Of a DNA stretch of 64,000 nucleotides, positions 1-64,000 are shown piece after piece (positions within the stretch are counted from its first letter, which is position 1; each line of letters opens with the position of its first letter). The notes under the pieces are model-generated. The model saw nothing but the letters and a program-made list of their open reading frames with translations, was not told the DNA's origin and did not search any database. The position numbers were made by a program, and so were the translations under genes. The stretch is taken from positions 1,054,001 to 1,118,000 of the forward strand of contig NZ_CP007035.1 of NCBI RefSeq assembly GCF_000243115.2, in the 5' to 3' direction. This DNA is from Niabella soli DSM 19437 (GTDB lineage Bacteria; Bacteroidota; Bacteroidia; Chitinophagales; Chitinophagaceae).

Positions 1-52
1 GATGAGCAACAATTCCACATTGTTCCTATTTTTATGGTTTAAAAATCTTCTT

Positions 53-1924
53 ATGAAATCGATTGGCTTTTTTTTGCTTTTTGGATTCCTGTTAGCATCT
101 GGTACCGGTTACGGGCAAACGCATTTAGAACAGTTGGCTGCAAAACCGCATCCGCGGCTCTTATTGTTTAAAGGCGAAGAAAAGCAAATTGAAAATGCCA
201 TCGATAAAAATGCAGCTTTCAAAAAAGTAAACAGCCTGTTGCTGGAAGAATGCGATAAGATCATAGCTGCACCAGCATTAGAGCACAAAAAAATAGGAAA
301 ACGCCTGCTTTCCGTATCCCGCGAAGCGATCCGCAGGATCTTTTACCTTTCCTATGCTTACCGCATGACCCATGAAAAAAAATACCTGGATGCGGCAACG
401 CAACAACTCCTCACCATTTCCGCTTTTGAAGACTGGAACCCATCACATTACCTCGATGTGGCTGAAATGACGATGGCAGCAGCGATCGGGTATGATTGGT
501 TATATGATGAGTTGGCCCCGGCCTCCCGCGAAAAAATAAAAACGGCTATTTTGAACTACGGCATCAAAACCTCATTTGACAGCCATTTCAACAATTGGTT
601 GAAAATAGATAATAACTGGAACCAGGTTTGTAATACCGGCATCACTTATGGGGCTATTGCCATTTTTGAATCGGAACCCGAACGCTGCAGTCAGGTCATT
701 GCACGCGCTGTGGAATCCATAAAAAAGCCCATGAAATTATACGCGCCGGACGGGGCTTATCCGGAGGGTTATGGCTATTGGAGCTATGGAACCACTTTCA
801 ATGTTTTCTTTATTAATGCGCTGGAACAGTTGCTGGGAACGGATTACGGGCTGAGTCAACTGCCTGGGTTCCTTAAAACTCCCGGTTATCTGCAGCAAAT
901 GATCGCTCCTACCGGGGCTCCTTTTAATTATTCTGATGCCGGCCGGGGCGCCGAATGTAATGGGGCTATGTTCTGGTTTGCAAAAAAAATCAATGATCCT
1001 TCTTATGTATGGAACGAATTGCAATTCCTGGAGAACGATAAAAATAAAAATGCGCTGATCCATGATCGTTTTTTACCAACGTTGCTGCTTTGGGGAAAAG
1101 ACTTGTCATTGACCAATAGCTCCGCGCCAAAAAAATTATTCTGGCAGGGGGGAGGGCCTACGCCCGTGGTAATGATGCGCACCAGTTGGACAGATCCAAA
1201 CGCCTTGTTCCTGGGTTTTAAAATGGGCTCGCCAGGTAACAGTCATGCGCATATGGATGAAGGCTCCTTTGTTTTTGAAGCCGAAGGCGTGCGTTGGGCA
1301 ATGGACTTTGGCATGCAGGAATATGAATCGCTGGAATCGAAAGGCCTAAATATCTGGGACCGTTCGCAGCATTCAGATCGCTGGAAAGTGTTCCGCTATA
1401 CGAATTTTGCGCATAACACACTAACGTTTGATGACAGTCTGCAGCGTTTGGAAGGGAGGGCGGTTATTACGAAATCTTCCGGTGCAGCTGGTTTTAGTTT
1501 TGCAACAACGGACCTCAGCAGCGTTTATAAAGGACAAATAAAAAGTGCCGAAAGAGGTGTCGCTCTTGTAAACAATGGATACGGATTGATACAGGATGAA
1601 ATAACCACTGCCAACAAATCCGTTAAAATGCAATGGCGGATGGTGACGCCGGCTACGGTCACCGTTAAATCAGCTACCGAAATTGAGCTGACAAAGAATG
1701 GAAAAACACTGTTCCTGCAGATCGTAGCGGAGCAACCCGTTACGATCAAAACCTGGAGCACGGCGCCGACCAATGGTTACGATGCGCCCAATCCGGGAAC
1801 GACCATTGTCGGTTTTGAAACAGAGTTGCCGGCCAACAGCAAAAAAACATTTGCGGTGTATCTTGTTCCGGAGGATAAGGGTAAAGTTGATAAAAAAATT
1901 ACTGCATTGAAAAACTGGCATTAA
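53..1924 (+). CDS. Secreted heparinase II/III-family polysaccharide lyase-like protein
   Basis: Probably a secreted polysaccharide lyase or related glycan-degrading enzyme. I start it at the ATG at 53 because it opens directly with a signal peptide (MKSIGFFLLFGFLL, cleavage near GYGQ); an in-frame ATG at 2 would add a 17-residue leader in front. The first ~350 residues look like the alpha/alpha toroid of the heparinase II/III fold, with NNWNQVC near residue 187 and YGYWSYGT near 240. The C-terminal part carries the heparinase II/III beta-sandwich signature GNSHAHMDEGSF near residue 395, whose His residues are typical of the family, and RYTNFAHNTLTF near 455. Length (~623 aa) is normal. Substrate cannot be read from sequence. 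The next gene starts 137 bp downstream on the same strand but is functionally unrelated, so an operon is uncertain. Confidence 0.85.
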   Translation: MKSIGFFLLFGFLLASGTGYGQTHLEQLAAKPHPRLLLFKGEEKQIENAIDKNAAFKKVNSLLLEECDKIIAAPALEHKKIGKRLLSVSREAIRRIFYLSYAYRMTHEKKYLDAATQQLLTISAFEDWNPSHYLDVAEMTMAAAIGYDWLYDELAPASREKIKTAILNYGIKTSFDSHFNNWLKIDNNWNQVCNTGITYGAIAIFESEPERCSQVIARAVESIKKPMKLYAPDGAYPEGYGYWSYGTTFNVFFINALEQLLGTDYGLSQLPGFLKTPGYLQQMIAPTGAPFNYSDAGRGAECNGAMFWFAKKINDPSYVWNELQFLENDKNKNALIHDRFLPTLLLWGKDLSLTNSSAPKKLFWQGGGPTPVVMMRTSWTDPNALFLGFKMGSPGNSHAHMDEGSFVFEAEGVRWAMDFGMQEYESLESKGLNIWDRSQHSDRWKVFRYTNFAHNTLTFDDSLQRLEGRAVITKSSGAAGFSFATTDLSSVYKGQIKSAERGVALVNNGYGLIQDEITTANKSVKMQWRMVTPATVTVKSATEIELTKNGKTLFLQIVAEQPVTIKTWSTAPTNGYDAPNPGTTIVGFETELPANSKKTFAVYLVPEDKGKVDKKITALKNWH

Positions 1925-2061
1925 ACCATTCGCAGCAATAGTCGTCAAAAAGGCCCGCGTTACCGTAGAAAAGAAAATAGAGCCGGTCAGCTATTTTTTT
2001 TTATCCCTGCAGGACGCAGTGAGTATATTTAATGTAATTGCTTCATCTGTAAAAAAAACGA

Positions 2062-4581
2062 ATGGATAACCGCAGAACCTTTCTGAAAAAATCAATGTTA
2101 TTATCCGGTGCCGCCGGTATTAAAACAACGCTCCCTGATTCACTGATTAAAGCCCTTTCTATTGATCCCGCTCTGGGAAGCACATTCCTCGATGCAGAGC
2201 ATATTGTGATCCTGATGCAGGAAAACCGGTCTTTCGATCATTGCTTTGGCAGCCTGCAGGGCGTACGGGGACTAAACGATCCAAGAGCGATCACCTTGCC
2301 AGATCAGAAACCGGTTTGGTTCCAGACAAATGATAAAAAGGAGACCTACGGCCCCTTCCGGCTGAATATTAAAGAATCAAAGATCACCTGGATGGGCTCG
2401 CTGCCACATTCCCGTCCCAGTCAGGTAGATGCCTTTAATAATGGCAAATACGATAAGTGGTTGCTGGCAAAAAGATCCGGCAACGCAAAATACGCCCAAA
2501 TGCCCCTCACGTTGGGCTTTTATACCCGTGAAGACCTGCCGTTCAATTATGGAATGGCGGATGCTTTTACGATCTGCGATCAGAATTTTTGTTCTGCCAT
2601 GACCAGCACCACGCCCAACCGTTCTTTCTTTTGGACAGGAAATATTCGTGATACGGACGACGGCTATCCGCGGGATAATATCCGGAACGATAATTTCGGG
2701 CATGCAAAAATGACCTGGAAAACTTTTCCCGAATTGCTTTCTCAAAACCAGGTTTCCTGGAAGTTCTACCAGAATGAAATATCCTGTGGGGGCGGGTTTA
2801 AAGGAGAGGAGCGTTCCTGGCTGGCCAACTTTGGATGCAATCTCCTGGAGTTCTTTAAGGCCTATAACGTAAAATTTACTCCTTATTATATTGAGAATAT
2901 AAAAAAACAAGTGCAGACACTTCCCGGCGAGATCAACAAACTGCAGGAAGAAAGCCCGTCCAGTGAAGAACGCGCCAATAAGGTGAAGGCCGCATTGCAG
3001 AAAAAACAGGAGGCTTTGGATAATGCCACTGCAGAGCTGAAACAATGGAGCATTGAAAATTTTAATGGCCTTACAGATGCCCAAAAACAATTATTCTATA
3101 ACGCATTTGTGAATAATAAAGGCGATAAAAATTATCGGAATATTTCACGTTTGGATTATACGGATAACGGCACCAAACGCGAAGCAACGGTGCCTGCCGG
3201 AGATATTTTTTACCAGTTCCGTAAAGATGTAAATGAAGGGAAACTCCCAACGGTTTCCTGGTTTGCGGGACCCCAGAACTTTTCAGATCATCCCAGTGCA
3301 CCCTGGTATGGCGCCTGGTATGTGTCGGAAATGCTGGACATCCTTACTAAAAATCCTGAAGTATGGAAGAAAACGATCTTTATTGTTACCTATGATGAAA
3401 ACGATGGCTATTACGATCACGTGCCGCCTTTTTCAATTTGCGATAATAAGAAACCGGGCACCGGAAAATGCAGTGCAGGTATTGATACCGAGATCGAACA
3501 TGTGCGCCTGGAATATGAATTAAAACAGGGAATACCAAAGAAGCAGGCACGGGAAGCCCCGGTAGGATTGGGCTTTAGGGTACCCATGCTCATTGCTTCT
3601 CCCTGGAGCCGCGGGGGCAAGGTATGCTCACAGGTATTTGATCATACCTCTACCTTACAGTTTTTGGAAACCTTTGTTAATAAGAAATACAATAAGCACC
3701 TGCATTTCGAGAATATCAGCGCCTGGCGCCGTACTATTTGCGGCGACCTTACGGCGGCTTTTAGTCCGTTTGATGGTAAGCCTGTAGAGCGGATACCCTT
3801 CCTGAAAAGAGATGCCTTTGTTGAAACCATTTTCAATGCGCAGTTCAAAAAGGAGCCAGGCGATTTCAGCGCGCTTTCTCCGGCCGCTGTCAAAGCCGTA
3901 ATCGAAAATCCTGTTATCCCACCTTCTTTACCGCAGCAGGAGCGGGGCACGCGGCCGTCGCTGGCCCTGCCTTACGAATTATATGTGGAGAGCCGTTTAT
4001 CGAAAGATAAAAATAACGTGGAACTGCAGCTAAAGGCAGGCAATACATTTTTTGGTAACGACGCACAAGGCGCACCCTTTACGGTTTATGCCCCTGTGGC
4101 TTATACTGATGAAACCGGTTCGGAAACCTGCAGGAACTGGTCGTTTGCCGTTAAAGCCGGCGATGCGTTGAACTATGAGTGGCCGGTAAAAGCCTTTGAT
4201 AAAGGGGCTTATCATTTGCGCGTACATGGTCCCAACGGGTTTTACCGGGAGTTTAAGGGGAATAACACTGACCCTGCATTTGATCTTACTTGTGAATATG
4301 AAATGGACAGCCGTAATAAACCCACGGGAAACATATTATTAAAGATGAACAGCAGTGTCCCTGTGGCGATAGAAATTACCGATAACGCCTATAAAAATGC
4401 GGTTATCCAAAAACAGGTAAGCGGAGCGCAAAATCTTGTGTTGAACTTAAATAAAAGCGCCGGCTGGTATGATTTTTCCGTACGGTTAAAAGGCAATAGT
4501 TCCTTTGAAAAACGTTATGCAGGCCGGGTGGAGAAAGGAGCCGAAAGCACTACAGATCCTTTTATGGGACGTGTAGTATAG
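2062..4581 (+). CDS. Phosphocholine-specific phospholipase C
   Basis: Secreted phospholipase C that would hydrolyse phosphatidylcholine or sphingomyelin. The N-terminus has a Tat-like signal (NRRTFLKK then SMLLSGAAGI). The catalytic phosphoesterase domain (PF04185 type) shows ENRSFDHCFGS near residue 54, TTPNRSFFWTG near 183 and YDENDGYYDHVPP near 444, the expected metal and nucleophile motifs. A helical, probably coiled-coil insertion occupies about residues 277-335; I believe Bacteroidota members commonly have it. Residues ~640-839 hold two C-terminal beta-sandwich repeats of the DUF756 type found in this subfamily. Length of 839 aa fits the family. A candidate bidirectional terminator follows at 4630-4670. 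The specificity name comes from family architecture, not from a substrate-specific residue. Confidence 0.9.
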   Translation: MDNRRTFLKKSMLLSGAAGIKTTLPDSLIKALSIDPALGSTFLDAEHIVILMQENRSFDHCFGSLQGVRGLNDPRAITLPDQKPVWFQTNDKKETYGPFRLNIKESKITWMGSLPHSRPSQVDAFNNGKYDKWLLAKRSGNAKYAQMPLTLGFYTREDLPFNYGMADAFTICDQNFCSAMTSTTPNRSFFWTGNIRDTDDGYPRDNIRNDNFGHAKMTWKTFPELLSQNQVSWKFYQNEISCGGGFKGEERSWLANFGCNLLEFFKAYNVKFTPYYIENIKKQVQTLPGEINKLQEESPSSEERANKVKAALQKKQEALDNATAELKQWSIENFNGLTDAQKQLFYNAFVNNKGDKNYRNISRLDYTDNGTKREATVPAGDIFYQFRKDVNEGKLPTVSWFAGPQNFSDHPSAPWYGAWYVSEMLDILTKNPEVWKKTIFIVTYDENDGYYDHVPPFSICDNKKPGTGKCSAGIDTEIEHVRLEYELKQGIPKKQAREAPVGLGFRVPMLIASPWSRGGKVCSQVFDHTSTLQFLETFVNKKYNKHLHFENISAWRRTICGDLTAAFSPFDGKPVERIPFLKRDAFVETIFNAQFKKEPGDFSALSPAAVKAVIENPVIPPSLPQQERGTRPSLALPYELYVESRLSKDKNNVELQLKAGNTFFGNDAQGAPFTVYAPVAYTDETGSETCRNWSFAVKAGDALNYEWPVKAFDKGAYHLRVHGPNGFYREFKGNNTDPAFDLTCEYEMDSRNKPTGNILLKMNSSVPVAIEITDNAYKNAVIQKQVSGAQNLVLNLNKSAGWYDFSVRLKGNSSFEKRYAGRVEKGAESTTDPFMGRVV

Positions 4582-4629
4582 GAACTATAACGTCGTCCGC
4601 CTGGAGCGTGTTGTTATTGCCGGGCTGTT

Positions 4630-4670
4630 AAAAAAAAGTGCACCAACTTTTAAGCTGGCACACTTTTTTA
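4630..4670. terminator. Bidirectional terminator between convergent genes
   Basis: An inverted repeat has outer arms AAAAAAGTG (4632-4640) and CACTTTTTT (4661-4669), a 2x2 internal mismatch and an inner CCA/TGG pair around an AT-rich loop. The A-tract and T-tract give a U-run in either direction. It lies between the ends of the phospholipase gene (+) and the small secreted protein gene (-). Confidence 0.75.
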
Positions 4671-4718
4671 ATTTTAAGACTGAGGGTTTAACTTTCAACA
4701 GAGAAAAGCAGCGCCTGA

Positions 4719-5117
4719 TCATTTCTTCTTTTGATCTTCGATCGTGATGTTCAGATCCGTTATGGTCTTTTTGATCTGCTCTCCATATTCCTTTGCAATT
4801 TTGGCCAGATTGCCGGATACGCCAAAGGGCTTGTTAAATGTGGCTTTAACCTGTGTGCTGTCGCCTTCTTTTGTAACGTTCACAAAAAGGTTTATCACCT
4901 TGCCCTCGCCCATGACAATATATTGTTCTGCCTGTATCGTTCCGCTGGTTTTATCTGTGTTTTTAACCGAGAACCGGATGTTGCTAACGGCCTGGAGCGC
5001 CGCAGCATAGACTTTATCAACGGGTTGTTTGGAGGTAAATACCCCAACACCTGGTTTTTGTGCCGATACAGTGATGCCCGTCAGCATTAAGGCCAGCAAT
5101 ACGATTGTGATTTTCAT
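4719..5117 (-). CDS. Small secreted protein of unknown function
   Basis: 132 aa with a clear signal peptide (MKITIVLLALMLTGITVSAQ). The mature part reads as one alpha/beta domain: KPVDKVYAAALQAVSNI (helix), strands around FSVKNTDKTSGTIQAEQYI and VINLFVNVTKEGDSTQVKATF, then a C-terminal helix AKIAKEYGEQIKKTITDLN. The pattern of an N-terminal helix followed by strands that remove scale or unit effects resembles small Bacteroidota periplasmic proteins, but I do not recognise a named family. It is convergent with the phospholipase gene and has no obvious operon partner. The upstream 277 bp contain dispersed hairpin repeats rather than a gene. Confidence 0.7.
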   Translation of the reverse strand: MKITIVLLALMLTGITVSAQKPGVGVFTSKQPVDKVYAAALQAVSNIRFSVKNTDKTSGTIQAEQYIVMGEGKVINLFVNVTKEGDSTQVKATFNKPFGVSGNLAKIAKEYGEQIKKTITDLNITIEDQKKK

Positions 5118-5262
5118 GTTTGATAAGATTTAAAAGTGTTTGAATTGAAATCGGGGGTAAAATTAAACAGGTCAAACGATTTGGAGAATACCGGTTTCCC
5201 TGTATTTCAGGCAAGGCGGGAACGATTATAATTTTTAAAAATAGAAGCAGCCGCGGCCGTGA

Positions 5263-5278
5263 TTTGTGTGTTCACAAG
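5263..5278. repeat. Short hairpin, GTGTCCNCAC-like family (degenerate copy)
   Basis: TTTGTG-TGTT-CACAAG lies about 80 bp from a clear copy of the same architecture. The core here is GTGTGTTCAC instead of GTGTCCNCAC, so membership is tentative. Confidence 0.4.
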
Positions 5279-5300
5279 CTATTTAGCTTCTTATATTGCT

Positions 5301-5343
5301 CACAGATTACACGGATTTTCACGGAACGCTTTAAAATCTGTGG
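5301..5343. repeat. CACAGATT...AATCTGTGG intergenic inverted repeat
   Basis: CACAGATT (5301-5308) and AATCTGTGG (5335-5343) are inverted around an ACACGGATTTTCACGG segment. This is the style of degenerate CACAGATTACACGGATT repeat that I associate with Bacteroidota intergenic DNA. It is flanked by two GTGTCC-type hairpins, suggesting a composite mosaic element. Confidence 0.5.
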
Positions 5344-5356
5344 AAGTCGCTGCCTT

Positions 5357-5376
5357 GGTTTGTGTCCGCACAAACC
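5357..5376. repeat. GTGTCCNCAC-core hairpin, copy 1
   Basis: GGTTTGTG-TCCG-CACAAACC is a perfect 8-bp stem. Other copies with different arms but the same core are at 18774-18793, 18807-18831 and 58433-58452. Confidence 0.6.
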
Positions 5377-5394
5377 ATTTTGCATAGTCACTTT

Positions 5395-6324
5395 TTACAG
5401 CACCGCCAGGCTATCTATTTTATCCTGGTCTATCTGCTTTACCAGCGCTTCAAGGGAATCAAACTTTAATTCTTCCCTTAAATATTGTTTTACATACACG
5501 CGGATCGTTGTTCCGTAAATGTCTTTGTCAAAATCAAAAATATTTACTTCAACGGTTCTTTTTTTACCGTTAACAGTGGGTCGTAACCCGATGCTCATCA
5601 TCCCTTTTAACAGGCCGGCATGCCCGGGAACGGCAACATACACCGCATAAATACCATTGCCGGGGATGATCTTCTCTTCATCCTTCACATGTAAGTTCGC
5701 CGTGGGATATCCCAGTTCACGACCCAGCTTGTCGCCATGCACCACTTCGCCCTCAAAAAAGAAATCATAACCCAGTAAATGCCCCGCAGTAATGGCGTCG
5801 CCCTTCAGGATCGCTTCGCGGATCTTGGTGGAGCTGATGGAAATATTATCCAGCACATGCTTGGGTATTTCCCGTAGTTGATACTTATATTTTTCCTGCA
5901 GCAATTCCAGCAACTTATAATCGCCCAGGCGATCCCGGCCAAAACGGTGGTCATAACCTATCACAATGGTGTGTGGTTTAAATTTTTCGATCAGGAAATC
6001 GCATAAATAATCCTCGGGAAGCTGGTTGGCAAAAACTTCGGTGAAGGGAATGATCACCAGGTGATCGACCCCTAACTGACCCAGCAGCTCGATCCGCTCA
6101 TCGAGCGTGGTGATCAACCGCAGGCCGAGTATAGAGGAATTAACCACTTTCCGCGGGTGTGGGTGAAACGTGATGATGACAGACTCGCCGCTTACGGCAT
6201 TCGCCTGATCCACTATTTGTTTGATAACTTTCCGGTGCCCTTCATGTACCCCGTCAAATGTGCCGATCGTGATCACTGCGTTCCTGAAAGCCGGCAACGC
6301 TTCAATATTCCTGTGAATTTGCAT
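5395..6324 (-). CDS. ribF: Bifunctional riboflavin kinase / FAD synthetase
   Basis: Makes FMN and then FAD from riboflavin in the cytoplasm. The N-terminal nucleotidyltransferase (FAD synthetase) domain has GTFDGVHEGH at residues 21-30, GYDHRFGR at 123-130 and ISSTKIRE at 163-170, all standard RibF motifs. The C-terminal riboflavin kinase domain has LGYPTAN near residue 204-210 and a later GTTIRVYVKQYLREELKFDS. At 309 aa it has the usual length. It is divergent from purM with only 58 bp between starts. A minus-strand TAATTTTG (plus-strand CAAAATTA, 6331-6338) resembles the Bacteroidota -7 element, but it is so close to the start that the mRNA would be almost leaderless; I did not find a matching -33 element. 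Confidence 0.97.
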   Translation of the reverse strand: MQIHRNIEALPAFRNAVITIGTFDGVHEGHRKVIKQIVDQANAVSGESVIITFHPHPRKVVNSSILGLRLITTLDERIELLGQLGVDHLVIIPFTEVFANQLPEDYLCDFLIEKFKPHTIVIGYDHRFGRDRLGDYKLLELLQEKYKYQLREIPKHVLDNISISSTKIREAILKGDAITAGHLLGYDFFFEGEVVHGDKLGRELGYPTANLHVKDEEKIIPGNGIYAVYVAVPGHAGLLKGMMSIGLRPTVNGKKRTVEVNIFDFDKDIYGTTIRVYVKQYLREELKFDSLEALVKQIDQDKIDSLAVL

Positions 6325-6382
6325 AAACTACAAAATTAGCAAATCCTGCCTTATCTTAGCGGCTCCAAAAAAAGTAGAACTG

Positions 6383-7552
6383 ATGTCGTTATATTCCAAA
6401 AGAGGTGTTTCTGCGCAGAAAGAAGAGGTGCACGCTGCAACAGAAAAGCTGGATAAAGGGCTTTATGAAAAAGCTTTTTGTAAAATTTATCCTGATGTGC
6501 TGGTGGGGGATGCCAACTGGGTAAACCTGATGCACGCCGACGGTGCGGGTACTAAAAGCATCCTGGCCTACCTGTATTGGAAGGAAACGGGCGATGTAAG
6601 TGTTTGGAAGGGCATCGCCCAGGATGCTATTGTAATGAACCTGGACGACCTGCTTTGCGTGGGTATTTATGATCATCTGGCCTTTTCATCTACTATCGAC
6701 AGAAATAAAACCGTGATCCCCGCGGAAGTATTGTCGGAAGTGATCAATGGCAGCCAGGCTTTTTTTGACACCATGAAAACCTTTGATGTAAATATTACCT
6801 ATATGGGCGGCGAAACCGCCGACGTGGGAGATGTGGTACGTACTATTGCCGTAAACGGAACCATGACGGCCCGTTGGCCTAAAGATAAACTGATCACCAA
6901 CGAAAAGATAGGGCCCGGTAATGTGATCGTAGGACTGGCCTCTTTTGGAACTACCCATTACGAAAGTGAATACAACAGCGGACTGGCCAGCAATGGCCTC
7001 ACCAGCGCGCGCCATGATGTTTTGAAAAAGGAATACGCCCAAAAATATCCCGAAACATTTGAACCCGGATTGCCGGACGAAGTAGTATATATCGGCCCGC
7101 ATTCCATGACGGATATTGTTGAGGTAGAAGGAAATACAACAACTATCGGAAAATTATTATTAAGTCCTACGCGCACCTTTGCTCCAGTAATGAAAGCATT
7201 ACTGGAGGAACATTTTGATGCCATTAAAGGCCTGATCCATTGTAGCGGTGGCGGTCAGACGAAATGTATGAAATACGTGCCGGCCAATGTAAAGATCATA
7301 AAAGACAACCTGTTTACACCACCGGTAATTTTTGATATTATCCAAAAGGCAAGCGGTGCAGACGCCCGGGAAATGTACCAGGTATTTAATATGGGCACCC
7401 GCATGGAAATTTACACCAATGAAAAAGATGCTGATGCTATTATAGCCCTGGCAAAATCATTCGGGGTAGATGCGCAGGTTATAGGAAGGGTAGAAGCTGC
7501 TGAAAAACAGGAGCTGGAGATTCATACCGGTACAGAAACCATCCGGTTCTGA
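6383..7552 (+). CDS. purM: Phosphoribosylformylglycinamidine cyclo-ligase (AIR synthetase)
   Basis: Catalyses the ATP-dependent closure of FGAM to AIR, the fifth step of de novo purine synthesis. The AIRS N-terminal domain shows HADGAGTKS at residues 51-59 and DAIVMNLDDLLCVG at 81-94. The C-terminal domain includes GLASNGLTSARH near residue 200 and HCSGGGQTK near 287. The form is the ~389-aa Bacteroidota type, somewhat longer than the ~345-aa enterobacterial enzyme. It stands alone, divergent from ribF, so it is not in a purine operon here. Nothing appears broken. Confidence 0.95.
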   Translation: MSLYSKRGVSAQKEEVHAATEKLDKGLYEKAFCKIYPDVLVGDANWVNLMHADGAGTKSILAYLYWKETGDVSVWKGIAQDAIVMNLDDLLCVGIYDHLAFSSTIDRNKTVIPAEVLSEVINGSQAFFDTMKTFDVNITYMGGETADVGDVVRTIAVNGTMTARWPKDKLITNEKIGPGNVIVGLASFGTTHYESEYNSGLASNGLTSARHDVLKKEYAQKYPETFEPGLPDEVVYIGPHSMTDIVEVEGNTTTIGKLLLSPTRTFAPVMKALLEEHFDAIKGLIHCSGGGQTKCMKYVPANVKIIKDNLFTPPVIFDIIQKASGADAREMYQVFNMGTRMEIYTNEKDADAIIALAKSFGVDAQVIGRVEAAEKQELEIHTGTETIRF

Positions 7553-7905
7553 TCACTCCAGAGGGTGACTTATCAAAAACAACTGGTTTATTTAATAAAC
7601 CGTTGGTCGTAATGCATTTTGATGAACCAGCCACAATGCACAACGGGCAGGCCTCCACGGTTAAATAATTTTCGTACAAGATTAATCAATTGATTCATAA
7701 GCTTTTGATTTAATTATCAGTCATAAAATTTCAGATAAAATTGATCTTACCGTCTTGCTCGAACGGCGTCAATTTCATGGGGACGGTACGATTTTCTTAT
7801 ACAAAGTTAAATTCCGTAACTGCCCATTTCAATAGCTATTTTTGGGTATGTGGATAAAATGGTAGTTTCTTTCCGGCAGTTGTAGAATGTGTACCATTAT
7901 TTTTT
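7553..7905. other. Gene-poor spacer downstream of purM
   Basis: About 350 bp without a convincing gene. It contains a 17-bp palindrome, GGTTTATT-T-AATAAACC (7585-7601), and one very short minus-strand reading frame (7588-7698). I see no RNA gene or promoter that I could support. Confidence 0.5.
7588..7698 (-). CDS. Possible 36-residue small ORF
   Basis: An ATG-to-TAA frame of 37 codons encoding a basic peptide beginning MNQLINLVRKLFNRGG and ending MHYDQRFIK. There is no recognisable Shine-Dalgarno sequence, which is unremarkable in Bacteroidota. Its last codons coincide with the GGTTTATTTAATAAACC palindrome. It may be chance; I list it only because the amphipathic, basic start is not obviously random. 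Confidence 0.2.
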   Translation of the reverse strand: MNQLINLVRKLFNRGGLPVVHCGWFIKMHYDQRFIK

Positions 7906-8457
7906 TCACTCTATATTTTGTTTAAACCCGATCTTATTTCTTGACAGCGGGCGGCTTTGTTTTTCGATCAGCTCTTTGAGCACCACGAAAATATTCTCAA
8001 TATTCCGGCTATTGCCTTTCACCTCTTTTTCCAGTTGCGCCAGCTGTCGCAGGATCTCACTATGAGTAAGGGTATATTCCTTAAGCTTTGTAAATACGCG
8101 GATAATCCGGATATTGACTTCTATGGCCGTATCGCTGTTCAATACGCTGGAAAGCATGGCTACTCCCTGTTCCGTAAAAGCGTTGGGAAGTTTTCGGATG
8201 CCGCCCCAGTTTGCCGCCAAACTTGAAGTCGCAATTTGCGACATCAAGTTGTCCAGTTCTTTTTGGGTAAGCGCAAACATAAAGTCTTTCGGAAAGCGTT
8301 TGCTGTTGCGTTTTACCTGTTCGTTCAAGCGCCTTGTCTCCACGCCATACATTTCCGCTAAATCCCTATCTAACATTATTTTTTGCCCACGTATTACATA
8401 AATGCGGTTGAGGATTTTTTGTTCTGCTACAAGCATTTGCAGGTCAGCCTTTGCCAT
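7906..8457 (-). CDS. ORF6N domain DNA-binding protein
   Basis: 183 aa. Residues ~12-100 match the ORF6N domain: IYVIRGQKIMLDRDLAEMYG, then RLNEQVKRNSKRFPKDFMFALT, and FTEQGVAMLSSVLNSDTAI. This is an N-terminal DNA-binding-like domain found in phage and mobile-element proteins and also as stand-alone chromosomal copies in Bacteroidota. The C-terminal part (residues ~125-170) is charged and heptad-like, likely a coiled coil for oligomerisation. No phage structural genes lie nearby, so I read it as an isolated accessory gene. The biological role of stand-alone ORF6N proteins is not established. Confidence 0.85.
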   Translation of the reverse strand: MAKADLQMLVAEQKILNRIYVIRGQKIMLDRDLAEMYGVETRRLNEQVKRNSKRFPKDFMFALTQKELDNLMSQIATSSLAANWGGIRKLPNAFTEQGVAMLSSVLNSDTAIEVNIRIIRVFTKLKEYTLTHSEILRQLAQLEKEVKGNSRNIENIFVVLKELIEKQSRPLSRNKIGFKQNIE

Positions 8458-8818
8458 ACAATCGATTTAGGGTTTTTCATTATTTGGTTAGCTCCTTATA
8501 AAGATAGATAAAATATCAGCAAAAGACTACGACGGTAGTTCTTACTCAGGGCGAACGCATAAATTGGCTAAGCCACGAATGCGCTAATAAATGATTAATC
8601 TAATCGTAAAACAATGAACACAAATAGCGCCGGCGGCGCATGGGATTCGTGTTTATTTTCTTTGAATAGGGTACAACAGCTAATTCATTCGTGTATTTGT
8701 GGTAATCTTTTAAATTATGGCCCCCCTGAGTTCTTACAGTGTTTTTCAGTGGCAAAGCTCAGCCACAGAAACTCAGAAACACAGAAGGATATGCGTTACC
8801 TCAATAAAAATGCACCTC
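8458..8818. other. Gene-poor spacer with an inverted intergenic repeat
   Basis: No supportable gene. A degenerate inverted repeat runs from CCACGAAT (8573-8580) to ATTCGTGTATTTGTGG (8687-8702), enclosing a GC-rich GCGCCGGCGGCGC palindrome-like segment near 8627-8640. Such CCACGAAT/ATTCGTGG units are of a type I associate with Bacteroidota intergenic DNA. Confidence 0.5.
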
Positions 8819-9289
8819 CTAATCCTTCGGCTCCCACAATTCCACTTTGTTGCCTTCGGCATCCAGGATATGCACAAACTTTCCGTAATCGTAGGTTTCA
8901 ATTTTATCAACAATGGTCACGCCTTCTTTTTTCAGCTCCTCCACAAGCGCTTCCAGATTTTCAACCCGGTAATTGATCATAAAGTCCTGGGCGGAGGGGC
9001 CAAAGTATTTTGTCGTTTCCGGGAAGGGCGTCCATTGTGTTTGTGCTTTTTTGGTGCTGTCATCGCCTTCATACCACTCAAAACTAGCTCCATACGGGTT
9101 GGCGGGCAGGCCCAAATGTTTTTGATACCATGCCGTCATTTTCTTTGGGTCTTTGCATTTAAAAAAAATGCCCCCGATGCCTGTTACTTTTTTCATTTTA
9201 TTGTTATGGTTTGTTGTCATTGTTTTAAAAGCGAAGCCCAGCACAAACGATGCGGCAATCAGCAATACGGTTACGATTATTCGTTTCAT
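8819..9289 (-). CDS. Membrane-anchored or secreted VOC (glyoxalase-like) family protein
   Basis: 156 aa. Residues 1-22 form a hydrophobic segment (MKRIIVTVLLIAASFVLGFAF), so the domain is probably outside the cytoplasm or tethered. Residues ~36-155 fit the vicinal-oxygen-chelate fold: GIGGIFFKCKDPKKMTAWYQKHLGLP, later FMINYRVENLEALVEELKKEGV and the closing FVHILDAEGNKVELWEP. The last Glu is a typical metal ligand; the first-strand His/Gln ligand is not obvious. The substrate is unknown. An internal start at MTTNHNNKMKKV would give a cytoplasmic form, which most VOC proteins are, so the start is uncertain. Confidence 0.75.
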   Translation of the reverse strand: MKRIIVTVLLIAASFVLGFAFKTMTTNHNNKMKKVTGIGGIFFKCKDPKKMTAWYQKHLGLPANPYGASFEWYEGDDSTKKAQTQWTPFPETTKYFGPSAQDFMINYRVENLEALVEELKKEGVTIVDKIETYDYGKFVHILDAEGNKVELWEPKD

Positions 9290-9377
9290 TTTAGAAAGAT
9301 ACCAATTCCCGGTATTTTTTGCAAGTGGCTTTTAAACAGTAAAGATGGGTAAGGTTGTTGTTTTTGGGCGTGTCCCG

Positions 9378-9428
9378 GTATGGGGCAGGGGTGTTGAGTG
9401 GTAAGCTGATTGGGGGAGTGCCCCATAC
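9378..9428. repeat. 10-bp inverted repeat
   Basis: GTATGGGGCA and TGCCCCATAC are perfect inverted arms separated by 31 bp. The region just after it repeats TATCCGCT twice (around 9440 and 9490). This could be a cruciform-forming element or a separate repeat family. Confidence 0.5.
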
Positions 9429-9576
9429 CCGGGCCGGGCTATCCGCTCATACTCCGCCACAAGACCCGCCACACCGGGCTTCAGCGGGGTATCCGCTGCT
9501 ATCCCTCACGCGGATTCCGTTTAAAACAGCGTGTTGCTTTTAAATGAAAAGTTTAAACAAACCGATGATAAAAAGG

Positions 9577-9846
9577 GGTGTACCTACGGCACACCATAAA
9601 ACCCGGGGCCGTTACACGGCTACAAAGGGGTTGTCTCTACGAGACAAAAAACAGAAAAAAAAGTGGGGCAAATAACGATCTCTTTTTTATGCCTTTTATC
9701 TTTTGCAAGTGCTCCAATATTAGCTCTTTGTCTTAAGTAAATATGTCGAAAACATCCACCTTCATTCTCTACAAATATGCCGTAGGCATAACCCCTTTTT
9801 AGAAATAATATATCACAACGATTGACCATGCCGCGTAGCGGCTACC
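9577..9846 (+). repeat. Four-hairpin (REP-like) repeat, unit A
   Basis: Four hairpins in order: GGTGTACC-TAC-GGCACACC (9577-9595, one mismatch), TTGTCTC-TAC-GAGACAA (9631-9647), TATGCC-GTA-GGCATA (9776-9790) and GCCGC-GTA-GCGGC (9830-9842), closing with TACCC. The first two loops are TAC and the last two GTA, so the unit is a head-to-head arrangement. It abuts the stop codon of the IS200-like transposase gene (9847). Related units lie at 10358-10654, 10757-11000 and 32305-32493. Confidence 0.85.
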
Positions 9847-10314
9847 CTAATCGTTTTCAGGATCGGTAAAAAGGTACAAAGGATTGTATTCAATCCCGTA
9901 ATCGTTCAACAACTCCAGGTATTCATCTCTGAATAGCTTTTTAGCGTGATGTTCTTTTTGATTCTGAATATATTTTACAACCGTGTCAATCTGTGCATGG
10001 CCATGACTAAACGCACCATAACCTTCCTGCCAATAAAATTTTCGCCGGGTAAATCTCTCTTTGTTTACAAATTCGCTGCTGTCGCCTTTAACCTGGCGCA
10101 TTAATTCGGAAATGGATTGTTTGGGATTTAAACCAATAAACAGATGCGTGTGATCAGCGGCGGAATTAACGGCAATCATTTTATGACCATTATGTTGCAC
10201 AATGCCGGTAATATATTTATGTAACCGGCCTTCCCATTCGGGTTGTATAAGCGCCTTCCGGTATTTAACAGCAAATACAAAATGGATGTGCAATTGGGTG
10301 TAGGTGTTAGGCAT
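9847..10314 (-). CDS. IS200-like / REP-associated single-tyrosine transposase
   Basis: 155-aa Y1-type HUH transposase. The HUH motif is H55-T-H57 within DHTHLFIGL; the catalytic tyrosine is Y115 in VVKYIQNQKEHH. YRKALIQPEWEGRLHKYI and SISELMRQVKGDSSEFVN are typical of the Bacteroidota IS200/TnpA_REP group. The length is complete and no catalytic residue is missing. The gene sits between two direct copies of a four-hairpin repeat: unit A begins right after its stop and unit B starts 44 bp before its start. That layout resembles RAYT genes, whose transposase acts on dispersed REP sequences, more than an ordinary IS200 with one hairpin at each end. No accessory TnpB or serine recombinase is present. 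Confidence 0.85.
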   Translation of the reverse strand: MPNTYTQLHIHFVFAVKYRKALIQPEWEGRLHKYITGIVQHNGHKMIAVNSAADHTHLFIGLNPKQSISELMRQVKGDSSEFVNKERFTRRKFYWQEGYGAFSHGHAQIDTVVKYIQNQKEHHAKKLFRDEYLELLNDYGIEYNPLYLFTDPEND

Positions 10315-10357
10315 AGGTAATAATTTGTTATAAATATAATCATAAATATTTACATGG

Positions 10358-10654
10358 GGTGTGCCTACGGCACACCACCAAACCGGGCCGTTACACGGGC
10401 TACAAGGGGGTTGTCTCTACGAGACAAAAAACAGAAAAGGTGGGGGATAATGGCCTTTTTTTCATGTCTTTTATCTTTGGCAAGTGCACTTAAAGGGTTG
10501 CGCTTCGTCTTTGGCAAATATGCAGAAAACATTCCTTTTATTCTCTGCAAATATTTATACTAATGATCTTTTATTCTCGACAAATATGCCGTAGGCATTA
10601 CCTCTTTTTAGAAACGGAATATACAACGGTTGCCATGCCGCATAGCGGCTACCC
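10358..10654 (+). repeat. Four-hairpin (REP-like) repeat, unit B
   Basis: Hairpins: GGTGTGCC-TAC-GGCACACC (10358-10376, perfect 8-bp stem), TTGTCTC-TAC-GAGACAA (10411-10427), ATGCC-GTA-GGCAT (10586-10598) and GCCGC-ATA-GCGGC (10637-10649). Same order and orientation as unit A; it lies upstream of the transposase start. Confidence 0.85.
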
Positions 10655-10756
10655 TTCGAGACCATTAAAAATATAAAAACTCCAATCCTTCAAGCGTGTT
10701 TCGTTAAAAATGGTATTGCTTTTAAAAGAAAAATTTGAACAAGCCGGTGATAAAAG

Positions 10757-11000
10757 GGTTGTACCTACGGCACACCATAAACCCCGCGCCGTTACATGGG
10801 CTACAAAGGGGTTGTCTCTACGAGACAAAAAACAGAAAAGGGCTGAGGAGTAAGGGCCTTTTTTCATAACTTTTATTCTCTGCAAATATTTGGAAACATT
10901 ATATTAATGATCTTTTATTCTTTACAAATATGCCGTAGGCATAACCCCCTTTTAGAAACGAATTATACAACGGTTGGCCATGCCGCGTAGTGGCTACCCA
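10757..11000 (+). repeat. Four-hairpin (REP-like) repeat, unit C
   Basis: Hairpins: GTACC-TAC-GGCAC core (10757-10776), TTGTCTC-TAC-GAGACAA (10812-10828), TATGCC-GTA-GGCATA (10929-10943) and GCCGC-GTA-GTGGC (10982-10994, one G-T pair). The unit is slightly shorter than A and B because the spacer between hairpins 2 and 3 is reduced. It is in tandem with B. Confidence 0.85.
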
Positions 11001-11082
11001 AATAAATGTTGAATTCTTTATTTATTAAATAAAGAAGTTGGCCAATTCAAAAGGACGCGAACCCCGGCAGTATGGAGAGGAA

Positions 11083-11793
11083 TCATTTTATTGTATCCAA
11101 TGATTTCCATTCATGTCCGATGTTTTCCATTAAAAGGGCATTATCAAATTGTATGGTACCCTCTGGAAAAATGTTTTTGTCTTCGAAAAAACTGGATTTT
11201 ACATTTTTGACCTTTAGCGGTTTTACTTCCCATTTATGTGTCTCTAATTTTAGTCCATCAAAATGTTTGCCGTTAGGAGAGTACCCGACCGAACCGTTTT
11301 CAAAAAACCTTGATGCATTTTCAAGAGTTTTAAATATCGAATCTTCATTGAATTTGTCGGTAAGGCTTGCGTCAATTTCAATAGTTGTGTTATCAGTGCT
11401 TGTAAAGTCGATATGATAATCGTTATTGTTTTCAATAACATTAAATTTTGCTAAATGATGTTTTCCCGGAAATATTCTTCTACCGACGAGTGTATTTAGT
11501 TTTAGAGAAGTGTCCCTTCTGGGAATAAAAACCCCTTGTTTTATTTGTCCATTTTCGTTCCATTCAACTGCAATTCGGTGGGCCGCATTTTCTGAACGCA
11601 CCCCTAAAAAATCAGGAAACCCTTTTGGCCGGATGTTTTTAAGCCGGATTAAACAAATTCCTACAATTGATTTTCCATGAAAGATTTTTGGTTTAAAAGG
11701 CTTGGGTAAAATTTTCTTTACATATTCGGGTTCCGTAATAAAGTTGACGAGTATTCGCCTTTCAATTATCCCTTTAATTGTTGGAATTTTCAT
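11083..11793 (-). CDS. DUF2071 / YqjF-like protein (acetoacetate decarboxylase-like fold)
   Basis: 236 aa, complete. Diagnostic conserved blocks are NAAHRIAVEW at residues 69-78, VFIPRRDTS at 88-96 and GRRIFPGKHH at 104-113, which match the DUF2071 family with an acetoacetate-decarboxylase-like beta-cone. The function of this family is not established; no catalytic Schiff-base lysine can be assigned with confidence. There is no signal peptide, so it is likely cytoplasmic. The gene is AT-rich to the eye compared with the polysaccharide genes later in the window, and it stands alone between the repeat array and the HEPN-like gene, so it may be transferred DNA. Confidence 0.7.
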   Translation of the reverse strand: MKIPTIKGIIERRILVNFITEPEYVKKILPKPFKPKIFHGKSIVGICLIRLKNIRPKGFPDFLGVRSENAAHRIAVEWNENGQIKQGVFIPRRDTSLKLNTLVGRRIFPGKHHLAKFNVIENNNDYHIDFTSTDNTTIEIDASLTDKFNEDSIFKTLENASRFFENGSVGYSPNGKHFDGLKLETHKWEVKPLKVKNVKSSFFEDKNIFPEGTIQFDNALLMENIGHEWKSLDTIK

Positions 11794-11993
11794 ATTGTAT
11801 TGGTATGGGTCCTTTATTTTGTGGAGAATCGATATAATGTTTCTATTTATTACAAAATAATTTTACTAAGGTTTCCATCATTGTATCGTTTTGCTTCACC
11901 TTTTTTTATTTAAAATCGACAGTAGACAGGCGGTCGTTCGAGGGTTCGTGGATACCGCGAAACGAAATAAATTATAATTGTTGTATGTAAGCA

Positions 11994-13094
11994 TTAACCA
12001 TTGTTTCCGTTCGATACTACAGAGGACAATAAAGTGCGCGCCATGTAACGCAACACAGGCAGCGCTCGATGCACGACCATCATATCTTCGTATGAATCCG
12101 CACCGAAAGGCTGTATCTCGTCAAAGTTCAGATGGGCAATCGGAACTCTTAAGGTATCTCGAAGCCGATCTCTCACGTCAGTAAACTTACGGCCAACATA
12201 AGGTTTAAAATACTCTGCTTGATACAATAAATCAGAGGGATGAAGAATTGCAGAAAGATCCTGAGGCATACGTTCGCATTCTTGATAAAGAGTTTCCCCC
12301 TGTTCTTTGATCGCCTCTCTCTCAATTTTGCGAATTGAAAAAACGCCTTCGATAACTTTGTAGAACGATAGTACTTGATAGAGCGGCTCGCATGAACTGA
12401 GGCCTTCGCGATAACAGGCCATCAATCTTCGGATCTCTGGTGTTGAAACTCGAAGATCAATTGACATTCCTTTGACTGCCCCGATGCAAGTCTGCGACAG
12501 TTGACAAATACCGGTGGCTACTTCGACCATCTTGCGACCGGTAGTGGTGATTGCTACTTCATGAGTAAACGATAGCTGACTCAAGAATGGCATAATTAGA
12601 TTGTGAGCTTGTGCAGCCGCATGTCCAAAGGATTTTGCATGAAACTGAATTTTTGCTGCAGCAAGTCGATGATTTTCATTCGTGCTCAACGTAAAATTAT
12701 GAATTGCGTCACCATCTCGTGATAGTTGATATGAAACATCAAATTGTTTAACTTCGGCTGGGGCTCCAATGAGGCTATCGCCTGTTGATTCGAGTGCGTC
12801 GAAGTTAAATTCTGTACTCGCACTCTGTACCCCCGGCACTCCAAGCCTATAGATTACGATGTATTCTCCCTCCGATCCATACGGACCATTTCCTAACTTC
12901 GAGCGAGGGTCAGTGTCAGGAAACTCGGGAACGATAGTATATATAACATCCTCCGTTACGATTGGACGCCCAGTAGTTGACGGTTGTCCTAGCGGGGTAG
13001 CATCGATTGCAGACTCGTTCTGTTTTTTTGTTCGAGACCCGAGCTTATTCCCTGACCGATTCTTCTTCTTTCTTGTATTTCTACTGATTGGCAT
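11994..13094 (-). CDS. Protein of unknown function with a C-terminal HEPN-like RxxxxH motif (MauJ-like)
   Basis: 366 aa, no signal peptide. The first ~30 residues are very basic and polar (MPISRNTRKKKNRSGNK), probably disordered or nucleic-acid binding. Residues ~75-220 look like a mixed alpha/beta domain. Residues ~230-356 are helical, with EPLYQVLSFYKVIEGVFSI, then RDRLRDTLRVPIAHLNFDE and VVHRALPVLRYMARTLL. R316-VPIA-H321 fits the R-x(4-6)-H motif of HEPN ribonuclease domains, and the layout resembles proteins annotated as MauJ-like or ApeA-like HEPN; this is pattern recognition only. The gene is alone on its strand between AT-rich neighbours. A role in phage defence or RNA cleavage is speculation from domain type. 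Confidence 0.5.
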   Translation of the reverse strand: MPISRNTRKKKNRSGNKLGSRTKKQNESAIDATPLGQPSTTGRPIVTEDVIYTIVPEFPDTDPRSKLGNGPYGSEGEYIVIYRLGVPGVQSASTEFNFDALESTGDSLIGAPAEVKQFDVSYQLSRDGDAIHNFTLSTNENHRLAAAKIQFHAKSFGHAAAQAHNLIMPFLSQLSFTHEVAITTTGRKMVEVATGICQLSQTCIGAVKGMSIDLRVSTPEIRRLMACYREGLSSCEPLYQVLSFYKVIEGVFSIRKIEREAIKEQGETLYQECERMPQDLSAILHPSDLLYQAEYFKPYVGRKFTDVRDRLRDTLRVPIAHLNFDEIQPFGADSYEDMMVVHRALPVLRYMARTLLSSVVSNGNNG

Positions 13095-13255
13095 AGCTAA
13101 ATTTACCTACTTTAAAAGATTTTCTTTGAAGCTTTTATAATTTGTTAACAATAGCCTCTTTCAATTTTGGAAAAGCAAGCTCAATTGGTTTTTGAAAAGA
13201 TCAGAAACTTCGTTTAAAGCTTAAGTCTTTACTGCAATTCTTCGATCATCTTAAT

Positions 13256-13657
13256 TTAATGTATCGATATCATTCCTCTGTTTTCTTCTTTCATTGACCA
13301 TTGAACTTGCCAAGTTCTACCATCAAGTTGGTCAAGCAGTATGAATGTAAAAATGTTCTGTGTCGAGTAAAGAGTAAATCTATCGTTCGTTTCTTTGTCT
13401 GTCGTTATTAAAGTCTCTGTACTTAAATTTGTCACCGAGCGATTCTTCTCTTTTACGTCAAATTGAACCTGCCACATTTGTCCATTTCTGGTATTTAATT
13501 TTATAAATGTCCACATATTTTGCGTTGGAAAAAGTCGATATGCAACGGCATTACTCTTTTGTGTTAATTGTCCATCGCTTTGTTTCTTGTCAACTTGAGC
13601 AAATGATTGCTGCATTATTGTTAATGCAAAAACAATCGATAGCATAATTTTTGTCAT
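13256..13657 (-). CDS. Small secreted protein with two tandem internal repeats
   Basis: 133 aa with a signal peptide (MTKIMLSIVFALTIMQQSFAQ). After a short linker it contains two copies of a ~33-residue motif: YRLFPTQNMWTFIKLN...GQMWQVQF (residues 40-66) and FTLYSTQNIFTFILLD...GRTWQVQW (94-120), each followed by a KE-x-NR segment. The shared pattern is TQN-aromatic-TFI-x-L-x(5)-G-x(2)-WQVQ. Two such beta-rich repeats suggest a blade-like or sandwich fold. I do not know its function. The gene is AT-rich and unlinked to an operon. Confidence 0.6.
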   Translation of the reverse strand: MTKIMLSIVFALTIMQQSFAQVDKKQSDGQLTQKSNAVAYRLFPTQNMWTFIKLNTRNGQMWQVQFDVKEKNRSVTNLSTETLITTDKETNDRFTLYSTQNIFTFILLDQLDGRTWQVQWSMKEENRGMISIH

Positions 13658-13828
13658 AGTTTTTGGTTTTATGTTGATGCGGACCTCTCAAATAGGTGAA
13701 AGTTTATTTATTTGTAATCATGCCAATTAGTTTATAATAAATAGTCTATTTCTCGGCAATCAATTTTTCGAATTTTATACCCATTTCCCCCGCGTTAGGG
13801 ATTGCAGCGGCATCCTTTTGTGAAGTGC

Positions 13829-13876
13829 AACGGAACAAAAGATATAGCGGAAAGCCCGACCCGTAGGGAACGCCCT
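13829..13876. repeat. GATATAGCGGAAAGCCCG intergenic element
   Basis: The string GATATAGCGGAAAGCCCG, followed by CCGTAGGGAACGCCC, directly precedes the 3' end of the XRE gene. I recall closely similar sequence between genes in other Bacteroidota, where it behaves as a dispersed repeat. Only one copy is in this window, so the call rests on memory. Confidence 0.3.
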
Positions 13877-13881
13877 AAAAA

Positions 13882-14292
13882 TTATTTCTTTTCAATTAGT
13901 TTTTCCAACTTCTCAATCATTTCTTTTTGTTGCTGAAGCATGCGCTCGTATAGCTCAACCATTTTTTCAACAGGATTAAAATTGAAAGTAGGAAAAGCAT
14001 TCACGCCATTTGATTGGTCGTGTGTATTAAATGTATTAGATATGATACTTACGGCATGTTCCTCATCAAAATTCTGTATGGCCTCCGCAGGTATTTTTAA
14101 CGCAGCGGAAATTTGTTGGAGTAGGGGAGCGTCAATGGTTTCTTTTTGTTCCAGAAGGGAAATTTTTTGCTGGTTCCAGTCATCCCCAAGCTCATAGGCA
14201 AGGGCGTCCTGCTTTATACCCAGCATTTCACGGAAGCGTTTTACATTTCGGCCCTGATGTATTTTTTTGTCCATAGCACTTGTATTTGTCAT
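13882..14292 (-). CDS. XRE-family helix-turn-helix transcriptional regulator
   Basis: 136 aa from the ATG at 14292 (MTNTSAMDKKIHQGRN); a longer frame upstream would overlap the divergent control region and lacks sense. Residues ~14-62 form the HTH: GRNVKRFREMLGIKQDALAYEL, then QQKISLLEQKETI. The middle is linker and the last ~30 residues (VEKMVELYERMLQQQKEMIEKLEKLIEKK) are a strong heptad coiled coil, so it is likely a dimer or higher oligomer. It is divergent from the gene pair at 14454-15688, and a perfect 11-bp inverted repeat lies between them. Autorepression plus control of the pair is the simplest reading, as inference. Confidence 0.85.
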   Translation of the reverse strand: MTNTSAMDKKIHQGRNVKRFREMLGIKQDALAYELGDDWNQQKISLLEQKETIDAPLLQQISAALKIPAEAIQNFDEEHAVSIISNTFNTHDQSNGVNAFPTFNFNPVEKMVELYERMLQQQKEMIEKLEKLIEKK

Positions 14293-14331
14293 AGGTTCAA
14301 ATTTAAGCGTTAATAATGACTTTAAAGATAC

Positions 14332-14374
14332 GTAAAATACACCGGTTAAAAACAAGGCGCCGCGTGTATTTTAC
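14332..14374. promoter_or_regulatory. Inverted repeat in the divergent control region (operator candidate)
   Basis: GTAAAATACAC (14332-14342) and GTGTATTTTAC (14364-14374) are perfect inverted arms with a 21-bp spacer. The element lies 40-82 bp from the XRE start and 80-122 bp from the start at 14454. Arm length and position fit an operator for two HTH dimers; a transcribed hairpin is the alternative. Confidence 0.6.
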
Positions 14375-14453
14375 AATGCCGCGATGTTGCATACAGACCT
14401 GCCGCGGGTATAGTTTTGGGGTGCTAATAAACAGATCACCAAAAATAATAACC

Positions 14454-15053
14454 ATGAAAAACAAATTGCCCAAAGACCCGTTTGAAACGGCCTGCTGGTG
14501 CGGTGCCAGCATTGCCGATCCGCGCCAGGTGCTGGCGGAAGCCTTTACCAGCACGGATATTAAAACCCTACGCCGGGAAATTAAACAGATCATCAGCTAT
14601 GCACAAGCGGATAAATTATACAAAGAGCACGCGCCTTGTGATGTGCTGCTGGATATGAAAATTGTACGCTCTGTATTAAAAGCCACCCATGCGCTGAAGA
14701 ATGAAAAAGGCAGCCCGGTTGCCGTTGCTGCAAACGACATTTTTGATAAGAGCTGTTATTGTAGTCCGGGCAATAAAGCTAACCCGTGGAGCGATTTTCC
14801 GCGTTGTTTGTCCCAAAAAGAATTTTGTGATCCGTACCGGGTGTTTAAAAAGTTTTTTAAAAAACAGTCGCTACACCAATGGCTGCAGCACTGGGAGGAA
14901 ATGGTAACCTGCGCGCTGAACTATTACGCCAGCGGGGCGGAGCTGCATGGACTGCCGTTTTACTTCCGGCTGGTAAAGCTGTCGGAGGCGGCGCACCTGG
15001 TAGCTGTACGGGAGGGGCATCGCCTTAAAAACGGCCTTGCGGATAACCACTGA
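14454..15053 (+). CDS. Cysteine-rich protein of unknown function, first of a pair
   Basis: 199 aa from the ATG at 14454, chosen because an ACC-ATG-AAA context is shared with the next gene; the frame is open further upstream but would cross the inverted repeat. The protein has many cysteines in pairs or near-pairs (ETACWCGAS, KSCYCSPG, FPRCLS, KEFCDP), suggesting metal binding, and a helical C-terminal half with PYRVFKKFFKKQSLHQWLQHW and YFRLVKLSEAAHLVAVREG. No signal peptide. I do not recognise a named family. Only 32 bp separate it from the following gene, so they are very likely co-transcribed under the divergent XRE regulator. Confidence 0.65.
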   Translation: MKNKLPKDPFETACWCGASIADPRQVLAEAFTSTDIKTLRREIKQIISYAQADKLYKEHAPCDVLLDMKIVRSVLKATHALKNEKGSPVAVAANDIFDKSCYCSPGNKANPWSDFPRCLSQKEFCDPYRVFKKFFKKQSLHQWLQHWEEMVTCALNYYASGAELHGLPFYFRLVKLSEAAHLVAVREGHRLKNGLADNH

Positions 15054-15085
15054 AACCTATTTTATAACACCAAAATTGAATAACC

Positions 15086-15688
15086 ATGAAAGGACCAGAT
15101 TACATGAGCCAGTTAAACGGCCGGGAACAAAACGCCTTTTATTGTATTAAAAAGCTGGTTGCCGCACGGCTGCAGCCCCTGATCATTTATTGCTATGGCT
15201 GCGAAACGCTGGTGCATACCCGTCGTAATTGTTTTATGACCAAACAGCGAACCGAGCAGCGACAATTTAGCTGCGATCTGTTGCTGATCACTCCGGATGA
15301 ATGTGTAATTGACGACGCGTTAAAAACCGAGGTTCAGGAAATTACCAGTCACCTGGGCAAGGTAAATATGATTATACACCCATTAAGCTTTGTAATTCAG
15401 CAATTAAATGCCCAAAACCTGTTTTTTAACTGGATATGCAGGAATGGAATGTTGTTGTTTGATAAAAACGCGTCCACCCAATTATTGCCGGCCGCCATTG
15501 GCCGGGAATATCGCCGGCAGGCGGAGGAATTTTATACGGGCGACCCGGAAATGACCAATTATTTGGAGGAAAAATTGCAGCCGGTTGTTGCTACACAGCA
15601 TTTAAAAAAGGAGCATAACCAGGAACTAAAACCTATGGAAATAAGGCTGACGCTGGATCCGGGAAATGGCTGGTGGTCAGGAATATAA
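15086..15688 (+). CDS. Possible nucleotidyltransferase-fold protein, second of a pair
   Basis: 200 aa, cytoplasmic. Residues ~30-130 resemble the minimal nucleotidyltransferase fold found in Bacteroidota NTase/HEPN proteins: PLIIYCYGCETL where the Gly-Ser turn would be, FSCDLLLITPDE as the acidic strand, VNMIIHPLSFVIQQL, and NLFFNWICRNGMLLFD as the usual closing helix-strand. The canonical GS and DxD are incomplete, so it may be catalytically inactive. The C-terminus (residues 135-200) is charged and does not show the HEPN helices normally fused to this domain. With the preceding Cys-rich protein and the XRE regulator it forms a compact regulated module. The fold call is pattern recognition, not a search result. 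Confidence 0.5.
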   Translation: MKGPDYMSQLNGREQNAFYCIKKLVAARLQPLIIYCYGCETLVHTRRNCFMTKQRTEQRQFSCDLLLITPDECVIDDALKTEVQEITSHLGKVNMIIHPLSFVIQQLNAQNLFFNWICRNGMLLFDKNASTQLLPAAIGREYRRQAEEFYTGDPEMTNYLEEKLQPVVATQHLKKEHNQELKPMEIRLTLDPGNGWWSGI

Positions 15689-16095
15689 ATAAAATTATTT
15701 TATATATAATATTTATAATAAAATAATAATTAATTGATTAATTACATTTATATAAATTTAAATAGGACAACAAAAGGCCGCCGGGTTAGGAGTTTGATAT
15801 ATTATGTTAAATAGGATTGCTGATCAGAATTGAGCCGTCAGGGGATATCGGAGGCTGTTTTAAAAGCTGAGCGCCTGGGAAAGCACTGGCTGGAGTTTAC
15901 GCGGCTCTGGTGCGTAGCCGTTTCATAAAGATTCATTGGCAAAGCCGGCCATGGGAATCGCTCTTTTGTTTTAAATAGATTATGGGCGGTTCCCGCAGTG
16001 GCTTACCGGGTTTACAGAGCGCACCAGAATCCAGGGAAAAACTCCGTGCAGCGATCTATGGAACGTTTCGACAACCGGTGGGTTCAGGCTGATCC

Positions 16096-16256
16096 ATTCA
16101 AGATGGTAACCTGTACAACGATACATCCGCGGGCAGTGATGGAAAATCTGTAAAACAAACGTCTCCGTATAGAAATATGGAGACGTCTCATTTTAAACCT
16201 AACCCTAAATACCGCACACGATGTCCTGGACGAATAGTCCATTAGAATCCCCGTAT
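16096..16256 (+). pseudogene. Possible remnant of a coding sequence
   Basis: A short open stretch preceded by a stop codon encodes a plausible protein tail (YNDTSAGSDGKSVKQTSPYR followed by NMETSHFKPNPKYRTR) with no start codon in a sensible place. The hairpin at 16159-16186 falls inside it. It could be a decayed gene end or chance. Confidence 0.2.
16159..16186. terminator. Strong hairpin, possible terminator
   Basis: ACGTCTCCGTAT-AGAA-ATATGGAGACGT is a 12-bp stem with one G-T pair and a four-base loop. It is followed by CTCATTTTA, a weak T-run. It may be a terminator for an unannotated transcript or another dispersed hairpin. Confidence 0.45.
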
Positions 16257-16567
16257 GCGATTTACAAAGATACGATATTTTCCTATAATTTATATTATGT
16301 TAAGTAATACATAACATCCTACTGTTCTTACCATATGCTGAACTTTTGAAAAAATCTTAATTTTAAAATACAAACCTGTGTTTCCTTACGCTTGCCTATT
16401 GGGCGGATTTGATATTGTGAAAGTAATGCTTCCTCATTTTTATACACACTCAAAACGGTTTTATGGGTTATCTGCAAAAATTGGAAGAAACAATAAAGAA
16501 GCACTCGAAAAACAATTGGTGATTGGTAGTAGAAACGGAATCATTAAGTAACTAAAATTATAGCAAT

Positions 16568-17152
16568 ATGATATTTAATAAAATATCGGCAGTAATTGGA
16601 ATGACAATAACTATATGGCCTTCAGGTCTGCAAGACCTATGCTGCAAGGATTCTGAGTGCATTTCAGAAAATATTGTAGTAACTACTGCTATTACAACCG
16701 GGCATTTAGGTAATACAAACACCATAGACCCCTGGAAATTATTTACAAAAGCGGATGCTGATAAAATAATGGGCCAATCTACGCATTTAACAGATAGTTC
16801 TTCTAAAGTAAAAGGATTGTCATCTTCCTACCTATGCAGTTACAAGACCGATGTTACAGAACCCGGGACAGGGAAAACAGGGGCTGTCTATTTTCTGTTT
16901 GAACAATACCAGCAAATTTCCGGTGCCAAAAAACGATACGCAGATGTTATGCTGGCAAATAAACCACATGGCATTGAAGACATAAGTGATTTAGGCGATG
17001 AGGCCTATTTCCACACGGACGGTACGGGTTTTTACTTTATTATGGTCAGAAAGGGAAAAAATGTGTTCAATATAAAAGTGAATAAGATAATAAAAACGAC
17101 CTCTTTGAGTGAGTTTAAAAAAACGGCGAGAAAAATAGCCGCAGCGATTTAG
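16568..17152 (+). CDS. Hypothetical protein, probably exported
   Basis: 194 aa. The N-terminus (MIFNKISAVIGMTITIWPSG) is moderately hydrophobic but atypical for a signal peptide; CCKDSEC follows, so a lipoprotein or a frameshifted leader is possible. The body starts DPWKLFTKADADKIMG and ends FKKTARKIAAAI. In between are SSYLCSYK, GAVYFLFEQYQQI and ISDLGDEAYFHTDGTGFYFIM. This order (helix with DADKIMG, a Cys-containing strand, a late LGDEA strand) resembles small DUF3558-like lipoproteins, but I cannot confirm the family. It stands alone after a long gene-poor region and before a dispersed repeat. Confidence 0.5.
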   Translation: MIFNKISAVIGMTITIWPSGLQDLCCKDSECISENIVVTTAITTGHLGNTNTIDPWKLFTKADADKIMGQSTHLTDSSSKVKGLSSSYLCSYKTDVTEPGTGKTGAVYFLFEQYQQISGAKKRYADVMLANKPHGIEDISDLGDEAYFHTDGTGFYFIMVRKGKNVFNIKVNKIIKTTSLSEFKKTARKIAAAI

Positions 17153-17214
17153 CGCCAGTTATAAGCGTCCAGCAAATGACCAGATTTCATCATGTATTGA
17201 AAGTAAATTATACT

Positions 17215-17334
17215 ATCGTCATACCGAGCGCTACAAAGTGGAGCCGAGGCATCTCAGTGATACCGGACTCCCCGAGAATTGAGAGCCCCTTCCGCTTCTC
17301 CCGACTTTCGTCGGGATGCGGTCAGGGTGACGAT
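17215..17334. repeat. MITE-like CGTCAT repeat, copy 1
   Basis: Ends are the inverted heptamers ATCGTCA (17215-17221) and TGACGAT (17328-17334). Inside are GGAGCCGAGGCATCTCA and the hairpin CCCGAC-TTTC-GTCGGG (17300-17315). A diverged partner in the opposite orientation is at 32628-32702. This is a widespread style of palindromic intergenic repeat in Bacteroidota. It fills most of the ~300-bp spacer 17153-17459. Confidence 0.65.
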
Positions 17335-17459
17335 TGGAACAATATTCACTTAAGTAACCGATCGAATTTTTAAAACCGTTTCTATAAATTTATACTCTTT
17401 ATTATGAATCACTATACTTTATAAAAAGCCTGTGCGTTATCGTAAGAAACAAACACAGA

Positions 17460-18764
17460 ATGAAAATACCATCTGTCCTTTTATTGACCGTTGCAGTGTT
17501 ATTTGCCGTTGCGGGGGCTAACGCTGCTACACCTAATAATGATACATCCGTTATAACCTGCGATGGCCCATGGAAATTTAAGACCGGCGATAAACCTCAA
17601 TGGAGCGCCCCGGATTTTAATGATGCCGGCTGGGAGTTGGTAGATCTGTCTGCCCCGCCGGGTGCGCATGATGGCGATGTTGGCCTTTCAGGCTATGTGC
17701 CCGGGTGGACGGCTAAAGGTCATAACGATTATTCCGGGTTTGCCTGGTACCGTTTAAAAATTTCATTGCCTGCTGTAAAAGGCGCCCACCTGGCTATAGC
17801 CGGCCCCCCTGCTGTTGATGACGCTTATCAGTTATTTGTTAACGGGGTGCTATTGGGCAGTGCCGGCGATTTTTCAGGCCCGGTGCCGGTTGCATACAGT
17901 ATACGCCCGCAGTTATTTTTGCTGCCGGATAGCCTTAAAAATAAAAACCAGGTAACGATTGCCTTTAGAGTGTGGATGAGCAAAGCCACCATAAGTCAGC
18001 TCCCGGATGCCGGTGGGATCCATATTGCCCCGGTATTGGGTGAGCAAAGTAGTGTTGAAACGATATATAAATTCCAATGGGGTCAAACCATCAAAGGCTA
18101 TATAGCGGAAGTGATACTGCCTGCTATATTCATACTATTGGCACTGCTGATTTTTATTTTGTACAAACCCCGAAAGCAGTACAAATGGTTTGTGATGGCA
18201 TTAATCCTGCTTGCCCTGGTGCGCACCAACCAGGCTGTTTTTTACTGGCTCCAGATAGAGAGCGCTCATGCATTTGATCTGATTACCACGGTTATCCTGA
18301 TACCGCTGGTGCTGGGTAGCTGGCTGCTGGCCTGGTGGCACTGGCACAAACTGGTACGACCTGTTTGGGTGCCGCGGGTCATCCTACTGCTTACCTTTAT
18401 TTATATGTGCGTACAATTGCTGGGGCTTCCCTGGGTGGCTGAATCCCTTCCCCACACTGTTTTTGACACGCTTTCCAAAGCCATACGCCTGGTATTTGTT
18501 TTATTGCTATTGTATATTATCTACCGGGGCATACGGCAGCGCACAGAAGATAAAGGGCTTGTTTTACTGGCCACCTTGCTGGTTGCAACGGGTTTATTTG
18601 CACCCGAATTATCGGCGCTGCATATTCAGGGCATCTGGTTTCCTTTTGGTGTGGGCGTCTCGCGCTCTCAGTATGCTTATATGGCGTTTGATGTGATCCT
18701 GTTTATAATACTGATCCGTCATTATAAACGACAAAAGCAAGATCCTGGAGTTTTTAAGAAATAA
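17460..18764 (+). CDS. Membrane protein with extracellular jelly-roll domain and 7TM (7TMR-DISM-like), no output domain
   Basis: 434 aa. A signal peptide (MKIPSVLLLTVAVLFAVAGA) leads into an extracellular beta-sandwich (residues ~30-190; PWKFKTGDKPQWSAPDFNDA, later YQLFVNGVLLGSAGD) like the carbohydrate-binding DISMED domains. Residues ~210-425 contain about seven hydrophobic helices. In this family the 7TM region usually precedes a histidine kinase, GGDEF or phosphatase domain; here the protein stops at RHYKRQKQDPGVFKK, so any signal must pass to a partner or the domain is non-signalling. A GH172 gene follows 148 bp downstream on the same strand, with hairpin repeats in between. A role in sensing sugar is inference. 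Confidence 0.65.
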   Translation: MKIPSVLLLTVAVLFAVAGANAATPNNDTSVITCDGPWKFKTGDKPQWSAPDFNDAGWELVDLSAPPGAHDGDVGLSGYVPGWTAKGHNDYSGFAWYRLKISLPAVKGAHLAIAGPPAVDDAYQLFVNGVLLGSAGDFSGPVPVAYSIRPQLFLLPDSLKNKNQVTIAFRVWMSKATISQLPDAGGIHIAPVLGEQSSVETIYKFQWGQTIKGYIAEVILPAIFILLALLIFILYKPRKQYKWFVMALILLALVRTNQAVFYWLQIESAHAFDLITTVILIPLVLGSWLLAWWHWHKLVRPVWVPRVILLLTFIYMCVQLLGLPWVAESLPHTVFDTLSKAIRLVFVLLLLYIIYRGIRQRTEDKGLVLLATLLVATGLFAPELSALHIQGIWFPFGVGVSRSQYAYMAFDVILFIILIRHYKRQKQDPGVFKK

Positions 18765-18773
18765 CATTTTTCC

Positions 18774-18793
18774 GATTCGTGTCCCCACGAATC
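18774..18793. repeat. GTGTCCNCAC-core hairpin, copy 2
   Basis: GATTCGTG-TCCC-CACGAATC, perfect 8-bp stem, 10 bp after the stop of the 7TM gene. It may also serve as a terminator, although no T-run follows. Confidence 0.6.
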
Positions 18794-18806
18794 AGGGCGA
18801 CCAGCC

Positions 18807-18831
18807 GTGGCGCTGTGTCTCCACGCGCCAC
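18807..18831. repeat. GTGTCCNCAC-core hairpin, copy 3
   Basis: Arms GTGGCGC and GCGCCAC enclose TGTGTCTCCAC. The core GTGTCTCCAC matches the family with one extra base on the left. The outer arms match those of the copy at 58433-58452. Confidence 0.55.
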
Positions 18832-18863
18832 TTCAGGATAAAAATGTTATGTGCCGTTCAGGC

Positions 18864-18893
18864 TTTGTTGACCTGGTTTCTGGTATAAGTTTA
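18864..18893 (+). promoter_or_regulatory. Possible Bacteroidota promoter upstream of GH172
   Basis: TTTG (18864-18867), an 18-bp spacer and TAAGTTTA (18886-18893) approximate the -33 TTTG / -7 TAnnTTTG consensus, with the final G missing. The gene starts at 18913. Confidence 0.4.
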
Positions 18894-18912
18894 TTATTTT
18901 TAGTTGCAGATT

Positions 18913-20916
18913 ATGAAACGACTTGTATTTATTGCCCTATACATTGCAGGATTTTTTGGTAACGTGCAAGGTCAATCCAATAACAATAACATTACCAGTG
19001 TTTTTCTTTCCCGCCTGCCTATTGTTCCTGATGGCACTCTATGGTGCGGTCAGTTTTCAAGCCATAGTCCGAATCAGCAAAACGGCGATGTAAATCATTT
19101 TTTATACAGGGATGCACAGGACGATGCGGTGATCTTTGATGTGCGGGCACCGGGCTGTATCAAAAGCATGTGGGCAACAGCGCTCGACTCCAGTGCTGTA
19201 TTAAAATTTTATTTTGATGATGAAAACAGTCCGCGTTATACGATACGGGCGATTGATTTTTACCAGGGTCGGCTGCCCGGTTTTTCCAGACCGCTGGTTG
19301 CTTATCAACGGCGTGGCTATTATATCCGCGACTCCTATGCCGGCAATAGCTTTGCTCCCATTTTCTTTCAGCGGTCGCTTCGTATAAGTGTTAAGGGCAA
19401 TCCATCGTTCTATCATATTTTGTATGAGAAATATCCTTATGGCACAAAGATCGACCCGGCAAAAACACAGGAGCAGCACGATTTTGTTTTAGCAGCATTT
19501 GGCAATCAAAAAACGTCCGTTGCAAAGTATCCGGCCCAACAAATACAAAGCAAGTTGTTACCACGCCAGGAAATCAATCTGTTCCGGCAGCCCGGCTCAG
19601 GATCCATTCGCTCTATTGAAATAGAAACAGATACCTCAGCAGCTTTTTTGAAAGATGTTTTTATTGGAATGATCTGGGATGAGGCGACACAAAAAGATGA
19701 TAAAGCGCCCCGGCTGGCTTTTGAAGCGACCAATAACAGCCGGCAATACCAGGTGCTGGCGCCCATCGGGATGTTTTTTGCTACGCCTGATTATGTGCTC
19801 CCGGTTCAGTCGCTGCCGCTTTCTGTTGAAAGATCCGGCAAAGACCGGTTAAAGCTAACTTGTCGCTTTGTAATGCCCTACTGGCGCAATGCGCGGATCA
19901 TTTTGCAAAACCGGTCGGAGCGCTCTTTTTCCAATATTCAATCAAAAATTGTGTATGATGCGACGCCTTATCCTGAAAATAAAACGGGCTATTTTACCAC
20001 CTTTTATCGCAAGGGAATTACAGAATACGGAAAAGACTGGTTGTTTTTTGCATCACCGGGTACCGGCTGGTATGTAGGTACTGTACAAACCTGCCGGTTG
20101 GAGCATTATTGCGAGGGCAATGAACATTTTTATATGGATGGCAACCGCACGCCACAGATTAATGGAACAGGAACAGAAGATTACTACCTGGGCTGTTTCT
20201 GGCCCAGCAAAACCTATCATAGCCCGTTTGCGGGAAGTGTGAATGATGTGCGCCGGCTTAGCGGTGGGGATACCAGTCGGTTTCTTACTATATTTAAAGA
20301 AGACTATTTATTTCCGGCTGCTTATTACCGCTTTCACCTGGAAATGCCCCTTCCCTTCTATAATGCCATTGATGCCAAAATTCAACATGGAGCTGAAGAT
20401 AATATTGCTTCTGAATATTCAAGCCTGGCCTATGCATATTTAAAGTCAACTCCCAGTCTTTCTGAAACAGATTTTATCGATGTAGGCAATGCCTCCAGCC
20501 GGGCGTTTCATGGCTATCATTGCAGTGATATGGCAACACCTGTATCCCTGCTGGCGCGATACGAAGGCGATAATGTATACACCACCATACAAGATGAGGG
20601 TTTGTCACACAAAGGCGGCCGCATCCGTTTTACAATTTCTATTGACCCGGATAATGCAGAGGTACGACTCCGGCGGCGCATGGATCAGGCCATAGCACGC
20701 CAGGAAGCGGATGTGTATATTGATGGTGTATTTGCGGGCACCTGGTATGACCCACAATGCAACCCGGTTTTACGCTGGTACGATTCGGAATTTCTGCTAC
20801 CCTCCCATTTAACAAAACAGAAAAAACAATTGGCGGTGGAACTGCGGGTACATGGCATGGCCGCCCCTTTTTCTGATTTTGAATACAGGGCCTTCTGCTA
20901 TAAGCGTTTTAAATAA
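18913..20916 (+). CDS. Secreted DUF2961 (GH172) glycoside hydrolase
   Basis: 667 aa from the ATG at 18913; a TTG three codons earlier is less likely. Signal peptide MKRLVFIALYIAGFFGNVQG. The protein has the double jelly-roll DUF2961 signature: HFYMDGNRTPQINGTGTEDY near residue 405-425, followed by YLGCFWPSKTYHSPFAG. CAZy places this fold in GH172, whose characterised members act on fructofuranose or arabinofuranose linkages. The C-terminal third (VYTTIQDEGLSHKGGRIRF) is a further beta domain. Neighbours GH127 and a sulfatase (both on the opposite strand) support a role in breaking furanose-containing or sulfated plant, algal or microbial polysaccharide, but the exact substrate is unknown. Confidence 0.8.
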   Translation: MKRLVFIALYIAGFFGNVQGQSNNNNITSVFLSRLPIVPDGTLWCGQFSSHSPNQQNGDVNHFLYRDAQDDAVIFDVRAPGCIKSMWATALDSSAVLKFYFDDENSPRYTIRAIDFYQGRLPGFSRPLVAYQRRGYYIRDSYAGNSFAPIFFQRSLRISVKGNPSFYHILYEKYPYGTKIDPAKTQEQHDFVLAAFGNQKTSVAKYPAQQIQSKLLPRQEINLFRQPGSGSIRSIEIETDTSAAFLKDVFIGMIWDEATQKDDKAPRLAFEATNNSRQYQVLAPIGMFFATPDYVLPVQSLPLSVERSGKDRLKLTCRFVMPYWRNARIILQNRSERSFSNIQSKIVYDATPYPENKTGYFTTFYRKGITEYGKDWLFFASPGTGWYVGTVQTCRLEHYCEGNEHFYMDGNRTPQINGTGTEDYYLGCFWPSKTYHSPFAGSVNDVRRLSGGDTSRFLTIFKEDYLFPAAYYRFHLEMPLPFYNAIDAKIQHGAEDNIASEYSSLAYAYLKSTPSLSETDFIDVGNASSRAFHGYHCSDMATPVSLLARYEGDNVYTTIQDEGLSHKGGRIRFTISIDPDNAEVRLRRRMDQAIARQEADVYIDGVFAGTWYDPQCNPVLRWYDSEFLLPSHLTKQKKQLAVELRVHGMAAPFSDFEYRAFCYKRFK

Positions 20917-21018
20917 GATAAAATATGGCGCCGGAACACTGTAAGCAAAATTGGAACAAAAAACAGAAGATAACGCAAATAGCTTCCACGTAATGGCGTA
21001 GAAGAATACATCAGAACA

Positions 21019-23250
21019 TTATTTTTTCATCCAAATAACAGACAACGGCTTTTGCGCCTGTTTATCATCATTGGGCGGAAGATGCGGCGTTGTGGGTACC
21101 CGGTTCAGACGCGCATAATTGGGAATGGCAAGCAGCGGTGTACCGTCGGCCCACTTGCCTTTAATGGCCATGATTCCATGCAAAAAATTGGGCTGCCACT
21201 CCAAAGAAAGCGGTGCATTACCCAGGGATTGGTCAATATTGGGTTGATCGGCCTGCTCCACATTATAAACCAACGGCCCATAGCGCAACGCCACTTTATC
21301 CTGGTCTGCTTTGATCTTATTATCTGCCGTAACTTTTTGTATTTGCATGGGTATCGCCCAGGTTACCCTGTCTCCTTTTTTCCAGGTGCGCTTGATAACG
21401 GCATAGCCTTTTTCTATTTTTACCGGAACCGGCTGGCCATTCACCATCAATGATTCCAGCCCGCTTACTTGTGGAAACGTAGTATACAGTTTGCTGGTAG
21501 CACGGTTGGGCACCCGGATGTAAAGCGTAAACGCCTTTGTTTGCTTGGGGTTCACCACCAATGACATATTACCGCTCCAGGGATAATCTGTTTTTTGAAT
21601 CATTTCCACATCTGTGCCGGCTACTTTTTCAACATTTATAGTACTGCCGATAAACAGGTTCACATATAAACCATCCGTTCCTTTTACATAGGTCCAGGTG
21701 GGAATCATCAGCAAGGTTCTGGGGATATTGCCCACGCAGCAGGGACAAACATGCCATTGGTAGCGGCCTTCGGCCGTGTTTAAGGGATTGGTATAGGTAA
21801 AGTTTTTTCCATTAAGATCCAATGAACCTAACAATGCATTGTACATCGTTTCTTCATAAAGATCGGCATATTTGGCATCATGATAAGCCAGGTTCATTTT
21901 ATATTGAAAGAAGATCAGTCCGCAACTGGAGCAGGATTCACAATACGCATTATTGCCCAGTGAATAGTTGGGACCAAAACCTTCGGAGGTTTCGCCGCTG
22001 CCGATTCCGCCGGTGAGGTAATATTTTTTGTTCACCATATTATCCCATAACGACAACACGGCGCTTTGGTAATCCTTATCCCCTGTTTCGGCGGCCACAT
22101 CGGCCATGCCGGAATAATTATACACCGCACGCACTGCATGGCCTACGGCTTCATATTGCTGCTGCACGGGCACATGGCTTTGATCGTATGAGCTGCCGCC
22201 GTTGCGACTGTCCAATAAAAATTTAGCCAGCCGGATATAGCTGTCGCCGTGACTTTTTTTGCCTTCCATATCATTTACAAAACGGCCAAAGCGCACCAGC
22301 GCCTGCTCCATTTCCTGATGCCCATCGTACCAGGTCTTTTTGCCGGGGCCAATATTGGCAACCCAGCAGTCGGCCAGCTTTTTAGCGGCATTGTACAGTC
22401 GTTTGTCTTTTCCTTCGGTAAGGGTATAATGATTGATGGCTGATTCGATAAAATAACCGGCCACATACCCTTCATGGTTGCCCCGCCGCTCCGGCGACCA
22501 GCGCTGGTGCCATTTGCTGGTATCGCGCAAGGTAAACGCCGTTTGTAAGTATCCATCGGGCTCCTGTGCCGACAGGATAATGGGGATCCATTTATCCAGC
22601 GTCTTTTTCATTTTAGCCTGTGCCGCAATCATTTCAGCGTCTCCCTGCGGATCTACCATCAGCGCTTCGCACATCGATTCTACTGTTTGGTGTACCCAGG
22701 CATTGGAAAACACATATCCTTTGTGCTTATTATGTGGCTCACCCCGCAGCGCTTTAGCCGCTTCAATAAAATTATCAATGCCTCCGTCGCCGGTGGTAAG
22801 ATCGGTGCGCTCGCATTGATCGATGCACCAGGGGATCCAGTTAACGATCATGGTCTTCAGCCTGTCGCTCCACAATTTGCTGTCGATTTTATACCGTTTG
22901 GTGTATACCACATCCAGGCGTTTTGCAGGCGGTGGTTCATGCACACTCACTTTTAAGGTAGACGAAGTTGCCTGCGCCCCTTCTGTTGCCGTTAACTGCA
23001 GCACATATTCCCCCGGAGCAGAAAAAGTAGCTGTAGCGTCTTTTTTATCGGCATGGCTGAATACCACGGCACCCGGACCGGAAACCTTGCTCCAGGTTAT
23101 TTTATCAGCCGATGATTTAATTACACCAGACAGATAGGTTTTTCCGCCGGTTACAACGTCCCGGTCTTCGCCTGCGTTAACCGTGGGCCGCTGACCAAAA
23201 AGGATCATCGGGGCTATCAGTAAAAATACCAGCAATCGGAAGGCTTTCAT
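21019..23250 (-). CDS. GH127 beta-L-arabinofuranosidase-like enzyme with N-terminal PKD domain
   Basis: 743 aa from the ATG at 23250, which begins the signal peptide MKAFRLLVFLLIAPMILFGQ. Residues ~22-105 are a PKD domain (VNAGEDRDVV, later DATATFSAPGEYVLQLTA). The rest is the GH127 (alpha/alpha)6 barrel: YLTGGIGSGETSEGFG, then YCESCSSCG near residue 435 (metal-binding Glu and Cys) and CPCCVGNIPR near residue 500, which carries the paired Cys, one being the nucleophile in characterised GH127. All key cysteines are present, so it should be active. It would release terminal beta-L-arabinofuranose or a related sugar. It ends convergent with the GH172 gene. Confidence 0.85.
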   Translation of the reverse strand: MKAFRLLVFLLIAPMILFGQRPTVNAGEDRDVVTGGKTYLSGVIKSSADKITWSKVSGPGAVVFSHADKKDATATFSAPGEYVLQLTATEGAQATSSTLKVSVHEPPPAKRLDVVYTKRYKIDSKLWSDRLKTMIVNWIPWCIDQCERTDLTTGDGGIDNFIEAAKALRGEPHNKHKGYVFSNAWVHQTVESMCEALMVDPQGDAEMIAAQAKMKKTLDKWIPIILSAQEPDGYLQTAFTLRDTSKWHQRWSPERRGNHEGYVAGYFIESAINHYTLTEGKDKRLYNAAKKLADCWVANIGPGKKTWYDGHQEMEQALVRFGRFVNDMEGKKSHGDSYIRLAKFLLDSRNGGSSYDQSHVPVQQQYEAVGHAVRAVYNYSGMADVAAETGDKDYQSAVLSLWDNMVNKKYYLTGGIGSGETSEGFGPNYSLGNNAYCESCSSCGLIFFQYKMNLAYHDAKYADLYEETMYNALLGSLDLNGKNFTYTNPLNTAEGRYQWHVCPCCVGNIPRTLLMIPTWTYVKGTDGLYVNLFIGSTINVEKVAGTDVEMIQKTDYPWSGNMSLVVNPKQTKAFTLYIRVPNRATSKLYTTFPQVSGLESLMVNGQPVPVKIEKGYAVIKRTWKKGDRVTWAIPMQIQKVTADNKIKADQDKVALRYGPLVYNVEQADQPNIDQSLGNAPLSLEWQPNFLHGIMAIKGKWADGTPLLAIPNYARLNRVPTTPHLPPNDDKQAQKPLSVIWMKK

Positions 23251-23374
23251 ATTTATGGCACTATTAAATTTGAAATAATACTCCAAATATAAAAAATAAA
23301 ATAATTGTAAAAACAACATTTATTTGCCGCAGGAGCCTCCCTTTTGTCGAAAGCAAAAAGCCCATTTCCCTATT

Positions 23375-24907
23375 CTACTTAACGAGCGCATCGGGCCAGG
23401 CTACCGGGATGCCGCTGCTTTTCCAGACTGGCATTTGAGCGCCTTTCCGTTTCAATTCAGCCGTCATTAACCGGGCGAGTTCTTTGAGCTGTTGCGGGTC
23501 GGATTTTGAAAGATCATGTTGTTCTCCCAAATCCTTTTCAATATCGTATAGTTCTAATTTTTGCTGTTTCATTAAATAAACCAGTTTCCATTTACCATAG
23601 CGCATACCGCTCGACCAGGCATAACCCTCGTCCTCATTGCTTGTCCAGCGGTTGGGATAATGGAACAATAAAGGGCGATCATTTTTCACCATTGCCGGAT
23701 TCTTCAGCACCGGAATATAGCTGATTCCATCTACAGGCGTGTTTAACCGAATACCGGCCATTTCAAGCACCGACGGAAAGAAATCCTCGGCACTTACATA
23801 GCTGTTGGTACGGGTACCGGGTTGCACCACACCGGGCCACCTCACCATCACAGGAACCCGGATGCCCCCTTCATAAGGCGATCCTTTTCCTGCACGCAGT
23901 GGCAGGTTCTGCGTATTGCGCGCACCTCCCCTGCCTGCATTGGCCAAACCGCCATTGTCCGACATAAAAATGACCACCGTATTTTTCTCTATCTTTTTTT
24001 CTTTCAGGTAGTGCATGATATCGCCCAGGCTTTTATCCATGCCTTCAATCAGTGTGGCATAAGCCGCTTCCGTAGGATCCAGTCCGGCGGCAAGGTATTT
24101 ATTAATAAATCTTTTGTCTGGCTGAATGGGCATATGCACTGCATAGTGGGCCAGGTATAAAAAGAAAGGCTTTTTGTTTTCCACAGGAAAATTCATGGCT
24201 GCTATTGCTTTTTGTGTGAGCGCCTCGGTAAGAAAAGTATCTTTCCCATAAAATCGCTGCAAGTCAGGCACGGCGTTAAAGGTTGTTTTGCCGGGCATAT
24301 TGCCAAAGTTTTGTTCGCCGTAATAACTTTGGGGATGCCCCAGCGATGAACCGGCGATGTTTACCACAAAACCCAGGTTCATGGGGTCACTGCCCCCGCT
24401 ACCCAGGCTTCCCCAATGCGCTTTCCCTACATGAATGGTAAAATACCCGGCTTCCTTCAACAATTGCGGTAAGGGCTTCTTACACAGGTAGGTATTTTGT
24501 TCAGCAATATTACTGAGCCCGTTTATATTCCATTTAGGTGCCGTTAACTGGTCGTCTTTAAAATCGGTTGCTTCGTTAGGCGTAATGGCGGTCCAGTTAG
24601 TAATATGGGTGCGGGCAGCGCTCATACCACTTATCAAACTGGTGCGGGTAGGCGTGCAAACGGAATTGGCATAAGCCTGGTGAAACAGTATCCCTTCTTT
24701 TGCCATGCGTTCCATATTGGGGGTGTGAAACTTATGATTCAATGCCATTGCCGAGTCACCAAACGGTTGCGAAGTATCCATCCAGCCCATATCATCTACC
24801 AGGAACAAAATGATATTGGGCTTTTGCGTTGTTTGCCCCGGTGATTGCTGTGCCTTTCCTGTACCCCAGCAACAGATAAAAAACAAAATCTTAAGATAGC
24901 CTTTCAT
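23375..24907 (-). CDS. Secreted S1-family sulfatase
   Basis: 510 aa with signal peptide (MKGYLKILFFICCWGTGKAQ). The sulfatase signature C-T-P-T-R is at about residue 83-87 (SVCTPTRTSLISG), the Cys being the residue matured to formylglycine. NIILFLVDDMGWMD near residue 32 supplies the first metal-binding aspartates and VIFMSDNGG near residue 313 the later ones. GSPYEGGIRVPVMVRWPG is typical of arylsulfatase A-like members. Length is normal. It sits 124 bp upstream of GH127 on the same strand, so the two may be co-transcribed to remove sulfate and arabinose from the same glycan. The sulfated substrate is unknown. Confidence 0.92.
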   Translation of the reverse strand: MKGYLKILFFICCWGTGKAQQSPGQTTQKPNIILFLVDDMGWMDTSQPFGDSAMALNHKFHTPNMERMAKEGILFHQAYANSVCTPTRTSLISGMSAARTHITNWTAITPNEATDFKDDQLTAPKWNINGLSNIAEQNTYLCKKPLPQLLKEAGYFTIHVGKAHWGSLGSGGSDPMNLGFVVNIAGSSLGHPQSYYGEQNFGNMPGKTTFNAVPDLQRFYGKDTFLTEALTQKAIAAMNFPVENKKPFFLYLAHYAVHMPIQPDKRFINKYLAAGLDPTEAAYATLIEGMDKSLGDIMHYLKEKKIEKNTVVIFMSDNGGLANAGRGGARNTQNLPLRAGKGSPYEGGIRVPVMVRWPGVVQPGTRTNSYVSAEDFFPSVLEMAGIRLNTPVDGISYIPVLKNPAMVKNDRPLLFHYPNRWTSNEDEGYAWSSGMRYGKWKLVYLMKQQKLELYDIEKDLGEQHDLSKSDPQQLKELARLMTAELKRKGAQMPVWKSSGIPVAWPDALVK

Positions 24908-25061
24908 TTATATTTTTTTTGTAAATCAAGAGCCTTTTGCCTTGCGGATTAAAATTAATGATTATATCCGGGCCGGCCTCCCCATTCCCGCAGGCATGTT
25001 TTACAACGCTTCCTTGCAAAACGCACCATAAGACAATCTATAAAAATAAAATTAAAATCCA

Positions 25062-25091
25062 TTGTACATACCAGCCGGATGAGTAAATTTG
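25062..25091 (+). promoter_or_regulatory. Bacteroidota promoter of the cytochrome/DUF1553 operon
   Basis: TTG at 25062-25064, a 19-bp spacer and TAAATTTG at 25084-25091 match the -33 / -7 (TAnnTTTG) consensus. The same TTG-N19-TAAATTTG arrangement occurs upstream of the sulfatase at 33282. Confidence 0.65.
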
Positions 25092-25135
25092 GAGGTACAT
25101 AAATTTATTAACGCGCTTTCTTATAATTGTTTGCC

Positions 25136-27451
25136 GTGAGATTTCCGATTACTATCAGTGTTATCGCTTTTGCATTAATGGGTGCTTTTTTGTTTTCAAG
25201 ATGCAGCCATAAATCGAAAGGGGAAAACGACGGGTTGGTGAGTTATAACTATGATGTTCGCCCCATTCTATCCGACAAATGTTTTGCCTGCCACGGGCCT
25301 GATAAGAATAAGCAGGAAGCGGGTCTGCGGCTGGATATTGAAAAATTTGCCAAAGCTCCTTTACGGGAAACCAAAGGCGCTTATGCCATTGTGCCCGGGA
25401 AGCCGGAAGCATCGGAAATGATCAAAAGGATCACTTCTGCCGATGCGTCTTACCAGATGCCCACGCCGGAATCGCATCTGGGAGTGCTGAATGAAAATGA
25501 AATTGCCATATTGACCAAATGGATCAAACAGGGCGCTAAATATGAAAAACACTGGGCCTTTACCACTCCTCAAAAAACAAAATTACCGGAGATCGATGAT
25601 CATAAATGGGCCAGAAATGAGATCGACTATTTTATAGAAGAAAAATTAGAAGCAAAACACCTCACTCATAACCCCGAAGCCGGTAAAGAAGCACTGCTGA
25701 AAAGAATTTCACTGGACCTTACCGGCTTATTGCCCGACATTCAATTACAGAAAGAGTTTGTTGCAGACAACAGTCCCCTGGCTTATGAAAAAATAGTTGA
25801 TAAACTTTTATCCTCTCCACATTATGGGGAGAAAATGGCCATCCATTGGTTAGATGTTTCCAGGTATGCCGACAGTTATGGTTACCAGGATGATGACATC
25901 CGGACCCAATGGCCCTATCGTGACTGGGTGATCCATGCGTTTAATGAAAACATGCCGTACGACCGGTTCATTACCTGGCAACTGGCGGGCGATATGCTGC
26001 CGGATTCCTCAAAAGAAAAAATACTGGCCACTGCATTTTTACGCAACCACAAAATAACCGAAGAAGGTGGCGTTATCCCGGAGGAGTACCGCGTGGAATA
26101 TAATCTTGACAAAGTAAAAACCTATTCCAGGGCTTTGCTCGGGCTTACCGTAGAATGCGCACAATGCCACGATCATAAGTATGACCCTATTTCCCAAAAA
26201 GACTATTACCAGCTCTTTGCATTTTTTAATAACAGCAAGGAAAAAGGATTAGAGGGATTGGTTAATTCCGGGCCGGCAAAAACGCCCGTGTTGACGATTA
26301 CATCTGAAGATACCAAAAACCTGTTGCAATTCATTAATAAAAGAGATACCGCCAGTGTTAAAGTCTGCGTAATGGGCGAGCTGGACACGATGCGCGCCAC
26401 CTATATTCTGAACCGAGGGGTATATGATCAGCACGGCACTGAGGTAACGGCCAGCGCGCTGCCGGCGGTGATGAAATTTGATACTACCAAATATCAAAAA
26501 AACAGGCTGGGACTGGCCGAGTGGACGGTAGATAAACGCAACCCTTTAACCGCCCGTGTTTTTGTTAACCAGCTCTGGGAACAGTTTTTTGGTAAAGGCA
26601 TTGTAAAATCCACAGGCGATTTTGGCATGCAGGGTAACTTACCCACCCATCCCAAATTGCTCGACTGGCTGGCAGTAGATTTTATGGAACATGACTGGGA
26701 TATTAAACGTCTGATCAAAGAAATAGTGACTTCTGCCACTTACCGGCAGTCCTCAAACATAACTAAAGAAGCGTTGGCAAAAGATCCGGAGAATTTATAT
26801 TATGCGCGGGCGGCGCGGATACGGCTTCTGGCGGAAAGCATACGGGACATGGTGCTGGGCAGCAGCGGCTTGTTAGTGAACGAAATTGGCGGCCCCAGCG
26901 TAAAGCCCTATCAGCCAAAAGGCCTTTGGGAAATGGCTACCTCTGGAAGAGGATCCTTAACCGTATACCGGCAGGATAAGAACAATGACCTGTACCGGAG
27001 GGGTATTTATACCTTTATCAAACTAACGGTTCCTCCCCCATCGATGATCATTTTTGATGCCAGTAACCGGGATCAGTGCGAAGTAAAACGATTGACGACC
27101 AGTACACCGCTGCAAGCTCTGGTGATGATGAACGATCCTACAGTACTGGAAGCCTCAAGAGTATTTGCTGAGCAGCTCACCGCAAAGGAACGTAATCCGG
27201 AACAAGCCATCGGTAAAGCTTTTGAAAGTATTGTTTGCCGGGTGCCGGATAAAAAAGAAGCCGGTATTCTGACCGCCTATTATAACGATCAGTTGTCAAC
27301 ATTCAGAAAGAAGAAAGAAACGGTTAATAAAATTATCGATGTCGGCGAATATCCTCATCCGGACAATCCGCCGGACCCTGCGGCAACAGCGGCATTGGTG
27401 CGCGTCATCAACATGATCTACAATATGGAAGAAGCGATCGTCAGGATCTGA
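25136..27451 (+). CDS. PSCyt1-DUF1549-DUF1553 (planctomycete-type cytochrome) protein
   Basis: About 771 aa. The start is unsettled: a GTG at 25136 (used here), a TTG at 25127, or an ATG at 25181 giving a shorter leader. The N-terminus is hydrophobic and runs to FLFSRCSHK, a possible lipoprotein Cys. CFACHGP near residue 49-55 is a haem-binding CxxCH in a PSCyt1 domain. The DUF1549 (PSCyt2) domain follows, including WLDVSRYADSYGYQDDD and CAQCHDHKYDP near 341, and the C-terminal DUF1553 (PSD1) contains NPLTARVFVNQLWEQFFG. This three-domain protein normally travels with a DUF1501 partner, as here (next gene 16 bp away). Function is not established; an extracytoplasmic redox role linked to polysaccharide breakdown is a common suggestion. 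Confidence 0.88.
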   Translation: MRFPITISVIAFALMGAFLFSRCSHKSKGENDGLVSYNYDVRPILSDKCFACHGPDKNKQEAGLRLDIEKFAKAPLRETKGAYAIVPGKPEASEMIKRITSADASYQMPTPESHLGVLNENEIAILTKWIKQGAKYEKHWAFTTPQKTKLPEIDDHKWARNEIDYFIEEKLEAKHLTHNPEAGKEALLKRISLDLTGLLPDIQLQKEFVADNSPLAYEKIVDKLLSSPHYGEKMAIHWLDVSRYADSYGYQDDDIRTQWPYRDWVIHAFNENMPYDRFITWQLAGDMLPDSSKEKILATAFLRNHKITEEGGVIPEEYRVEYNLDKVKTYSRALLGLTVECAQCHDHKYDPISQKDYYQLFAFFNNSKEKGLEGLVNSGPAKTPVLTITSEDTKNLLQFINKRDTASVKVCVMGELDTMRATYILNRGVYDQHGTEVTASALPAVMKFDTTKYQKNRLGLAEWTVDKRNPLTARVFVNQLWEQFFGKGIVKSTGDFGMQGNLPTHPKLLDWLAVDFMEHDWDIKRLIKEIVTSATYRQSSNITKEALAKDPENLYYARAARIRLLAESIRDMVLGSSGLLVNEIGGPSVKPYQPKGLWEMATSGRGSLTVYRQDKNNDLYRRGIYTFIKLTVPPPSMIIFDASNRDQCEVKRLTTSTPLQALVMMNDPTVLEASRVFAEQLTAKERNPEQAIGKAFESIVCRVPDKKEAGILTAYYNDQLSTFRKKKETVNKIIDVGEYPHPDNPPDPAATAALVRVINMIYNMEEAIVRI

Positions 27452-27467
27452 TAAAAAACAAAATAGT

Positions 27468-28916
27468 ATGGAAAAAGAAGCATATGAATATGGCCTGAAC
27501 CAGAACCGCCGCCGGTTCCTTACCAAATTAGGAATGGGCATTGGCGGGGCCGCTTTAGGTACTCTTTTAATCCCTGACCTGTTCAGTGGCAAAGATGTTG
27601 AAGAAGCCATAGTTTCCGGTCTGCCCCATTTTGCACCCAAAGCCAAACGCATTATCTATTTGTTTCAGAATGGCGCGCCTTCACAACTGGATCTGTTTGA
27701 TCACAAACCCAAGCTGCAGGAAATGCAGGGCCAGGATTTACCTGAATCGGTACGCCAGGGACAACGTTTAACGGGCATGACAGCGAACCAGGCAAAATTC
27801 CCCCTGGCCGGAAGCGTTTTTAAATTTGAGCAATACGGCGAGCACCGGGCATGGGTCAGTGAGCTGCTCCCCTACACTTCCCGCATTGTAGACGACCTGT
27901 GCATTGTAAAAAGTTTATATACGGAGGCGATCAATCACGACCCCGCCCTCACCTTTTTTCAAACAGGCGCCCAGGTGGGTAACCGCCCCAGTATGGGATC
28001 GTGGCTGAGCTATGGCTTGGGCAGCGAAAACAAAAACCTTCCTGCGTTCTGCGTGCTATTATCAAAGGGCAAAGGAAACGGACAGGGCGTGTATTCCAAA
28101 TTATGGACGAATGGTTTTTTAGATTCGATACACCAGGGCGTACAATTCAGCAATGGCGAAAATCCTGTATTGTATTTAGGCGATCCCGACGGAATGGATA
28201 AAACGGAGCGAAGAAAAATGCTGGATAAACTGGCTGAGCTCAACAATGAGAACTATGCCGTGGCGGGCGATCCGGAGATAAAAGCAAAGGTACAGCAGTA
28301 TGAAATGGCCTACCGCATGCAAACAGCGGTTCCGGAAGTAACCGACCTGAGCAAAGAACCGGAGTCTATTATTAAATTATACGGCCCTGATTGTTTGGTG
28401 CCCGGTACCTATGCGGCCAACTGTTTATTAGCACGCAAACTTTCAGAAAGCGGCGTCCGTTTTGTACAGTTGTACCACCAGGGATGGGATTCACATGGCA
28501 ATCTTCCCAAAGAGTTAGCGGGACAATGTAAAGATACCGACCAGGCATCGGCTGCCCTGGTCACCGATTTGAAGCAAAGAGGATTACTGGATGAAACACT
28601 GGTGATCTGGGGCGGCGAGTTTGGTCGCACCAACTATTGCCAGGGCGCCCTTAGCAAAGAGAATTACGGGCGCGATCACCATCCCCGTTGCTTTACCATG
28701 TGGATGGCGGGCGGCGGCGTAAAACCCGGTGTATATGGAGAAACAGACGAGTTTGGATACAACATTGTATCGAACCCCGTGCATGTACATGATTTTCATG
28801 CTACGGCCCTGCATCTGATGGGTATTGATCATGAAAAGCTGGTATATAAACACCTGGGGCGCCGTTACCGGCTTACGGATGTGGCAGGTAAAGTGGTGAA
28901 AGGGTTGATGGCGTAG
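27468..28916 (+). CDS. DUF1501 protein with Tat-like signal
   Basis: 482 aa. The N-terminus has NRRRFLTKLGMGIGGAALG, a twin-arginine type signal. DUF1501 members adopt an alkaline-phosphatase/sulfatase-like fold: KAKRIIYLFQNGAPSQLDLFDH starts the domain, VRFVQLYHQGWDSHGNLP and VIWGGEFGRTNY are typical conserved blocks, and DHHPRCFTMWMAGGGVKPG is near the end. It follows the DUF1553 gene by 16 bp and is nearly always its neighbour in Bacteroidota and Planctomycetes; co-function is inferred from this pairing. No enzymatic activity is known. Confidence 0.92.
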   Translation: MEKEAYEYGLNQNRRRFLTKLGMGIGGAALGTLLIPDLFSGKDVEEAIVSGLPHFAPKAKRIIYLFQNGAPSQLDLFDHKPKLQEMQGQDLPESVRQGQRLTGMTANQAKFPLAGSVFKFEQYGEHRAWVSELLPYTSRIVDDLCIVKSLYTEAINHDPALTFFQTGAQVGNRPSMGSWLSYGLGSENKNLPAFCVLLSKGKGNGQGVYSKLWTNGFLDSIHQGVQFSNGENPVLYLGDPDGMDKTERRKMLDKLAELNNENYAVAGDPEIKAKVQQYEMAYRMQTAVPEVTDLSKEPESIIKLYGPDCLVPGTYAANCLLARKLSESGVRFVQLYHQGWDSHGNLPKELAGQCKDTDQASAALVTDLKQRGLLDETLVIWGGEFGRTNYCQGALSKENYGRDHHPRCFTMWMAGGGVKPGVYGETDEFGYNIVSNPVHVHDFHATALHLMGIDHEKLVYKHLGRRYRLTDVAGKVVKGLMA

Positions 28917-28982
28917 CAACGTCAATAGTCAATAGCGTTGTGCGTTCAGCATTACGCGTTGGGCATTTAATAAAAATAAATC

Positions 28983-30008
28983 ATGAACAGAAAAGCATTT
29001 CTTCAAAATACAGCACTCGGCACCATTGGCGCCATATATGCACCCGAATGGTTGATAAAAAACGACGTGATCCTGGGCCAGGGCAAAAAACGGTATAAAT
29101 TAAACACACGGTGGAGCCAGGCTGATGTGGCCAAATACCCCGTGAATAATTGTCATGAGATGTTGCAGGACCGTAAGGGCCGCATACTGTTGCTTACAGA
29201 CGAAACAAAAAACAATGTAATCATCTATGATAAAAACGGGAAGTACCTGAATAGTTGGGGCACAGAATACCCGGGCGCGCACGGGCTGACCCTGTTTAAT
29301 GAAAATGGTACAGAGGTATTGTTTATTTGCGATAACAAACGCCACCAGGTTATAAAAACAACAATCGACGGCAAGGTACTGATGGTATTGGATTACCCTA
29401 AAGAAACCGGTGAATATACAAAGGCCGATGAGTATATACCAACAGAAACGGCTATTGCAGCCAATGGCGATATTTATGTAGTAGATGGTTATGGAAAAGA
29501 TTTTGTAATTCAATACGATGCAAAAGGCCGTTATATAAGGCATTTTGGCGGACGAGGCACGGAAGCCAAACACCTGAAAAATGCACACGGCATTTGTATA
29601 GATAAGCGAAAGGGCAAGCCGGTGCTCATTGTAACCTCCCGGCAGCAAAATGCATTTAAACGGTATACGATGGAAGGCGTTTACCTGGACTCGATCGAAC
29701 TGCCCGGCGCCTGGGTATGCCGCCCTGTCATTCATGGCGACTATTTGCATGCAGCCGTTTTACAAAGCAACAGCCTGCAGGGAAAACAATCAGGTTTTGT
29801 AACCATCCTCGATAAAAATAATAAAGTAGTGTCCAATCTTGCCGGTAGTGATCCGGTATATAACGGCGGGCAACTTCAGGAAATGAGTCAGAGTCTTAAG
29901 GTATTCGATTATCCGCATGATGTGTGCATCGATGATGAAGAAAATATGTATGTGGCACAATGGAATTCCGGCAAAGTATATCCGTATAAATTGGAACTAA
30001 TAGCCTAA
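28983..30008 (+). CDS. NHL-repeat / six-bladed beta-propeller protein
   Basis: 341 aa. The short N-terminal leader (MNRKAFLQNTALGTIGAIY) looks export-related but lacks a twin arginine. Then come repeated propeller blades: NCHEMLQDRKGRILLLTD, NNVIIYDKNGKYLNSWG, NGDIYVVDGYGKDFVIQYD, KGRYIRHFGGRGTEAKHLKN and YPHDVCIDDEENMYVAQW. This matches NHL-type propellers, which often bind ligands or act as lyases; no catalytic site can be read. It lies 66 bp after the DUF1501 gene and 15 bp before the membrane cytochrome gene, so it belongs to the same operon. Confidence 0.8.
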   Translation: MNRKAFLQNTALGTIGAIYAPEWLIKNDVILGQGKKRYKLNTRWSQADVAKYPVNNCHEMLQDRKGRILLLTDETKNNVIIYDKNGKYLNSWGTEYPGAHGLTLFNENGTEVLFICDNKRHQVIKTTIDGKVLMVLDYPKETGEYTKADEYIPTETAIAANGDIYVVDGYGKDFVIQYDAKGRYIRHFGGRGTEAKHLKNAHGICIDKRKGKPVLIVTSRQQNAFKRYTMEGVYLDSIELPGAWVCRPVIHGDYLHAAVLQSNSLQGKQSGFVTILDKNNKVVSNLAGSDPVYNGGQLQEMSQSLKVFDYPHDVCIDDEENMYVAQWNSGKVYPYKLELIA

Positions 30009-30023
30009 TAAGCGGTTTTCTTA

Positions 30024-32234
30024 ATGAGCTTAATGCCTAATGGTTCAAAAAAGTTCAAGCATAAAAGTAAAATGATGGAGGAACGATCGCGCGCGCAGGC
30101 AATTATCTTTAATGCCTGTATCTTTTTAAACTGCTTATTGGTTTTTTTGCTGTTCTTTGGAAGTGAGCTACGGTTGCCGGCTTTTTTACAGGTATTTGGC
30201 CGCGCGCACCCATTGGTCCTGCACTTCCCTATCGTGCTGCTGCTATTGGCTTTTGGATCAGAGCTCATCGTGGCCTCTTCCCGCGCAGCGGTTCCAAAAA
30301 ATACCGCTAACTGGCTATTGCTTTCCGCCGCATTTACTACGGTAATTACAGCACTAATGGGTCTTTTTTTATCAAAAGAGCCGGGATATGGCGGGGATGA
30401 AGTGACTACGCATAAATGGCTGGGCATCGCCTGCTCCTTATTAGCCTTCGGATGGTATGGCCTTAAAGACCAGGTCAGAAGGAACAAGGCGATTACTACT
30501 GTTACAGGTATAGGCGTTGCGGCTGTCTTATTAGTGGCCGGTCATATTGGCGGCAATATAACGCATGGTGAAGATTTTCTTTTTTCGCCCGTGCTTGCTA
30601 AAAGCGAAACGCCCCAGGTGCCTTTTGAAGATGCGATTGTTTATACGCACCTGATCCAACCCATTTTTGAAAAGAAATGTATGAGCTGCCATAACAGTAG
30701 CAAGGCCAAAGGCGAGCTGGTAATGGAAACACAACAATTGTTATTAAAAGGAGGTAAAGACGGAAAACTCTGGGATACAACGGCTGCCGGCTTTGGCTTA
30801 TTGATGCAGCGTATTCATTTACCGTTGGAAAGTAAAGAACACATGCCTCCACAGGGTAAACCGCAACTTACTGATGAGGAAGCCCGGATCCTGTACCTGT
30901 GGATCAAAGCGGGAAGCAGCTTTACACAAAAATTAGCGACGCTGCCTGATTCGGATTCGTTGAAAATGATTGCCCGGTCTTTCTTTAAAAGCAAGGATGA
31001 AGAACAGTACACTTTTGCCGCGGCGGATGAAAATACAGTGAAAAAGCTCAGCAATTCTTATCGCGTGGTGGCGCCCATCGCAACCGGCTCCCCCGCCCTG
31101 GACGTAAGTTTTTTTAGCGCAGCTCAATTTAAAGGTGAACAATTAAAAGAGCTGGAAAAGGTAAAAGACAATATTGTGTCTTTACAATTGAGCAAGATGC
31201 CTGTAACGGATGAAGACCTTAAAGCCATTGGCAGTTTTAGTAACCTGAGAGCGCTCAACCTTTCCTTTACCAAAGTAAAAGGAGACGGAATAAAGTACCT
31301 GGCCGGTTTGCAGCATTTAAAACAACTCTCCCTTTCCGGAACCGGCATTACGACGGGCGGACTGCAACCGCTGGCAAAATTAAAAACCCTTATCGCTATT
31401 GAGGTGTGGAATACCGCCATTACAGACAAAGACCTGACATCGTTAAAAAGTAACTTTCCCAAAGCCGCCTTTGACATCGGTTATAAGGGCGATACGGTCA
31501 TTGCGAAATTGAGCACGCCCATAATAACTGCAGCAAATGATAAACAGATCTTCAGCAATACATCCCTGATCACCATTAAAAGCCCGGTTAAAGCAGCCAT
31601 CATACGTTACACGACGGATGGCAACCCGCCCGACAGTCTGAAATCCCCCGGTTATGAAAAGCCGTTTATTATCGGCAAATCCGCTGTCATTCATGCACGG
31701 GCATTCTTAAAAGGATGGATCAGCAGCGACACGGCTACAGCCGGCTTTTATAAAAGCGGAATAAAAGTGGACAGCGTTTTTTTAATAACACGCCCCAACC
31801 CGCGGTATATTAAGAATGCTATGGATGGAAAAGCATTTATTGATGAAGCTTTGGGCGGTGTTAACTTTGGCACACCCGAATGGGTAGGATACCAGGACAG
31901 CGTGCTTGAAATATACTTATTTTTCAAACAGCCTGTAAAAGTGAGCGCTCTTACATTAAACGGGCTGGTAGCCACCGGAAGCGACATATTTCCTCCTGAT
32001 GTATTGCAGGTTTGGGGAGGCACCACCACCCAGTCGCTGCAATTACTATCTCAAACCCGCCCCACACAGCCTTCCGCCAATCAGCCTGCTTATCTCGCCG
32101 ATTTCACCGGCTCTTTTCAACCCCGGCAGGTCAGTCTTATAAAACTGGTTGCAAAGCCCGTTCGTTTGCCGGCCTGGCATCCCCGAAAAGGCAAGAAAGG
32201 CTGGGTATTTTGCGATGAAGTGTTGGTGAATTAG
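30024..32234 (+). CDS. Multidomain membrane cytochrome: DUF2231-like TM region, PSCyt1, leucine-rich repeats, chitobiase-type C-terminal domain
   Basis: 736 aa. Start at 30024 is tentative; MMEERSRAQ (30072) is an alternative. Residues ~30-180 hold four or so transmembrane helices (AHPLVLHFPIVLLLLAFG) like DUF2231. CMSCHNSSKAKGELVME near residue 219 is a PSCyt1 haem-binding site, with HMPPQGKPQLTDEE as the distal Met motif. Residues ~370-490 have leucine-rich repeats (FSNLRALNLSFTKV, LQHLKQLSLSGTGI). Residues ~515-575 read as a CHB_HEX_C-type domain (IRYTTDGNPPDS). The C-terminus (~600-736) resembles a discoidin-like module ending WVFCDEVLVN, a tail also seen in the GH20 gene at 43550. It is the last gene of the operon. 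Confidence 0.75.
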   Translation: MSLMPNGSKKFKHKSKMMEERSRAQAIIFNACIFLNCLLVFLLFFGSELRLPAFLQVFGRAHPLVLHFPIVLLLLAFGSELIVASSRAAVPKNTANWLLLSAAFTTVITALMGLFLSKEPGYGGDEVTTHKWLGIACSLLAFGWYGLKDQVRRNKAITTVTGIGVAAVLLVAGHIGGNITHGEDFLFSPVLAKSETPQVPFEDAIVYTHLIQPIFEKKCMSCHNSSKAKGELVMETQQLLLKGGKDGKLWDTTAAGFGLLMQRIHLPLESKEHMPPQGKPQLTDEEARILYLWIKAGSSFTQKLATLPDSDSLKMIARSFFKSKDEEQYTFAAADENTVKKLSNSYRVVAPIATGSPALDVSFFSAAQFKGEQLKELEKVKDNIVSLQLSKMPVTDEDLKAIGSFSNLRALNLSFTKVKGDGIKYLAGLQHLKQLSLSGTGITTGGLQPLAKLKTLIAIEVWNTAITDKDLTSLKSNFPKAAFDIGYKGDTVIAKLSTPIITAANDKQIFSNTSLITIKSPVKAAIIRYTTDGNPPDSLKSPGYEKPFIIGKSAVIHARAFLKGWISSDTATAGFYKSGIKVDSVFLITRPNPRYIKNAMDGKAFIDEALGGVNFGTPEWVGYQDSVLEIYLFFKQPVKVSALTLNGLVATGSDIFPPDVLQVWGGTTTQSLQLLSQTRPTQPSANQPAYLADFTGSFQPRQVSLIKLVAKPVRLPAWHPRKGKKGWVFCDEVLVN

Positions 32235-32304
32235 CAGTATTTTAATCGGGTGCAATGATGTAATACTGAACGGCCATTAGAATTACTACTATTTTTTTTC
32301 AATG

Positions 32305-32493
32305 GGTAGCCGCTACGCGGCATGGTCAATCATTATACGCTACGGTTCTAAAAATGGGCAATGCCGAAGGCATTTTTCAACACTCCTCTTATACAAAGTA
32401 CCGGGGAGCCGTTTCGCCTGTTTTGTTCCATCGGAACAACCTGTTGGTAGACTTGTTACAGCAGCAGATCATTTTGGTGTGCCGTAGGTACAC
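32305..32493 (-). repeat. Four-hairpin (REP-like) repeat, unit D, diverged and inverted
   Basis: Read on the minus strand the order is the same as in A-C: GTGTACC-TAC-GGCACACC (32476-32493), TTGTTCC-GAT-GGAACAA (32423-32439), AATGCC-TTC-GGCATT (32360-32374) and GCCGC-GTA-GCGGC (32309-32321). In hairpins 2 and 3 the arm bases differ from A-C but base pairing is kept, i.e. compensatory change. It is ~21 kb from the transposase gene and just past the end of an operon. Confidence 0.75.
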
Positions 32494-32627
32494 TCCGTAA
32501 AATAATTTTGATGCCGATTTATTATACTATCGACAGACGCGGGTTGCTCACGTTTATCGTTTGACATTTCACGACTTGCTTAGCGCCAGTATCCAATAGC
32601 GAAAAACAAGCCGCTGAAGCTCCTAAA

Positions 32628-32702
32628 TGATGAGATTTCTCTTCCGCCTCCCCGTCTGACCGTCGTCCGGGCGGGCTGCGTCGGGTTCATCGAAATGACG
32701 AT
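32628..32702 (-). repeat. MITE-like CGTCAT repeat, copy 2
   Basis: On the minus strand it reads ATCGTCATTTCGA, a GC-rich middle, then GAGAAATCTCATCAT. It shares ATCGTCAT-x-x-CGA and a GA-rich segment ending ATCTCA with the copy at 17215. Confidence 0.5.
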
Positions 32703-32735
32703 GCCCTAATGTGTCATCGCCTCAATTTCCCGGAT

Positions 32736-33146
32736 CTACTCCCGCAGTGATAAAATATAGCTAACCATTATTTCAACATCATCAAAGGAAAGCTGCGCAT
32801 GCGGTGTCATTACGGCGTTGCCCCAGCTTCCGCTTCCCCCCTGAATTATTTTTTTGGCGAGGTATTCAATATAAGCCTGGTTTACCGGGTATCGTTTGGC
32901 GATATCTTTAAAAGCAGGGCCAACAGACCGCTGGTCTTCTTTATGACAGGTATAACAATCGGAATAACCAATTAACACCTCCCCCTTTTTTGCTATAGCA
33001 ACAGGTACGGGGTCGCTTGGCCCCGGTATCGCTTTAATATAATCAACCGGTTGCCGGGTTTCCTGTTTTGGCTGCCTGCCGCTACAAGCAGGGATACATA
33101 AAACAGCAACTGAAATACAGCTAATAAGGATTGTTATTCTTTTCAT
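32736..33146 (-). CDS. Lipoprotein c-type cytochrome
   Basis: 136 aa from the ATG at 33146 (MKRITILISCISVAVLCIPAC), which gives a lipoprotein signal with the lipidation Cys in CIPAC; a longer frame starts 30 bp upstream. Residues ~64-68 are CYTCH, the haem c attachment site. VGPAFKDIAKRY is the usual following helix, and NAVMTPHAQLS has the distal Met ligand. This is a single-domain class I cytochrome c of the type fused to PQQ or sorbosone dehydrogenases elsewhere. It is divergent from the sulfatase at 33282 and near the PSCyt operon, so it may donate or accept electrons for that system; this is inference. Confidence 0.88.
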   Translation of the reverse strand: MKRITILISCISVAVLCIPACSGRQPKQETRQPVDYIKAIPGPSDPVPVAIAKKGEVLIGYSDCYTCHKEDQRSVGPAFKDIAKRYPVNQAYIEYLAKKIIQGGSGSWGNAVMTPHAQLSFDDVEIMVSYILSLRE

Positions 33147-33196
33147 TCCAAACATATCGACAAAAGTACAATCCAAAAGTTTTATTCAACAATCCA

Positions 33197-33226
33197 TTGC
33201 CATAACCGCCTCAAGTAATAAATTTG
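33197..33226 (+). promoter_or_regulatory. Bacteroidota promoter of the second sulfatase gene
   Basis: TTG at 33197-33199, a 19-bp spacer and TAAATTTG at 33219-33226. Same -7 octamer and same spacing as the promoter at 25062-25091; both are also preceded by CCA and followed by G. Confidence 0.65.
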
Positions 33227-33281
33227 GTTAAAGCATTCAATACCGCTCCATTATTGCCTATCGGATTTACAAACAATACAA

Positions 33282-34769
33282 ATGAAACGAATTCTATTAC
33301 TCTGCGCTTTGGTCCCTTTTACATTCATGACAAGCGCACAAAACAGCCGGCCCAACATCATCTATATCCTTGCCGATGACCTGGGTTATGGCGATGTAAG
33401 TGCCCTGAATAAAAACTCCCAGATCCCCACCCTGCATATGGATCAGTTGGCGCGGGAAGGCATGGTCTTTACCGATGCGCACTCTTCCTCTGCCGTCTGC
33501 TCTCCTACACGATATGGCATATTAACCGGCAGATACAACTGGCGTACCCGTTTACAAAGCGGTGTATTATGGAGCTATGATCCTCCTCTGATCCCTGAAA
33601 GCCGCACCACGGTGGCTTCTTTGTTAAAGCAAAGTGGTTATCATACTGCATGCATTGGCAAATGGCATCTGGGCCTGGGCTGGCAACAAGGGGAGAACGG
33701 AAAGGTGGATTTTAATAAACCCATTTTAGGAGGACCTACCGCGATAGGGTTTGATTATTTTTATGGCATTACGGCCTCGCTGGATATCCCACCCTATTTC
33801 TACATAAAAAATGATCGTATTACCGCCACAGTTATTGATAGTATCAAAGGCGCCACGGGCAAAGGGTTTTGGCGCGCCGGCCCCATTGGTAATGATTTTA
33901 AGCATGAAGAAGTATTGCCACAGCTTACTCAAAAAGCAACTGACTATATAAAGGAGCAGGCCGCCGGTAAACAGCCCTTTTTTCTTTATTATGCCTTGCC
34001 TTCACCGCACACACCCATTCTTCCGGCAAAGGAATATTCTGGTCGCACGCATACCAACGCCTATGGCGACTTTGTGTTGATGACGGACGATATGGTGGGC
34101 AAAGTATTGCAGGCCGTTAAAGAGGCGGGCATCGAAAATAATACCATTATTATATTTACCAGCGACAACGGATGTTCGCCCAGCGCCGATTTTAAGGAAC
34201 TGAAAGCAGCAGGGCATTATCCCAGCTATATCTTCCGCGGAGAAAAAGCCGATATTTATGAAGGCGGCCACCATATTCCGTTCATCGTAAAATGGCCGGG
34301 AAAAGTAAAAGCGGGCACCACAACTGCCACTACGATTTGCCTTACAGATTTCATGGCCACTGCCGCAGCCCTTACCCACCGGGCGTTGAAGGACAACGAA
34401 GGTGAAGACAGTTATGACCTGTTGCCCCTGCTGTTACAAAAAGGCGTATATCAAAGAACTTATACCATCCATCATTCCATCGACGGGAATTTTTCCATTC
34501 GCAACAAAAACTGGAAGCTGGAATTTGCCTACGGATCCGGCGGCTGGAGCGCCCCCAGGGAAAAAGCAGCCCGGACGCAACAACTGCCGCCGGTTCAATT
34601 ATTTGATCTGGCAAAAGACATCGCTGAAAAAAATAATATAGCCGGTAAAAATCAGGAAATTGTAAAACAGCTTACCCATCAAATGGAAATCATTATTAAT
34701 GACGGCAGAAGCACTCCCGGTGCTAAACAATCCAATGATGTGCCTGTAAATTATTTGAAATACCGGTAA
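33282..34769 (+). CDS. Secreted S1-family sulfatase
   Basis: 495 aa with signal peptide MKRILLLCALVPFTFMTSAQ. NIIYILADDLGYGDV gives the first metal ligands. C-S-P-T-R at residues 73-77 (SAVCSPTRYGILTGRYNWR) is the formylglycine site and IIIFTSDNGCSPS the later metal site. IYEGGHHIPFIVKWPG is typical of arylsulfatase A-like subfamilies. It differs clearly from the sulfatase at 23375 (different motif context), so the two probably act on different sulfate positions. It is transcribed alone from its own promoter, next to the cytochrome genes. Confidence 0.92.
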   Translation: MKRILLLCALVPFTFMTSAQNSRPNIIYILADDLGYGDVSALNKNSQIPTLHMDQLAREGMVFTDAHSSSAVCSPTRYGILTGRYNWRTRLQSGVLWSYDPPLIPESRTTVASLLKQSGYHTACIGKWHLGLGWQQGENGKVDFNKPILGGPTAIGFDYFYGITASLDIPPYFYIKNDRITATVIDSIKGATGKGFWRAGPIGNDFKHEEVLPQLTQKATDYIKEQAAGKQPFFLYYALPSPHTPILPAKEYSGRTHTNAYGDFVLMTDDMVGKVLQAVKEAGIENNTIIIFTSDNGCSPSADFKELKAAGHYPSYIFRGEKADIYEGGHHIPFIVKWPGKVKAGTTTATTICLTDFMATAAALTHRALKDNEGEDSYDLLPLLLQKGVYQRTYTIHHSIDGNFSIRNKNWKLEFAYGSGGWSAPREKAARTQQLPPVQLFDLAKDIAEKNNIAGKNQEIVKQLTHQMEIIINDGRSTPGAKQSNDVPVNYLKYR

Positions 34770-34811
34770 GGAATATATCGGAAACAAAAGGCCTGTGGGA
34801 TATTGGCATTT

Positions 34812-37208
34812 TCACTCTGTTCGTAATGCTTTAACCGGGTTGGCCACCGATGCTTTTATTGTTTGGTAGCCCACGGTCAGCCACGCAATAATTTCTGCGA
34901 TCAAAATGGTTAATAAAAATAGCCCGATACCCAGATGAACCTTATATGCAAAATGTTGCAGCCACCAGTGCATTAAATAATACGCGATCGGGCTTGCAAT
35001 TAAAAAGGCGACACCAATAAGCAGCGTAAATTCTTTCGAAAATAAATAAAGGATGCTGCTTCCGGAGGCCCCTAATACCTTCCGGATGCCTACTTCTTTG
35101 GTACGTTGTACGGCCATAAATGCAACAAAGCCATACAAACCCAAACAGGAAATAAAAATGGCAATACCTGCAAACAACTGAAACAATTTTGAAAGCTGGT
35201 TTTCCTGTTGATAAAAACCGGCGATCTTTTCATCCAGGAACTGGTATTCATATACAAAATCAGGATAGGTCTTGCTCCAGATGGATTCTATCGCCGCCAG
35301 GGTTTGCTTTGCCTGTTGCGGTTGTATTTTTATGTTGATGAGCCGGTAGAACATTTTGTTCGAACCCAATACCATGGGTTTCATTTCCTCTTTAAGCGAG
35401 TAGCCATTAAAATCTTTTACCACTCCAACCACAGGAGCGTCTATTTTTCCATTCCAAAAACTTATTTTTTTACCAATGATATCGGCGGGGTTTTTAAAGC
35501 CTGATTTTTTCGCCAGCAGTTCATTAACCACAAACCCGTTTACCGTATCGGCCGGGCTATAAGGCCCGCCAGCAATGAACCGGAGATTATAGGTCTTAAA
35601 GTAATCCACATCTGCCCATTTAAAGTCGGCTTTAAAACCCGTTTTTCTATCGGCATTATCAAATTTAAAGTCATCGTCCCACCCTGCCTGATCCATCGGG
35701 CTAAATGCGCTCATGCTCACCTCCTTTACACCTGCCAATTGCTGCAATTGCAGTTTTAGCGCGTCTTTAGACGGATGTGAAGTATCGTTAGCCATGGGCA
35801 CGGTAAGAATGGCGGCCTTATCAAAACCCGGATCTGCATTTTGAAAAAGGTTCATCTGGCGTACGACTACTAATGTTCCTATGATCAAAATTTGTGCAAC
35901 CACAAACTGAAAGACCACCAGTATTTTCCTCATGGAAAAACCGCCGGCCGTTTTATTGGTAAATTTATTTTTAAGAACGGTAATGGGATTAAACCCCGAT
36001 AAAACAATGGCAGGATAAATGCCAGACAACAAAGTGACGCCGATAATGAGGCAGGATAAAAACAGCACTACCGAAGCACTAAACTGTATTTTTACGGATG
36101 TCTGTAACAATTGGTTCAGCAGGGGCAATACCATAAAAGCGATCCCAATTGCTATAATAACCGAGACCAGGGTAATAAGAAAAGTTTCGCTGAGGAACTG
36201 TAGTATCAACTGCATTTTATTGCTGCCTAAAACTTTCCGGATACCTACTTCTTTTGAACGGTTTACGGCCTGAGCGGTAGCCAGATTTATAAAATTAATA
36301 CAGGCAATAATTAAAAGAAATAAACCGATCAGACTTAACGCTGCAATCAGTTCTCTGCTAAAGGTTTTTCCACTAAGCGTCCCAAACGCCCGATCATAGT
36401 GGATCTTATTTAAAGGTTGCAACATATAGCCCTGGTTGGCATATTCAGTGGGAGTATGTTTTTTTACAAAAATTTTCAGATCCTTATCAAATTGTTGTGC
36501 CGACACGTTTTTTGGAAGCACCACAAAAGTATTCAGCGATCCGTCCTGGGCGCCCCAATCGGTTGAAAGGTCTTCCTGCCGGGACGTTTTAAATGATAAT
36601 ACCACCTGCAAAGGAAAGTCCGTATTCACAGGCGTATTTTGCAGGATGCCGGTTACTTTGCAAATAGTACTATTATCATACCTGATCAACTTGCCGATAG
36701 CCGAATGCCAGTCTCCAAAATATTTTTCGGCGGTTGCCTGTGTAAGCACTACCGTGTTTACTTCCGACAAGGCCGTTTTGGGATCGCCCGCCAGGAAGGG
36801 AAAATTAAAGATGCTGAAAAATTCAGGTTCAGCGTAGAGAACATTTTCCTTAAACTTTTTTTGCGGGATATTGGTGGTATCGTTTAGTGCGGTTAGCTGC
36901 TTATTGTTCCGCGCATAGATGCGGGCCACCTGTTCCAACTGCGGATAATCTATGCGCAGGCCCTCTGCAACCGGAAGGGCACTCCCCTGCGAATAATGCA
37001 TCCCTTCCGGGGTTTTGTTGGCGGCTACTACCCTATAGATACGTTCTTTGTTGTTATGAAAATCATCAAAACTTGTTTCATATTGTGTCAATAAGAAAAT
37101 AAGCAGGCAGGCGGCAACGCCGATGGCTAAGCCGGCGGTATTGATGACTACGTAAGCTTTATGTTTGCGTAAATTTTGCCACGCTGTTTTCAGGTAATTT
37201 TTTAACAT
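34812..37208 (-). CDS. FtsX/MacB-type ABC transporter permease
   Basis: 798 aa, the long Bacteroidota form with two FtsX modules. The N-terminus (LKTAWQNLRKHKAYVVINTAGLAIG) contains the first TM helix, followed by a periplasmic MacB-PCD domain. The first trio of TM helices spans ~residues 285-405 and contains VNRSKEVGIRKVLGSNK. A second periplasmic domain and TM set follow, ending with AVQRTKEVGIRKVLGAS and ANPVKALRTE. No ATPase gene is adjacent, which is common for these permeases in Bacteroidota. Export of a small molecule or peptide, or lipoprotein-linked mechanotransmission, is possible; the substrate is unknown. Confidence 0.9.
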   Translation of the reverse strand: MLKNYLKTAWQNLRKHKAYVVINTAGLAIGVAACLLIFLLTQYETSFDDFHNNKERIYRVVAANKTPEGMHYSQGSALPVAEGLRIDYPQLEQVARIYARNNKQLTALNDTTNIPQKKFKENVLYAEPEFFSIFNFPFLAGDPKTALSEVNTVVLTQATAEKYFGDWHSAIGKLIRYDNSTICKVTGILQNTPVNTDFPLQVVLSFKTSRQEDLSTDWGAQDGSLNTFVVLPKNVSAQQFDKDLKIFVKKHTPTEYANQGYMLQPLNKIHYDRAFGTLSGKTFSRELIAALSLIGLFLLIIACINFINLATAQAVNRSKEVGIRKVLGSNKMQLILQFLSETFLITLVSVIIAIGIAFMVLPLLNQLLQTSVKIQFSASVVLFLSCLIIGVTLLSGIYPAIVLSGFNPITVLKNKFTNKTAGGFSMRKILVVFQFVVAQILIIGTLVVVRQMNLFQNADPGFDKAAILTVPMANDTSHPSKDALKLQLQQLAGVKEVSMSAFSPMDQAGWDDDFKFDNADRKTGFKADFKWADVDYFKTYNLRFIAGGPYSPADTVNGFVVNELLAKKSGFKNPADIIGKKISFWNGKIDAPVVGVVKDFNGYSLKEEMKPMVLGSNKMFYRLINIKIQPQQAKQTLAAIESIWSKTYPDFVYEYQFLDEKIAGFYQQENQLSKLFQLFAGIAIFISCLGLYGFVAFMAVQRTKEVGIRKVLGASGSSILYLFSKEFTLLIGVAFLIASPIAYYLMHWWLQHFAYKVHLGIGLFLLTILIAEIIAWLTVGYQTIKASVANPVKALRTE

Positions 37209-37447
37209 GATGGACCTACTATTATGAGTTGAGCAAGAAATAATATTCCAAAATCTTCAATAAAAATGCCATTTGTTTATTCACCTGATAAGCAATACGA
37301 TGCATGCCGGTGAAAAATATAAATTGTACGTTTTTGATACAATGGTTGTTCATTTATACGACAAGGGAGCCGTATTAAGATATTGCGTATTTTCACCCGT
37401 AGAAAAATTATACCCAACAAAGAAACAGAACAGGAATCAATAACAAC

Positions 37448-38188
37448 ATGAGCCTGACAATCATTTCCATTCTTATTATCAGTTTTATTGCCTCGCTCGT
37501 TCGATCAACTCTGGGTTTCGGAGAATCGTTAATTGCGGTGCCCCTGTTCCTGCTTTTTTTGCCAGCAGCAACCGCAGTTCCTTTATCGGTAATGCTGTCG
37601 ATTGTGATTGCGCTTATTATCGTTATCCAGGACCACCGGAAGATCCATTTTTATAGCGCCAAATGGCTTATTATTTATGCTATCCCAGGTATTCCTTTAG
37701 GACTGCTGATCCTTATATATGGCAATGAGACCCTGGTAAAAATAGCGCTCGGATTATTGATCATCAGCTATTCGCTTTATACCCTGGCTGTCAGAAAACC
37801 AAAAAGTTTAAAAGAAGACAGTCAATTATGGCTTTTTATTTGCGGTTTTTTGTCGGGCGTTTTTGGCGGCGCTTATGGATTGAACGGTCCGCCCCTGGTA
37901 GTATACGGTAATCTTAAAAAATGGACGGCAACACATTTCCGGGCTACGCTGCAGGCTTATTTTTTACCGGTAAGTTTACTTGGGTTTATCGGGTATTACG
38001 TAAAAGGATTGGTAACAGCAGAAGTGAATTATTATTTTCTGTTATCCCTCGCAACATCAGTGCCGGCAATATTTTTAGGCAGATGGCTAAACCACAAATT
38101 GAACAGCCGGTCGTTTCTCCAATACATTCTTTACGGGCTTATTATCATCGGTGTTATTTTAATACTAAATGCGTGGTCCGGTAAATAA
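37448..38188 (+). CDS. TauE/SafE-family membrane exporter
   Basis: 246 aa, almost entirely hydrophobic, about 7-8 TM helices. The N-terminal block FIASLVRSTLGFGESLIAVPL and the mid-protein FLSGVFGGAYGLNGPPLVVYG are the two pseudo-repeat signatures of the TauE/SafE (UPF0721) family of sulfite/organosulfonate exporters. The substrate is unknown. A sulfur oxyanion is tempting because sulfatases are nearby, but that is weak inference. Its 3' end overlaps the convergent YqgE gene by 24 bp. Confidence 0.88.
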   Translation: MSLTIISILIISFIASLVRSTLGFGESLIAVPLFLLFLPAATAVPLSVMLSIVIALIIVIQDHRKIHFYSAKWLIIYAIPGIPLGLLILIYGNETLVKIALGLLIISYSLYTLAVRKPKSLKEDSQLWLFICGFLSGVFGGAYGLNGPPLVVYGNLKKWTATHFRATLQAYFLPVSLLGFIGYYVKGLVTAEVNYYFLLSLATSVPAIFLGRWLNHKLNSRSFLQYILYGLIIIGVILILNAWSGK

Positions 38189-38629
38189 ATCTATTGGTTC
38201 CTCCGGGAACTCCCAATAACCCTCAGCCACTTCGGTTTCCAGTTCTCCAAAATCCCAGCCGCAATAGCCCACAAAGATCTTGACGTCCTTTTCAGTTAAC
38301 CTGCCATTATTGATGGCCGCAACTGCCTGTTTAAAATTCCCACCCAGGTAAATATCATTTCCAATCAACTGGCCCTCATCGATTAAATCAGGTCTTCGAT
38401 GAATAAAGTAGAGGTGCTCCTGGTCTACTGGGCCACCATTAAATAACGGAAATGCAGGGCTGTGGCGAAATTCCACTAATTCATTTAACTGCCGGGGAAA
38501 TCGTTGACTTACGATAAAACCCATGGCGCCCTTTTCATTGTATTCAGTAAGGACAACGATCGCTTGCTTAAAATTGTCATCATCCATTAATAAACTGGCT
38601 TTTAAAATGACGCCGGTAGTAATATTCAT
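38165..38629 (-). CDS. YqgE/AlgH family protein
   Basis: 154 aa, somewhat shorter than the usual ~185. Conserved blocks: VILKASLLMDDDNFKQAIVVLTEYNEKGAMGFIV near the start (family pattern ...P...D..F...V...........G..G.I.N), FNGGPVDQEHLYFIH in the middle (the GGPV signature), and VKIFVGYCGWDFGELETEVAEG late (GY.GW..GQLE.E). These define the AlgH fold. Function remains unclear; some members affect transcription or alginate synthesis. It lies 88 bp beyond the last PUL gene on the same strand but is a generally conserved gene, so I would not assign it to the PUL. Confidence 0.92.
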   Translation of the reverse strand: MNITTGVILKASLLMDDDNFKQAIVVLTEYNEKGAMGFIVSQRFPRQLNELVEFRHSPAFPLFNGGPVDQEHLYFIHRRPDLIDEGQLIGNDIYLGGNFKQAVAAINNGRLTEKDVKIFVGYCGWDFGELETEVAEGYWEFPEEPIDLFTGPRI

Positions 38630-38717
38630 TAGAAATTCTTAAACTGTATTTTTAAAAATTGCATTGTCTAAACCGGGAACTACCAGATGTGAAACTCTAA
38701 AATGCTCCGTGCTATTA

Positions 38718-41276
38718 TCACTGAACCAGGATTTCTGTTTGTGCCGCCTGCAGTCCATCCGCCGCTGCCTTAATTTTCAGGGAACCACCGGCCCCTTTTT
38801 TTGCTTTTACAATTACCAATGCCATGCCGTTAAACGCCGCCTTATCACGACTTTGAAAAGATTCAAAACTGGTGGCATCCCCGTTATCGGTAGCTACGAT
38901 CTCACCCCGCCCCTCTACGGTGAACCGGATCTTTGGATGCGAACCCGGCACCATTAATCCATTTTTATCTTCCACGCGCAGTGTAATAAAAGCAAGCTCT
39001 TTTCCGTCATTGGCTATCTTCTTAACATTGGAGACCAGGGAGAGCTTTGCCGCTGCGCCAGTTGTTTTCATTACATCCGTTGCCCAGGGTTTTCCGTTTT
39101 TATAAGCCATCACTTTTAATTCGCCGGGTTGGTACCTTACCTCATCCCATACCAGCCTGAAATCTTTGCCCGGTTGTTTCTTTTTGCGTCCCAGGCTTTT
39201 CCCGTTCAAAAACAATTCCGCTTCATCGCCCGAAGTATAAACATGTACCGGAACAATGGAATCTAAACGATCCGGCCAATTCCAGTGCGGGAGAATATGA
39301 GCCATTGGCAGATTGGGCCGCCAGTGCGACTGATACAGATAGAACCGATCCTTTGGAAACCCTGCCAGGTCGATGATGCCGAAATAGCTGCTGCGGGAAG
39401 GCGGCTTATTTTTTTGCAGTTCCGCTAATGCTTTTTCCAATTCCGCACGTTTCGACGGATCATTTCTGAAATTCAGCAGGTTGGTTTCGTCAGATCCGTA
39501 AGGCGTTGGTTCACCCAGGTAATCAAATCCCGTCCAAACAAACTCCCCCAGTAAGTGCGGAAACCTTGCATTGATCCGAAACTGTTCGTCCGGTGTGCAA
39601 CCCCAACCCGGATGATCCAGATCGTAGGAGCTGATCTGCCAGTTTTTTCGATTGGTTCCGAAAAAATATTCGCCACGGGAACTAACGCAACTGGAGGTTT
39701 CGCTGCCCATTGTTGGCATATTGGCGTAACGTGGATCTGCATCCCACCTGGCTTGTTGCCCAAAAAAATAATTTACGCCCATCAGGTCCAGGCCCTGCAC
39801 GGCACCTGATTCCCGGCCTCCATTGGGATCATTATACCCGTTAGATATGGGGCGTGTGGGATCTTCCCTGCGCATAATGTCTGCGAGTTCTTTTGTCATG
39901 GCCACATCGCGCTGATCCATCACTTCGTTCCCAATGCTCCAGATAATTACAGAAGGATGATTCCTGTCGCGGTGCACCAGTGCTGTCAAATCTTTATCGT
40001 GCCATTCATCAAATAATTTATTATAGTCGTTCTTCTTTTTGCCGTGTTTCCAGGCATCGAAGGCCTCATCCCAAACAAGAAAGCCCATTTCATCCGCCAG
40101 TGTAAGCAACTCCGGGGCAGGCGGATTATGAGACGTACGGATAGCATTGGCACCCATTTCTTTCAGCAGCGTCAACTGCCGTCTTAACGCACTGGTATTG
40201 ATGGCCGCACCCAGTGCGCCCAGATCATGGTGCATACAAACACCCTGTATGGGTACCCTTTTCCCGTTTAACAAAAACCCGTTCCGGGCGGTAAATTCAA
40301 GCGTTCTTACACCAAAAGTGCTATAGTACGTATCCAGTTTTTTCCCGTTAATCCATACGGTGGTCACGGCAATATAACGGTCCGGCGTTTCAATGCTCCA
40401 TAAGCGAGGATTAGGGATTGCTATTTCAACATTTACCTTGTTCTCCTTTCCTGCCGTCAGCGCTATGTTTTTTTGTTGGGCCGCCGCCACTTTCTTTTTA
40501 AGTGTGTTTCCTGCACCCGCCTCGAAAATATCCGTTTGAAGGGTTGCCTTTACCTCCTGACTTCCCTGGTTGGCAACGGTTACCTCCATTTTAACATCGG
40601 CAGCTTGTCTTGTAACTTTTGGCGTGGTAATATACGTGCCCCAACGCGCCACATGCACGGGATCTGTTTTTACTAACCATACGTGCCGGTAGATGCCGGC
40701 CCCGGGGTACCAACGCGAATCCCATTTTTCGGTATTCAGTTTTACTGCCAGTACATTTTGTTTTCCATATAAAAGATAAGGCGAAAGATCCATCCTGAAA
40801 GAAGTATAGCCATAGGGCCAGGTGCCTACATATTTACCATTCAGCCAGATCTCAGCATAGGCCATGGCGCCGTCAAAATCGATAAATACTTTTTTACCTG
40901 CATCAGCAGCGGCTATTTTAAAATACTTGCGATACCACCCGATGCCCTTCCAGGGCAGCTTGCCGGTTTCGCCCGCCAAGTCGATGCGGAACGGACCGGT
41001 GATGGCCCAGTCGTGCGGCAAGGTGACCTGTTGCCAATCTTTATCACTAAATCCTGATGCTTCAGTTCCCTGTGGTTCTTTCAGTCTTGTGCCATCAGGC
41101 TGTAGTCCGTAGCGTTTGAACAACCATCCTTCATCAAAGGAAGTAGCTCCCGCATTGCCCAGCCGGGTAAAGGTTGATTGCGCAAAGGTTGTTTGGAAGG
41201 ATAATAGCATAAAGCATCCTATCGCGAATAGCCGGATGATAGAAGGAAACTGTATTTGCTGATTTTTATATTGCAT
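38718..41276 (-). CDS. Secreted GH2 beta-galactosidase
   Basis: 852 aa from the ATG at 41276 (MQYKNQQIQFPSII, then a hydrophobic leader ending FQTTFAQ); the upstream ATG at 41294 is equally in frame. GH2 domain order: jelly-roll sugar-binding (LPHDWAITGPFR, KVFIDFDGAMAYAEIWLNGK), immunoglobulin-like, TIM barrel with acid/base Glu in WSIGNEVMDQRD near residue 445 and a FVWTGFDYLGEPTPY block near 575 that follows the nucleophile region, then a C-terminal DUF4982-like and Ig-like domain (VHVYTSGDEAELFLNGKSLG). This is the common Bacteroidota beta-galactosidase architecture. It is the last gene of the PUL and would remove beta-linked galactose after the alpha-Gal cap is cleaved. Confidence 0.9.
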   Translation of the reverse strand: MQYKNQQIQFPSIIRLFAIGCFMLLSFQTTFAQSTFTRLGNAGATSFDEGWLFKRYGLQPDGTRLKEPQGTEASGFSDKDWQQVTLPHDWAITGPFRIDLAGETGKLPWKGIGWYRKYFKIAAADAGKKVFIDFDGAMAYAEIWLNGKYVGTWPYGYTSFRMDLSPYLLYGKQNVLAVKLNTEKWDSRWYPGAGIYRHVWLVKTDPVHVARWGTYITTPKVTRQAADVKMEVTVANQGSQEVKATLQTDIFEAGAGNTLKKKVAAAQQKNIALTAGKENKVNVEIAIPNPRLWSIETPDRYIAVTTVWINGKKLDTYYSTFGVRTLEFTARNGFLLNGKRVPIQGVCMHHDLGALGAAINTSALRRQLTLLKEMGANAIRTSHNPPAPELLTLADEMGFLVWDEAFDAWKHGKKKNDYNKLFDEWHDKDLTALVHRDRNHPSVIIWSIGNEVMDQRDVAMTKELADIMRREDPTRPISNGYNDPNGGRESGAVQGLDLMGVNYFFGQQARWDADPRYANMPTMGSETSSCVSSRGEYFFGTNRKNWQISSYDLDHPGWGCTPDEQFRINARFPHLLGEFVWTGFDYLGEPTPYGSDETNLLNFRNDPSKRAELEKALAELQKNKPPSRSSYFGIIDLAGFPKDRFYLYQSHWRPNLPMAHILPHWNWPDRLDSIVPVHVYTSGDEAELFLNGKSLGRKKKQPGKDFRLVWDEVRYQPGELKVMAYKNGKPWATDVMKTTGAAAKLSLVSNVKKIANDGKELAFITLRVEDKNGLMVPGSHPKIRFTVEGRGEIVATDNGDATSFESFQSRDKAAFNGMALVIVKAKKGAGGSLKIKAAADGLQAAQTEILVQ

Positions 41277-41305
41277 CAGGATAAATTTTATCATTAATCT
41301 ATATC

Positions 41306-41378
41306 ATCGCCAAAGGCGATAGAATAAGGCTTCGAGACTACAAGTCTCGAAGAGCGCTACAAATCTCGAAGAGCGCTA
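41306..41378. repeat. Hairpin pair plus 19-bp tandem duplication at the end of a GH20 gene
   Basis: ATCGCC-AAA-GGCGAT (41306-41320) and CTTCGAGACT-ACA-AGTCTCGAAG (41330-41352) are perfect hairpins. The 15-mer TCTCGAAGAGCGCTA occurs twice with a 19-bp period (41345-41359 and 41364-41378). The stop codon of the GH20 gene is in the first copy and its last residues are encoded in the second. Confidence 0.65.
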
Positions 41379-43480
41379 ATTGCACTGTCTGAAAGTTCTG
41401 TATTAAATACTTTCAAATTTCGGATCAGGGCTTTGGCCGCATTGCTTTTATCACCGATAAACTCCAGCGGGAAAAAGAGCGTTTGTACTTTTGCCGTTTG
41501 CTTTCCGTTAGGAAAAGTTCGTTTCGCCCCTTCCAGCTTTTCCTTAAGCACCCCATTTACATAAAGCGAGGTACCTTTATTATTCCCTCTGATCACAATA
41601 AGCGTCCATTCATTAACAGGGACAGAATAATCAAAACTATAATGATACCCCTCTCTTGAAAAGCCCAGTTTACCGGAGCCTTGCTGATTCAAGGTCACCA
41701 CCGCATCTTTTGAACCAAACAATACAGCATTTGGCGCATTGCCGGCCTCAGGTCTAATAGAAAAACTAACGGTATAACCATAGCCAATTCCCGGATAGGG
41801 CGTTGTAATGAAACTATTTCCTCCCCTCAAATGGATCGCTTTTTCATTTTCATCATACGGGGCATTTACTTCTGCTGTTGTTATTGTTGCCGACGGATTA
41901 AAAATGCCCCCGGCATTCATTGCCAGCACCAGCGAGTCTTTTGCCCGGATGCGTCCTAACATATTTAAGCCGGGGCCTTCTTCCAGTTGTCTGGCATGCA
42001 TTTCAAAATCAGTATATGCCATTGGCTTTACACTACCATCCCACATCTTTTGAGCTAATACCTGCATGGCAGGAAATACCCGGTGGTGCACATCTTTTTC
42101 CGTGATACCATTGCCTACATGATCATTCCATACCGCAAAGGCCCCTCCTCTTAAAAGCGGGTAGTGCTCATCAAAGGTCTCCTTTCCGATCCGGTTGGGC
42201 GTCCATTCTTCGTAAAGTTTTTTTGTATTCAGGTAATCATAATAGTACCCGGCAGCCGGCACAATATACAGCCAGCCATCTGGCGTACTGATCCCTTTAT
42301 ACCCCAATGCAAACATATCTTTTGGCTCGGCATAACCGTTATACCAAAGGTTCATAGTTACCCCCTTCACTTTTACCGGTGTGGTGCCCTGCGCGTGCGT
42401 CAGCGAACCCCACATGCGCACTTTTTTTCCAAAGCTTTCTACAAAGCGGATATAATGATCCGTAAACTTCCTGAATTTTTCCGCATCTTTTTTGGCATAT
42501 TCATCTGTGCCGATATGCACTTCTTTCCCGATAAAAACCGGTTTGGGCCCTTGCAGGTATTCCCTGAACACATTATCAATTACTTTATACGTAAGCGGGT
42601 TGTCCAGGTCCAGGTGATCCATCCCATATTGTTTACTGCCAATGCCCGGGACGGCTTTACTAAAGGCCAGGGAATGCGCGGGTACATCAATTTCAGGAAT
42701 GATGTTCACCCCATACCGCTGCGCCATCTTTTGCAACTCTATAAATTCTTTTTTTGAGTAACTGCCATCTTTTGCTGTAAGCCCGGGATACGTATCGTTC
42801 TGCAAACGGAAGGCCGAATAGGTGCTATCCCAATTATCACCAAAGAACTGTTTAAAACCGTTATCGTTTAAATGAATATGAAAATCATTCATTTTATAAT
42901 AAGACATAAACTTTACATAATTCCTTAAAAAGTCCAGACTAAAAAATTTACGTCCTACGTCCAATACAAATCCGCGTACTTCATATTGCGGATAATCGAG
43001 CGCCACACCCTTTGGCAGTTTATGTTGGGCGTTTTGTTCTAATAGTTGCAGTAGCGTGCGTGTGGCCCAGATAGCACCGGCTTTGTCCTTTGCTTCAATG
43101 ACGATGCCTTCGTTAATATGCAGCCGGTAACCCTCTGCATGTAAGGCGGTATCCCGATTATTGAAGGTAAAAAAAACCGCGCCTCCTGTTGCCTTGCCGG
43201 CGCCAACAGCCGGCTGAGGGGCTCCGGCTGCTATCGACCAATCTTCCGCCAGCAATTGTGCAACGGGCAGTAATTGCTCTTTGTATTTTGGATCAACAAT
43301 CAGTTTAACGTTCTGCTTCCATTCAAATTGTCCGGTACTTCCTTTCCATTCATGTAAGGCAGGAATGACAAAGGGTGCTTCATTCGTTTGCGCCCGGGCA
43401 ACTTGTGTTACCAGACAGACAACAACTACAATAGTGCAGCACCGGGCTAAAACAAAGAGTATCGTTCGAAACAAATTCAT
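41357..43480 (-). CDS. GH20 beta-hexosaminidase-type enzyme with C-terminal LamG-like domain
   Basis: 707 aa with a signal peptide (hydrophobic stretch to VARAQ). Residues ~30-150 are the GH20b domain; the barrel begins VRGFVLDVGRKFFSLDFLR and includes NDFHIHLNDNGF, VNIIPEIDVPAHSLAF and the catalytic pair D-E in VHIGTDEYAKK near residue 320. Residues ~560-700 read like a concanavalin A/LamG module (YTVSFSIRPEAG, WTLIVIRGNNKGTSLYVNG). The HLNDN and YSAFRLQNDTYPGLTAKDG features remind me of lacto-N-biosidase-type GH20, which releases Gal-beta-1,3-GlcNAc, so it may be endo-acting; this is low-confidence inference. Its final residues come from a tandem repeat (41345-41378). Confidence 0.85.
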   Translation of the reverse strand: MNLFRTILFVLARCCTIVVVVCLVTQVARAQTNEAPFVIPALHEWKGSTGQFEWKQNVKLIVDPKYKEQLLPVAQLLAEDWSIAAGAPQPAVGAGKATGGAVFFTFNNRDTALHAEGYRLHINEGIVIEAKDKAGAIWATRTLLQLLEQNAQHKLPKGVALDYPQYEVRGFVLDVGRKFFSLDFLRNYVKFMSYYKMNDFHIHLNDNGFKQFFGDNWDSTYSAFRLQNDTYPGLTAKDGSYSKKEFIELQKMAQRYGVNIIPEIDVPAHSLAFSKAVPGIGSKQYGMDHLDLDNPLTYKVIDNVFREYLQGPKPVFIGKEVHIGTDEYAKKDAEKFRKFTDHYIRFVESFGKKVRMWGSLTHAQGTTPVKVKGVTMNLWYNGYAEPKDMFALGYKGISTPDGWLYIVPAAGYYYDYLNTKKLYEEWTPNRIGKETFDEHYPLLRGGAFAVWNDHVGNGITEKDVHHRVFPAMQVLAQKMWDGSVKPMAYTDFEMHARQLEEGPGLNMLGRIRAKDSLVLAMNAGGIFNPSATITTAEVNAPYDENEKAIHLRGGNSFITTPYPGIGYGYTVSFSIRPEAGNAPNAVLFGSKDAVVTLNQQGSGKLGFSREGYHYSFDYSVPVNEWTLIVIRGNNKGTSLYVNGVLKEKLEGAKRTFPNGKQTAKVQTLFFPLEFIGDKSNAAKALIRNLKVFNTELSDSAISALRDL

Positions 43481-43549
43481 TATTTTCTGGTTTTTATTTT
43501 CGGTTTCATCAAGCCAGGCTCCGCGGGTGACGGCATGACGTTGCTTTTC

Positions 43550-45868
43550 TTATTCTACTATAATCTCATCGCAAAACAACCAGGCAGGCTGTCCCTCGCC
43601 GGGATGCCCTTTGGGGCATTGCCCCAGGTTTTTCGCAGTAATGCGCAGGTACCGGAAAGAACGGACATCAAAACGCGCAGTAAAATCTTTGGTTTGCGCC
43701 GCCCTATCCGTTGCAGGTATGGTATTCTTTACGATGGCCAGTTCGGTGTAATGTGTTCCATCAGCCGACACTTCATATTTTACCCATTGCGGGAAAAAGA
43801 TCCACTGGCCATAACTTTGCAGGCAGCCCAGGGTTACACTGCCTGCTTCCACCGGTTTTTCAAAATCAATAGTAGCTACCAGGTCGCTACCATTAAATGC
43901 ATGCCATTGTTTGCCGGCATCCTTTGTACCCCGTAAACCATCCGTAAGCGTTGCCGGGCCGTTAGCCGGATAATATTTACTATAAGGTGTTGCATACTGT
44001 ACTGTTTTTCCGGTAGCCTTATTAAAGGTAAACACCTGTTGTGCCGGCCGCAGTTTTACCATGCTGTTATTGATCGCCAACCCTGCCTTTAATGTCATGG
44101 AGCGATCAATAGCTACAGGTTGCTCATAACGTTGGCTACCCGTACCGGGGTCCGTTCCGTCGGTTGTATAATAGATCACGCCCGCTTCATTTTCCGTTTC
44201 CATGCGCACTTTTAATTTACCGTTGTGAATTTCAGGCAGAATATCTACTTTGAAATTGCCTTTGGAATAACGGATCCCTTTTTGATCAAACCCCAACAAC
44301 TGAGGTTGCAATCGCTGGTTAAAGTTTTGCCAGTTACGGGATGCTTTGGGGCTCCATACCACTTCCGCCAGCGCCAGCATACGGGGCAGGATCATATATT
44401 CCACATGATCATAGGTCTGGATCTGTTCGGTCCACAAATTTGCCTGTGCCCCCAGTATATGTTTCGCTTCCCCTGCCTTTAATTCCACTGGGATGGGTTC
44501 ATAATTATATACCCGTTTTAAAGTGTTAAAGCCCCCGAAAGCCAATGGTTCTGTTTCCGGATCACCCTGGTAATGGTCGAAATACAATGGGGATCCCGGG
44601 CTCATCACCACATCGTGGTTCATCTGTGCTGCTTTGATGCCGCCGCTTTCACCACGCCAGCTCATCACCGTTGCTTCCGGGGCCAGGCCACCCTCCAGGA
44701 TCTCATCCCAGCCAATCAGCTTGCGTCCCTTGGCCAGCAGGAATTTTTCTATGCGCCGGATAAAATAACTTTGCAGCTCCTCCTCATTTTTTAACCCTTC
44801 TGATCGCATCCGGCGTTGACACCGCTCACAATGCTCCCAGGTGGTTTTGTCTACTTCGTCCCCGCCCACATGTATGTATTTGGAAGGGAACAAGTCCATC
44901 ACTTCTTTCAGAATATTTTGCAGGACTATAAAGGCGCTATCATTGCCCGGACAATAATTGGCGTGCGCTGTTCTTCCATAAAAACTACCCGGCTCATTAA
45001 AAGAAGCCGCGGGCGGTATGCAGGAATATTGGGGATAGGCTGCTAAAGCGGCTTCTGAATGCCCTGGCATTTCAATTTCCGGAACGATCGTAATATAGCG
45101 CTGTGCTGCATAAGCTACAATCTCTTTGATCTGCTCCTGTGTGTAATAACCGCCATAAGTGGCTTTACTGCGATCGGCATTGAATTGAATATCGGCCCAG
45201 TTCCATGGCTTGCCATAATCACTGATCCGCCATGCCGCCTGCTGCGTAAGCTTCGGATATTTTTTTATTTCGATACGCCAGCCGGCCCCATCTACCAAAT
45301 GCCAGTGAAACACGTTCATTTTATAAGCGGCCATCAGGTCGATAAATTCTTTGATCAATTCGGGGCCAAAAAAATGCCGGCTTACATCCAGCATCATGCC
45401 GCGCCAGGAGAAACGTGGGTAATCCAGTATTTCCATACAAGGGATCTGCAATGCCTGGTTGGTGCGGATGGCCGGAAGGGTCTGCAATAAAGACTGTACA
45501 CCATAAAACAATCCTTTTACCTGGTTGGCCTGTATGGTTATAGCTTCAGGTGTAACCGATATGCGGTAACCTTCGGCTCCTGCCTGGTCAACGGGCGCTA
45601 TCCGAAAACGGATCATTTTATTTTTAGCTGTACGCTTATTATTGATGTCATACCCACTGAGCTGTTTGATATAGTTGCTGAAATAGCGGGCCACATCAGC
45701 CACTGCTTTGTTACTGACCGGCACTTCGATGCGTGCGGTTTCGTCTAAAATAAATACGCCCGGTTGTAGCTGCAAACTTACCGGCTGCGGGATAATAGAT
45801 ACAGGCTGTTGGGCCTTTATGGATACTGATATCAATAGCAACACTGCCGTTACAATTCTGAATCGCAT
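43550..45868 (-). CDS. GH20 beta-N-acetylhexosaminidase
   Basis: 772 aa with signal peptide (MRFRIVTAVLLLISVSIKAQ). GH20b domain at ~20-145; the TIM barrel starts RFSWRGMMLDVSRHFFGP and contains NVFHWHLVDGAGWRIEIKKYP, ITIVPEIEMPGHSEA and the catalytic pair in IHVGGDEVDKTTW near residue 332. After the barrel a CHB_HEX_C domain (VIYYTTDGTDPGTG) and a discoidin-like module (ending AWLFCDEIIVE) follow. All catalytic residues are present. It would remove terminal beta-GlcNAc or GalNAc. It lies between the GH20-LamG and GH29 genes, all on the minus strand with gaps under 70 bp. Confidence 0.94.
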   Translation of the reverse strand: MRFRIVTAVLLLISVSIKAQQPVSIIPQPVSLQLQPGVFILDETARIEVPVSNKAVADVARYFSNYIKQLSGYDINNKRTAKNKMIRFRIAPVDQAGAEGYRISVTPEAITIQANQVKGLFYGVQSLLQTLPAIRTNQALQIPCMEILDYPRFSWRGMMLDVSRHFFGPELIKEFIDLMAAYKMNVFHWHLVDGAGWRIEIKKYPKLTQQAAWRISDYGKPWNWADIQFNADRSKATYGGYYTQEQIKEIVAYAAQRYITIVPEIEMPGHSEAALAAYPQYSCIPPAASFNEPGSFYGRTAHANYCPGNDSAFIVLQNILKEVMDLFPSKYIHVGGDEVDKTTWEHCERCQRRMRSEGLKNEEELQSYFIRRIEKFLLAKGRKLIGWDEILEGGLAPEATVMSWRGESGGIKAAQMNHDVVMSPGSPLYFDHYQGDPETEPLAFGGFNTLKRVYNYEPIPVELKAGEAKHILGAQANLWTEQIQTYDHVEYMILPRMLALAEVVWSPKASRNWQNFNQRLQPQLLGFDQKGIRYSKGNFKVDILPEIHNGKLKVRMETENEAGVIYYTTDGTDPGTGSQRYEQPVAIDRSMTLKAGLAINNSMVKLRPAQQVFTFNKATGKTVQYATPYSKYYPANGPATLTDGLRGTKDAGKQWHAFNGSDLVATIDFEKPVEAGSVTLGCLQSYGQWIFFPQWVKYEVSADGTHYTELAIVKNTIPATDRAAQTKDFTARFDVRSFRYLRITAKNLGQCPKGHPGEGQPAWLFCDEIIVE

Positions 45869-45927
45869 ATTCTTTTTATTAACTGATTCTGATCCCTGAT
45901 AAAAAAATTATCTTATAACAATTTTCG

Positions 45928-47256
45928 TTATTGCAGTCCCCCCTGCCCTTTATATAAGCTCACTGGTTTATCCAGCTTTACTTTTAAAACAGTAACATAT
46001 TTGTCACATGCCGCTTCGGGAACATTGATGTACACCAAACCGGGAATGGGGCTCCAGGATATCTTACCTACAATCTTTGGCTGCAACCGCGTACCCTTAC
46101 CTACTACCGTAACTTGTTCAATTTTATTTTTCAACCCTTTGATCATCACCGGGCCATTTTGTTTGCCGTGTAAAAATAGAAAGAGTGTACTGGAATCTTT
46201 TGAAAGTGTGGAAGGGCCATAGAAATGCCCCTGGGGCAGGCCACCTACCGTGTTAAAGATCGCTTCGCCGTTTCTTTTATTCCAGGCGCCCAGCTCTTTC
46301 AGGATATGGATCTGTTCTTCCGGGATCGTGCCATCTGCTTTGGGGCCCATATCCAGCAACAGGTTACCGCCATTTGCTACCGCATCCACAAAAATAGTAA
46401 TGATCTCGTACGGTGTTTTCCAATTATTATCATGATGAAAACCCCAGTTATCATTGCTGGTCATGCAAAGCTCCCACCAGTTATAATTCGGACGTGTAAC
46501 CGGAAAATTCTGCTCCGGAGTTTCATAATCACCCCAGCCCTGCAGCCGCCCGTTAATGATCGCATTGGGGTTACCCGACAAAATAATAGTGCGTACTTTT
46601 TGCGCCTCCCATTCTTCGGCGCTATGCTCCCAGTCGCCGTCGAACCACCACAGGTCCGGCTTAAATTTTTTATTGATCTCCTTTATTTGCCCCTGGAAAA
46701 AACTCCGGAAGCGGTTCCACCGGTCATAATCATTGGCCACCACATACCGGTTGCTGTCTTTCAAAAAGCCGGGGTAATTATCATCCGACCAGTCGATCAG
46801 CGAATAATAAGCGCCGCATTTGATATTGCGTTTACGCAATTCATCGAAAAAAGGCTGAATCATATCACGCCCGGCTGGAGTTTTCTTAACGATACTCCGG
46901 TCGTTGAGGTGCGTATCATACATGGCTACGCCATCATGATGTTTGGTTGTGATCACCGAATAACGGGCGCCGCTTTCCTGTATCAGATCTGCCCAAAAGG
47001 CCGGGTTATAATTTTTAAGGGTGAACCCCTTTAGTTGTTTCATATAATCGGCGTAGCTTATTTTCTTATTGTGAAAACTCCATGATTCATCAATGCCATT
47101 TACTGCATAAATGCCTGCATGAATAAAGATCCCCAGTTTGGCATCTGCAAACCAACCCATCTTTTGCCGGATCTCCGCCGGCGGTACATTTTTTTGGCCG
47201 AAGCTCACTTGTACGCTTATCCATGTACAAGCCATCAGCACTACTTTCTTTATCAT
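45928..47256 (-). CDS. GH29 alpha-L-fucosidase
   Basis: 442 aa with signal peptide (MIKKVVLMACTWISVQVSFG). The catalytic domain starts GWFADAKLGIFIHAGIYAVNG and has SVITTKHHDGVAMYDT, WSDDNYPG and the nucleophile region PDLWWFDGDWEH near residue 200, as in GH29. LLLDMGPKADGTIP is the conserved post-barrel block. A C-terminal beta domain follows. GH29 enzymes cleave alpha-1,3/1,4- (and some alpha-1,2-) fucose. It is 14 bp from the GH110 gene, a tight coupling that supports action on the same fucosylated, alpha-galactosylated glycan. Confidence 0.93.
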   Translation of the reverse strand: MIKKVVLMACTWISVQVSFGQKNVPPAEIRQKMGWFADAKLGIFIHAGIYAVNGIDESWSFHNKKISYADYMKQLKGFTLKNYNPAFWADLIQESGARYSVITTKHHDGVAMYDTHLNDRSIVKKTPAGRDMIQPFFDELRKRNIKCGAYYSLIDWSDDNYPGFLKDSNRYVVANDYDRWNRFRSFFQGQIKEINKKFKPDLWWFDGDWEHSAEEWEAQKVRTIILSGNPNAIINGRLQGWGDYETPEQNFPVTRPNYNWWELCMTSNDNWGFHHDNNWKTPYEIITIFVDAVANGGNLLLDMGPKADGTIPEEQIHILKELGAWNKRNGEAIFNTVGGLPQGHFYGPSTLSKDSSTLFLFLHGKQNGPVMIKGLKNKIEQVTVVGKGTRLQPKIVGKISWSPIPGLVYINVPEAACDKYVTVLKVKLDKPVSLYKGQGGLQ

Positions 47257-47270
47257 CTTTACAGATCGTT

Positions 47271-49094
47271 TTATTGATTGATTAATTTCCCATCTGTTTT
47301 TATCGCATCAGGGCTCATCCCTTTAATAATCACCTGGCTCAAACCTGCGGCCGTTAATTTATTTCTTAACACGGTTACGTTATTGCAGGCCGTAAGCCGA
47401 ATCGTAGCGCCTGCGCCTGGCGTGGTGCTAATCACATTCCCTGAAAACTGCAATCCCTCCACGCTACGGGCTGAAAGCACTTCGCCATTAATACTTTTAA
47501 ACAGGTTGCCGGTGATCCGGATATTATGATGCACATATTTCCCTGCCACCAATTGATGGTTCTCGGGAGCAATAGTTATCGCCCCGCTACCGTTATATCC
47601 GCATTCTTCAAACCGGTTATTGCGAATCGTTACATCCGTTACCGGGCCTGATTCAAACCAGTTGCCGGCATCATCGGCAATCAGTATGGGCGCCATCCCT
47701 GTATGATAGAACCGGTTATTTTCAATCACCACTTTTCGCCGGGAGGTCACCAAAATGCCTCTTGTATTGGTCCGTTCAAAACTGCTGTTCGTGATCCGGA
47801 CTTCGGGTGTCCAGGTAAGGTTCTCTATACACGATCCTCTTTTTATTCCCTCCGGGAGCGCCCCTTTTAATTCCAGTTCCATTTCCCGGGAGTTAATCAA
47901 CCGTGCGGATCTTAATACCGCTGCACCCTGCGGCAACAGGGTTTGCGGATTGATAAAAGCGATGCTGTCATTTTTGAAGAAGGCAGGAAAGCCATAAGTT
48001 TGATGATGCATAAACCGCACGGTTAATTTTCCCCCTGCATTTATGCCGGTTATCTGCAGGTGCGTGCCATGCACATTCACCGGGTCATCATGCGATCCTG
48101 ATGTCCGGCAACTATCAATTATCACTTTCCCCCGGCAGCCGGAGAAATGAAAACAGTCGGCAAAGGCCGCAATGATCCTTCCGCTTCCCGGGCGGGGCGC
48201 TACGGTTACACGACGTAATGTGATATTTTCAGCAAACTGGGAAACAATACCCAGCCCATGCATATAATGCATGCGAACATCGTATAATACCACATCCCGG
48301 CTCTGCTCAATAAAACCGCCGCAGTTGTCGCGATAAGGATCCCGTATCGTCAATATATCGCCTGCTTTATAAAGCTCCTTTTTAAACATCCCTTCAAACA
48401 CAACGGTATTGACCGCAGTTTGCCGGGCCTTTGCTTCCATCAAAGGGGCCGCGGTGCTATAACGCAGTTGATCAGCAAGAGCATCAAATAGGATGGTGTG
48501 AAATTTCCGGGTTTCCCATCCTTCCCCATAAAACACCAGTTTCCCGTTGTCGATCGTAAAGCGGGAGTCCGGGTGCATCCTGGCTTCTATACGGTTTTCG
48601 CTTACCCGGATCATTTTCAGCTCACTCATGGTAGGACGCTCGTAATCAAATGCTATATTTTGTATCCGGATGTTATGACTTTTCAATAAAGCAAACGAAA
48701 TCATTTTCCCATGCAACATTATTAAACTTCCCTTTCCGTCGATCGTGAGGTTGTTGTGGTCTTCCAGTAAGAAGGCAATGTGTTTTATTTTACTTAGTGA
48801 ATCATTTTCTGTGCAGTTTGAAATATATAATTCCCTTGCCGCAGCGCCTTCCGGCCAAACATCAATGCGTCCGGGTGGCAGCACCAATACTGATGATGCA
48901 TATTGCCGGCAGGCCTCAAGGGCTCGTTGTAGTGCAGGCGCCGCGTTCTGATGGCTATTGGCTTTTACGCCATAATCGACCGCGCGGATTACAACCGGGG
49001 ATTGCGCCGATGCGTGTGCAAAAAATAAAATGCACAATGACAAGCCACATCCGCGGAACCACCAACCACGTGTCAACCCTGTAAATAGCTGCAT
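47271..49094 (-). CDS. GH110 alpha-1,3-galactosidase
   Basis: 607 aa secreted parallel beta-helix enzyme. After a signal region (ending FFAHASAQ) it has AVDYGVKANSHQNAAPALQRA, the pectate-lyase-like start of the helix, then repeated beta-helix coils. Diagnostic GH110 blocks are DCFHFSGCRGKVIIDSC and SGSHDDPVNVHGTHL (near residue 330), the latter carrying the catalytic aspartates. GH110 enzymes remove terminal alpha-1,3-linked galactose, from branched blood group B and in some subfamilies also from linear alpha-Gal epitopes. Length is typical. I cannot tell which subfamily this is. It is followed 14 bp later by the fucosidase gene. Confidence 0.85.
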   Translation of the reverse strand: MQLFTGLTRGWWFRGCGLSLCILFFAHASAQSPVVIRAVDYGVKANSHQNAAPALQRALEACRQYASSVLVLPPGRIDVWPEGAAARELYISNCTENDSLSKIKHIAFLLEDHNNLTIDGKGSLIMLHGKMISFALLKSHNIRIQNIAFDYERPTMSELKMIRVSENRIEARMHPDSRFTIDNGKLVFYGEGWETRKFHTILFDALADQLRYSTAAPLMEAKARQTAVNTVVFEGMFKKELYKAGDILTIRDPYRDNCGGFIEQSRDVVLYDVRMHYMHGLGIVSQFAENITLRRVTVAPRPGSGRIIAAFADCFHFSGCRGKVIIDSCRTSGSHDDPVNVHGTHLQITGINAGGKLTVRFMHHQTYGFPAFFKNDSIAFINPQTLLPQGAAVLRSARLINSREMELELKGALPEGIKRGSCIENLTWTPEVRITNSSFERTNTRGILVTSRRKVVIENNRFYHTGMAPILIADDAGNWFESGPVTDVTIRNNRFEECGYNGSGAITIAPENHQLVAGKYVHHNIRITGNLFKSINGEVLSARSVEGLQFSGNVISTTPGAGATIRLTACNNVTVLRNKLTAAGLSQVIIKGMSPDAIKTDGKLINQ

Positions 49095-49201
49095 CTTCCA
49101 AATATAATTTTATTTGCCTCAAGATATTAATGCAACCGATTGCATCGATCTGTTATGCTGCTGATAATAAGCAATTTATTATTTGCAACTACATATATCC
49201 A

Positions 49202-51514
49202 TTAGAATGCCGGTCGCAATTTTCCAGCATTATCAATATCCACTTTAGTTACTTTCCCCGGCTCTATAGTTACCTTAGGCCAATTTACAAATGCAGTATA
49301 AGATAGCGGGGTTTGCGCCTGGTTGCTTGTTTCTGCAAAAATGGCCACGCTTGCGGTATACTTTGTTTTATTGGTTATTGCCAGCGTAACCCCGGCTTTG
49401 CCTGTTTTTATAATCCGTGCTTCCACGTGATCAAACACCTGTACCTTTTTAGTATCTGTCTGCGCATAAATGCCCGGCAATTCCAAAGCCATTAGGACGC
49501 CGTTAGTTTCCGTCCATGAATTACGGGTATTAATAAAATTACCGATAGCATCTTTCCCTTCGGCATCGCTGGGTTGTATCCGTTCCATACTGCTACCTGT
49601 CAAATTGTTGGTGGTAATATGAACCGGAGGAATATTTACGGCTTCCGCCTGGGCGTGCTGAATATCGCCGATCAGGTCTGCATACAACGGGTTACTTGTA
49701 GCCCGGTACAGTTTAAACAAATAATCCCCGGAAGCCGTACAGATACCCGGCGCCGCATGTTTGTTCTGAATGCTGGCCCATACGGCGCCTGCCATATGAC
49801 TGCCCAGCTTCCCGATCTGACTTTGTGGAGGGAAAACTGCATCATAAGACAGGGTCCAGGTTGCGGCCAAGGCAGCAGTAACCTCCGCTTTTTTTAACCA
49901 GCTTTTATCGCCCGTATAAGAATAAAGGGCCATCAGTGATTCCAAAAAGCCAAAGGCCGACTCGGAATTGGCGTCCATCGAAATATCTCCGCAATCACCG
50001 CCTGTAAGGCCTTGTTGCACTACATCCCTGTTATAATAATAGTTTGCGGATGCTTCTGCCACTTTTAAAAACCGGGGATTATGAAAATAACCTGATGCCA
50101 GTGCCAGGCCCGCTGGCGCTATCGCCCCGGCTGTAGAATTGAATACGGCAATTTCGCCTGTTTCCGGTACGATATACTGTCCGAACTGCCCATTTTTTTC
50201 CCAGGTATTTACAAATGCCCGGGCAAGCTTTTGCGCCGCCGCTTCCCATTCGGGTTTTATCATTTTCTGGAACCCCTGTGCTTTAAATAACAAAAGATGC
50301 TTTATCAGCCAAAGCAAGGCATCACTGTTCTTACGCACCATTGCCTGTACCGCCGGGAACGCAGGATTCATTTTTTCCGGGCGTATGGCCCCATCCGCAG
50401 TAATGCCTCCGTAAAAATAACCGCTTTTTCCCTGTAGCTTATTTATTACAAAATCCAGTTCCCGGCCCACCCGCTCCCGCTCCTTTTTATTGTTCAGCGC
50501 CAGCATGGGGTACGTGTTCATCATCCCGCTTACCCATCCTAACTGAAAGTCTTTGCTGTTCTCCGGAAGGTAATAACTGCCTGCCGGAAATTCTCTGAAA
50601 TTATTGCTGGTAATAGTTGTGGCAAGGCCCGCATAATAACTCATCGGCAGCCAGCTACGCGGTTGGTTTTTCCCGGTAATATCTTTACGATGCTGCATAA
50701 AAAACATCAGCAGCTCCGGGATTCCGGTGGTGTTGATCACAAATAAACGCAGGTGCAGGGTCAGGCTGTCGCCCGCTTTCCAGTCAGGGGCTTTATCACC
50801 ACTGCGATGAAAATCACCAAAACCCGGTGCCGTTTGGCGCATTGCAGGCGCCGTAACGATAAAGCTGCTTTGTGTTTGTTCTTTATTTTCAGTAATGGTA
50901 AGTCCATGATTCCCGTATTGAGAACACTGATCCGTTAACAGCACCAAACTTTTTCCGGATGCGGGGGCAAAGAAACACATGGCAGGGGTGGCCGCATTCC
51001 CTGTTTGTAATTCAACTACTGACGCCCGGTTCTTTTCAATAGCCAGGCGTGGATCATTAGATATGGTTAAGGGTACCTTGGGATTGTAATACATTTCCTT
51101 TGGATAATCCGGATTATAACCATTACCGATAGACGGATAGCGGTTGCCATTATAGAGTATGGCCGGCACCAAAACATAATTATTCCGGCTCCACCGGTTA
51201 AAATTAACTGCAATGCTGACTGCAGTTTGTGCCGACTGTCCCTGTTCCAGTATAAAGGTCGCCGACAGATCCATTGCCGCCGGTTGCCCCAGCACCCTGT
51301 TGGTTTTTATATGGAGTTGCCACCCCTTTGGCAGGCGTTGTTGATCATTAGCGGCAACCGTTTCTATCAGATCGGTACCGCGGTATTTTTTTACCGCGGC
51401 TTCTATATGCCCGCCAAAAGGCGCCAGTATGCGGTCAATATCCTTTAGTGATTGCGCTTCCGAACAAACCGCTGCCAATATCAGTAATATTATTATCGCA
51501 AAAAATCGTTTCAT
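49202..51514 (-). CDS. Secreted protein of unknown family, probable (alpha/alpha)6 glycan-active enzyme
   Basis: 770 aa from the ATG at 51514 (MKRFFAIIILLILAAVCSEAQ signal). Residues ~25-270 look beta-rich (ATFILEQGQSAQTAVSIAVN, VLVPAILYNGNRYPSIGNGY). Residues ~290-660 are helical with repeated aromatic/acidic segments: YYAGLATTITSNNFREFPAG, GYFYGGITADGA, SDALLWLIKHLLLFKAQGF, CGDISMDANSESAFGFLESL and SHMAGAVWASIQNKHAAPGI. This resembles an alpha/alpha-toroid glycosidase or lyase, with a C-terminal beta domain. I do not recognise a CAZy family. Placement between GH97 and GH110 genes makes a role on the PUL substrate likely. Confidence 0.6.
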   Translation of the reverse strand: MKRFFAIIILLILAAVCSEAQSLKDIDRILAPFGGHIEAAVKKYRGTDLIETVAANDQQRLPKGWQLHIKTNRVLGQPAAMDLSATFILEQGQSAQTAVSIAVNFNRWSRNNYVLVPAILYNGNRYPSIGNGYNPDYPKEMYYNPKVPLTISNDPRLAIEKNRASVVELQTGNAATPAMCFFAPASGKSLVLLTDQCSQYGNHGLTITENKEQTQSSFIVTAPAMRQTAPGFGDFHRSGDKAPDWKAGDSLTLHLRLFVINTTGIPELLMFFMQHRKDITGKNQPRSWLPMSYYAGLATTITSNNFREFPAGSYYLPENSKDFQLGWVSGMMNTYPMLALNNKKERERVGRELDFVINKLQGKSGYFYGGITADGAIRPEKMNPAFPAVQAMVRKNSDALLWLIKHLLLFKAQGFQKMIKPEWEAAAQKLARAFVNTWEKNGQFGQYIVPETGEIAVFNSTAGAIAPAGLALASGYFHNPRFLKVAEASANYYYNRDVVQQGLTGGDCGDISMDANSESAFGFLESLMALYSYTGDKSWLKKAEVTAALAATWTLSYDAVFPPQSQIGKLGSHMAGAVWASIQNKHAAPGICTASGDYLFKLYRATSNPLYADLIGDIQHAQAEAVNIPPVHITTNNLTGSSMERIQPSDAEGKDAIGNFINTRNSWTETNGVLMALELPGIYAQTDTKKVQVFDHVEARIIKTGKAGVTLAITNKTKYTASVAIFAETSNQAQTPLSYTAFVNWPKVTIEPGKVTKVDIDNAGKLRPAF

Positions 51515-51556
51515 CAAAAAGTATGTCATTATAATAATTGCAAGGCCCCATATTAT

Positions 51557-51607
51557 CGTGAGAAGTGAGACGACAAGCGTAAGTTTTTTACATTTGATAT
51601 TTCACGA
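51557..51607. repeat. TCGTGARAAGTRARACGACAA repeat, copy 1
   Basis: TCGTGAGAAGTGAGACGACA, a ~25-bp AT-rich middle, then ATTTCACGA. A second copy at 58470-58540 has the same ends with a different middle, and CATTTCACGA occurs again near 32570. Confidence 0.5.
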
Positions 51608-51634
51608 ATAATGTAACACTAAATTCTCTATACA

Positions 51635-53515
51635 TTAATTAGCCGGCCGGATCCAGATCGCCTGTCCTCCGGAAGGAAGCAAACGGGCATCCAGTTTAGT
51701 TGTTGCATCAACTGTAATTTTTTTTATGGACATTTTAGTACGTACGGGCGAAGCCGGATCATCATAATAAATGGAAGCGGTATATTGTTTACCCGGTTCC
51801 AGGAAGGAGCAATTGACGGTAATGTTCCGGGTATCATCATTTGTAATGCTTCCTACAAACCATTCCTTTTTACTTCTGCGGGCAATCGTTACGTACTGGC
51901 CGATTTGTCCGTCCAGAACTTTCGTATCATCCCATACAGTGGGTACGCGGTCAAAAAATTCCAGTTCGGGTTCGTCTTTTGAGTCTTCGGGCTTATCATA
52001 CCAATACATAAACTGCAACGGGCTGTAATAAACCACCGATAGCGCCATTTGATGACCGGAAGTAGTTTTAAGCACCCGGGCATTCAACGTTTCAGCCAGC
52101 TTTGGCTTTAACTCCGGCCGGTGATAATAACAGATCGTATAATCTGCAGCGCCTGCCAAAAAACGGGTAAAGGGTAACACCGTATTATGCGTTGCATCCG
52201 GCATCTCTTCATTACCTCTTATCCCTTCCTGCGTCATCAGGTTCGGATAGGTTCTGCTAAAACCGGTAGGCCGGTATTCATCGTGAATGTCTACCATCAG
52301 ATGATGCTGCGCACATTTCCTCACTGCTTCATGCAACCAGCTCGTCCATTTAAAGGAGCCTACATTTACAAAACCAAACTTGATACCTGCAACGCCCCAT
52401 TTTTCATACAGCGGCAATAGCACGTCCAGTTGTTTTGCCAGGGCGATCTGGTTCACGTAAAGCAATACGCCAATGCCTTTTTGTGTTGCATAAGCGATGA
52501 CCTGTGGCAAATCCAGGTCATTTTTGGGATTACGCTTCGGATCTACGTTCACTTTGGTTGCGTCCGCTGCCGAATCGTATTCATGCCCGTACCAGCCGGC
52601 ATCAAAATGAATATATTGCAAGTGTCTTTTCACCGCAAAATCCACCAGGGCTTTCGCTCCGCTTGTAGAAAGCGTTATCTCCCGCATTACTTTCCCGGGT
52701 TTGATCCAGTTGGTGTTTTTAATGGCGCAAGGTGGATTCAGATTTAACAACAGGTCATCATGTTGCAAAAGCTGGGTGGGCTTTTCGGCGATCATAATCA
52801 CCCGCCAGGGGGTAGCAAAAGGTGTTGGCAATTGTACTTTATCGAACATAGCACAGGCAATCGTGTTCGGTTGCGCCGGATCCAGTACAAATTTCGTCCG
52901 GCAATAATCCACTACTGCTGCTTCCGCCAATGCGGCATACAGTCCGTTTTTTAATTGCAGTGTCAACGGACGTTCGGCCTGTCCCGGCCATTTGCTCAAT
53001 GGCAACAACTGGTAGCTTCCCTGCGCGTGATCGGTAAACCAGGCGCGGGTTCCCTCAGGAAGCGTAAACTCCGTAAAATCTTTGCTTATACTAATTATCG
53101 GGGCGCCGCTGTTGCCGTGGGGAAAGTTATAGCGAAACGCGAGGCCTTCGTTATAGGCCCGTACCTCCAGCAGCATGGTTTGCGAAGCGCCCTCTTTTTT
53201 TCTGAAGCTAAAGATCTTCGCCTGGTACCGGTCGCGCACCCGGCTTCGTTCCCCGTAAACGGGCGTCCACCAACTATCCTGTGAAAACGACCGGGTGGAA
53301 TAGCGCTCCAGGCCTTCCTGCCAGTTTTCCACTCCCATTGCTGAACGTTGAACGATATCCTTTCCATTATAAGATATCGAATAGCTGATGCGCCCCTCCT
53401 CATTTACAAAAAGACTGAATACTGTTTTGCCGTCCGGAGACTTTAATACGGACTGGGCAAAAGACGATAGTGCTGTACTCATTAATAAAAAAAGAAAAAT
53501 AATTTTGTTTTGCAT
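51635..53515 (-). CDS. GH97 family alpha-glycosidase (alpha-galactosidase or alpha-glucosidase)
   Basis: 626 aa from the ATG at 53515 (MQNKIIFLFLLMSTALSSFAQ signal); the frame extends 35 codons upstream but that part does not look like a leader. The N-terminal beta-supersandwich (residues ~22-270) begins VLKSPDGKTVFSLFVNEEGR. The barrel has YIHFDAGWYGHEYD, GVAGIKFGFVN, MVDIHDEYRPTGFSRTYPN (near residue 400) and EGIRGNEEMPDATHN. GH97 contains inverting alpha-glucosidases like SusB and retaining alpha-galactosidases; the Asp-rich rather than Glu-rich barrel motifs and the GH110 context favour alpha-galactosidase, as inference. Confidence 0.88.
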   Translation of the reverse strand: MQNKIIFLFLLMSTALSSFAQSVLKSPDGKTVFSLFVNEEGRISYSISYNGKDIVQRSAMGVENWQEGLERYSTRSFSQDSWWTPVYGERSRVRDRYQAKIFSFRKKEGASQTMLLEVRAYNEGLAFRYNFPHGNSGAPIISISKDFTEFTLPEGTRAWFTDHAQGSYQLLPLSKWPGQAERPLTLQLKNGLYAALAEAAVVDYCRTKFVLDPAQPNTIACAMFDKVQLPTPFATPWRVIMIAEKPTQLLQHDDLLLNLNPPCAIKNTNWIKPGKVMREITLSTSGAKALVDFAVKRHLQYIHFDAGWYGHEYDSAADATKVNVDPKRNPKNDLDLPQVIAYATQKGIGVLLYVNQIALAKQLDVLLPLYEKWGVAGIKFGFVNVGSFKWTSWLHEAVRKCAQHHLMVDIHDEYRPTGFSRTYPNLMTQEGIRGNEEMPDATHNTVLPFTRFLAGAADYTICYYHRPELKPKLAETLNARVLKTTSGHQMALSVVYYSPLQFMYWYDKPEDSKDEPELEFFDRVPTVWDDTKVLDGQIGQYVTIARRSKKEWFVGSITNDDTRNITVNCSFLEPGKQYTASIYYDDPASPVRTKMSIKKITVDATTKLDARLLPSGGQAIWIRPAN

Positions 53516-53634
53516 TGCTTTGTTTTGTAAGTAACGAACGCTATTTCCATTTAAACAGTAAAATAAACTCTTTTGAGCCGCCCTGTGAAACTTCCGGTTT
53601 CGTAGTAATAAGCGATACAATTTACGAAGCGCTG

Positions 53635-55896
53635 TTAATACCCCGCGGCTCTTTTTAACACCACCGGCTCCACCTTATTTCCTTTTACCATCCGGTATAA
53701 GGTCCAGGTATTTTTATCATTCCCTGCTTCCAGCCGCCAGCTATAAGCAGGATCCGCCAACTTCGTTTTTACCCAACGCGGGAAGGCATTTGCCGCACGG
53801 GCATCTTCCCAGGTGCGGATCACTTTAAAAATAGCTTCTTTCTGCGGGCAACTTTCCACATCCTTCTGGTTCAACCGCAGGCTGTAGGTGGTGCCCAAAC
53901 CGACAGAAATAGCCTGAACATGCTCATATTGTTCGGGCGTTGAGCGCGCCGTAACCGGGAAATTTCCACCCATCCCCACCGGGAAAAAATTGGAATAGGT
54001 TACATCCCGCAGGTCTTTACCCTGGCTGGTAGTACTGCCCCACTCCCTGGTATCCACATCATACAAATTTTTTCCGCCACCCACATTCCAGATGCTCTGG
54101 TAATGCCAGGAGCCTTCAGATAAGGTAGCGCCGGTAAAGCGGATATACGGCACGCCTATTGCTTTGGCGCGATCAAACATCTTGTGAAAAAAGCGTTTGG
54201 CCGAGTAATACCCCTGCCCGCTGTTAAACAGGAATTCCTGCCCGTCAAAATCATAGTAAGCCAGCCCGTTAATTTTGCAAACATCGGCATAATATGCCGC
54301 TATTTTATCCTGCAGGGGTATATTGGGAATAATACCATCGTATCCATAGTTAACCGTAACCTGTAATTTATAAATAGTATCGCCTGCTGCGTGGCCTGAC
54401 GGGGTCGTTTTCCAATAGCCGCGTTTTACGTGCAACAGCCGGTAGGGAGGTTTATCCGAAACGCCTAAATAATAGATCAGCTCCTTCCCGATCTTTATCA
54501 TATTCAGGTTTTCACAGTGCCCTTCCCAACTGGCAACTTCGTTGAGGTACTGAGGATCATTTACCAGGAGAACCGTATCCGAAGCATCGATATTTTTTAA
54601 AAGCAATCTTTTTTGCTGGTAGCACAGACTATCGCCCGGAACCGGGCTGGCATCTTTCGTACCTGGGGCCAGTGCATTAGTGATGGTCGTCCTCCCAATG
54701 ATAAGACGTTTTTTTGCAGCTAGGGCTGCAAAGGCCTTGTGCGATAAACTACCTGTTGTCATTTTTATCGGCTTCCGCTCAAAATATTTTCCGTCAATAT
54801 ACCCTTCATTTCCCCTGTCGGGCCTTAAAAATCCCTGGTCGTATAAGCTGATCGCTTTAAAGCCCAGCCTGCTTGTATAAGAAATAATGCTGTCGTTCAG
54901 GTTGCCGTCGGTTAAAGCATCCGGAACAAAGGCCGCGGGATCCTTGATCCATTTGCCATTGATCGTAGGATAGGGCAATTGCTCCTTTAGTACGATCTCC
55001 CGTATCACGTCCATCAACGCCGTACTGTCCGGACTACCCCATAAAGCTACAGCCGATTCGATAAAATCCACGCCCGGCAAGGGTTGTACGTCAATATGAT
55101 TAGGAAGATTCGCTTTCATGTGCGGGATCAATGAAAACAGGATCTCTCTTTTTATGGATCGGTCCCGCGACTGGTATGCTATGGAGATCCGGCCTTTTTC
55201 ATCCACTTGCGCAGCATCTCCATACAGAATACGGTACCAGGGCTCTTTGTGCGCATAGAAGGCCACATCGCTGATACCATTGCCGCCCAGGCTGAGCACC
55301 TGTCCTTCATGCAGCGAATCCGGGAGCGGGAACCGTTGGGTATCCGGTGTGTGAATGATATATTGAAACGGAGCGGCGTCACCAATGGTAGCGGCCATGC
55401 CTCCCAAAGTATTGTCGTTTAGCGCCAACATTCCAATTGCATAGTTTACCACACTGCTGGTATCGCGCGCTACGCCAATGATCTCTCCCAACAGGTTGGT
55501 AATGGTAGTGTGGCAGGGGCCCCATTGGACGGCTTCGATCCCTGCCCTTTTTGAGAGCGATAATAATTGCAGTTTAAGGTATTTTTTTTGCGGGCTGATC
55601 CGAATGCACGCCACAGATCCGTTGCTATACGTCAGCCTCAGCAATCGTACCGCAGCGCTATAAGATGCTTTTACCGGTTCATAGCAGGTTTTGCTGCCGC
55701 CATCAAACAACAGCATCAATGGAGAAGGCCGGTCCGCTGGGCTAAATTCACGATAGGGCCGTACCGTACTATTTTTCATACTGGTGATAAACCCTTTATT
55801 ATTGATATGAATGCCGAAATAATCGGTTTTAAAATCCCATTGGGCAAACAGCTTACCGGCCAATGCAAGGAAAATTATCAGCAACGTTGTTCTCAT
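53635..55896 (-). CDS. Secreted protein of unknown family, possible TIM-barrel glycosidase
   Basis: 753 aa with signal peptide (MRTTLLIIFLALAGKLFAQ). Residues ~20-280 form a beta-sandwich-like domain (FGIHINNKGFITSMKNSTV; GIEAVQWGPCHTTITNLLGE). Residues ~310-640 look like a barrel: SRLGFKAISLYDQGFLRPD, KINGLAYYDFDGQEFLFN, RAKAIGVPYIRFTGATLSEG and NLYDVDTREWGS supply acidic residues at strand ends. This layout (N-terminal sandwich, then barrel, then small C-terminal beta domain) recalls clan GH-D alpha-galactosidases, but I cannot match a family. Adjacent to GH97 (119 bp) and to the YncE/ALP gene (37 bp). A candidate for a new glycosidase family. Confidence 0.55.
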   Translation of the reverse strand: MRTTLLIIFLALAGKLFAQWDFKTDYFGIHINNKGFITSMKNSTVRPYREFSPADRPSPLMLLFDGGSKTCYEPVKASYSAAVRLLRLTYSNGSVACIRISPQKKYLKLQLLSLSKRAGIEAVQWGPCHTTITNLLGEIIGVARDTSSVVNYAIGMLALNDNTLGGMAATIGDAAPFQYIIHTPDTQRFPLPDSLHEGQVLSLGGNGISDVAFYAHKEPWYRILYGDAAQVDEKGRISIAYQSRDRSIKREILFSLIPHMKANLPNHIDVQPLPGVDFIESAVALWGSPDSTALMDVIREIVLKEQLPYPTINGKWIKDPAAFVPDALTDGNLNDSIISYTSRLGFKAISLYDQGFLRPDRGNEGYIDGKYFERKPIKMTTGSLSHKAFAALAAKKRLIIGRTTITNALAPGTKDASPVPGDSLCYQQKRLLLKNIDASDTVLLVNDPQYLNEVASWEGHCENLNMIKIGKELIYYLGVSDKPPYRLLHVKRGYWKTTPSGHAAGDTIYKLQVTVNYGYDGIIPNIPLQDKIAAYYADVCKINGLAYYDFDGQEFLFNSGQGYYSAKRFFHKMFDRAKAIGVPYIRFTGATLSEGSWHYQSIWNVGGGKNLYDVDTREWGSTTSQGKDLRDVTYSNFFPVGMGGNFPVTARSTPEQYEHVQAISVGLGTTYSLRLNQKDVESCPQKEAIFKVIRTWEDARAANAFPRWVKTKLADPAYSWRLEAGNDKNTWTLYRMVKGNKVEPVVLKRAAGY

Positions 55897-55933
55897 ACCT
55901 ACTTACCAAAATTATTATTCAAAACCAGCGGAT

Positions 55934-58366
55934 TTAATCATCATCGGCTGCAGCAGCAGTCTTTACAAACGCACTTCGCAAGGGAGCGGGCATTACGCTG
56001 TGCTCGCCTTTTACTGATTTCCAGATCACTTCATTCAGCGGCCGGTCGGGCGCGCTGTCTGCCTTTGAAAAATCAAACTGCGCCGATTGTTGCGCACTGG
56101 TATTCCATACCGTATTGCGCTCCTGGATGTCGATATTTGCCGGGCGAACGGTATAAGGCGTCGTATCGGGCACTGACTGAAAGCAGCTCCACAGGGGCGT
56201 TGCAGCGGCATCGTACTGGCTCATGGGAGGCAGGCCCAGTATCAGTTCCATTGTCCGGAGGATCGCCGCGGTGGAATATAAGGTATGGTTTACCTGCTTC
56301 CTTTTAATATACGGACTGATCACATAGGCAACGGAACGATGGGCATCTACGTGGTCGGGGCCATCCTGCGCATCATCTTCCAATACAAAAATGGCGGTCT
56401 CTTTCCATATAGGGCTGTGTGCAATATGATCTACCAACCGGCCGAGCGCTAAATCATTATCCGCTACCATTGCCACCGGGGTATGACTGCCTTTTGACAT
56501 ACCGGCCGTATGATCATTGGGCAGGTACACCGTATTAAAACGCGGCACCGCATTGCACTGTACCAAGGAATCAAAATCATGCTCAAATACCTGTTCCCGG
56601 TATACATCCTGTATCGATAAATTCCACCCCGGGTAATTGTGACAATAATTAACCGGATCTTTTAATACCGGCAAAGTAGGATACCCGTTATCCATGAATT
56701 CTCCATAATTGCGAAAGCGGATACCAGCACGATGGCAGTAATCCCAGATAAAGCCCTTAGTGGGATTAGCTACCGGCCGTCCCCCGTCAAAATCATAATT
56801 ACCCCCGCGCCCACTGTAATTAGCCGGCCAGGTCTTTTCAACAAAGTCGGTTGCATAACCTGCCATCGACCAGTTATGTCCGTCGGCGCTTACTTCAGCA
56901 TTTACATAAAAATTATCCAGCAATACAAACTCTTCCGCCAGCGCATGCGCATTAGGGGTTATCCGCCTTCCGAAAATACAACGGCTGCTGTCGCCATTGC
57001 TCTGCGGCAAATCGCCCAATACCTGGTCGTAGGTCCGGTTTTCCTTTAATACATAAAATACATATTTGATCGGAGACGTTATTCCCTTACGGGTAGGTAT
57101 AGGATTACCCCGCTCACCCGAAGCTGTTTGTTCCTTTTGTTTTGTATAAGGCGTATTGAGATATACCTGGCGTGCATAACGGTTTAATAACTGTTCCGTA
57201 GGAACCCGGATTATTGACAAACTGCCTTTGAACATGCTGCCGATATATTGCATGGGTTTTGTTGTGTCGCTTTTTTTATACAACGTCTCGTGTTTGCCTC
57301 CATATGGGTCATTGCCATCCGGATTGGGAAAGGAAGACATGCCTTTACCATTGGCTACCAGGATCTGGCTGCCCACAACCCGCACACAAGTGGGATACCA
57401 GCCGGTGGGTATATACCCTTTGGCCTTACTGCGGCCATGCGTTGCTACATCGAAAACGGCCAGGCAATTATTGTCGGCATTGGCAATGTATAATGTTTTA
57501 TTATCGGGTGATAAAGCCACACTATTGGTGGTGGATCCGATGGGGGCCTCGGGGTACAACGCCGCGTTGAGGGTTTCCGTGACCCGTTTACTCTTACAAT
57601 CAACTACAGATACGGAGTTCGAATTGGCATTGGCCACAAATACCCTTTTTCCATCGCGGGTAACGGCCATATCTGTGGGATGATCCTCCGTTGCTACGGA
57701 ATCCGTGATCACTCCCCGCTGCGTATGGTATACCCATATTTTTTTTCCGCCCCAGGCAGAAATATACAATTCCGGCAGCACCGGGTTCAGCGCACAGGTA
57801 TATGCTTCAGCAGAAAGCGATACTTTTTTTATCACTCTCATAGTGCGTACATCACAAACATATAAGGCATTATCTTCTTTCGTCACCACATATAACCGCT
57901 GATGCGGATCATCCACAACCAGCCCGGCCGGGCTGATCTTATCCTTAGGCCAGGGACGCCCCAGCGTAAGCGTGTCCTTCACGGTAAGTTTAGCACGCTG
58001 CAAGATATACCGGACGATAATATTATTATTTCCTCCTGAAACATACAGGTAGGGCGTCGTTTTTCCGAAACAGAGCCCCAGCCATGCTGAGCTGATGGGC
58101 ACCTGCTGTACCAGCTTTTGCTGCTTTAGCTGTATAAGGTCGATGGTGTGTTTGCCGTTACCATTATTGGTTACGGCCACGTAGTTCCCATCCGGGGAAA
58201 CCGCCATATTGAGTGGCAGATCACTGCTGAGCGGAATGGATGCTCCGGCAGGGGTAAGCGCCCATCCGTTAGGTAACTGCACTGCGATTGTTTTGCGGGC
58301 CTGCTGGGCAAATGCTATTCCACCCAGTAGCACAAAAGCGATAAGAAGAAGATCACGTTTTTGCAT
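55934..58366 (-). CDS. YncE-like beta-propeller fused to alkaline-phosphatase-family phosphoesterase
   Basis: 810 aa with signal peptide (MQKRDLLLIAFVLLGGIAFAQ). Residues ~30-390 are propeller repeats (NMAVSPDGNYVAVTNNGNGK, HPTDMAVTRDGKRVFVANAN, NSVALSPDNKTLYIANADNN). Residues ~430-740 are a phosphoesterase of the phospholipase C/acid phosphatase type: YVFYVLKENRTYDQVLGD, LLDNFYVNAEVSADGHNWS and AIFVLEDDAQDGPDHVDAH. This fusion is found in many Bacteroidota. Its substrate is unknown; inside a PUL it may remove phosphate or phosphate esters from the glycan. It is 37 bp upstream of the preceding unknown glycosidase gene. Confidence 0.87.
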   Translation of the reverse strand: MQKRDLLLIAFVLLGGIAFAQQARKTIAVQLPNGWALTPAGASIPLSSDLPLNMAVSPDGNYVAVTNNGNGKHTIDLIQLKQQKLVQQVPISSAWLGLCFGKTTPYLYVSGGNNNIIVRYILQRAKLTVKDTLTLGRPWPKDKISPAGLVVDDPHQRLYVVTKEDNALYVCDVRTMRVIKKVSLSAEAYTCALNPVLPELYISAWGGKKIWVYHTQRGVITDSVATEDHPTDMAVTRDGKRVFVANANSNSVSVVDCKSKRVTETLNAALYPEAPIGSTTNSVALSPDNKTLYIANADNNCLAVFDVATHGRSKAKGYIPTGWYPTCVRVVGSQILVANGKGMSSFPNPDGNDPYGGKHETLYKKSDTTKPMQYIGSMFKGSLSIIRVPTEQLLNRYARQVYLNTPYTKQKEQTASGERGNPIPTRKGITSPIKYVFYVLKENRTYDQVLGDLPQSNGDSSRCIFGRRITPNAHALAEEFVLLDNFYVNAEVSADGHNWSMAGYATDFVEKTWPANYSGRGGNYDFDGGRPVANPTKGFIWDYCHRAGIRFRNYGEFMDNGYPTLPVLKDPVNYCHNYPGWNLSIQDVYREQVFEHDFDSLVQCNAVPRFNTVYLPNDHTAGMSKGSHTPVAMVADNDLALGRLVDHIAHSPIWKETAIFVLEDDAQDGPDHVDAHRSVAYVISPYIKRKQVNHTLYSTAAILRTMELILGLPPMSQYDAAATPLWSCFQSVPDTTPYTVRPANIDIQERNTVWNTSAQQSAQFDFSKADSAPDRPLNEVIWKSVKGEHSVMPAPLRSAFVKTAAAADDD

Positions 58367-58432
58367 GAATACAATTTACATCATATCTGTGATGCTGTTT
58401 AAAATTATATTTTACGAATGCTTGCCTGGGAT

Positions 58433-58452
58433 GGCGCGTGCGGACACGCGCC
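58433..58452. repeat. GTGTCCNCAC-core hairpin, copy 4 (inverse orientation)
   Basis: GGCGCGTG-CGGA-CACGCGCC, perfect 8-bp stem. On the minus strand the core reads GTGTCCGCAC. The arms resemble those of the copy at 18807-18831. Confidence 0.6.
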
Positions 58453-58469
58453 ACGGCGCAGGTATCGTG

Positions 58470-58540
58470 AAAAGTAAAACGACAAATGGGAGCCGCTCAG
58501 GTTTCACTCCCGATAGCCATCGGAATAACATTTCACGTTT
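58470..58540. repeat. TCGTGARAAGTRARACGACAA repeat, copy 2
   Basis: TCGTGAAAAGTAAAACGACAA, a middle that includes the hairpin CCGAT-AGCC-ATCGG, then AACATTTCACG. Its ends match the element at 51557-51607. Confidence 0.5.
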
Positions 58541-58543
58541 TAC

Positions 58544-59440
58544 TCAAAGCCCATGCGGGTAATATTCACTTTCAAAGCCGCCTTCTTTATATAGTTTTAA
58601 AATAGCGAATCCCGGAGGTGTTTCAAAATAATATCCCGACCCTGCCGAATCTTTATCGCCCTTACCCCACCAGAATCCGCTCATGGCGCCATTGCAACAA
58701 TACCATACACCATTGTAAAAGGTTTTATCATATAAATGATTATGCCCGCTTAAAGAGGCCCGTACCTTGTCTTTATGTTTATAAAAAAGATCTTTTAATT
58801 TTTTATGATCGGTATGATTGCCCCCTACCAAAATGGGCGTGGCCCCAAATGTGGGAAAATGGGATAGTATCAATGTAGGCGTGTTAGCCGGCGTTTGCTC
58901 CAGATCTGCAGCCAGCCATTGAAACTGTTCTTCATCCAGAGAAATGTCATGTGTATTATTGCCGTCCAGCACAATAAAATGCCAGCCGCCGCGGGTAAAA
59001 CTGTAATAACGGTGTGGAATGTTTAATCGTTTTACTACATAATCTTTTCCATACATAGCATCTTTCTTATCGGGCGCCGCCCACCAGGAATCATGGTTGC
59101 CGATGCAGCTATAGATATCATATCCTTTGATCCGTTGCAAACAATCATCCCATATCTGCCACTGCTCCGTTACGCTTTCTCTTTTTACATTATTATAAGA
59201 AGCGTCGTGAATGGAGTCTCCGGTGTTCAGGAAAAAATCAACTTTTAGTTTTTTGATCTTATCCAGGCAGTCTTTAAAGCGCTGCGGTGCATTGTCCCCG
59301 CTGCGGATGTGCACATCGGTAATATGCGCCAAAGTAAGTACCGGCTTTTCCTTGCGGGAAACCGTTGTGTTGTTTAAACCAATTGATGCAGGCGCTGCCG
59401 CCAGTACCGGCAGGCTTGCAAGGAAGTTCTTTCTGTTCAT
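58544..59440 (-). CDS. Calcineurin-like metallophosphoesterase
   Basis: 298 aa from the ATG at 59440 (MNRKNFLASLPVLAAAPASIG, an export signal). All metallophosphoesterase motifs are present in order: AHITDVHIRSG, LNTGDSIHD, CIGNHDSWW, LILSHFPTF and SLSGHNHLYDK. They bind two metal ions and would hydrolyse a phosphate ester or diester. Length is typical for small secreted members. Genes of this family are frequent between SusD and hydrolase genes in Bacteroidota, and it is 69 bp from the SusD gene. The substrate is unknown. Confidence 0.92.
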   Translation of the reverse strand: MNRKNFLASLPVLAAAPASIGLNNTTVSRKEKPVLTLAHITDVHIRSGDNAPQRFKDCLDKIKKLKVDFFLNTGDSIHDASYNNVKRESVTEQWQIWDDCLQRIKGYDIYSCIGNHDSWWAAPDKKDAMYGKDYVVKRLNIPHRYYSFTRGGWHFIVLDGNNTHDISLDEEQFQWLAADLEQTPANTPTLILSHFPTFGATPILVGGNHTDHKKLKDLFYKHKDKVRASLSGHNHLYDKTFYNGVWYCCNGAMSGFWWGKGDKDSAGSGYYFETPPGFAILKLYKEGGFESEYYPHGL

Positions 59441-59509
59441 TGCAGCAAAAATAATAGGGCTGACCAAAAGTTTCTTTTGGCCGGCCCCGTTGTTTTTAAT
59501 TATTTTTTA

Positions 59510-61297
59510 TTATTGCCATCCAAAAGGCTGTTTCAATTTAGGATTCTGCGTGGTTTCTAAAACAGGAATGGGTAAATAATAATATTTGGGCTCCATAAAA
59601 GTGCGGGTGCCGGTTCCTGTAACAGTGGCACCACCATTCTCCCCGTTTTGAAGATATAGTGTTACGTTCTGATCTCCGAAAGATCCCACTTTGTAATAGA
59701 TCAGGGGCTTCCCTAATGAGTTCTTTATTTTGTTGTTATCATCGGGAATGGAGGCCGAGGCGCCAATTAAGATAATGTCCGGAACGCCATCCCCTGTAAG
59801 ATCAAATTGACCCAGACCGGGGAAATAAAGCCCCTGCGCATAGGGCGCAAAACCGGTGGTTCCTGCATGCCAGCGCAGCAGATCATTATAGCGCTGCCCC
59901 TCCAGGGCAAATTCCACTCTTTTCTCTCTTCTTATTTCCAGGATCAGTCCCTGGTTCGGCCCCGTAACATCCGGAAATTTAGCCATTAAAACGGGGTCCG
60001 GATTTGCATTGGCTACCACCATGCTCAATGCAGGCATACCCGCACGGGTTCTTAGCAGCCCAATAGTTTTATCAATATCAGCCTGGGTAGCAGTTCCTAA
60101 TTCCGCACTGGCTTCCGCGTAGGTCAACAATACTTCAGCATACCGGATGGCCGCCACATCCACACTGCTAATAACGGTTCCGTCTGTGCTGTTATTATCA
60201 AACCCTTTCAATTGATGATACCCGGTAAAATTATTACTCAACTTCTGTACATAAGGTGTTGTGGCGGGAATTACCACTAAACCGGGATACATATAGGTAG
60301 CGTACAACCGGGGATCCCGGTTTTTAAATTCATCTACAAACTGCAACTGCTTGTAGTTAGGGTTATCAGTAAATCTGGTGCCATCCTTCATCAGATAGGT
60401 TTGCACCAGGTCGCGTGAGGGGGATTGTTCATAATCCAGTATTCCAAAATTCCCTGAACTTGAAATTTTTTTTGATGCATCATAGGCCGTGTTCAGGATC
60501 ACCTCCTTATTTGAGCTCAGGTCGTCGCTGTTGAACAGATCGGAATACTTTGCTGTCAGCGAAAATTTCCCCGAGGCTATAATGTCGCTGGCTTGCTGCT
60601 GTGCCAGTTGCAGGAACCGGGCGGCGGTGGCTTGCAGGTTCAGTTCCGGATGGTATTTTCTATACGCGCCTTCAAACAAAGCCATACGTGCGTACATTGC
60701 TTTTACCGCCCACAATCCTGGTGTTCCGGCGGGAACTTTTTCCATTACATTGGCGGCCGCAAAATCCAGGTCTTTAAAGATGCTGTCCACCACCACGGTG
60801 CGTGGGTCGCTGGCTTTGTATAACATGGCGGAATCCGATGGGCTAACCGCATGGCTATACCAGGGAACGTCTGAATAATTTTTTACTTTATCCAGGTAAA
60901 ATTTCGCCCGGTAATATCTTGCCAAACCGGCATAGTGGTTCTTAACGGCATCGGATACATTCGCCCTGGCATAGTTATCCAAAAAATAATTAATAGTCCT
61001 TAACCGGCCCCAGCTCCAGTTAGGCGGTGCGTTCTGAGCGCTTATATTGCCGCTCATCAGGTTTTTTATGGTCACATTGCCGGTGGTGGCATAGTCGTCT
61101 GTTGACTGTTCGTTCCCGTTCATATATATCGAAGATCCTGGTTGATCTAAAAGTCCATTGATATATAATGACAGGTCGCTCTCTGTATTAAAATAGAGCT
61201 GCGGAGCAATAATAGTTTGCGGGTAGCGGTCAAGGAAGCCCTTTTTGCAGGAGCTTACCAGCACTACCACAACGATGATTGTAAAATATTTTTTCAT
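59510..61297 (-). CDS. susD: SusD/RagB-family outer-membrane glycan-binding lipoprotein
   Basis: 595 aa, lipoprotein signal with Cys at residue 17 (VVVLVSSCKKGFLDRYPQ). The helical TPR-like core has NYFLDNYARANVSDAVKNHY, YYRAKFYLDKVKNYSDVPW and the C-terminal IRYAEVLLTYAEASAELG, then LEIRREKRVEFALEGQRYNDLLRWH, the strongest SusD signature. It binds the glycan at the cell surface and acts as the lid of the SusC transporter. It follows SusC by 24 bp, so the two are one unit. The symbol denotes the family; the substrate is not starch-specific. Confidence 0.95.
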   Translation of the reverse strand: MKKYFTIIVVVVLVSSCKKGFLDRYPQTIIAPQLYFNTESDLSLYINGLLDQPGSSIYMNGNEQSTDDYATTGNVTIKNLMSGNISAQNAPPNWSWGRLRTINYFLDNYARANVSDAVKNHYAGLARYYRAKFYLDKVKNYSDVPWYSHAVSPSDSAMLYKASDPRTVVVDSIFKDLDFAAANVMEKVPAGTPGLWAVKAMYARMALFEGAYRKYHPELNLQATAARFLQLAQQQASDIIASGKFSLTAKYSDLFNSDDLSSNKEVILNTAYDASKKISSSGNFGILDYEQSPSRDLVQTYLMKDGTRFTDNPNYKQLQFVDEFKNRDPRLYATYMYPGLVVIPATTPYVQKLSNNFTGYHQLKGFDNNSTDGTVISSVDVAAIRYAEVLLTYAEASAELGTATQADIDKTIGLLRTRAGMPALSMVVANANPDPVLMAKFPDVTGPNQGLILEIRREKRVEFALEGQRYNDLLRWHAGTTGFAPYAQGLYFPGLGQFDLTGDGVPDIILIGASASIPDDNNKIKNSLGKPLIYYKVGSFGDQNVTLYLQNGENGGATVTGTGTRTFMEPKYYYLPIPVLETTQNPKLKQPFGWQ

Positions 61298-61321
61298 CTG
61301 TATAGTTTTATAAAAGCGTAA

Positions 61322-64000
61322 TTAAAAATCAAGGTTTACCCCAACAGAATATTTTCTTTGATAAGGATAAGCCCAGCCATAACCGTCGATGATCGATTCG
61401 GGATCCACGAATTTTTTGATCTGGGAAAACTCAAACAAATTTTCCCCCGTAAAGAACACCCTGAAGCGCTGGATTCCAAACCGGTTGATCAGGCTATGCG
61501 GTAAACTATACCCTACTGTAAGATTTTTAATCCTTAAATAGGCGGCGCTCAGCAGGTATTTTGTTTGTGGAATATCGAGCCCCGCACCATAATTATTATC
61601 TGCCAGCCATGACTGCAATACCGGGTAATAAGCATTGGGGTTGGCATTAGCCAGCCCTGCATTAATATAAGACTGAGAGTAGGTAGCTTTTTCCGCATCA
61701 GTTGCAGCTGTTGCGCGGTAAAAATCCAGGTTCCAGGGATAAATATTTGCATAAGGCTGCTGATACGGCCCCCAGAACAGGTAGTGATGCGGGTAGTAAT
61801 CCATTTTTGCTATGCCTTGTAAGAATAGGGACATATCGATATTATTCCATCCCATATCGATATTAAAGGAATAACGATACCGCGGACTTGAATTACCGAT
61901 GATCTTCAGGTCAGCCGGGCTTTTATCGCTGGTGCCCCGTGTAATTTTCTGGTCACCGTTCAGATCCACATATTTTGGCCAGCCCGGCACAATATCAAGC
62001 GACCCCCAGGGAACAATGGCGCTTTCATCCAACTTGGCAATCTCATCTTTGCTCTTAAAGAATCCATCGCTCTGCAATCCCCAGATCTCACCGACTGTTT
62101 GACCCTGCCGGTACTTAGCCGCAAACAATCCCAGCGGGTTATCGTACCGGGTAATTTTACTTTTATCATCCCATAACTGCGCTTTTACATTAAAGGAGAA
62201 GGGCTTGTTTGCTACATTGAACGTAGTATTATAGGCCGCAGTAAGCTCCCAGCCTTTGGTAGACATATCTGCCGCATTCTGCTGCGGAGCCGTAGTACCC
62301 AGCACACCCGGAAGCACTCTCGAGGGCGCCAACATTCCCGTGGTGTTGCGTATATAATAATCGAACGTAAAGTTCAGGTGATTATTCAAAAATCCCAGGT
62401 CCGTACCCAAATTCGTTGAAGCTACGCTTTCCCAGGTATAGTTATTCGGGTCAACATTCAGGTTCGGAACAGTAGTGATCGGCTGTTGACCGGCCCCACC
62501 GATCAGATACCCTGAAGTGCCTTTTCCCAGCCCGGAGATATAGCCATAATAGTCAACCGACTGATTCCCTTGTTTCGCATAAGAGGCTCTGAGCTTGAAA
62601 GTGGAAACAGCGGAGGAAAGCCCTTTCCAGAAATTTTCTTTGTTCACCACCCAGGCGCCGGAAACACCGGGTGTAAAGGCCCAGCGGTCATTAGGAGGAA
62701 ATCTTGAAGACCCATCTTCGCGAGCAGTGAAGGTTGCAATATAGCGGTCATTGAATGTATAATCGGCCCGGCCAAAATAGCTCCGGATCGCATAATCATA
62801 ATAATCATATCCAAAACCTGATTGCGTGATGCTGGGATCGGAGCCCAATGTAAGACCGATATAAGGCAGGTTGGTGGAGATCAGTTGGTTCCGGTTTACC
62901 GACAAGGGATTCCACTGATAATACTCCTGGTTATAACCCGCGGTAAGTTTAATATTATGCGCCCCGAATGTTTTATTGTAGTTGGCAAACAGGTCATAAA
63001 TATCCTGTCGCACCACACCATTTACATTCGTAACCGATCCCGGTGCATTTACCGTTCTTACATCGTTAGGCCCGTAGCCTACCTGTATCGGCAAATAGGA
63101 ATAATACCCATTCCAAAGCTCTCTTTTATTGCTGGCGGTCCCGGTAATGGTCAGGTCGCCATTTAAAAGCGTTACGATACCTCTTAAAATGTTAGCAAAA
63201 CCGAAGCGGGTTTCTTTATTTCGTCCCCCGTCCGTTAATTCACCGGCTAGAATGCCGGCCGTATTATTGCCCCAGGATCCATCAGGGTTTTTAGGAACAT
63301 TCACGGGTTGCGTATAATATACATCGGTTATATTATAGGAGGGCATATCTTTTACCATCTGGTACACGCTGATATTATCTTCCACCCGCAACCATGAGGT
63401 GGGGCTGATGCCCAGGTTAGACCGTACGCCATACCGGTCCCATTCATTCTTGGTCAGTTTGATTAATCCATTTTCTTTAGTATAATCAGCCGATAACAAA
63501 TAGTTGATCGGATTTTTCCCCGAGGAAGATCCACTAAAGGAGAGGGTATGATACTGTGAGAAATTGGTATTGCTGAAAAAATAGTCGTTAAAATTATAGT
63601 TACCCATATAGGCCCATTTCGTAGGATCATCAGGATTCGGTTTTACATCCGGAGCCGATGAAGGATCGTCCGACCGCTGCTTGGCCCAGGTCTGTTCCCA
63701 GGGCGCAAAGGGAGAATATTTCCAGGGAGTGTTCTCGGTAGCAATGTTCATCACCTTTCTGTAAATAAACGGGTCTGTTACAGGATCGGGCATTACCGTT
63801 CTTTTAGAAAGGGCGAAATAATCATTATAAGAAACTGTATGGCGGCCACCTGATTTTCCCTTCTTGGTTACGATCATGATCACTCCAAAGGCTGCGCGCG
63901 CACCATAGATTGCGGCCGATGCACCATCTCTGAGCGTGGTGATCGACTCCACATCAGAAGGGTTAATGCGCAGCAGGTCGTCCGTCTGCGACGCCACACC
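61322..64000 (-). CDS. susC: SusC/RagA-family TonB-dependent receptor, 5' end outside the window
   Basis: At least 893 aa are visible; the gene runs off the right edge, so signal peptide, CarboxypepD_reg domain and the start of the plug are missing. The visible N-terminal part is the plug: INPSDVESITTLRDGASAAIYG, then GVIMIVTKKGKSG. The rest is a 22-strand barrel with typical SusC blocks (AFTPGVSGAWVVNKENFWKG; ASTNLGTDLGFLNNHLNFTFDYY; LRIKNLTVGYSLP) and a terminal YSVGVNLDF with the C-terminal aromatic. It imports oligosaccharides together with SusD. Transcription of the whole PUL down to ~38.7 kb probably starts beyond the window. Confidence 0.95.
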   Translation of the reverse strand, partial: GVASQTDDLLRINPSDVESITTLRDGASAAIYGARAAFGVIMIVTKKGKSGGRHTVSYNDYFALSKRTVMPDPVTDPFIYRKVMNIATENTPWKYSPFAPWEQTWAKQRSDDPSSAPDVKPNPDDPTKWAYMGNYNFNDYFFSNTNFSQYHTLSFSGSSSGKNPINYLLSADYTKENGLIKLTKNEWDRYGVRSNLGISPTSWLRVEDNISVYQMVKDMPSYNITDVYYTQPVNVPKNPDGSWGNNTAGILAGELTDGGRNKETRFGFANILRGIVTLLNGDLTITGTASNKRELWNGYYSYLPIQVGYGPNDVRTVNAPGSVTNVNGVVRQDIYDLFANYNKTFGAHNIKLTAGYNQEYYQWNPLSVNRNQLISTNLPYIGLTLGSDPSITQSGFGYDYYDYAIRSYFGRADYTFNDRYIATFTAREDGSSRFPPNDRWAFTPGVSGAWVVNKENFWKGLSSAVSTFKLRASYAKQGNQSVDYYGYISGLGKGTSGYLIGGAGQQPITTVPNLNVDPNNYTWESVASTNLGTDLGFLNNHLNFTFDYYIRNTTGMLAPSRVLPGVLGTTAPQQNAADMSTKGWELTAAYNTTFNVANKPFSFNVKAQLWDDKSKITRYDNPLGLFAAKYRQGQTVGEIWGLQSDGFFKSKDEIAKLDESAIVPWGSLDIVPGWPKYVDLNGDQKITRGTSDKSPADLKIIGNSSPRYRYSFNIDMGWNNIDMSLFLQGIAKMDYYPHHYLFWGPYQQPYANIYPWNLDFYRATAATDAEKATYSQSYINAGLANANPNAYYPVLQSWLADNNYGAGLDIPQTKYLLSAAYLRIKNLTVGYSLPHSLINRFGIQRFRVFFTGENLFEFSQIKKFVDPESIIDGYGWAYPYQRKYSVGVNLDF

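Follow-up and report, generated by a model that had tools for sequence, protein, structure and literature searches.

Paired hairpins around subclass 1.2 Y1 transposase genes of Bacteroidota suggest a REPtron-like system

An IS200-like transposase gene of Niabella soli lies within an array of short hairpins, which raises the question of what these hairpins are to the enzyme. The window, by which we mean the whole 64,000-nt stretch analysed here, corresponds to C1:1054001-1118000 of a one-contig 4.70-Mb genome. A first-pass annotation of it had described three units (A, B and C) with four hairpins each in a fixed order, and had read them together with the gene as a candidate REP/RAYT system. We found the units where they had been placed, as direct repeats composed of an 88-nt and a 78-nt family with three copies each, and the gene between units A and B. 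Each unit runs H1 (TAC loop), H3 (TAC), H4 (GTA), H5 (GTA or ATA). The consensus of H1 is GGTGTRCC-TAC-GGCACACC, while in units A-C H3 reads TTGTCTC-TAC-GAGACAA, H4 ATGCC-GTA-GGCAT and H5 GCCGC-GTA/ATA-GCGGC. The described order and loops are thus borne out, with the amendment that H1 of A has one mismatch, H1 of C two and H5 of C one, and that a weak fifth stem, GCCGTTACACGGC in unit A, lies between H1 and H3. Centre to centre, H1 and H3 are about 51-56 nt apart, and so are H4 and H5. Unit A does begin at the stop codon of the gene: TAG at 9847-9849 on the minus strand adjoins the foot of H5, and the minus strand just past it reads GGGTAG-CCGC-TAC-GCGGC. H3 is preceded by CTACAAAGGGG or CTACAAGGGGG, and H4 of unit A, on its own strand, by CTAAAAAGGGG. 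The fourth unit, D, has the opposite orientation and, as had been claimed, a compensating change in H3 from TTGTCTC/GAGACAA to TTGTTCC/GGAACAA. A scan of the window with Rfam at the gathering score gave no match in the array; its sole match was a Flavo-1 RNA (RF01705) at 13783-13865. Below, '>' denotes a hairpin with a TAC-like loop and '<' one with a GTA-like loop.

Table 1 Hairpin units and transposase gene in the window.
Feature	Position	Strand	Description
Unit A	9577..9846	+	module '>>' (H1, H3) and inverted module '<<' (H4, H5)
H1 of A	9577..9595	+	loop TAC, one mismatch
CTAC before H3 of A	9620..9623	+	candidate cleavage site; lies at -18 to -15 from the loop, where other families also have CTAC
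H3 of A	9631..9647	+	TTGTCTC-TAC-GAGACAA
H4 of A	9776..9790	-	TATGCC-GTA-GGCATA; CTAA at 9799-9802, minus strand
H5 of A	9830..9842	-	GTAG foot, GGGTAGCCGC-TAC-GCGGC; adjoins stop codon
TnpA-Y1 (IS200-like) gene	9847..10314	-	subclass 1.2 signature, 155 aa; PF01797 E 1.4e-31
Unit B	10358..10654	+	H1 10358-10376, CTAC 10400-10403, H3 10411-10427, H4 10586-10598, H5 10637-10649
Unit C	10757..11000	+	H1 10758-10776 (two mismatches), CTAC 10801-10804, H3 10812-10828
Unit C, second half			H4 10929-10943, H5 10982-10994 (one mismatch)
Unit D	32260..32527	-	dispersed copy, imperfect terminal inverted repeats; absent from the same place in related genome G016
Unit D hairpins			H5 32309-32321, H4 32360-32374, H3 32423-32439, H1 32476-32494

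The window protein scores over the cut-off of the IS200 model NF033573 and reaches 24.2 bits with the REP transposase model NF047646 (REP_Tyr_transpos), below the cut-off of 80. Its motifs are DHTH, WQ and YIQNQKEHH. The HUH residues H55 and H57 and the tyrosine Y115 that had been picked out beforehand are invariant in an alignment of 46 proteins, as is W95-Q96. The tyrosine motif is YIQNQ, not the Y---NP of class 2, and the enzyme has the signature of subclass 1.2 and is not a RAYT. Its AlphaFold model (pLDDT 91.0) retrieved the TnpA proteins of ISDra2 and IS608 as best Foldseek matches, with TnpAREP 4er8 at rank 30. A tree of 37 rows, among them 19 of the 75 stop-free loci, set apart eight IS200 rows together with one cyanobacterial row at support 100/99; this single cyanobacterial match groups with IS200, and the window protein pairs with a Mucilaginibacter protein. 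The tree separates our proteins from the IS200 rows (subclass 1.1) and leaves unsettled whether subclass 1.2 is one clade. According to passages of Quentin et al. 2018 (PMC6006769), the HuH motif of subclass 1.2 is DH[IV]H, from which DHTH departs, and WQ is also the motif of the REP-linked subclasses 2.4, 2.5 and 2.7, IS200 having W[TS]. The automatic REP search described in these passages required GTAG or GTGG and a basal stem of at least 7 nt, so that many of the hairpins seen here would be missed.

The window genome gave ten Y1 matches, by motif eight 1.2-like genes or fragments and two class 2-like; the Y1 paralogues are at most 52% identical, and no identical copy of the transposase gene is present in this genome. 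Two other 1.2-like genes of the genome have tandem hairpin arrays of their own, L029 (718-1282, 1950-2218) with units of about 165 and 159 nt and L032 (1826-2749), which has a TAG in the gene frame, with 156-nt units. The units of both arrays measure about 156-166 nt, and their hairpin sequences are unlike those of the window.

Such hairpins accompany most related genes. From one scan of genome contigs we took the best 80 of at least 559 related loci, nearly all Bacteroidota by title, to which all counts in this paragraph refer. Y---Q--HH is kept in 73 of these 80, and five have a stop. A pair of hairpins 46-58 nt apart lies within 600 nt of the gene in 59 loci and is lacking in 21, whereas the same spacing occurs in 2 of 78 loci in stretches 2.4-3.0 kb off (shuffles expect 0.1). 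The 600-nt flanks of the 80 genes contain 191 short hairpins, compared with 14.2 +- 3.5 in 20 shuffles that kept neighbour frequencies. Strict hairpins number 2.39 per kb within 600 nt versus 0.39 beyond 1.5 kb, and in non-coding DNA alone the densities are 4.22 per kb near the gene and 0.93 farther off. Likewise, non-coding hairpins with G(N)NA-type loops or their complements number 82 near versus 7 far over similar lengths. The spacing between neighbours peaks at 50-52 nt, with 150 of 443 values within 50-59. The frequent loops are C-GTA-G, C-GTTA-G, C-GAA-G and their complements; C-GNA-G and C-GNNA-G form very stable DNA mini-hairpins. One TnpB query found no TnpB in the 80 loci. Around most relatives examined, the hairpin design is thus constant and the hairpin sequence is each gene's own. 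The four-hairpin unit consists of two modules in inverted orientation, in line with the head-to-head composite of the first-pass annotation. The basic unit is the module itself, two hairpins at a spacing of about 51 nt, and the number of hairpins varies from gene to gene.

The hairpins are also oriented. Many of the best 80 of at least 559 loci read '<<gene>>', and others differ. Within 200 nt, the nearest upstream hairpin has a G(N)NA loop in 35 of these loci, T(N)NC in 1 and another loop in 23; the nearest downstream hairpin has T(N)NC in 25, G(N)NA in 7 and another in 29. We then turned to '>' the 321 of 467 hairpins, from 70 loci, that have one of six loops or of their complements. Their 5' side reads TTT-CTAC-AAT-AT, and the 3' side beyond the stem carries next to no motif. 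Since the loops and not the flanks set the orientation, the 5' motif is independent evidence. The first-pass annotation had proposed to look at the 5' boundary for a conserved tetranucleotide as in known REPs; what is conserved there is this asymmetric motif.

The motif further distinguishes the two hairpins of a pair. In 73 runs of exactly two hairpins from 42 loci (14 longer runs and 123 single hairpins were left out), TTTTCTACCAATATTT precedes the second hairpin and the first has only the AATAT part. CTAC is tied to hairpin 2 only (T at -17, 0.95; A at -16, 0.96), A-ATAT-like letters at -12 to -9 are common to both hairpins, and the 5' halves of their stems match at 84% of letters. Longer runs also occur: in locus L110 eight '<' hairpins precede the gene, seven of which stand at regular intervals. 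Most other families have an AATAT-like foot, but a GGGTAG foot is found at H5 of the window and at L037, L040, L118 and L120, four of ten near relatives; the guide of the window family is unlike the common one, with GGGGT for AATAT and CTAA at H4. Pairing of GTAG with CTAC, as a simple rule linking guide to cleavage site, fits the window clade only, and we do not claim it. Scanning for the motif without a hairpin proved noisy (292 sites near, 230 far), with the strands barely biased (upstream 66 + and 86 -, downstream 85 + and 55 -). The motif with a hairpin behind it occurs at 172 sites near versus 14 far.

Additionally, we examined the dispersal of the units in the window genome. A whole-genome search with unit C recovered A, B, C, D and further partial matches, so that the genome holds more than the four copies first seen: about seven dispersed copies, whole or partial, of which D is one. 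L005, L006 and L011 are close to complete copies of the D type, L009, L010 and L007/L008 are incomplete ones, and in all of them the match lies outside ORFs of at least 150 aa. L007/L008 appears to be interrupted by hairpins of another family (GGCTCC...GGAGCC), which looks like an insertion of one repeat within a second. In nine real own-genome copies of H3 anchored on CTAC, 5 to 7 of 7 positions pair; three further anchor matches with 3/7 pairs are due to chance. Two compensated pairs are found among these copies, and to this limited extent the covariation on which the first-pass annotation had relied is present. A covariation count on alignment A3 was not used as evidence, because its stems had been selected by perfect pairing, which makes the pair counts true by construction and proof of nothing.

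At the site of D, G016 has about 34 non-aligning nt where the window has 284 nt including D, with 82-86% DNA identity around it; judged from this alignment, the site is a polymorphism and not a clean empty site. G016 (a draft, 90% complete) contains unit-related pieces elsewhere, and the transposase gene has no match in it above 45% identity. A separate dispersed family, a repeat of about 115 nt at 8600-8730 of the window, has twelve matches of 90-94% identity in G016.

To follow the hairpins across genomes, we built a model of hairpin plus motif, R1, from 55 sequences (36 nt, 3-nt loops only); an alignment mixing 3- and 4-nt loops (A2) was dropped because its gap fell outside the loop. At E 0.05, R1 gave 199 matches in 26 of 59 related genomes, a lower bound in which genomes of training loci may be included. 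Its mirror image, R2, gave 5 matches in 5 genomes, the best at 25.2 bits versus 42.1 for R1. Since 116 or 58 candidates were scored per genome, the match counts are lower bounds. The association with the gene was assessed with 84 of 90 gene rows and the 150 listed of the 199 R1 matches: 26 of these 150 lie within 1.5 kb of a gene (14 genes in all), compared with 0.17 expected, and 124 lie away from any such gene. Among the 59 relatives, 22 have gene and hairpin, 13 the gene only, 4 the hairpin only and 20 neither (Fisher 5e-4, kinship ignored), which amounts to R1 matches in 22 of the 35 gene-bearing genomes and in 4 of the 24 gene-less ones. A sample of 118 genomes from the phylum gave 32, 20, 11 and 55, respectively (8e-7, kinship ignored), with matches in 32 of 52 genomes with the gene and 11 of 66 without. 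In G017, which has one 1.2-like gene, the dispersed modules share stems with the flanks of the gene; one example runs GGCTCC-gta-GGAGCC, 51 nt, TTTGCTCC-gta-GGAGCAAA. Two of 17 sites in G017 lie inside ORFs, which cover 61% of the regions. An earlier open-frame test of intergenic location placed 19 of 35 matches under a frame of at least 240 nt versus 18 of 70 flank positions, a result that speaks against such a location or is uninformative, and it was replaced by the ORF test on longer regions. Separately, a distant Y1 gene has eight matches of near-equal score in G007, a pattern that an active insertion sequence would be expected to leave.

These data bear on whether the arrays belong to an ordinary IS200/IS605 element that moves as LE-gene-RE on one strand, being its ends and its internally deleted derivatives (MITEs). 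The enzyme has the fold and family of IS200 TnpA, and D-type copies with their inverted ends resemble 268-nt MITEs. However, the flanking hairpins are often inverted and not both on one strand, the own-genome paralogues are at most 52% identical, most listed hairpin sites lie away from the gene, and the IS200 rows split off with support 100/99. We consider this explanation unlikely.

Alternatively, the hairpins may be mobile elements of another enzyme, among which the subclass 1.2 gene merely sits. Hairpins do occur without that gene, and two gene-less genomes of the phylum sample have 50 and 32 R1 matches. Seven of the 11 hairpin-only genomes in that sample belong to one genus (G111, G126, G095, G067, G072, G138, G172), with 3 to 50 matches (2 in G072), no subclass 1.2 gene found and other Y1 genes present; motifs such as CTACCGACATGCC or CTACCAATATGCC were seen at the hairpins of G111, G126, G095 and G067. 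G081, a sister genome of the seven, has the gene with a hairpin beside it. Thus the case that would weaken a gene link, equal hairpin numbers in genomes lacking the gene, holds for this genus and not for the phylum sample as a whole. Over both samples, 11 of 15 hairpin-only genomes hold other Y1 genes; in G028, G059, G079 (8 matches) and G159 no Y1 gene of any kind was found, which gene loss, an assembly gap or another enzyme would explain. The D-type copies of the window genome, moreover, have a guide unlike that of A-C. Against a foreign enzyme stand the stems, which vary by gene yet match dispersed copies in their own genome (G017), the linkage of 26 of the 150 listed sites to a gene where 0.17 are expected, and the orientation rule at the gene, so that we regard this explanation as highly improbable. 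Least probable of all, in our view, are transcription terminators or RNA processing signals clustering around a small gene: the hairpins are intergenic and often within 75 nt of the gene, but hairpins of one kind flank it on both sides with a 50-nt period, a 5' motif and no marked T-run after the stem, and farther non-coding DNA has far fewer of them (0.93 versus 4.22 per kb).

Instead, we think it likely that these loci constitute a REPtron-like system based on a subclass 1.2 enzyme, in which a module of two hairpins around a CTAC site is the elementary unit. The anatomy, motif, spacing, orientation and dispersal of the hairpins and their statistical link to the gene suggest that the enzyme cuts and spreads them as other transposases do with REP sequences, and we infer that the hairpins are bound by this enzyme, cleaved at CTAC and mobilised. 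The relation to REPs proposed by the first-pass annotation therefore persists in the dispersed copies, the 5' motif and the association with the gene, while the RAYT identity does not. Speaking against the REPtron-like reading are the 20 of 52 gene-bearing phylum genomes that have no R1 match (58-116 candidates per genome scored), the 11 of 66 gene-less ones that have hairpins, the four hairpin-bearing genomes with no Y1 gene found, and the 21 of the best 80 of at least 559 loci without a pair. The departure of the window family from the common guide and the imperfect empty site for D in G016 also count against it.

Under the REPtron-like reading, a single-domain HUH-Y1 transposase would recognise short hairpins with a 5' guide on single-stranded DNA, on one strand only. 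In the module, hairpin 1 with its guide would be followed after about 30 nt by CTAC and then, past a short gap that includes a similar guide, by hairpin 2; cleavage would fall at CTAC between the two hairpins, each of which may be held by one subunit of a TnpA dimer, like the end hairpins of IS608. By analogy, the '>' strand would be the substrate, the foot letters the guide and CTAC, which contains CT, the likely cut. As parts of PMC8266576 describe, the cleavage sites of IS200/IS605 enzymes are specified by a tetranucleotide guide that lies 5' of each hairpin, whereas E. coli TnpAREP cleaves at the CT flanking a REP on either side and fails to recognise the inverted REP; for one Marinomonas system, a role of the GTAG motif in site choice was shown. 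The gene would often lie between two outward modules, in '<<gene>>', with gene-less copies ('>>', or '>>...<<' as in A-D) scattered between genes; the four-hairpin unit is best read as two modules head to head.

A bolder version, to which we give limited credence, is that the module amounts to an 'RE - nick site - LE' joint of minimal size, with hairpin 1 as a right end, hairpin 2 as a left end and CTAC shared between them. Tandem runs (at least 7 hairpins per locus) might then be chains whose hairpins each close one unit and open the following one. A piece of about 50 nt, one hairpin with its linker, would be the smallest to move, a class 1 enzyme would mobilise it phylum-wide, and the REP system would have arisen separately from class 2.

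Subclass 1.2 has been described near IS200 transposases yet without IS or REP features, and its substrate had therefore been unknown. A candidate hairpin substrate specific to each gene, together with a motif shared across the phylum, makes this question immediately testable. Our best reading is wider than the earlier proposal, namely a REPtron-like partner of paired hairpins for subclass 1.2 across Bacteroidota. It would show that REP-like systems are not confined to class 2 but also occur beside true IS200 enzymes, and would thus bear on the way in which a transposase becomes a REP-processing enzyme. In the literature searched, which left most subscription papers, preprints and supplements outside, we found no account of hairpin repeats for subclass 1.2.

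Among known systems, the IS200/IS605 elements IS608 and ISDra2 (subclass 1.1) share the fold, the hairpins and, by analogy, the 5' guide; unlike them, the loci here have inverted modules on both sides, no TnpB with one query and no identical gene copies in the window genome. CGTC REPs, according to passages of Di Nocera 2013 (PMC3733652), occur in Bacteroidetes and Chlorobi, frequently as dimers, with an unpaired CGTC tag, stems of 8-9 bp starting with A-T pairs, loops of 4-5 nt and mostly CCA tails, and do not stand beside Y1 genes. The stems seen here have 5-7 bp and start mostly with G-C or A-T, the loops have 3-4 nt, and there is no 3' motif. REPtrons (TnpAREP/RAYT, class 2, with GTAG REPs) resemble our loci in their Y1 HUH enzyme, few gene copies flanked by inverted hairpins, dispersed copies, a 5' guide-like motif and hairpin sequences specific to the gene. 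They differ in that the enzyme here has the class 1 (subclass 1.2) signature Y---Q--HH, the hairpins have 3-4-nt loops and are paired at about 51 nt, and CTAC-NN-A-ATAT replaces GTAG in most families. With subclass 1.2, as portrayed in the passages of PMC6006769 cited above, the proteins share the Y and W motifs, a length of about 150 aa, divergent paralogues and Bacteroidota hosts. In sharp contrast to that portrait, in which Table 1 enters 'no' for REP and the text has the subclass generally lacking terminal IS200 structures, hairpin pairs accompany the gene in 59 of the best 80 of at least 559 loci.
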